From a virus, in the IMG/VR virus record IMGVR_UViG_3300013372_000190, positions 1 through 20,713 of that record: 20,713 bases of DNA. One strand, 5' to 3'. Positions within the stretch are counted from its first letter, which is position 1, and every line of letters begins with the position of its first letter. The position numbers and the translations under genes were made by a program. Of the stretch, positions 1-20,713 are shown piece after piece. The notes beneath the pieces are model-generated. The model did no database searches. It worked only from the letters and a program-made list of their open reading frames with translations, and was not told where the DNA came from.

Positions 1-1
1 A

Positions 2-292
2 CGGGGTAAAAGAGTTCGCGCTGAACCTATATCTGCTCTATATGAACAGGGTCGCGTACACCATGTTGGAGCCTTTCCAACTCTTGAGGACCAAATGGTT
101 ACTTGGACTCCTGATGTTCCTAAGTCACCTGACCGTCTTGACGCTTTAGTGTGGGCGCTAACAGAACTCAACGAAGGTTCAATTGCGTCAATAAGTTTGG
201 GTGCGCTCGCCGTATTCTGTTCCAACTGTAAGCGCCCGTCACCGCGAAACGCGATAATATGTCCTCATTGTGGAACTAGTTTGGGAGCATAA
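2..292 (+). CDS. terL: Terminase large subunit, C-terminal end (5' truncated by window)
   Basis: The reading frame is open from the first bases to the TAA at 290-292, so this is the tail of a longer gene. The visible part contains the family-typical end of the terminase nuclease domain: a YEQGRVHHVG stretch, then LEDQM, a tryptophan-proline turn and PDRLDALVWALTEL. In TerL proteins this is the last part of the RNase H-like nuclease domain that cuts concatemeric DNA during packaging. The final 30 residues add a zinc ribbon, CX2C-X10-CX2C (cysteines encoded at 218, 227, 260 and 269), which is not part of the core fold and may bind DNA or the portal. The next gene starts inside the stop codon (TAATG). 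An internal ATG at 95 is not the start, because the conserved motif extends upstream of it. Confidence 0.9.
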   Translation, partial: RGKRVRAEPISALYEQGRVHHVGAFPTLEDQMVTWTPDVPKSPDRLDALVWALTELNEGSIASISLGALAVFCSNCKRPSPRNAIICPHCGTSLGA

Positions 293-837
293 TGGCCGTT
301 GTCTATAACACCGAAATTGACCAAGGCGCGGATTGGTACATCAACTTCATTTACACACAACCGGCAACTATCACGAATATCGTGGGTAACGGGACTACTG
401 TTGCGTTTACCGCGACTAATGGATTTACAGCCGGGCAAAAAGTTTCTATCAACGGCGTACTTCCAAGTCAATATAACTTTCAAGATGTAACTATCGCGAG
501 CGCGAGCGCGTCTAATTTCACCGTGACAAATAGCGCAACAGGAACTTATATCTCCGGCGGTCTTGCTACTAGCCCCGCAAACTTGACCGGGTACACAGCG
601 GCTCTACAAGTGCGGTCATTACCGTCTAGCCCGACAACAGTTCTTGATTTAACAACTCAAAACGGCGGTATCACAATTACAGCCCTCGAAGGTAAAGTCG
701 CAGTTCACGCGACAGCCGTACAAACAGGAGCAATAGATGACGGCGTTTATGTATATGATTGTGAAATAACTGGGGGTGGAGTAACGACTCGTTTGGTACA
801 GGGCCAAGTGGTTGTATCCCCTGAGGTGACCCGCTAA
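292..837 (+). CDS. Phage structural protein with inserted beta module (unknown role)
   Basis: A 181-residue protein with no membrane segment or signal peptide. The first 25 residues (DQGADWYINF) and residues from about 98 on (LTGYTAALQVRS) read as one split beta domain. Between them, residues 26-92 form a Thr/Ser/Gly-rich insert with the pattern GFTAGQKVSINGV then YN then NFTVTNS. That pattern is a beta module that recurs in phage structural proteins and resembles FCCH-type repeats. The ATG overlaps the terL stop, and its own stop overlaps the next ATG at 837, so it is translationally coupled on both sides. Its position next to fibre-type genes suggests a virion surface or fibre-attachment part. 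This is inference; I do not recognise a specific family. Confidence 0.75.
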   Translation: MAVVYNTEIDQGADWYINFIYTQPATITNIVGNGTTVAFTATNGFTAGQKVSINGVLPSQYNFQDVTIASASASNFTVTNSATGTYISGGLATSPANLTGYTAALQVRSLPSSPTTVLDLTTQNGGITITALEGKVAVHATAVQTGAIDDGVYVYDCEITGGGVTTRLVQGQVVVSPEVTR

Positions 838-1118
838 TGGCTAATGACGCAATTATTGTCGTACCGAACATTCCAACTGTCACAATTCAGACACCGGGAC
901 CACAAGGCCCAAGTTCTGCCGCGCAGATTTTTTATACCCATGTTCAAGCCGTAGCCGCTTCAACATGGACTATCAACCATAATCTAGGCGGGCAACCCAC
1001 AGCGGTTGTGTTGGATAGTGCGGGAACTCAATGTGAAGGCACCTTTTCTTACCCTTCTATAAATCAAATGGTGATAACATTCTCAAGTGCGTTTACCGGT
1101 ACCGCGTACATAATTTAG
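837..1118 (+). CDS. Small fibre-type protein with HNLG beta domain
   Basis: A 93-residue protein. Residues 20-26 contain a short collagen-like patch (PGPQGP). The rest matches a small beta domain often found at the ends of phage tail fibres: WTINHNLGGQPTAVVLDSAG, then a tyrosine-centred strand, then VITFSSAFTGTAYII. The same domain closes the next gene (HNLG near 2464), so the two neighbours share a module. The start overlaps the previous stop (TAATG), and the TAG at 1116-1118 is followed at once by the ribosome binding site of the next gene. Likely a surface-exposed trimeric fibre part or a chaperone for one; the exact role is not visible. Confidence 0.75.
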   Translation: MANDAIIVVPNIPTVTIQTPGPQGPSSAAQIFYTHVQAVAASTWTINHNLGGQPTAVVLDSAGTQCEGTFSYPSINQMVITFSSAFTGTAYII

Positions 1119-1127
1119 GAGATTTTG

Positions 1128-2624
1128 ATGGCCCGTAAATTTCTAGTATCCATTGACCTCAATAAAAATGAACTTCAAAACGGTGTTATCCAAAATTTAG
1201 GCACCGCCCCTTCAAGCCCTGTTGCCGGTCAAATTTATTACGACACAGTTGATAACGAACTTTATTTCTATAACGGCACAACTTGGGAATCTACTCAAGC
1301 AAACGCACAAGTAACTTACGGAACATTCGCAAACCGTCCTGCCGCGGGAGAAGCCGGTCGTCTGTACTACGCAACAGACCAAGCGCTTCTATATTTTGAT
1401 GACGGTACAACATGGGCGCAGATTTCAGCGTTTGGAAGCGTCACAGCGCAAACAACTTACGGTGCTTCAAGTGGAAACGGCTCAAGCAATAGTTATGCTC
1501 GTACTGACCACACTCACGGAACTCCCTCACTAACAAATTCAACACCTACCGCTCTTGCTATCGGTGGTTCAGGAGCAGTTGGTACAGGAACAGCGCCGGC
1601 GCGTGAAGACCATGCTCACGCCATGCCTTCATTTGGCGGCGTAACAGCACAAACAACTTTCGGCGGTTCAAGCGCTAATGGAACTTCAACTTCTGTTGCT
1701 CGCGCAGACCATACTCACGGAACACCTACTCACGACAACGCGGCACATGCGTTGATTAACCTTTCAGCGCTCGCGGCTCCTACCGCAGATGTGTCAATGG
1801 GTAATTACAAACTTACAAGTCTTGCGACACCTGTTGCCTCAACAGACGCGGCGAACAAGCAATATGTAGATGATGTCGCACAAGGTCTAAATATCCACGC
1901 CGCTTCATACGCCGCAACAACAGCAAACCTCAACGCGACTTATGACAATGGAACTTCCGGAGTAGGCGCAACTCTTACAAATGCTGGAACACAAGCCGCA
2001 TTTAGTACAGACGGAGTTAGCCCAAGCCTCAACGCTCGTATTCTTGTCAAGAATCAAACAACAACAAGCCAAAACGGTATTTACACCCTCACGACAGTAG
2101 GTTCCGTTTCAACAAACTGGGTACTTACTCGCGCAACTGACTTTGACACAGCGGCAGAAATGGCTGGCGGAGATTTCACATTCGTAGATGCTGGCTCAAC
2201 ACTTGCCAATACTGGTTGGGTCATGGTTGATGAAGTTACAACAGTTGGCACAGACCCAATTACTTTTCAACAATTTAGTGGTGCTGGAACTTATACCGCG
2301 AGCAACGGTGTTCAACTTGTAGGTTCTAACTTCTCCGGCGTAGTAGTTTCCGGCGGCGGATTAAGTGTCGGTTCAAGCGGTTTTGATATTGACAGCGCAG
2401 TAGTTGTCAAGAAATACGCGGCTAGTGTCGGTGACGGAACTGCTACCTCATACACGGTGTCACATAACCTTGGAACTAAAGATGTGACCGTTGCTGTCTA
2501 CGATAACTCCGCTCCATACGCAGAAGTTATCTGCGATGTTCAGCACACTTCCACAACCGCGATTACTCTGTTATTCTCGGTCGCACCAACCTCAAACCAA
2601 TATCGGGTAGTCGTACACGGCTAA
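1128..2624 (+). CDS. Fibre-like structural protein with HxH repeats (head fibre or minor tail protein)
   Basis: A 498-residue modular fibre protein. ATG at 1128 is preferred over TTG at 1125 because GGAGA at 1118-1122 is correctly spaced for it. Modules in order: two short beta units of the form AG-x-YY-x-T...NGTTW (about residues 32-56 and 72-98); histidine repeats with DHTHG or DHAHA (about 105-215); a trimer-type linker ending DAANKQYVDD (near 245); a common phage fibre domain with NGIYTLT...WVLTRATDFDTA (about 300-385); and a C-terminal HNLG domain. HxH motifs in other phage fibres coordinate metal ions on the trimer axis. It sits between terminase and portal rather than with the distal tail genes, so a capsid fibre or decoration role is possible. 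Confidence 0.8.
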   Translation: MARKFLVSIDLNKNELQNGVIQNLGTAPSSPVAGQIYYDTVDNELYFYNGTTWESTQANAQVTYGTFANRPAAGEAGRLYYATDQALLYFDDGTTWAQISAFGSVTAQTTYGASSGNGSSNSYARTDHTHGTPSLTNSTPTALAIGGSGAVGTGTAPAREDHAHAMPSFGGVTAQTTFGGSSANGTSTSVARADHTHGTPTHDNAAHALINLSALAAPTADVSMGNYKLTSLATPVASTDAANKQYVDDVAQGLNIHAASYAATTANLNATYDNGTSGVGATLTNAGTQAAFSTDGVSPSLNARILVKNQTTTSQNGIYTLTTVGSVSTNWVLTRATDFDTAAEMAGGDFTFVDAGSTLANTGWVMVDEVTTVGTDPITFQQFSGAGTYTASNGVQLVGSNFSGVVVSGGGLSVGSSGFDIDSAVVVKKYAASVGDGTATSYTVSHNLGTKDVTVAVYDNSAPYAEVICDVQHTSTTAITLLFSVAPTSNQYRVVVHG

Positions 2625-2637
2625 TAAGGAGAAACAC

Positions 2638-4494
2638 ATGGGTCTTTTAGACCGTTTCGCCAAGAAAGTTGCTAGTGAACTAGAGAAGGCACCTCGTTTA
2701 CCGGCTGGTTCTGTCACCATGACGGAATCTGAAATGCGTCAAGCGGGCTTAGTTGCTCAACAGACATACGGCAATAGCAATCCGCTACCTCGCGCACCAT
2801 TTAGCGCGACCGTACCGTTTGGCCCGGGTATGCCTATCACACCGGGAGCAATCAACCCGGTTCGTGAGGACGGACGCCCTGACCCACGCCGTTATGAGTA
2901 TCAAGTTGCTCAAAATATAAATGTAACTGAAACACGGTTTATCCCATTCAAGACATTACGACAAAGCGCAGACCAAATTGACATTTTGCGCCGTTGTATT
3001 GAAGTGGTAAAGAGTAAGGCCCTTAGCCTTGAGTTTGATATTACCCTCGGGCAAGACGCGTCTGAAAAAATTATCGCTGAGTCCGGTGATAACCATATTC
3101 GCGCCATGGCTGAGGCTCGTAAACGCTTTACAAAAGATATTGACCGCCTTCGCACATTTTGGGAGAACCCTGACCGTTCAAATGGTTATACCTTCACGGA
3201 TTGGTTGAACATAGCGCTTGAGGAAATCCTCGTCATTGACGCTTGGGCAGTATGGCCACAGAAAACAGTAGGCGGCGACCTATACGGTCTACAAATTCTT
3301 GACGGTTCAACGATTAAGCCACTTCTTGATGACCGTGGTATGCGCCCGGTTCCGCCGAATGTTGCTTATCAACAGATACTTTACGGTTTCCCGCGTAGTG
3401 AGTTCACCGCTAATGATGATGACCCAAATGCTGACGGTGAGTTCACGGCAGATGACCTTCAATACATGGTGCGTAACCGTAGAACTATCTCGGTCTATGG
3501 ATTTAGCCCGGTTGAAAGAGCGCTACCTCTAGCAGACATTTACCTTCGCAGACAACAATGGATTCGCGCTGAGTACACAGACGGCGTAGTTCCTGAGTTG
3601 TTTTTTGAGTCTGATATTAACTTCGGTACAAATGCCCAACTAATTCGTGACTATGAAAATATCCTCAATGACGATTTATCCGGTATCACACAACAGCGTA
3701 AGCGCGCCCGTATCTTGCCGGCAGGATTAAAACCTTTCCAAACAGACGGTTACGGAGAAAAGTTCAAGGACACTCTTGACGATTTCCTAATTGCTTCTAT
3801 TTGTGGACACTTCGGCGTACAACCTACTGAAATCGGTTATAGCCCCAAGAGTGGTCTAGGTGGAGCAGGGTTTGAACAAGGTAAGGCGGCGAGCGCTCAG
3901 GCAATTGGTATTGAGCCACTTGTTGCGTGGATTAACAAAATGCTCACGAACATTTCTTACACATACCTCGGTATGCCTCGCGAATTAGAGTTCAAGTTGC
4001 TTACCTCTCGCCGTGAGGACAACGAAGCGAACGCTCGTAAATCACAGATTGAAGTTACTTCCGCCGGAAAGACAATCAACGAACGCCGTAGCGAATTAGG
4101 TTTACCTCTCCTAGATACACCTCAAGCGGATATGCCGATTCTTTTGGCTGGCTCTGAGGTGTTGCTATTCTCGCCGGACGGCATAATCAACGCTAAGGAA
4201 GTTACCTCTGCCGCTACTCTTGACCAAGAAGGTAACCCTCAAGGTGATGAAATGCCTATCGCTACCAACGGACAAGGCGCTCCTGAGGAACCGTTGGCAG
4301 ATGACGATGAAGTTATAGACGCAGAAGTACAAGCAGAAGTCAAAGCCTTTATGAAGTGGGCGAATAAGGGGAAGCGCAATCGCCAATTTGAGTTTCATAA
4401 GGTAGATATGGTCGTTGCCGAAGCCCTGAACCGTTGCGCTTACGAGGGCGACCTTGAAACGGCTAGGTCGTTAGCAAAAGCCTATCTAACATGA
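2638..4494 (+). CDS. Portal protein
   Basis: At 618 residues this has portal size and position. The portal is a dodecameric ring at one capsid vertex; DNA enters through it and the tail docks there. Supporting stretches include LRQSADQIDILRRCIEVVKSKA (about residues 102-123), a GLQILDGSTIKPLLDDRG strand-turn (about 217-234), YGFSPVERALPLADIYLRRQ (about 288-307) and KPFQTDGYGEKFKDTLDDF (about 365-385), all typical of actinophage-type portals. The C-terminal third is acidic and low in complexity (rich in E, D and Q), then ends in a helical stretch (WANKGKRNRQFEFHKVDMV) shared with many portal C-termini. An AAGGAGAA site lies just before ATG 2638. The last codons overlap the MuF gene (ATGA at 4491), which implies coupled translation. 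Confidence 0.9.
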   Translation: MGLLDRFAKKVASELEKAPRLPAGSVTMTESEMRQAGLVAQQTYGNSNPLPRAPFSATVPFGPGMPITPGAINPVREDGRPDPRRYEYQVAQNINVTETRFIPFKTLRQSADQIDILRRCIEVVKSKALSLEFDITLGQDASEKIIAESGDNHIRAMAEARKRFTKDIDRLRTFWENPDRSNGYTFTDWLNIALEEILVIDAWAVWPQKTVGGDLYGLQILDGSTIKPLLDDRGMRPVPPNVAYQQILYGFPRSEFTANDDDPNADGEFTADDLQYMVRNRRTISVYGFSPVERALPLADIYLRRQQWIRAEYTDGVVPELFFESDINFGTNAQLIRDYENILNDDLSGITQQRKRARILPAGLKPFQTDGYGEKFKDTLDDFLIASICGHFGVQPTEIGYSPKSGLGGAGFEQGKAASAQAIGIEPLVAWINKMLTNISYTYLGMPRELEFKLLTSRREDNEANARKSQIEVTSAGKTINERRSELGLPLLDTPQADMPILLAGSEVLLFSPDGIINAKEVTSAATLDQEGNPQGDEMPIATNGQGAPEEPLADDDEVIDAEVQAEVKAFMKWANKGKRNRQFEFHKVDMVVAEALNRCAYEGDLETARSLAKAYLT

Positions 4495-6032
4495 AGTGGC
4501 GCGCCCATGAATTAGACGGGCGCATATCCGCCAAAAATGCCCTCAAGATTAGGGCCGCTCTACGCAGTTCAACCAAGTGGGAGCGTGTCTTTGAGGCATA
4601 TAAGCGCACACAACCCGCGGTATCAAAGAACCCGGCTCAAGATAGGGCTAGGGCTAGGGCTTGGGCCATGCTCTCGGTTCCGTTTGATAATGACGCACTT
4701 ATAGCCGCACTTCGTAGAACATGGGCAGACGGTTTTGCTCTTGGAATTATCTCGGCAGATGACGCTATACGCCAAGCGAGAGAACTCAAGAAAGCCGATG
4801 ACCCTGATTACATAGATTGGGCAAACTGGAAACCCGGTGACGCGGCGGCGGCACTACTGGTCAAACCTACAAGGGCATTTCAACGGCTCTTAGAGGCCCA
4901 AGGAGCCACGATTAGGGGTATTGACCGTACAGGATACGACCGTCTAGGAACAGCGCTCGCAGACGCTATTGCGCTTGGATTATCGGGTAGGAGAGCCGCT
5001 AAACTAATTCAAGATAGCGTTAGTGACCCGGCGAGGGCGCTCACAATTGCGATTACTGAAACCAATAGAGCAATTAGCCGGGCCACGATTGAGCGATACC
5101 AACAATTCGGCCTTGAACAAATGGAATGGGTGACTTCTGACCCTTGTGACAAATGCGTACTCAATGAAGGCAAGGTTGTAAATGTAGGGGCCACATTTCC
5201 AAGCGGTGACACTCAACCACCGGTTCACCCGAACTGCCGTTGCGCTTTATTGCCGGTTGTTCCTGACTTTAATGCTCCGGCTAACGAAATAGATAACATT
5301 TTGTTACCTCAAGAACCAACAATTGCCGGTATTTCAGAGCGTTTATTGTTGGATACTTCTGAGGAAGCAACTCAATTATTAAATAATTCTCCCCGTGGAA
5401 TAGGTGAAGAAAGACTTACAGCGGCTTACAAAATGCGCCCTGAATATAATGCGTTTCCAGATGTTATTGACCCTGATGAGTTTGATAGATTGCGTGACGC
5501 TAAAGAAGGTGTTGCGGTTTATCGTGGAATTGTAGACGGTAAAGGTCAATCGGCTGATTATTTTATTGAGCAATACAAGCGTGGAACTCATTACGCTGGA
5601 TACGGCATGTATGGGAATGGAACTTATACAAGTACTAATTTTGGCAGGGCCTTAGAATATGCGAAATATGATGAGAATAAAGTCATGGAAATCTTAATTC
5701 CAAAAGACGCTAAATTCATAACTTATGCTGAAATGCGTGATAAGACTAAAAACGCTATCAACGAAATTGACGCATTTATTAAAAGTGAGCGTTCAAGAAT
5801 GTTTGATGTAGCGAGCAGGATAGCAAGGGCTACTAATTTAGATATAACAGATGTTCCTGAATGGCAACAATGGGAAAAGCGACAAAGTAATTTATTCGCC
5901 GCTCGTACCCTATTGAGCGATGAAGGTACCACCGCTGTACTTATGGGATATGACGGAGTTTCCCTACGAGTAAGCGATAATGAGGTTTATTACATTATTC
6001 TCAATCGCGGAAAGGTCAAAATAAAACGATGA
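4491..6032 (+). CDS. MuF-like minor head protein fused to an ADP-ribosyltransferase-like domain
   Basis: A 513-residue two-part protein. Residues 1-265 are a MuF-type minor head protein: an alpha-helical start, then TETNRAISRATIERY (about 183-202), MEWVTSDPCDKC with cysteines at about 219 and 222, and the hallmark HPNCRCALLPV (about 246-256). MuF proteins attach to the portal and are packaged in the head. Residues 280-513 are a second domain with the layout of ADP-ribosyltransferases: VYRG with Arg345, GNGTYTSTNF with Thr380-Ser381-Thr382, and DNEVYYIILNRG with Glu498. This resembles the R / STS / xxE order of toxin-type enzymes. MuF proteins are known to carry polymorphic toxin domains at the C-terminus. 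The second half is visibly more AT-rich, which hints at separate acquisition. Activity is inferred, not shown. Confidence 0.85.
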   Translation: MKWRAHELDGRISAKNALKIRAALRSSTKWERVFEAYKRTQPAVSKNPAQDRARARAWAMLSVPFDNDALIAALRRTWADGFALGIISADDAIRQARELKKADDPDYIDWANWKPGDAAAALLVKPTRAFQRLLEAQGATIRGIDRTGYDRLGTALADAIALGLSGRRAAKLIQDSVSDPARALTIAITETNRAISRATIERYQQFGLEQMEWVTSDPCDKCVLNEGKVVNVGATFPSGDTQPPVHPNCRCALLPVVPDFNAPANEIDNILLPQEPTIAGISERLLLDTSEEATQLLNNSPRGIGEERLTAAYKMRPEYNAFPDVIDPDEFDRLRDAKEGVAVYRGIVDGKGQSADYFIEQYKRGTHYAGYGMYGNGTYTSTNFGRALEYAKYDENKVMEILIPKDAKFITYAEMRDKTKNAINEIDAFIKSERSRMFDVASRIARATNLDITDVPEWQQWEKRQSNLFAARTLLSDEGTTAVLMGYDGVSLRVSDNEVYYIILNRGKVKIKR

Positions 6033-6226
6033 ACCTATTAGAACCTACTCTGTCCCGGCGTATGGCCCGGGTTGTTCAAACAATGGATTTAGACCTTAAA
6101 GCCCGTTTCATTGAGGCAGTAAAAATGGCCTCTAGTGAAGACCAAATTCTTGAACCCTACCGCTCTTACCTCAAGAACGGTTACAAACCTGATAAAGTTA
6201 TATCCACATTACAAGGAGAAAAATAA
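6029..6226 (+). CDS. Small alpha-helical protein of unknown function
   Basis: A 65-residue protein whose ATG overlaps the MuF stop (ATGA) and whose TAA overlaps the protease start (TAATG at 6224-6228). The coupling on both sides makes it a real gene rather than a chance frame. The sequence is mostly helical and charged (KARFIEAVKMASSEDQILEPYRSYLKNGYKPDKVI), with no cysteines and no membrane segment. Its position between minor head protein and protease would suit a small head-assembly factor, or an immunity or chaperone partner for the toxin-like domain encoded just upstream. Both are guesses from position. I do not recognise the family. Confidence 0.65.
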   Translation: MNLLEPTLSRRMARVVQTMDLDLKARFIEAVKMASSEDQILEPYRSYLKNGYKPDKVISTLQGEK

Positions 6227-7971
6227 TGGCCAATACGCTTGATATGACCACCGCCTTCTTTAACATTATTAAGGCTGATAAGAACGCAGACGGTACGCTC
6301 ATGGTGTATGGCAAGGCAACAGATGACTCCCTAGATATAGACCAACAAATTTGTGACCCTGTTTGGCTAGACCGGGCCATGCCTGATTGGTTTAAGTCCG
6401 GCGGAAACATTCGTGAACAACACTCCAATATCGCGGCTGGCGTTGCTAAAGAATACGAAAAGAAAAATGACGGCCACTATATTCGCGCTCTCGTTGTAGA
6501 CCCTGTAAGCGTCAAGAAGGTTGATACCGGCGTACTCAAGGGTTTCAGTATTGGTATTAAATCCCCACGCGTTGTCCGTGACCAAAAGGCGGCAAACGGC
6601 AGAATCATTGACGGCCAAATTGTTGAGGTATCACTTGTAGACCGTCCTGCTAACCCAAATTGTCAATTGGTTTTAGCCAAGTCCGCTGAAGGCGAAGCCG
6701 GGTGGTGGAAGGTTGAACAACTCATTGAGAAAGAAGACAAGAAGCCAAATTATGAGGGTATGCTCCGTGGCGGCGGTGGCTCTGAACCGGCTGATAAAGA
6801 ACTCTATAACCGGGTGAAGCGTGAGGCTAAAGAAAAGTTTGATGTCTACCCTTCTGCTGTCGCTAATGCTTGGGTCGTCCGTGAATACAAAAAGCGCGGG
6901 GGTACCTACAAGAAAAAGACCGAGAAATCGGCCGATAGATTACAATTATCGGAAGTTACAGAAAGGGGAGCCATGGACTTACTTGCCCAAGACATTATTG
7001 ACATGTCTAAGTCGTATTCCGTTGGCGACCTCTTGAAGTTTGATAAGAAAACTTATGACAACGCTCGTCAAGCGCTGGCACAACTTATCGCAATTGAAGC
7101 CGAAGAAATGGGCGAGGGCCATAACGAAGAAGCCTCGCTCTCTCACCTATTAGCCGCCGTTCATCACCTATTCGCGTGGTACGCGGGTGAGGAAGCAGAA
7201 GGAGAAGTAATGGAAGAAAACATTGAACTCGCCGCACATTCAGACGAGATGAAACCTAAAAAGGGTGAATCAAAATCTGATTTCATGAAGCGTTGTAAAG
7301 AAGCCGGCATGGAAGATGACGCCGCTGAAAAGGTTTACGACAAATATATGAAGTCGGTTGAAAGTGATAATGATGAAAAAGAAGAAGTAGAAAAAACCGC
7401 TGAGGTATCTAAGTGCCTTGAATGTGGTTGTGCTACTCCCGGCGCTGACCATGGCGCAACAACTACAAATGATTTCGCGAATGTTGCCATGCCTTCACAT
7501 GTCACGACCGCTGAAATGTACGCACCCGGCGAAACTCCTAAGTCCGCTGAAGGTGATGTAGTTGAAACTCCTGCCGAGGAAAAAATTGAAGAAGAAGTTA
7601 AGGAACCGGCAGACGCAGAAGTTTCTGAGGAAGCACCCGCTTCCGCAGATGTAGAAGCAATAGTAGAAAAGGCTGTCAAGAGTGCTACCGAGTCCATTAG
7701 GGCTGAGGTCGTTTCGTTACTTTCCGCAAAAGAGGCGGCAGAAACGAAAGCGGCGTCCTTGGAATCTGAGTTAGCAGTTGCTAAGTCTTTGGCTGTTGCC
7801 GGCGGTCCAAAAAGAACTGCCAAACCGATAGATACAAAGGTTTCTGACAATTTGACAAAAGCCGCTGTCTATCGCGCAAAAGCAAACGCAACCACAGACC
7901 CACTTTTGATTAAAGGCTACAAGGCTCTTGCGGAAAAATTCGCAAACGCCGCTGAAGCCGAATCAAAGTAA
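6226..7971 (+). CDS. Prohead protease fused to scaffold-like region
   Basis: 581 residues, far longer than a typical 180-250 residue prohead protease. Residues 1-150 match the phage prohead serine protease fold: NIREQHS (candidate catalytic His66), GVLKGFSIGI (candidate Ser108) and EVSLVDRPANP (about 134-144). This enzyme cleaves scaffold and capsid delta regions inside the prohead. Residues 190-230 carry YNRVKREAKEKFDVYPSAVANAW and REYKKRGGTY, a motif seen in other phage structural proteins. Residues 345-375 carry KKGESKSDFMKRCKEAGM, another recurrent phage head motif. A CLECGC cluster lies near residue 400. The C-terminal third is acidic and coiled-coil prone (rich in E, A and K), as expected of a scaffold that the protease would later remove. 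Catalytic assignment is by motif only. Confidence 0.8.
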   Translation: MANTLDMTTAFFNIIKADKNADGTLMVYGKATDDSLDIDQQICDPVWLDRAMPDWFKSGGNIREQHSNIAAGVAKEYEKKNDGHYIRALVVDPVSVKKVDTGVLKGFSIGIKSPRVVRDQKAANGRIIDGQIVEVSLVDRPANPNCQLVLAKSAEGEAGWWKVEQLIEKEDKKPNYEGMLRGGGGSEPADKELYNRVKREAKEKFDVYPSAVANAWVVREYKKRGGTYKKKTEKSADRLQLSEVTERGAMDLLAQDIIDMSKSYSVGDLLKFDKKTYDNARQALAQLIAIEAEEMGEGHNEEASLSHLLAAVHHLFAWYAGEEAEGEVMEENIELAAHSDEMKPKKGESKSDFMKRCKEAGMEDDAAEKVYDKYMKSVESDNDEKEEVEKTAEVSKCLECGCATPGADHGATTTNDFANVAMPSHVTTAEMYAPGETPKSAEGDVVETPAEEKIEEEVKEPADAEVSEEAPASADVEAIVEKAVKSATESIRAEVVSLLSAKEAAETKAASLESELAVAKSLAVAGGPKRTAKPIDTKVSDNLTKAAVYRAKANATTDPLLIKGYKALAEKFANAAEAESK

Positions 7972-7990
7972 CTCCACGAAAGGAAACCAA

Positions 7991-9658
7991 ATGGCTCTCC
8001 AAGCCCCTAAGGCGGCAGACCTATTTGACGGCGCTTCTCCAGTAGAAGCCGCTGAACGCATGGAAGAATTCCAAGGCGTACTCAATAAGGCTCTCGCTAA
8101 TGGCTCAACGACACCGGGTCAAGCACCAACCGACCCTGTCGCCGCTATGGAAGCACTCGCAATCAGTAAGTCACTCTCAGCAGAGGCTTCAGCGAGTCTT
8201 CAGAATGCTCTCGCCGCACAACGCGGCGCTATGGGCGACCTAAACAAGGAAATCACTCTAACAACCCCGCTCTCAACTTCGTTTGCGGCGTTTGACCTAG
8301 AGGCTCCTGCTAAGTTGCTCACACCTCGTCCAACTCCACTCCGTAACCGTATCCCTCGTAAGAAGGGTGTTGGTACAAGCCACCGTGTCAAGAGAATTCT
8401 TGGCTACACCGGTACTGGTACTGGCGGAGTCGGCAATCTATGGCCGGGAATTACAGAATCAACGACAAACACCTTCGGTGGCCTCACTCTTGAGCGCGGT
8501 CCACAGATTTCGTATGCCGCTGATGATTTAGTATTGCCATACAACTCATACTCACTAAGCGATAGCGTTTCATTTGACGCCAACTTCTCAGGCCTTGGAT
8601 ACCAAGACCTTCGCCAGTTGTCTTCAACTTCAACACTTTACGCGACAATGCTTATGGAAGAACGCATGATGTTGATGGCTCGCGGTACCGCTTCAGGTTA
8701 CTCAGGCGCACTATCCGCTCCAACTTTCGCACTTACCTCTCCAGTAGCAACCGCTTCACAGACAGCACTCGCCGCGGCGACTTACTATGTAAATGTCACC
8801 GCTGACGCAGGTATCTCCGGAAACGGTTTTGGTGAGTCAATCCTCGGCACAGAGGCTTCAACCGCTGTTGCTTCCGGTGATGTTCTAGCAATCACCGTTT
8901 CAACCGCTGTTACCGGCGCACTTGGATACAACATTTATGTTGGAACTACTACCGGCGCCGCAAACCTCAAGTATCAGGGAACTCTCAAGGGAACAGGTAC
9001 TTTCTACATTCAAGGTGCTGGCACTTCCGGTCTAACTGGAAACAATGCCGCTTACTCAACTTCAGGAGCCGCCGCTTCACGCGCGTCCGCTGATACTTCA
9101 GCATACGCAACTGGATATGACGGAATTCTCCCAACAGTTCTTGGTCCAAACAGCGGTGCTATCAACGCAATCAACAGCGCGTTCAGCACAAGCAATCCGG
9201 GCGTGGAATTCCAGAGTGTATTCGCAACCATGTATCAGGCTGTAAAGGCTGACCCTGATGTTGTATTGCTTAATGGAAATGACCGTAAGCAACTCTCTGA
9301 CGCAATCAAGAACGGCTCAACTGCTAACTACCGCCTAGTCATCAACGACCCGGGCGCTGGCGGAACCACCTACGGTTCAATCGTCACCGGACTTCAGAAC
9401 GAAGTAACCGGAAAGGCAGTAGACCTCATGGTTCACCCTTGGCTTAACCAAGGTGTTGCTCCTGTTCTATCGTTCACCCTTCCAATTCCTGATACTGAGG
9501 TATCAGATGTTTGGGCGAACTTCATGGTTCAGGATTACATGGGAATTCAATGGCCGGTCGTACAGTTCACCTACGACTTCTCCACATATTTCCGTGGAAC
9601 CTTCTTCTGTACCGCTCCTGCTTGGAACGGCGCAGTTTCAGGAATCGTAGCCGCGTAG
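7991..9658 (+). CDS. Major capsid protein (HK97-like fold) with inserted Ig/FN3-like domain
   Basis: 555 residues from ATG 7991, chosen because AAAGGAAA lies just upstream and an earlier in-frame ATG at 7928 sits inside the protease gene. It directly follows the protease/scaffold gene, the usual place for the capsid gene. Residues 100-235 look like the N-arm, E-loop and spine helix start (RNRIPRKKGVGTSHRVKRI; AADDLVLPYNSYSLSDSVSFDA). Residues 240-365 form a separate Ala/Thr/Gly-rich beta domain with YYVNVTADAG and LGYNIYVGTTTGA, which reads as a fibronectin-III-like insertion. The HK97-type frame then resumes with DPDVVLLNGNDRKQL and the C-terminal LPIPDTEVSDVWANF. Strong codon bias and a hairpin right after the gene suit a highly expressed product. 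Confidence 0.85.
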   Translation: MALQAPKAADLFDGASPVEAAERMEEFQGVLNKALANGSTTPGQAPTDPVAAMEALAISKSLSAEASASLQNALAAQRGAMGDLNKEITLTTPLSTSFAAFDLEAPAKLLTPRPTPLRNRIPRKKGVGTSHRVKRILGYTGTGTGGVGNLWPGITESTTNTFGGLTLERGPQISYAADDLVLPYNSYSLSDSVSFDANFSGLGYQDLRQLSSTSTLYATMLMEERMMLMARGTASGYSGALSAPTFALTSPVATASQTALAAATYYVNVTADAGISGNGFGESILGTEASTAVASGDVLAITVSTAVTGALGYNIYVGTTTGAANLKYQGTLKGTGTFYIQGAGTSGLTGNNAAYSTSGAAASRASADTSAYATGYDGILPTVLGPNSGAINAINSAFSTSNPGVEFQSVFATMYQAVKADPDVVLLNGNDRKQLSDAIKNGSTANYRLVINDPGAGGTTYGSIVTGLQNEVTGKAVDLMVHPWLNQGVAPVLSFTLPIPDTEVSDVWANFMVQDYMGIQWPVVQFTYDFSTYFRGTFFCTAPAWNGAVSGIVAA

Positions 9659-9674
9659 TTCATAACTAAATAGA

Positions 9675-9709
9675 TAAGGGGGTGCGGGCCTTGAAACCCC
9701 ACCCCCTTA
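9675..9709 (+). terminator. Hairpin downstream of the capsid gene (attenuator or mRNA-stabilising stem)
   Basis: Bases 9675-9684 (TAAGGGGGTG) pair perfectly with 9700-9709 (CACCCCCTTA). A bulged C and three further G-C pairs (9686-9688 with 9697-9699) close an 8-base loop. No U-tract follows, so classical intrinsic termination is uncertain. Placement 16 bases after the capsid stop and just before a ribosome binding site suggests partial termination or 3'-end protection that sets capsid mRNA dosage. Confidence 0.7.
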
Positions 9710-9728
9710 CTCAGTAGGAAAGGCAATC

Positions 9729-10007
9729 ATGGGAAGATATGTAGCACCGGATAAAGGTGTCAAAGAAACAGTTATAGGCGGAGTTAAATACAATCCTGAC
9801 AAGGGCGGTATTTACAATGTAGAAAACAAACGCCACGGAGAGTTAATGAAAGGTGAAGGCTACTTTGAGGCGTCACTTAATCCGTGGGCTGAAGGTGACT
9901 ACCGTAGAGGCTTTACTTGCGTACAATGCGGTTTTGACGGGTGGTTTCGCAAATGTGGCCGGTGCGGTCATGAAGCAGAAAATCCAATAGCCCGGGACGG
10001 AGAATAA
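9729..10007 (+). CDS. Small zinc-ribbon protein after the capsid gene
   Basis: A 92-residue protein behind a good AGGAAAGG site (9716-9723). The first half is a probable beta domain (VKETVIGGVKYNPDKGGIYNV, then a KRHGELMKGEGYFEASL stretch). The second half is a zinc ribbon, CX2C-X8-CX2C, with Cys64, Cys67, Cys76 and Cys79. The stop codon directly abuts the connector start. In many phages this slot holds a decoration, stabilising or connector-accessory protein. The sequence shows only that it is small and probably binds zinc; no specific family is recognised. Confidence 0.75.
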   Translation: MGRYVAPDKGVKETVIGGVKYNPDKGGIYNVENKRHGELMKGEGYFEASLNPWAEGDYRRGFTCVQCGFDGWFRKCGRCGHEAENPIARDGE

Positions 10008-10892
10008 ATGGCAACCGGGATTACACCGCTCACCTTCAGCGAAAAGTCTTACATTACAACTGCCGAATATAAGTCGGCTCCTACCGCGCAACAGACAAGC
10101 AACCTTGTAGTCGGTGGTAATGAAGCGGCTCAAGACGCAGAACTCGCGGCAGTAATTCTTCGGGCCTCGTCATTCATGGACGAGTATCTAAATCAAAACC
10201 TAGTAGCCACACAAACCGTGGAAACTCAGCGTATACGCATGACTCCACAAGGTTACATTTCGTTACACCCAAACAATAATCCAATTTTGGCGCTTGTTTC
10301 ATTTCAATATGGAAGCGACCCAAACAATTTACAGACCCTCACAGACCCTTCAACCGCATGGTTTGAGAACTCACAAGTCATTATCCCGCTGTCACAATTG
10401 GCAACCACATATACAAGTCAAGGGCCTCTAGCGTTTGGCGGGACTTCACCTTATACGCAGATTTTTACTAAATACACATATATTTCCGGATATGTAAACA
10501 CAATCACGGGAGCGGCGAACGCTGGAGCAACTTCAATTACCGTATCTGACGGCACCGGAATTATCGCTGGACAACAATACTTAATCACAGACGGCTCAAA
10601 GACCGAGCGCGTGACCGTAGCGAGCAACTACACATTCGGTAGCACTACGGTACCTCTTACGAGCGCACTCGCTTACACACACCTCGCAGGAGCGTCATTT
10701 AGCAACATGCCGGGAGCAATCAAACAAGCATGTATCCTGCTCACGACCGCATTTCTCAAGGTACGCGGTGACTCAGCGATGATGATGAGCATGACACAAC
10801 GCCCGGTAGGCCAAGTAGTCGGCTCTGACCTCTACGGCTCAAATATCAAGATAGCCCTAGACATGATTGACAAATATAGAAGGGTTCGTTAA
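10008..10892 (+). CDS. Head-tail connector (adaptor) protein
   Basis: A 294-residue protein with the layout of gp6-type adaptors that stack on the portal. The N-terminal part contains helices (AELAAVILRASSFMDEYLNQNLV, about 44-66), and the C-terminal part ends in helices (PGAIKQACILLTTAFLKVRG and IALDMIDKYRR). Between them, about residues 166-231, is an inserted beta unit of the type GATSITVSDGTGIIAGQ...ERVTV...LAYTHLAGASF, a module that recurs in phage connector and fibre proteins. It begins right at the previous stop and overlaps the next start (TAATG at 10890-10894). The assignment rests on helix layout and gene order; sequence conservation in this family is low. Confidence 0.75.
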   Translation: MATGITPLTFSEKSYITTAEYKSAPTAQQTSNLVVGGNEAAQDAELAAVILRASSFMDEYLNQNLVATQTVETQRIRMTPQGYISLHPNNNPILALVSFQYGSDPNNLQTLTDPSTAWFENSQVIIPLSQLATTYTSQGPLAFGGTSPYTQIFTKYTYISGYVNTITGAANAGATSITVSDGTGIIAGQQYLITDGSKTERVTVASNYTFGSTTVPLTSALAYTHLAGASFSNMPGAIKQACILLTTAFLKVRGDSAMMMSMTQRPVGQVVGSDLYGSNIKIALDMIDKYRRVR

Positions 10893-11380
10893 TGGCCGGT
10901 CGCGTAGGCGTTCGCGACACCTTGTACAAGTGGTTGTTGAACGGAAATATCAAACACCTCAACCAAATCTTTACCTCATTTCCCAAGATAATTAACTTTG
11001 AAGTAAACGCAGTAGCCGGCGAACTATCAAGAGCGGCTGTTGTGATATTTATTCAAGCCGAACGCGAGAGTCGTATCGCAGTAGGCGGCCCTCACACCGG
11101 TTGGAAGCGTATTGACTACACCGTTGTATTACAAGTATTCCACCATTCTGTTGAGCCTAACAGCGAGGCGGCTATGGCGGATTTTGATGTACTCATTGAC
11201 GCTATCAAAGAAAGGCTACGCGAGGACCACAACTTCGGGGATACTACGGGTAGACTTGTATGGCAGGGCGCAGAACCGGCTATCAACGCTCTTTACGGTG
11301 AACCAAACACAACCGAATTGGGCGCAACGGAAACCTTCGCTTCGCTAGAATTTGATGTGACCGAGATGATTCAAGCATAA
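10892..11380 (+). CDS. Tail terminator / tail completion-like protein
   Basis: 162 residues, located between the connector and the major tail protein, where the tail terminator or neck protein normally lies. The sequence shows an alpha/beta pattern: a strand with AAVVIFIQAERESRIAVGG, a central GWKRIDYTVVLQVFHHS strand, a helix AAMADFDVLIDAIKERLRED, and a C-terminal strand ASLEFDVTEMIQ. That matches the size and layout of hexameric tail terminators that cap the tube and join it to the head. No diagnostic motif exists, so the call leans on context. The ATG overlaps the connector stop. Confidence 0.65.
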   Translation: MAGRVGVRDTLYKWLLNGNIKHLNQIFTSFPKIINFEVNAVAGELSRAAVVIFIQAERESRIAVGGPHTGWKRIDYTVVLQVFHHSVEPNSEAAMADFDVLIDAIKERLREDHNFGDTTGRLVWQGAEPAINALYGEPNTTELGATETFASLEFDVTEMIQA

Positions 11381-11388
11381 GGAGCATG

Positions 11389-11577
11389 ATGAAACTTACA
11401 TACAAAGGCACAGAGGAACGCGTGTTCCCGGCGCTTGGAATTGTCAAACCGGGCGATGTCGTAGAAGCGCCTGAAGGTTTTAGCCACCCTGATTTCGTAC
11501 AAGGTGGCGCGGCAAAACCACAAGTAACACCACAATCAACCCCGTCTGCCGCGTCAGACAAGAAAGCAGGAGAGTGA
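11389..11577 (+). CDS. Small hypothetical protein before the major tail gene
   Basis: 62 residues. ATG 11389 is preferred over ATG 11386 because GGAG at 11381-11384 lies only one base before the first ATG. The N-terminal half is a small beta unit (MKLTYKGTEERVFPALGI, KPGDVVEAPEGF, then HPDFV), a pattern I associate with short phage proteins found near tail genes. The remainder is a disordered tail rich in P, Q, S and A. The gene stop falls 4 bases before the major tail start, and the tail-gene ribosome site lies inside this coding sequence. Function unknown. Confidence 0.65.
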   Translation: MKLTYKGTEERVFPALGIVKPGDVVEAPEGFSHPDFVQGGAAKPQVTPQSTPSAASDKKAGE

Positions 11578-11581
11578 ATAA

Positions 11582-12568
11582 ATGGCTGTACAAAATTCCG
11601 TACGCAGTTATTTAGGTATCGCTAAAGAAGCAACTAAGGGAACAGCCGTAGCACCTACGGACTTTATCCCGGTCATGGTAGATAGCCTAAAGCCCGTAGA
11701 CATAATTGACCCGCTCTATGACACCGGCCTTCGTGGTTCAATGGTTACAAACTACAACTACATTCCGGGTCGTACTCGTTCAACTTTTGATTTCGGCGGA
11801 CATGTATTCGCTGACACAATTGGTTATCCAATTGCCGGAATCATGGGTTCCGTAGCAACTTCAGGAGCGAGCGCACCTTATACCCACACCGTGTCGCTAT
11901 TGAACGCTTCAGCAACAGGAGCAGACGCACAACCAATTTCATACACACTTACCGATTTCTACGCGGCGAATGTTCGTGCGTATGCCGGTATTCAAATTCA
12001 TGACTTCTCGTTGAAGTTCAACGCAGACGGAATGTTGGAGTATGACGCTAAGGGAACCGGTTGGGCTTCCGCTACCGCTTCAACACCGACACCTTCATTT
12101 AGCACCGTCCTACCGACCCCGGTATGGCGTGGAACCGTGTCAATCGGTGGCTCCGCTGTTTCTTACACGATTGAAGGAAACATTGACCTCAAGCGTTCTG
12201 TAACTCCTATCTATGGAATCAGTAGCACACAGAACCCTTATCAGGTTTTCCTTGGAGCGCTTGAAGTAACCGGAAAGTTGAACTTCGTAATGGAGAACGA
12301 CACCGAATTAACTCGTTTCCTTTCTAACTCACAACCTGCTCTTGTATTGAACTGGAACTACGGTACCGGTGCGTCTGAACTACAACTTCAGGCAACAATC
12401 ACAAAGGGTGCTTATGTTGCGGCGGCTATTGAACGCGGTCAAGATTTCGTAACCGTGTCAGTAGACATCAACGCTCAAGCCAACACAACAGACGCAGGTT
12501 CTAGCGGTGGTTTTGCCCCTATCAAGTGGCAACTCAAGAACGCTAAGGCTTCAGGAACCTACGCATAA
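11582..12568 (+). CDS. Major tail protein (tail tube)
   Basis: 328 residues with the features of the tail-tube family found in long-tailed phages. The start reads SVRSYLGIAKEATKGTAVAPTDFIPV, the common opening of this family. Mid-region stretches include FDFGGHVFADTIGYPIAGIMG and the strand LTDFYAANVRAYAGIQIHDFSLKFNADGMLEYDAKGTG. The C-terminal half has repeated beta strands (GALEVTGKLNFVMENDTELTRFL). Subunits stack as hexameric rings to build the tail tube. The following hairpin and the strict codon use suggest a product made in large amounts. Confidence 0.88.
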   Translation: MAVQNSVRSYLGIAKEATKGTAVAPTDFIPVMVDSLKPVDIIDPLYDTGLRGSMVTNYNYIPGRTRSTFDFGGHVFADTIGYPIAGIMGSVATSGASAPYTHTVSLLNASATGADAQPISYTLTDFYAANVRAYAGIQIHDFSLKFNADGMLEYDAKGTGWASATASTPTPSFSTVLPTPVWRGTVSIGGSAVSYTIEGNIDLKRSVTPIYGISSTQNPYQVFLGALEVTGKLNFVMENDTELTRFLSNSQPALVLNWNYGTGASELQLQATITKGAYVAAAIERGQDFVTVSVDINAQANTTDAGSSGGFAPIKWQLKNAKASGTYA

Positions 12569-12575
12569 ACTCTAA

Positions 12576-12637
12576 GAGTAGGGGCTGTACTGTTTATTCA
12601 GTTTAGAGCGCCCGCCTTCCCGCTCCGGCCCCTACTC
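12576..12637 (+). terminator. Branched hairpin after the major tail gene (possible three-way junction)
   Basis: Bases 12576-12585 (GAGTAGGGGC) pair perfectly with 12628-12637 (GCCCCTACTC), a 10-bp outer stem. Inside lie two smaller stems: ACTG 12589-12592 with CAGT 12599-12602 (loop TTTATT), and GAGCG 12606-12610 with CGCTC 12621-12625. Together they could fold into a three-way junction. No clear U-tract follows. It starts 7 bases after the tail-protein stop, so attenuation or mRNA 3'-end protection is the likely role. Confidence 0.65.
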
Positions 12638-12654
12638 GCCATAATGTAAGATAA

Positions 12655-12680
12655 AGGAAGGCAAACTAGGAAAGGCAAAC
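12655..12680 (+). promoter_or_regulatory. Tandemly duplicated ribosome-binding leader of the tail chaperone gene
   Basis: Two imperfect copies of a purine-rich leader lie head to tail: AGGAAGGCAAACT (12655-12667) and AGGAAAGGCAAAC (12668-12680). ATG 12681 follows directly. The second copy matches the leader of the gene at 9729 (AGGAAAGGCAATC), which also follows a hairpin. The second copy is the likely working site; the first may be a standby site or a recent duplication. Confidence 0.6.
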
Positions 12681-13034
12681 ATGTCAAAAAAACTCACACT
12701 CCCGTCCGGCGCAACTGTCACCTTCCGTGACCCTAAAACACTACGCGTGAAAGACCGCCGCAGACTCATGACAACCGTAGACCAAGTTGAAGGCGACCTC
12801 GCAAAAGCGCTCGCGTTAAGTGACGCTCTAATTAGTATGCTCGTTGAAGATTGGTCTTTTGATTTGATTATCCCTTCAGCCAAAATGGAATCACTTGATG
12901 AATTGGAAATGGCAGATTACGACTTCTTAGTTGAGGAAACTAAAGAAGCACAAAAGTATTTGTATCCAAACCTCAAGGAAACTGAGGAAACCGTCAAAGA
13001 CCCAAAAGCGAGTACCGAAAACTCCAACGCTTAA
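12681..13034 (+). CDS. Tail assembly chaperone, short form (G-like)
   Basis: A 117-residue protein between major tail protein and tape measure, the fixed place of the G / GT chaperone pair. It opens with KKLTLPSGATVTFRDPKTLRVKDRRRL, typical of this family, followed by helices (VEGDLAKALALSDALISMLVE and SLDELEMADYDFLVEETKE) and a charged end. G binds the tape measure with the GT product and recruits tail-tube subunits, but is not part of the finished tail. A fraction of ribosomes are predicted to shift at 13001-13007 and make the longer GT protein; the normal product ends at TAA 13032-13034. Confidence 0.85.
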   Translation: MSKKLTLPSGATVTFRDPKTLRVKDRRRLMTTVDQVEGDLAKALALSDALISMLVEDWSFDLIIPSAKMESLDELEMADYDFLVEETKEAQKYLYPNLKETEETVKDPKASTENSNA

Positions 13035-13231
13035 AATGGCAACTTGAAGGCGGGGCTAGATACCCTGAATTTGAGTATCCTGATGAAGAATGGTTTTACT
13101 ACGCTATGGCGGAGCGTTTCGGTTGGACGCCTGAGCAAGTAAACGAATTACCGGCATATACGGCCGATTGGTTGCTCGCGATTGGCGCTACCATTGACCA
13201 AGTAAAAGCCGAGAAAATGGAGAAGTCGTAG
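12681..13231 (+). CDS. Tail assembly chaperone, long form by -1 frameshift (GT-like)
   Basis: The -1 frame is open from 12986 to TAG 13229-13231 and has no good independent start. It encodes WQLEGGARYPEFEYPDEEWF, then YAMAERFGWTPEQVNELP and ADWLLAIGATIDQVKAEKM, typical of T domains in tail chaperones. Reading frame 0 up to 13007, slipping one base back and continuing gives a fusion of about 183 residues. The -1 frame has a stop at 12983-12985, so the shift must fall between 12986 and 13034. Only CCCAAAA in that interval fits X XXY YYZ in the correct register. Known GT proteins bind tape measure and tail-tube subunits. The product is predicted, not observed. Confidence 0.83.
13001..13007 (+). 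other. Programmed -1 ribosomal frameshift site CCCAAAA
   Basis: The heptamer lies in the right register: frame-0 codons read C CCA AAA, which re-pair as CCC AAA after slippage. It is 27 bases before the short-form stop and inside the interval bounded by the -1 stop at 12983. The same position and type are known from many siphovirus tail chaperone genes. Confidence 0.8.
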
Positions 13232-13668
13232 TGGCCGTTGTAATTGTTCGCAACCTCGCGGCAGTAATGGCTGGTTGGGATAAATTCACGGAGAACATGG
13301 AATTCGCGGCTGAATATGCGGTAGCCATGGCCGGTTTAGCCGTAGAGCGTCAAGCCAAACTCAACGCAAACACCGGAACACATAAACGCGGTCAAGGACA
13401 TATCCCCGGAACTGGCCCCGGCCCAAATGTTGTTACTGGAAACCTTCGCAGAAGTATTCGCACAGATGTTAAATATGGTTTTGGCAGTTATGTTGCGACC
13501 GTAGGTGCTTACGCTGAATATGCTCGTGCGGTTGAACTCGGCTCATCTCGCTGGAAATCCGGAGTAAAATATCCATATCTAGGGCCGGCCGCGGACACCT
13601 TGAGAAAGAACGGCACACTCAACCGAGTCTTTACTCAAGCGTTTGCTAGAAAGATGAAGGGGCAATAA
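13231..13668 (+). CDS. HK97 gp10-like tail completion / minor tail protein
   Basis: 145 residues, starting at GTG 13231, which overlaps the last base of the chaperone TAG and has GGAG at 13219-13222. The sequence has the pattern of the HK97-gp10-like family: an N-terminal helix with VERQAKLNANTGTH, then VVTGNLRRSIRTDV, a strand ATVGAYAEYARAVELGS, and YPYLGPAADTLRKNG near the end. Members act at the head-tail joint. The unusual point is location: it lies after the tail chaperones and before the tape measure, not with the connector genes at 10008-11380. Its stop overlaps the tape measure start. Confidence 0.8.
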   Translation: MAVVIVRNLAAVMAGWDKFTENMEFAAEYAVAMAGLAVERQAKLNANTGTHKRGQGHIPGTGPGPNVVTGNLRRSIRTDVKYGFGSYVATVGAYAEYARAVELGSSRWKSGVKYPYLGPAADTLRKNGTLNRVFTQAFARKMKGQ

Positions 13669-16600
13669 TGGCTTCAACACTACCCCCGATTCTTGTAGAG
13701 ATTCAGGCTGATGTAGCCTCGTTGAAAAAAGGTTTGGCAGACGCACAAAACACCTTAAAAGGTCTTGACAATAGCGTTGAACAAACCGGGTCAAGCATGA
13801 CTAAGTTCATGGATAGAATCAAACAAGTTGGCGCAACTCTTGGAATTGCTTTCGCTGGTACTCAAGTGCTTCAATTTTTCCGCGAAAGTATCACCGCGGC
13901 TAATGAAGCAAGTGCGGCTCAAGAACGCTTGGCTACGCTGTTAAGAAATACAAATGGCGGTACAGAGGCTCAAATACAAGCGTTGTATCAACAAGCCGAG
14001 GCTCTTGAAGCCGTAGGTGTTGTAAGTAAAGACAACATCATTGTCGCTCAATCACAATTAGCGACTTTTGATTTAACTGCCTCAACTATTAACACACTTA
14101 CTCCGGCGATTCTTGATTATGTCACCGCTGAAAAAGGTGCGGCCGCGAGCGCAGACGATTACCGTCAAATGACCAACAGCCTCGCACAAGCACTCAACGG
14201 AAACTTCGCTTCACTCACACGAGTTGGATTCGTGCTTGATGAAACAACTAAGAAACAAATTTCATCAGGAACAGAAAGCGAACGAGCCGCGGCAATTGTT
14301 GAAGTATTGAACTCAACCTATAAAGGTTTTAATGAAACGCTCCGTGACAACAACCCTCTACAAGCCGCTATCAACGACCTTGATAAACTCAAAGGCGATA
14401 TTGGAGAGGCCCTGCTACCACTTATTGACCAATTGAGCCGGTTTATTAGTGATGATTTAATACCGGGACTTCGCGCCATGGCTAAATGGTTCAAGGAAAA
14501 TTACGGAGCGCTCAAAGTATTTACAATCATAGTCGGCGGTGCTTACACAGCGTTCAAGTTATACAAAGGCATATTAGTTACTACAAAAGTCGCTACACAA
14601 GTCTATACGGTGGCCACAACGCTCATGAAAGGCCAACAATTAGCGAGTATTGCCTCTACAAACGGCCTCGCGGCTTCCATGCTCAAATTAAATGCGGCCA
14701 TGAGGGCAAACCCCTTAGGCTTGATTATTACGGCGCTCGCTTTGATTGGCGCCGGTTTTGTGTACGCGTGGAAACGAAGCGAAACTTTCCGTGAGGTTGT
14801 AATCAAAGTCGCACAAGTTGTCATGAATGGGTTTGCCAAATTGTCTGAAATCGCTGGCAAGTTTTTCTCAATGATAGGAAAAATTCCGGGCATGGGTTGG
14901 GCCAAAAGCATAGGTAACGGTTTAGACAGTATTAGCGACAAAGTAAAAATAGCAAGTAAAAATCTTATGGACCTCAAATCAGGGTTCAAGGGTATGGGTA
15001 ATGTATCTATGACCGGTGACGGCGCCGCGGGTGACCCATTCGCCGGCGGTGGTAAAGGCGGCAAGGGTGGCGGCGGTTTAGGCGAAAAAGAAAAGAAAAA
15101 ACTCGCTGACTATCAAAAGAAAGTCAAAGACATTTATCGTGACATGAACGATGTCATAAAAGAGGCTAATGAAAAAGCCGAGGCGGCTCTTGAAACCCGT
15201 AATGAGCGTATGGCTGAGGCTCATGAAAGGTATAACGAAAGAGTCGCAGAACTCAATGAGCGTTATGCGGAACAAATGGAAGCCGCTCAAGAACGCTTCA
15301 ATGAGCGTAAAGCCGACCTTGAAGAACGCTATCGTGACCAAATCGCTGAGGCTGAGCGCCGCGCTCAAGACGAGAAGGCTAAGGCTACCAAGCGTTACGG
15401 TGAAGAAATTATCAAAATTAATCGCGAGTTTGATAAAAAGAAAGTTGAACTTGAGCAATCATTACAAGAAAAACTCAAAGACCTTAGGGCCAACGCGGCA
15501 GAAAAATCCGTTGAACTCACCCGTAAAGCCGCTGAAAAACAAGCCGGAATTGTTCAACAATCTATTGACCGTTTACGAAATGCTTTCGCTTCCAAAACTG
15601 GATTTAGTCTTACTGAAGCGTTTGGAAAAGGTGCTTCCGGAAAAGATATTTTAGGCAAACTTACAGAACAACTACGAGTATCTAAAAATCTTGCTGAAAA
15701 GGCTTCTTTCCTTGCGGACAATGGTTTTAGCCAACCATTTATTGAGCAAGTCATGGCGGCTGGTCCTGAAGTGGGTAACGCGTTAGCAGATTCTATTCTG
15801 AATGCGACACCTGAAACTATTGAAGAATTGAAAAAAACTTTCAATGAAATGGAAACGGTTTCAAATACTGGATTAGACACGCTGGCAAAATCTATGAATA
15901 CCGGAGCCAATTTGGCTACCAAAGAACTCCGTGACGCTTACAACCAAGTGTCTATTGACTTAAAACAATCTCTCAATGATGTAGACCGTGAACTCACAGA
16001 AAACATGGCGGCTCAACAAGCGGCATTTGACGCGGCCATGACGGAAGCCAAAAAAGTTCGTGATGAAAAACTTACTGAGGCTCTTGTTGATATGCGTGAG
16101 GCTATCGCTGAGTCTGAGCGTGAACTTCAAGAAGCCCGGGTCAAGGCTAAAGAGGCTCTTGACAAAGGCTTGGCTGAGGCTCAAGTAGAACTTGAAAAAT
16201 CACGCCGTAAAGCCCAAGAGGAACTTAACAAAGGACTCGCTGAGGCTCAAGCAACATTACAAAAGGCTCTTATTGACGCTCAAAAGGCATACGAAAAAGC
16301 CATTGATGACATTAACAAGGCTACGGATAAAAAACTAGAGGAACTCAAGCGTAAACTGGCTGAAACAGCGGCTCTTATGGCCGCTTTATCTGCCGCTCAA
16401 GCCGCGGCGGCTGTTGCGAGCGCTCCTGTTTACACTCCAATTGTGCCGGTTACTTTAGGTGGTTCAAGAACTGATTCTGCCGCTTCAGTAGGTAATAGCA
16501 CTACTGTAAATGTCACCGGAGTCAATTTGACCAACCCACAACAAACGGCAAGTAGCGTTATTAACGCGATTAAATTTGGAAATGTCGTAGTACCTACCGC

Positions 16601-16721
16601 CCCAACCGCGCTCGCGGCTAAAGAAAGTGGAGCAATAGGAGCGGCTTCAATAGCGGCTAGAACGGTGACAGTTGCTCCACCTAAATTGACGGCTCAACAA
16701 ATCGCAATGAGGGCTAGATAA
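13668..16721 (+). CDS. Tape measure protein
   Basis: 1,017 residues, the largest gene. It sets tail length and is ejected ahead of DNA at infection. The N-terminus has the usual helical opening (ASLKKGLADAQNTLKGLDNSV), then a globular region with YRQMTNSLAQALNGNFASL. Two hydrophobic segments lie at about 284-304 (FTIIVGGAYTAFKLYKGILV) and 349-368 (LGLIITALALIGAGFVYAW), which could insert in the host membrane. A glycine-rich hinge (about 455-470) leads to a long charged coiled coil (about 473-628), a central domain with MAAGPEVGNALADSILN, a second coiled coil (about 750-905) with a repeated KGLAEAQ unit, and a beta-rich end. No peptidase or lytic domain was evident. Confidence 0.92.
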   Translation: MASTLPPILVEIQADVASLKKGLADAQNTLKGLDNSVEQTGSSMTKFMDRIKQVGATLGIAFAGTQVLQFFRESITAANEASAAQERLATLLRNTNGGTEAQIQALYQQAEALEAVGVVSKDNIIVAQSQLATFDLTASTINTLTPAILDYVTAEKGAAASADDYRQMTNSLAQALNGNFASLTRVGFVLDETTKKQISSGTESERAAAIVEVLNSTYKGFNETLRDNNPLQAAINDLDKLKGDIGEALLPLIDQLSRFISDDLIPGLRAMAKWFKENYGALKVFTIIVGGAYTAFKLYKGILVTTKVATQVYTVATTLMKGQQLASIASTNGLAASMLKLNAAMRANPLGLIITALALIGAGFVYAWKRSETFREVVIKVAQVVMNGFAKLSEIAGKFFSMIGKIPGMGWAKSIGNGLDSISDKVKIASKNLMDLKSGFKGMGNVSMTGDGAAGDPFAGGGKGGKGGGGLGEKEKKKLADYQKKVKDIYRDMNDVIKEANEKAEAALETRNERMAEAHERYNERVAELNERYAEQMEAAQERFNERKADLEERYRDQIAEAERRAQDEKAKATKRYGEEIIKINREFDKKKVELEQSLQEKLKDLRANAAEKSVELTRKAAEKQAGIVQQSIDRLRNAFASKTGFSLTEAFGKGASGKDILGKLTEQLRVSKNLAEKASFLADNGFSQPFIEQVMAAGPEVGNALADSILNATPETIEELKKTFNEMETVSNTGLDTLAKSMNTGANLATKELRDAYNQVSIDLKQSLNDVDRELTENMAAQQAAFDAAMTEAKKVRDEKLTEALVDMREAIAESERELQEARVKAKEALDKGLAEAQVELEKSRRKAQEELNKGLAEAQATLQKALIDAQKAYEKAIDDINKATDKKLEELKRKLAETAALMAALSAAQAAAAVASAPVYTPIVPVTLGGSRTDSAASVGNSTTVNVTGVNLTNPQQTASSVINAIKFGNVVVPTAPTALAAKESGAIGAASIAARTVTVAPPKLTAQQIAMRAR

Positions 16722-17581
16722 TGACAGTATTAACAGTTCAATATTCGTTTTCTTTCAACGGTCAAACTTTTGGCGGCGAAGGTTCGCCTTATCAAATTTT
16801 GAGCGTGGACGGTCTTGAAGGTTTACCCGGTATCCGTAACCAAGATGACAACCGTGGTTTCGCAGACGGCATGTTTTCCGGTCAAGACTTTTATGGCGGC
16901 AGAACCGTGAGTATCATTTTTAATACTTTTGGCACAAATACCGCAACGGCTCAAGAGAATTTCAACGCTATTCAACGGAAACTATTACCACAAACTACCG
17001 GCACGACACCTCTGTATTTTTATCTGCCGCCTAATGAAACTCAATTCATAAATGCCCGTGTTCGTGGACTTAGGACTACCGTAGACCCTAATTACACCTA
17101 CGGATATATCATTTCTCAAGTAGAGTTTTTTTGCCCTGACCCGGCTTATTACAATCAAAATACTCAAACCGCGAGCCTTGATTACACCCCACCCGGCGGT
17201 CGTACCTATAACCGTGTCTATAACCTCGTTTATGGCGGCGGTTCAGTAGCAATCACCACAACCGTATCAAACACCGGTTGGGCAACCACTTATCCAGTTA
17301 TTCAAATCAACGGACCTATTACTAACCCTGTTTTGGGCAATCAAACTCAAAACGCGGCTCTATATTTCACCGGAACATATACCAACACGGATATATTGAG
17401 GGTGGATTTGTATAATAAACTCATTACCTTGAACGGTAGTCCAGCCCGAAACTTGTTAATATCGGGTGAGTGGTTCTCGGCTGAACCCGGGAACAACTTG
17501 TTCTACTTGACGGGTGACGCTGGTTCTACAACCGTAGGAGTGACCGGCGGTACGATAACATGGAACTCAGCGTTCGTTTAG
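16721..17581 (+). CDS. Distal tail protein (Dit-like)
   Basis: 286 residues directly after the tape measure, the standard position for Dit, the hexameric ring that joins the tail tube to the adsorption apparatus. The N-terminal half fits the Dit fold: FSFNGQTFGGEGSPYQILSVDGL, DFYGGRTVSIIFNTFG, and FNAIQRKLLPQTTGTTPLYFYLP, ending in GYIISQVEFFCPDPAYYN. From about residue 155 comes a second beta domain with NTGWATTYPVIQINGPITNP and the strand ISGEWFSAEPGNNLFYLTG, like the galectin-type C-terminal domain of longer Dit proteins. The ATG overlaps the tape measure stop (TAATG). Confidence 0.85.
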   Translation: MTVLTVQYSFSFNGQTFGGEGSPYQILSVDGLEGLPGIRNQDDNRGFADGMFSGQDFYGGRTVSIIFNTFGTNTATAQENFNAIQRKLLPQTTGTTPLYFYLPPNETQFINARVRGLRTTVDPNYTYGYIISQVEFFCPDPAYYNQNTQTASLDYTPPGGRTYNRVYNLVYGGGSVAITTTVSNTGWATTYPVIQINGPITNPVLGNQTQNAALYFTGTYTNTDILRVDLYNKLITLNGSPARNLLISGEWFSAEPGNNLFYLTGDAGSTTVGVTGGTITWNSAFV

Positions 17582-17589
17582 GAGCATAA

Positions 17590-18669
17590 ATGACAGTACG
17601 CACACCCCCTTCGTGGTTACAAAACGGCTCTCACCCCGCTGAAAATGACCGTCTAACGACTCAGGCTCTTTGGGCCACAACTGGAATTATTAACTCAAGT
17701 TCTCTTGCGGTCACGGCTAACTCACCCGTTGGTATGTCCGTTCTTGTTGCGAGTGGTTGGGCCGCAATCGTTGGAACTACTCAAGCGAACATGGGAACCT
17801 ATGTTGCTTACAATGACGCTCAAGTAACTTTAACAATCGCAACAGCCGACCCAACTAACCCTCGTATTGACCGTATTGTAATGACCGTCAATGACGCTTA
17901 TTACACCGGGTCTACAAACAATGTTGTTCTCCAAGTAATCGCAGGAACTCCGGCTGGTTCTCCGGTTGCTCCTGCTACACCCGCGAATTCAATTTCATTA
18001 GCAACTATCGCAGTAGGCGCGGCAGTTCTTTCAATTAACTCAGGAAACATTACTGACACTCGTGTATTGGTAACAACCAATATCCCTGAGTCCGGTGACA
18101 TTTCAAGCGTTACAGCCGGAAACGGTTTAAGTGGTGGTGGTTCATCAGGAGCCGTTACTCTTTCAATCAACACCGCTATTACAGCAGACCTTTCAACAGC
18201 GCAAACGCTGACAAATAAGACTTTAACCGCGCCAATTATTTCAACGATTTCTAATACAGGAACTTTGACGCTACCCACTTCAACGGATACCTTGGTTGGG
18301 CGCGATACAACAGATACTTTAACCAACAAGACTCTTACTTCTCCGTTGATTAACTTGGGTATAAATGCTCAAACTGGAACGACCTACACAACGGTTCTAG
18401 CGGATAATGGCAAACTCGTGACGCTTACAAATGGTTCGGCTATCGCCGTGACTATTCCATTGAACTCAAGCGTGGCTTATCCCGTGGGCGCTCAAATCAA
18501 CATGGTCCAATTAGGGGCCGGTCAAGTCACCGTTTCAGGAGCCGGCGGTGTTACCGTAGTATCAACCGGCGCAACAGCCGCAACTCCAAAGACACGCGCT
18601 CAATACAGCACCTTGACGGCTGTACAGACTTCAACAGATAATTGGCTTGTCATGGGTGATATTTCATGA
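17590..18669 (+). CDS. Minor tail / baseplate-fibre protein
   Basis: 359 residues with a GGAG site 5 bases upstream of its ATG. Residues 1-170 match a minor tail domain frequent in actinophage-type genomes: HPAENDRLTTQALWATTG, MSVLVASGWAAIVGTTQAN, ATADPTNPRIDRIVMTVNDA and a closing SGNITDTRVLV. Residues 175-250 are linker modules with GLSGGGSSGAVTLS and two TLTNKTLT repeats. Residues 265-359 form a fibre end domain (LADNGKLVTLTNGSA, then GAQINMVQLGAGQVTVSGAGG and a terminal NWLVMGDIS), present again in the gene at 18914. Likely an adsorption-apparatus protein that carries or forms a side fibre. Its last codons overlap the next start (ATGA). Confidence 0.8.
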   Translation: MTVRTPPSWLQNGSHPAENDRLTTQALWATTGIINSSSLAVTANSPVGMSVLVASGWAAIVGTTQANMGTYVAYNDAQVTLTIATADPTNPRIDRIVMTVNDAYYTGSTNNVVLQVIAGTPAGSPVAPATPANSISLATIAVGAAVLSINSGNITDTRVLVTTNIPESGDISSVTAGNGLSGGGSSGAVTLSINTAITADLSTAQTLTNKTLTAPIISTISNTGTLTLPTSTDTLVGRDTTDTLTNKTLTSPLINLGINAQTGTTYTTVLADNGKLVTLTNGSAIAVTIPLNSSVAYPVGAQINMVQLGAGQVTVSGAGGVTVVSTGATAATPKTRAQYSTLTAVQTSTDNWLVMGDIS

Positions 18670-18917
18670 GTCGTTTAGCCTTAACCCCTACAAATGTCCC
18701 GGTTTCTGCTTCAGATATATCTACGCCAACACTCCGCGCCGGGGACTTGTACTACAACACAACAGAAGGTCTTAAAGTGTATTCAGGAACAGCATGGGTA
18801 GCCGTTGCTCCTGCTATTACTGAATTAGACGGGGGCGTATTTGATAGTATTGCTCCGTACAACGGTGGCGACCCAACTACTACGGCGACACAAACTTTTG
18901 ACGGGGGTACTCCATGA
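18666..18917 (+). CDS. Small fibre-module protein
   Basis: 83 residues, overlapping both neighbours by ATGA (18666 and 18914). The body is one short beta unit, LRAGDLYYNTTEGLKVYSGTAWV, the same kind of module found twice near the start of the 1128 gene. The C-terminus is acidic and Gly/Thr-rich (ELDGGVFDSIAPYNGGDPTTT), a pattern seen at the ends of small fibre proteins. It may be a connector or trimer cap for the fibre encoded on either side. Full coupling supports a real gene despite its size. Confidence 0.7.
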   Translation: MSRLALTPTNVPVSASDISTPTLRAGDLYYNTTEGLKVYSGTAWVAVAPAITELDGGVFDSIAPYNGGDPTTTATQTFDGGTP

Positions 18918-19549
18918 GCGTAGTGACACAAATCCAAATTCGGCGCGGAACTGCCGCACAATGGACTTCTGCTAATCCAACCCTTGCCGCTGGCGAATGG
19001 GGTTATGAAACTGATACCGGTAAAGTCAAAATTGGCAACGGTTCAACAGCGTGGAATTCTTTAGGCTATACAGGAGCCGGAGATATTGAAGGAGTCACAG
19101 CCTCAACCGGATTAAGCGGGGGCGGCACAAGTGGCACCGTTTCACTTTCTATTGACACTTCCGTTACGGCAGATTTAACAACCGCTCAAACGCTTACAAA
19201 TAAAACATTAACAGCACCGGTCATAAATCTTGCTCTAAATGCGCAAACAGGAACTACCTATACATTCGCACTCACAGACAACGGAAAATTAGTTACCGCT
19301 TCCAATGCTTCAGCGCAAACTTATTCAATACCAACTAACGCGACAACAGCCTTCCCAACAGGAACTCAAATCAACATTATTCAAATTGGCGCCGGTCAAG
19401 TAACAATTCAAGCGGCTTCAAGTGGTACCACAACAGTATCAAGTACAGGAGCAACCGCAACCGCTCCAAAACTTCGCGCTCAATATTCTTCTGCGACTTT
19501 GATTAAAGCCTCAACAGATTTATGGTATGTAGTGGGAGATATTTCCTAA
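18914..19549 (+). CDS. Tail fibre protein with Mtd N-terminal-like domain
   Basis: 211 residues. The first 50 (IQIRRGTAAQWTSANPTLAAGEWGYETDTGKVKIGNG, in brief RRGT...W...NP.LAAGE.GYETDTG..KIGNG) match the N-terminal domain of phage tropism-determinant and many fibre proteins. Then follow the GLSGGGTSGTVSLS linker, TLTNKTLTAPVIN, and a C-terminal domain (LTDNGKLVTASNASA, GTQINIIQIGAGQVTI, LWYVVGDIS) clearly paralogous to that of the 17590 gene. It is probably a receptor-proximal fibre. No C-type lectin variable region and no reverse transcriptase were seen here. The stop overlaps the next ATG. Confidence 0.8.
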   Translation: MSVVTQIQIRRGTAAQWTSANPTLAAGEWGYETDTGKVKIGNGSTAWNSLGYTGAGDIEGVTASTGLSGGGTSGTVSLSIDTSVTADLTTAQTLTNKTLTAPVINLALNAQTGTTYTFALTDNGKLVTASNASAQTYSIPTNATTAFPTGTQINIIQIGAGQVTIQAASSGTTTVSSTGATATAPKLRAQYSSATLIKASTDLWYVVGDIS

Positions 19550-20713
19550 TGCCTATTATTGGAACTATTGACTCAGCCAAAACAGGTCGCCTTGGTCTTG
19601 CTGTTGAAATTATGCTTCTTGGTGGAGGCGGTGGGGGTGCGGCTGATAGAGGTGCTGGCGGCGGTGCTGGCGGTATTTTTAATTCTTCATCAGTTACGGC
19701 TAGTGGAAATGTAACTGTTACTGTCGGTGCTGGTGGCGCTGGCGGTGCTGGTGGAAGCAACAATCCCGGAATAAATGGAACAAACACAGTTTTTGGAACT
19801 TCTACTGTTGGGCTTGGCGGTGGAGGCGGCGCTGGCGGTTCTGACTCAAGTTCAAAATCAGGCGGTTGTGGTGGTGGAGGTTCAGGCGCCAACGGTGGCG
19901 GATTTGCTGGTGGTGCTTCTACACAATCATCAACGGGTGGAACTGGATATGGATTTGCTGGTGGAACTGGTGGAGATACAGGAGCCGCTGGCGGCGGCGG
20001 AACTGGTGGAGTAGGTTCAAATTCCAGCGGCATGAGTGGTGGAAATGGCGGCACAGGAACAAACGCTTTTTCAACTTGGGCTACTGCTACTTCAACAGGT
20101 GTTTCAGGTCGTTATGGCGGCGGAGGTGGCGGCGCACCTTCACGCGATTCAGGTGGACCGGGAAGTAACGGCGCTGGTGGAGCAGGTGGCGGTGGAAATA
20201 GCGCGTCAGGTTCCGTGAGTGGACAAAGTGGTAATCCGGGAACCGATAATACTGGTGGCGGCGGTGGAGGTGCTTCAAATAATCCCCGTTCAGGAAGCGG
20301 CGGTAATGGAGGTTCAGGTTTAGCGATTGTTCGTTATCTTGGTTCTCAACAAGCGTCAGGTGGAACAATCGTTTCATCAGGCGGATACATTTACCACACA
20401 TTTACTTCATCAGGAACTTTTGCGGTTTGGTCAGGAAGTCCAAAAGCAACGGGTGGAAGTATCAACTATTCAGACGGTAACTGGATACATACATTTAATT
20501 CATCAGGAACATTCACTCCTACATCTTCAATATCACTTGCTGATTTCTTAGTCGTTGCTGGTGGTGGCGGAGGTGGTGGCGGATATTCAAGCAACGCTAA
20601 AGGTGGCGGTGGTGGTGCTGGTGGTTTGCGTACATCAGCGAGCATTTCAGGTGGCGGAGCATTACCTCAATCTCAAGTTTCTTTTACTAACGCAGTTGCG
20701 TACACAGTTACAA
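19549..20713 (+). CDS. Glycine-rich tail adhesin (3' truncated by window)
   Basis: The ATG overlaps the previous stop (TAATG), and the frame stays open to the window edge, so the gene continues beyond 20713. At least 388 residues. After a short start (MPIIGTIDSAKTGRLGLAVE) the protein is dominated by runs of glycine with S, A, T and N spacers (LGGGGGG, AGGAGGAGG, GGGGGGA). In T-even type adhesins such runs pack as polyglycine helices that display receptor-binding loops. From about residue 255 come units with IVRYLGS, GGYIYHTFTSSGTF and, repeated, GNWIHTFNSSGTF, then LVVAGGGGGGGG. These repeat units are frequent in phage fibre proteins. The opposite-strand open frames here are by-products of the glycine codons. 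Confidence 0.82.
   Translation, partial: MPIIGTIDSAKTGRLGLAVEIMLLGGGGGGAADRGAGGGAGGIFNSSSVTASGNVTVTVGAGGAGGAGGSNNPGINGTNTVFGTSTVGLGGGGGAGGSDSSSKSGGCGGGGSGANGGGFAGGASTQSSTGGTGYGFAGGTGGDTGAAGGGGTGGVGSNSSGMSGGNGGTGTNAFSTWATATSTGVSGRYGGGGGGAPSRDSGGPGSNGAGGAGGGGNSASGSVSGQSGNPGTDNTGGGGGGASNNPRSGSGGNGGSGLAIVRYLGSQQASGGTIVSSGGYIYHTFTSSGTFAVWSGSPKATGGSINYSDGNWIHTFNSSGTFTPTSSISLADFLVVAGGGGGGGGYSSNAKGGGGGAGGLRTSASISGGGALPQSQVSFTNAVAYTVT

Follow-up and report, generated by a model that had tools for sequence, protein, structure and literature searches.

The window analysed here, the whole of a 20.7 kb IMG/VR fragment (IMGVR_UViG_3300013372_000190), comes from an uncultured freshwater phage, presumably a siphophage given that tape measure and Dit genes are present and no sheath gene is in view. 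Its first gene consists of the last 96 codons of TerL. The genes then run in the order O1, O2, O3, portal, MuF-type protein, protease and probable major capsid protein, and continue through connector and tail genes to the tape measure, Dit, F1, F2, F3 and a glycine-rich ORF (Table 1). The presence of O1-O2-O3 between TerL and portal, put forward in a sequence-only reading of the window, is confirmed, with the cassette coordinates correct to the base. The second fibre site that this reading placed at 17590-20713 is also real and holds F1, F2, F3 (Mtd_N, 2e-18) and the glycine-rich ORF. Inspection by eye finds TAATG overlaps at TerL/O1 and O1/O2 and Shine-Dalgarno-like leaders ahead of O3 and portal; thus, the cassette genes are read as part of one operon. 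The start of O3 is most likely ATG 1128 rather than TTG 1125.

Two further genes of the window call for comment on their own account. The probable major capsid protein (7928-9658) is named from its gene place, and the sole family that it matches, phrog_13692, has no assigned function. Its listed start, TTG 7928, overlaps the protease gene, and an ATG about 60 bases 3' is the likelier start. The C-terminal half of the MuF-type protein (4491-6032), residues ~320-512, is absent or poorly matched in many relatives. By eye, this half resembles an ADP-ribosyltransferase-like domain; Pfam at E 0.01 matches Phage_Mu_F and nothing further in this protein.

Table 1. Coordinates of the cassette, its neighbours and the tail-fibre site in the window.
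Feature	Position	Strand	Matches and remarks
TerL C-terminus, zinc-ribbon-like tail; gene begins outside the window	2..292	+	PF17289 9.9e-6; phrog_979 2e-11
O1, predicted Ig-like ring (collar) protein, LtfC/BppU-N type, FCCH-like insert	292..837	+	phrog_1084 9e-22; phrog_3304 3e-10; AF2 pLDDT 92
O2, short connector or fibre stub	837..1118	+	phrog_30556 1.7e-20
O3, fibre	1128..2624	+	phrog_2647 1.8e-48; LME-1 orf22 2e-33; 9nx3 5e-20
Portal protein	2638..4494	+	phrog_2662 4e-57; PF04860 2.4e-10
Dit (distal tail protein), directly 5' of the tail-fibre site	16721..17581	+	phrog_33 8e-19; PF22768 2e-9
F1, tail-site minor tail protein, C-terminal tip domain	17590..18669	+	phrog_3398 6e-21; tip HMM 1.2e-42
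F2, small knob protein	18666..18917	+	tail site in the window; TerL-portal cassette in relatives
F3, adhesin-type, Mtd_N and C-terminal tip domain	18914..19549	+	PF18454 1.8e-18

O1 gives an AlphaFold2 model of high confidence (pLDDT 92) whose best match in VIA is a 311-aa baseplate chain of Douge (Z 11.7 over 98 aa). This chain is the BppU of the Douge paper, identified by its length. The DT57C baseplate (Z 11.5 over 116 aa) and the T5 tail tip (Z 11.4 over 116 aa) follow, these ring-protein matches extend across the entire O1 model, and no capsid protein is among the O1 structure matches listed by VIA. Among viral structure models, the matches of O1 include minor tail proteins and a protein with a BppU N-terminal domain. 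The sequence shows kinship to phrog_1084 (9e-22) and to phrog_3304, annotated as L-shaped tail fibre assembly (3.3e-10); profile searches also return a structural protein of Pseudomonas phage KPP25 (8e-15) and, weakly, a DT57C chain (0.005). Relatives of O1 in Acidovorax phage AP1 and HTVC008M stand among tail or baseplate genes. The beta domain inserted at residues ~22-96 has a structural counterpart in UBA1-type E1 enzymes (Z ~10.5), and a weak Pfam match names it FCCH. In an alignment of 28 clade sequences and two proteins from cultured phages, 14 of the clade sequences lack this insert through a clean indel.

O2 is 93 residues long: its conserved start (IIV..P..VTV..PGPQG) is followed by an HNLG domain, and the collagen patch amounts to two triplets only (GPQGPS). 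The motifs P-G-P-Q-G and HNL are invariant in 18 aligned sequences. HNLG occurs once in O2 (residue 48) and once in O3 (residue 446). A profile search with O2 against the PDB returned no match up to E 0.5. In Phrappuccino (gp69-gp70) and Yvonnetastic (gp55-gp56) an O2-like gene lies directly 5' of an O3-like gene. In other members of the clade the gene after O1 is of a different kind: in L025, L180 and L059 it encodes 1171, 886 and 1082 residues, respectively, rich in collagen repeats (PF01391 was tested on the L025 and L180 proteins), and long open frames that end in the tip domain also occur in L075 and L175. The tip domain of the window's F1 and F3 also terminates the collagen fibres of variant cassettes, as detected with an HMM seeded by five sequences (window F1, window F3 and three variant collagen fibres); L180 is an exception in which the tip domain sits on a separate short collagen gene. 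The variants with giant collagens carry three opposite-strand genes before the portal (L180:7702-9956, L025:7705-9914 and L059:7710-9922, all on the minus strand). In L180, where the families were tested, these encode an FkbM methyltransferase, a TPR protein and a third protein (332-346 aa across variants) without a family match; they might add sugars to the fibre.

O3 has 498 residues, arranged as a conserved N-terminus, two beta knobs, three HxH repeats (motifs at residues 128, 162 and 195), a variable centre and a conserved HNLG C-terminus. Across 19 sequences the mean majority frequency is 0.93 for the N-terminal 25 residues, which are nearly constant, 0.86 for the HNLG domain, 0.71-0.72 for the knobs, 0.64-0.85 for the HxH repeats and 0.62 for the central domain. 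The fibre modules first noticed in the bare sequence (beta insert, collagen patch, HxH and HNLG) go beyond chance: the HxH and HNLG motifs persist in aligned relatives (18 for O2, 19 for O3), and only the number of HxH repeats varies. Residues 224-416 match LME-1 orf22 (9efk, a portal-tail complex, in 18 chains; 2e-33), which is probably a fibre, judging from its copy number and kin. Residues 278-498 match 9nx3, named 'Capsid decoration protein' (5e-20), and phrog_2647 (1.8e-48) is labelled head decoration. The chain in 9nx3 is the C-terminal 242 residues of a 1151-aa gp232-type virion protein of Bxz1-like mycobacteriophages, whose genes adjoin glycosyltransferase, minor tail and lysis genes; a literature search found no paper on 9nx3, on Bxz1 decoration or on the structure code 9EFK. 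In Phrappuccino and Sauce the O3 relatives have their place 5' of the tail sheath gene, and in Sauce also 3' of the capsid gene. The head decoration label shared by phrog_2647 and 9nx3 spans proteins whose gene contexts are tail, head or unclear. The domains that O3 has in common with these proteins serve in a tail complex and perhaps elsewhere, and do not settle the location of O3. The structure model of O3 is poor (pLDDT 59), Foldseek with this model gave no match at E <= 0.001, and its VIA matches cover mainly residues 420-498, so the reading of O3 rests on sequence.

A DNA search against cultured phages gave only three short matches to the window. Portal relatives among cultured phages are distant, the best of 13 records reaching 30% identity; gene order was therefore assessed on IMG/VR contigs, gathered in three scans with two portal queries (one a cassette-free portal) and one O3 query. 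For the portal tree, identical portals were removed, as were loci whose match covered fewer than ~450 portal residues, which left 135 rows, with L111 absent. The TerL-portal interval is visible in 95 of these rows and its state is unknown in the other 40. It holds O1-O2-O3 in 65 visible intervals (including the window), O1-O2-O3 with F2-F3 in 13 and nothing in 11, while only O1 was recognised in five and only O2-O3 in one; these frequencies describe the sample, since one scan was selected on O3 and one on a cassette-free portal. When the count is restricted to contigs from the portal queries with the interval visible, an O1-headed cassette is present in 54 of 65 (42 with O1-O2-O3, 7 with F2-F3 in addition and 5 with O1 only). 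The order TerL-O1-portal is thus the norm in the clade, a finding that the sequence-only reading had named beforehand as one that would speak against it. The remaining 11 contigs contain nothing in the interval and manage without the cassette, which therefore has no essential role. In cassette-free contigs the distance from the TerL match to the portal is ~47 bases, and presence and absence on the portal tree amount to four changes. Most contigs keep the order O1-O2-O3, with the predicted ring gene adjoining the fibre genes. Among the 19 long contigs, 14 encode WhiB, including the closest long relative of the window, G001 (portal 95%), which points to actinobacterial hosts.

Sequence divergence is concentrated in the cassette. 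Compared with L094, nucleotide identity is 95-96% in TerL, 69-87% between positions ~300 and 2550, and for the most part 95-100% in the portal (low points 89-91%); at the protein level O1-O3 are 80-86% identical, TerL 97% and portal 99%. Similar edges of divergence appear against L111 and G001. Against G001, O1-O3 are 81-88% identical, F1-F3 71-82% and seven other genes 88-98%, with MuF compared over its first 273 residues only. Going by these identities, the cassette and the tail-fibre site both change at a pace typical of adsorption genes.

The two sites also share genes. In the window, F2-F3 follow Dit-F1, and of 20 records (19 contigs and the window) 13 have the pair at the tail site, four have it in the cassette and none has it at both. 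The cassette copies lie between O2 and O3 in G009 and G025 and after O3 in G013 and G030, and none of these four contigs has F2-F3 at its visible tail site, which in G030 is seen only for 627 bases past F1. In G029 the pair is in the cassette and the tail site is truncated; neither place holds it in G024 or G027. The tip domain of F1 is present in 13/13 records with F2-F3 at the tail site; the other seven have a short, truncated or altered F1 and yielded no tip domain. A Fisher test on the address, run without G029 (because of its truncated tail site) and G024 (which lacks the cassette and has F1 at the end of its contig) and with G027 taken as neither, gives p 0.0016, a value that is only indicative of exclusivity because the counts are few, kinship is ignored and a single-copy pair necessarily stands at one place. 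Close relatives differ in address: G026 has the pair at the tail and L157 and L074 have it in the cassette, with portals ~0.007-0.017 changes per column apart. In L111, F2 lies in the cassette and is 93% identical to that of the window, and the portal is 98% identical over 291 residues. The tail sites of L157, L074 and L111 lie beyond their contigs. In a tree of F2 and the F3 N-terminus (29 rows), 13 tail copies and 12 copies before O3 are intermixed, with eight changes of address, two of them forced by starred branches; the four copies after O3 form one clade. These patterns show that an adsorption gene pair can switch its genomic address while the phages are elsewhere nearly identical. Downstream of the fibre site in G024, a gene encodes a 375-aa protein (L200:879-2006) that is present in 17/19 long contigs and is probably the tail hub, by its place and by eye; the window ends upstream of this gene.

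The cassette is very probably an adsorption set: the block diverges sharply between conserved neighbours, as adsorption modules do. Where its products sit in the virion is a narrower matter, and a displaced side-fibre module with the O1 ring at the tail tip is favoured here with modest confidence. O1 would form an LtfC/BppU-N-type Ig-like ring that encircles the tail, most likely level with Dit at the tip. The N-terminal strands of O2 would plug into this ring, and O2 would carry a short collagen-like stalk and the HNLG domain. O3 is envisaged as a trimeric fibre whose HxH repeats would form metal-binding shaft turns and whose variable central domain would contact the host surface. The F2-F3 adhesin pair would serve the same apparatus from genes either in the cassette or behind Dit-F1. 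The sequence-only reading had left a choice between capsid fibres or a decoration appendage and a displaced adsorption module. The latter is favoured by the tail-tip collar/BppU fold of O1 and by the exchange of adhesin genes and the tip domain between cassette and tail site; the former comes out weak, with one PDB name and one PHROG label on its side. Against a side fibre stands the conservation of O3, which is highest at both ends, unlike the usual anchored fibre with a variable tip. Against placement at the tail tip stand the occurrence of the O1 fold in neck proteins and the match of the C-terminal half of O3 to a chain named for capsid decoration.

The neck proteins concerned are those of P74-26 (Z 9.9, 82 aa) and Sf14 (Z 9.1) and a connector chain of Bas63 (Z 8.8), and O1 also has a weak match to phrog_5774, head-tail joining (0.0014). 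With the cassette adjoining the portal gene, O1 could form a whisker- or collar-type ring at the head-tail joint and O2-O3 neck fibres, the gene standing by the portal gene as the product by the portal. Such a neck appendage is rather unlikely: O1 scores higher, over more residues, against tail-tip rings, its relatives in AP1 and HTVC008M have tail or baseplate genes as neighbours, and F2-F3 occupy now the cassette, now the Dit-F1 site. An arrangement in which these phages have two attachment apparatuses, Dit-F1 fibres at the tail tip and a second, ring-borne set from the cassette at the neck or head vertex, with F2-F3 shuttled and their address deciding the ring that displays them, is likewise rather unlikely. 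That O3 trimers decorate the capsid, with O2 as a second decoration protein, and help weak cell attachment appears improbable. The names of 9nx3 and phrog_2647 and the gene contexts in Phrappuccino and Sauce would fit this arrangement; conversely, 9nx3 is the end of a large virion protein encoded next to minor tail and lysis genes, O3 domains recur in the tail-complex fibre of LME-1, and the listed O1 matches, which still leave a capsid protein match possible, include none. It is most improbable that the interval is a recombination hot spot storing fibre alleles, not all of which enter the virion. Its content does vary (none, O1-O2-O3, this set plus F2-F3, or O1 and a giant collagen), but conservation is strong in O1, in O2 and at either end of O3, and the genes overlap TerL and one another in an operon-like manner.

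For annotators, a displaced adsorption module means that the terminase-portal interval deserves a search for host-recognition genes in phages that infect abundant freshwater Actinobacteria; fibre genes at this place are otherwise liable to receive packaging or head gene labels. The phrog_2647 label, head decoration, may be wrong for some members. The site of the cassette fibres and any role of theirs in host range become testable. Variable fibre genes in such actinophages are already known. Planktophila phages E7 and F5 are freshwater actinophages of 39 kb with WhiB, in which tail fibre and collagen-like genes make up a hypervariable island, tied by the authors to host recognition (PMC10202952). 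The island resembles the cassette in its variable fibre and collagen-like genes, and the text of that paper gives no position relative to TerL or portal. A literature search, mostly by title, found no description of the TerL-portal address, the ring-fibre make-up or the two-site exchange of F2-F3, which does not prove their absence from the literature.

Among known proteins, LME-1 orf22 is like O3 over residues 224-416, with the rest of its 658 aa unaligned and its gene in a presumably different genomic setting. The Bxz1-type gp232 (9nx3) and phrog_2647 share the C-terminal 220 residues including the HNLG-type domain; gp232 differs from O3 in genome place and protein size. In the BppU ring proteins of mycobacteriophage Douge and TP901-1, the Ig-like N-terminal ring domain has the same fold as O1, and in Douge these domains ring the distal tail protein (PMC13033339). 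O1 differs from Douge BppU in having no C-terminal carbohydrate-binding part, and the appendage would come from the separate genes O2 and O3. The LtfC-LtfA pair of T5-like phages is comparable in that O1 shares the fold and PHROG of LtfC and adjoins a fibre gene. In DT57C, twelve LtfC ring the tail tip and anchor the N-termini of the side fibres by strand donation (PMC10713586). The cassette differs in its place between TerL and portal, whereas the LtfC-LtfA genes stand beside tail-tip genes, and in the FCCH-like insert of O1 in part of the clade; the O1 ring is predicted, and the strand-like fibre N-terminus could insert into it.
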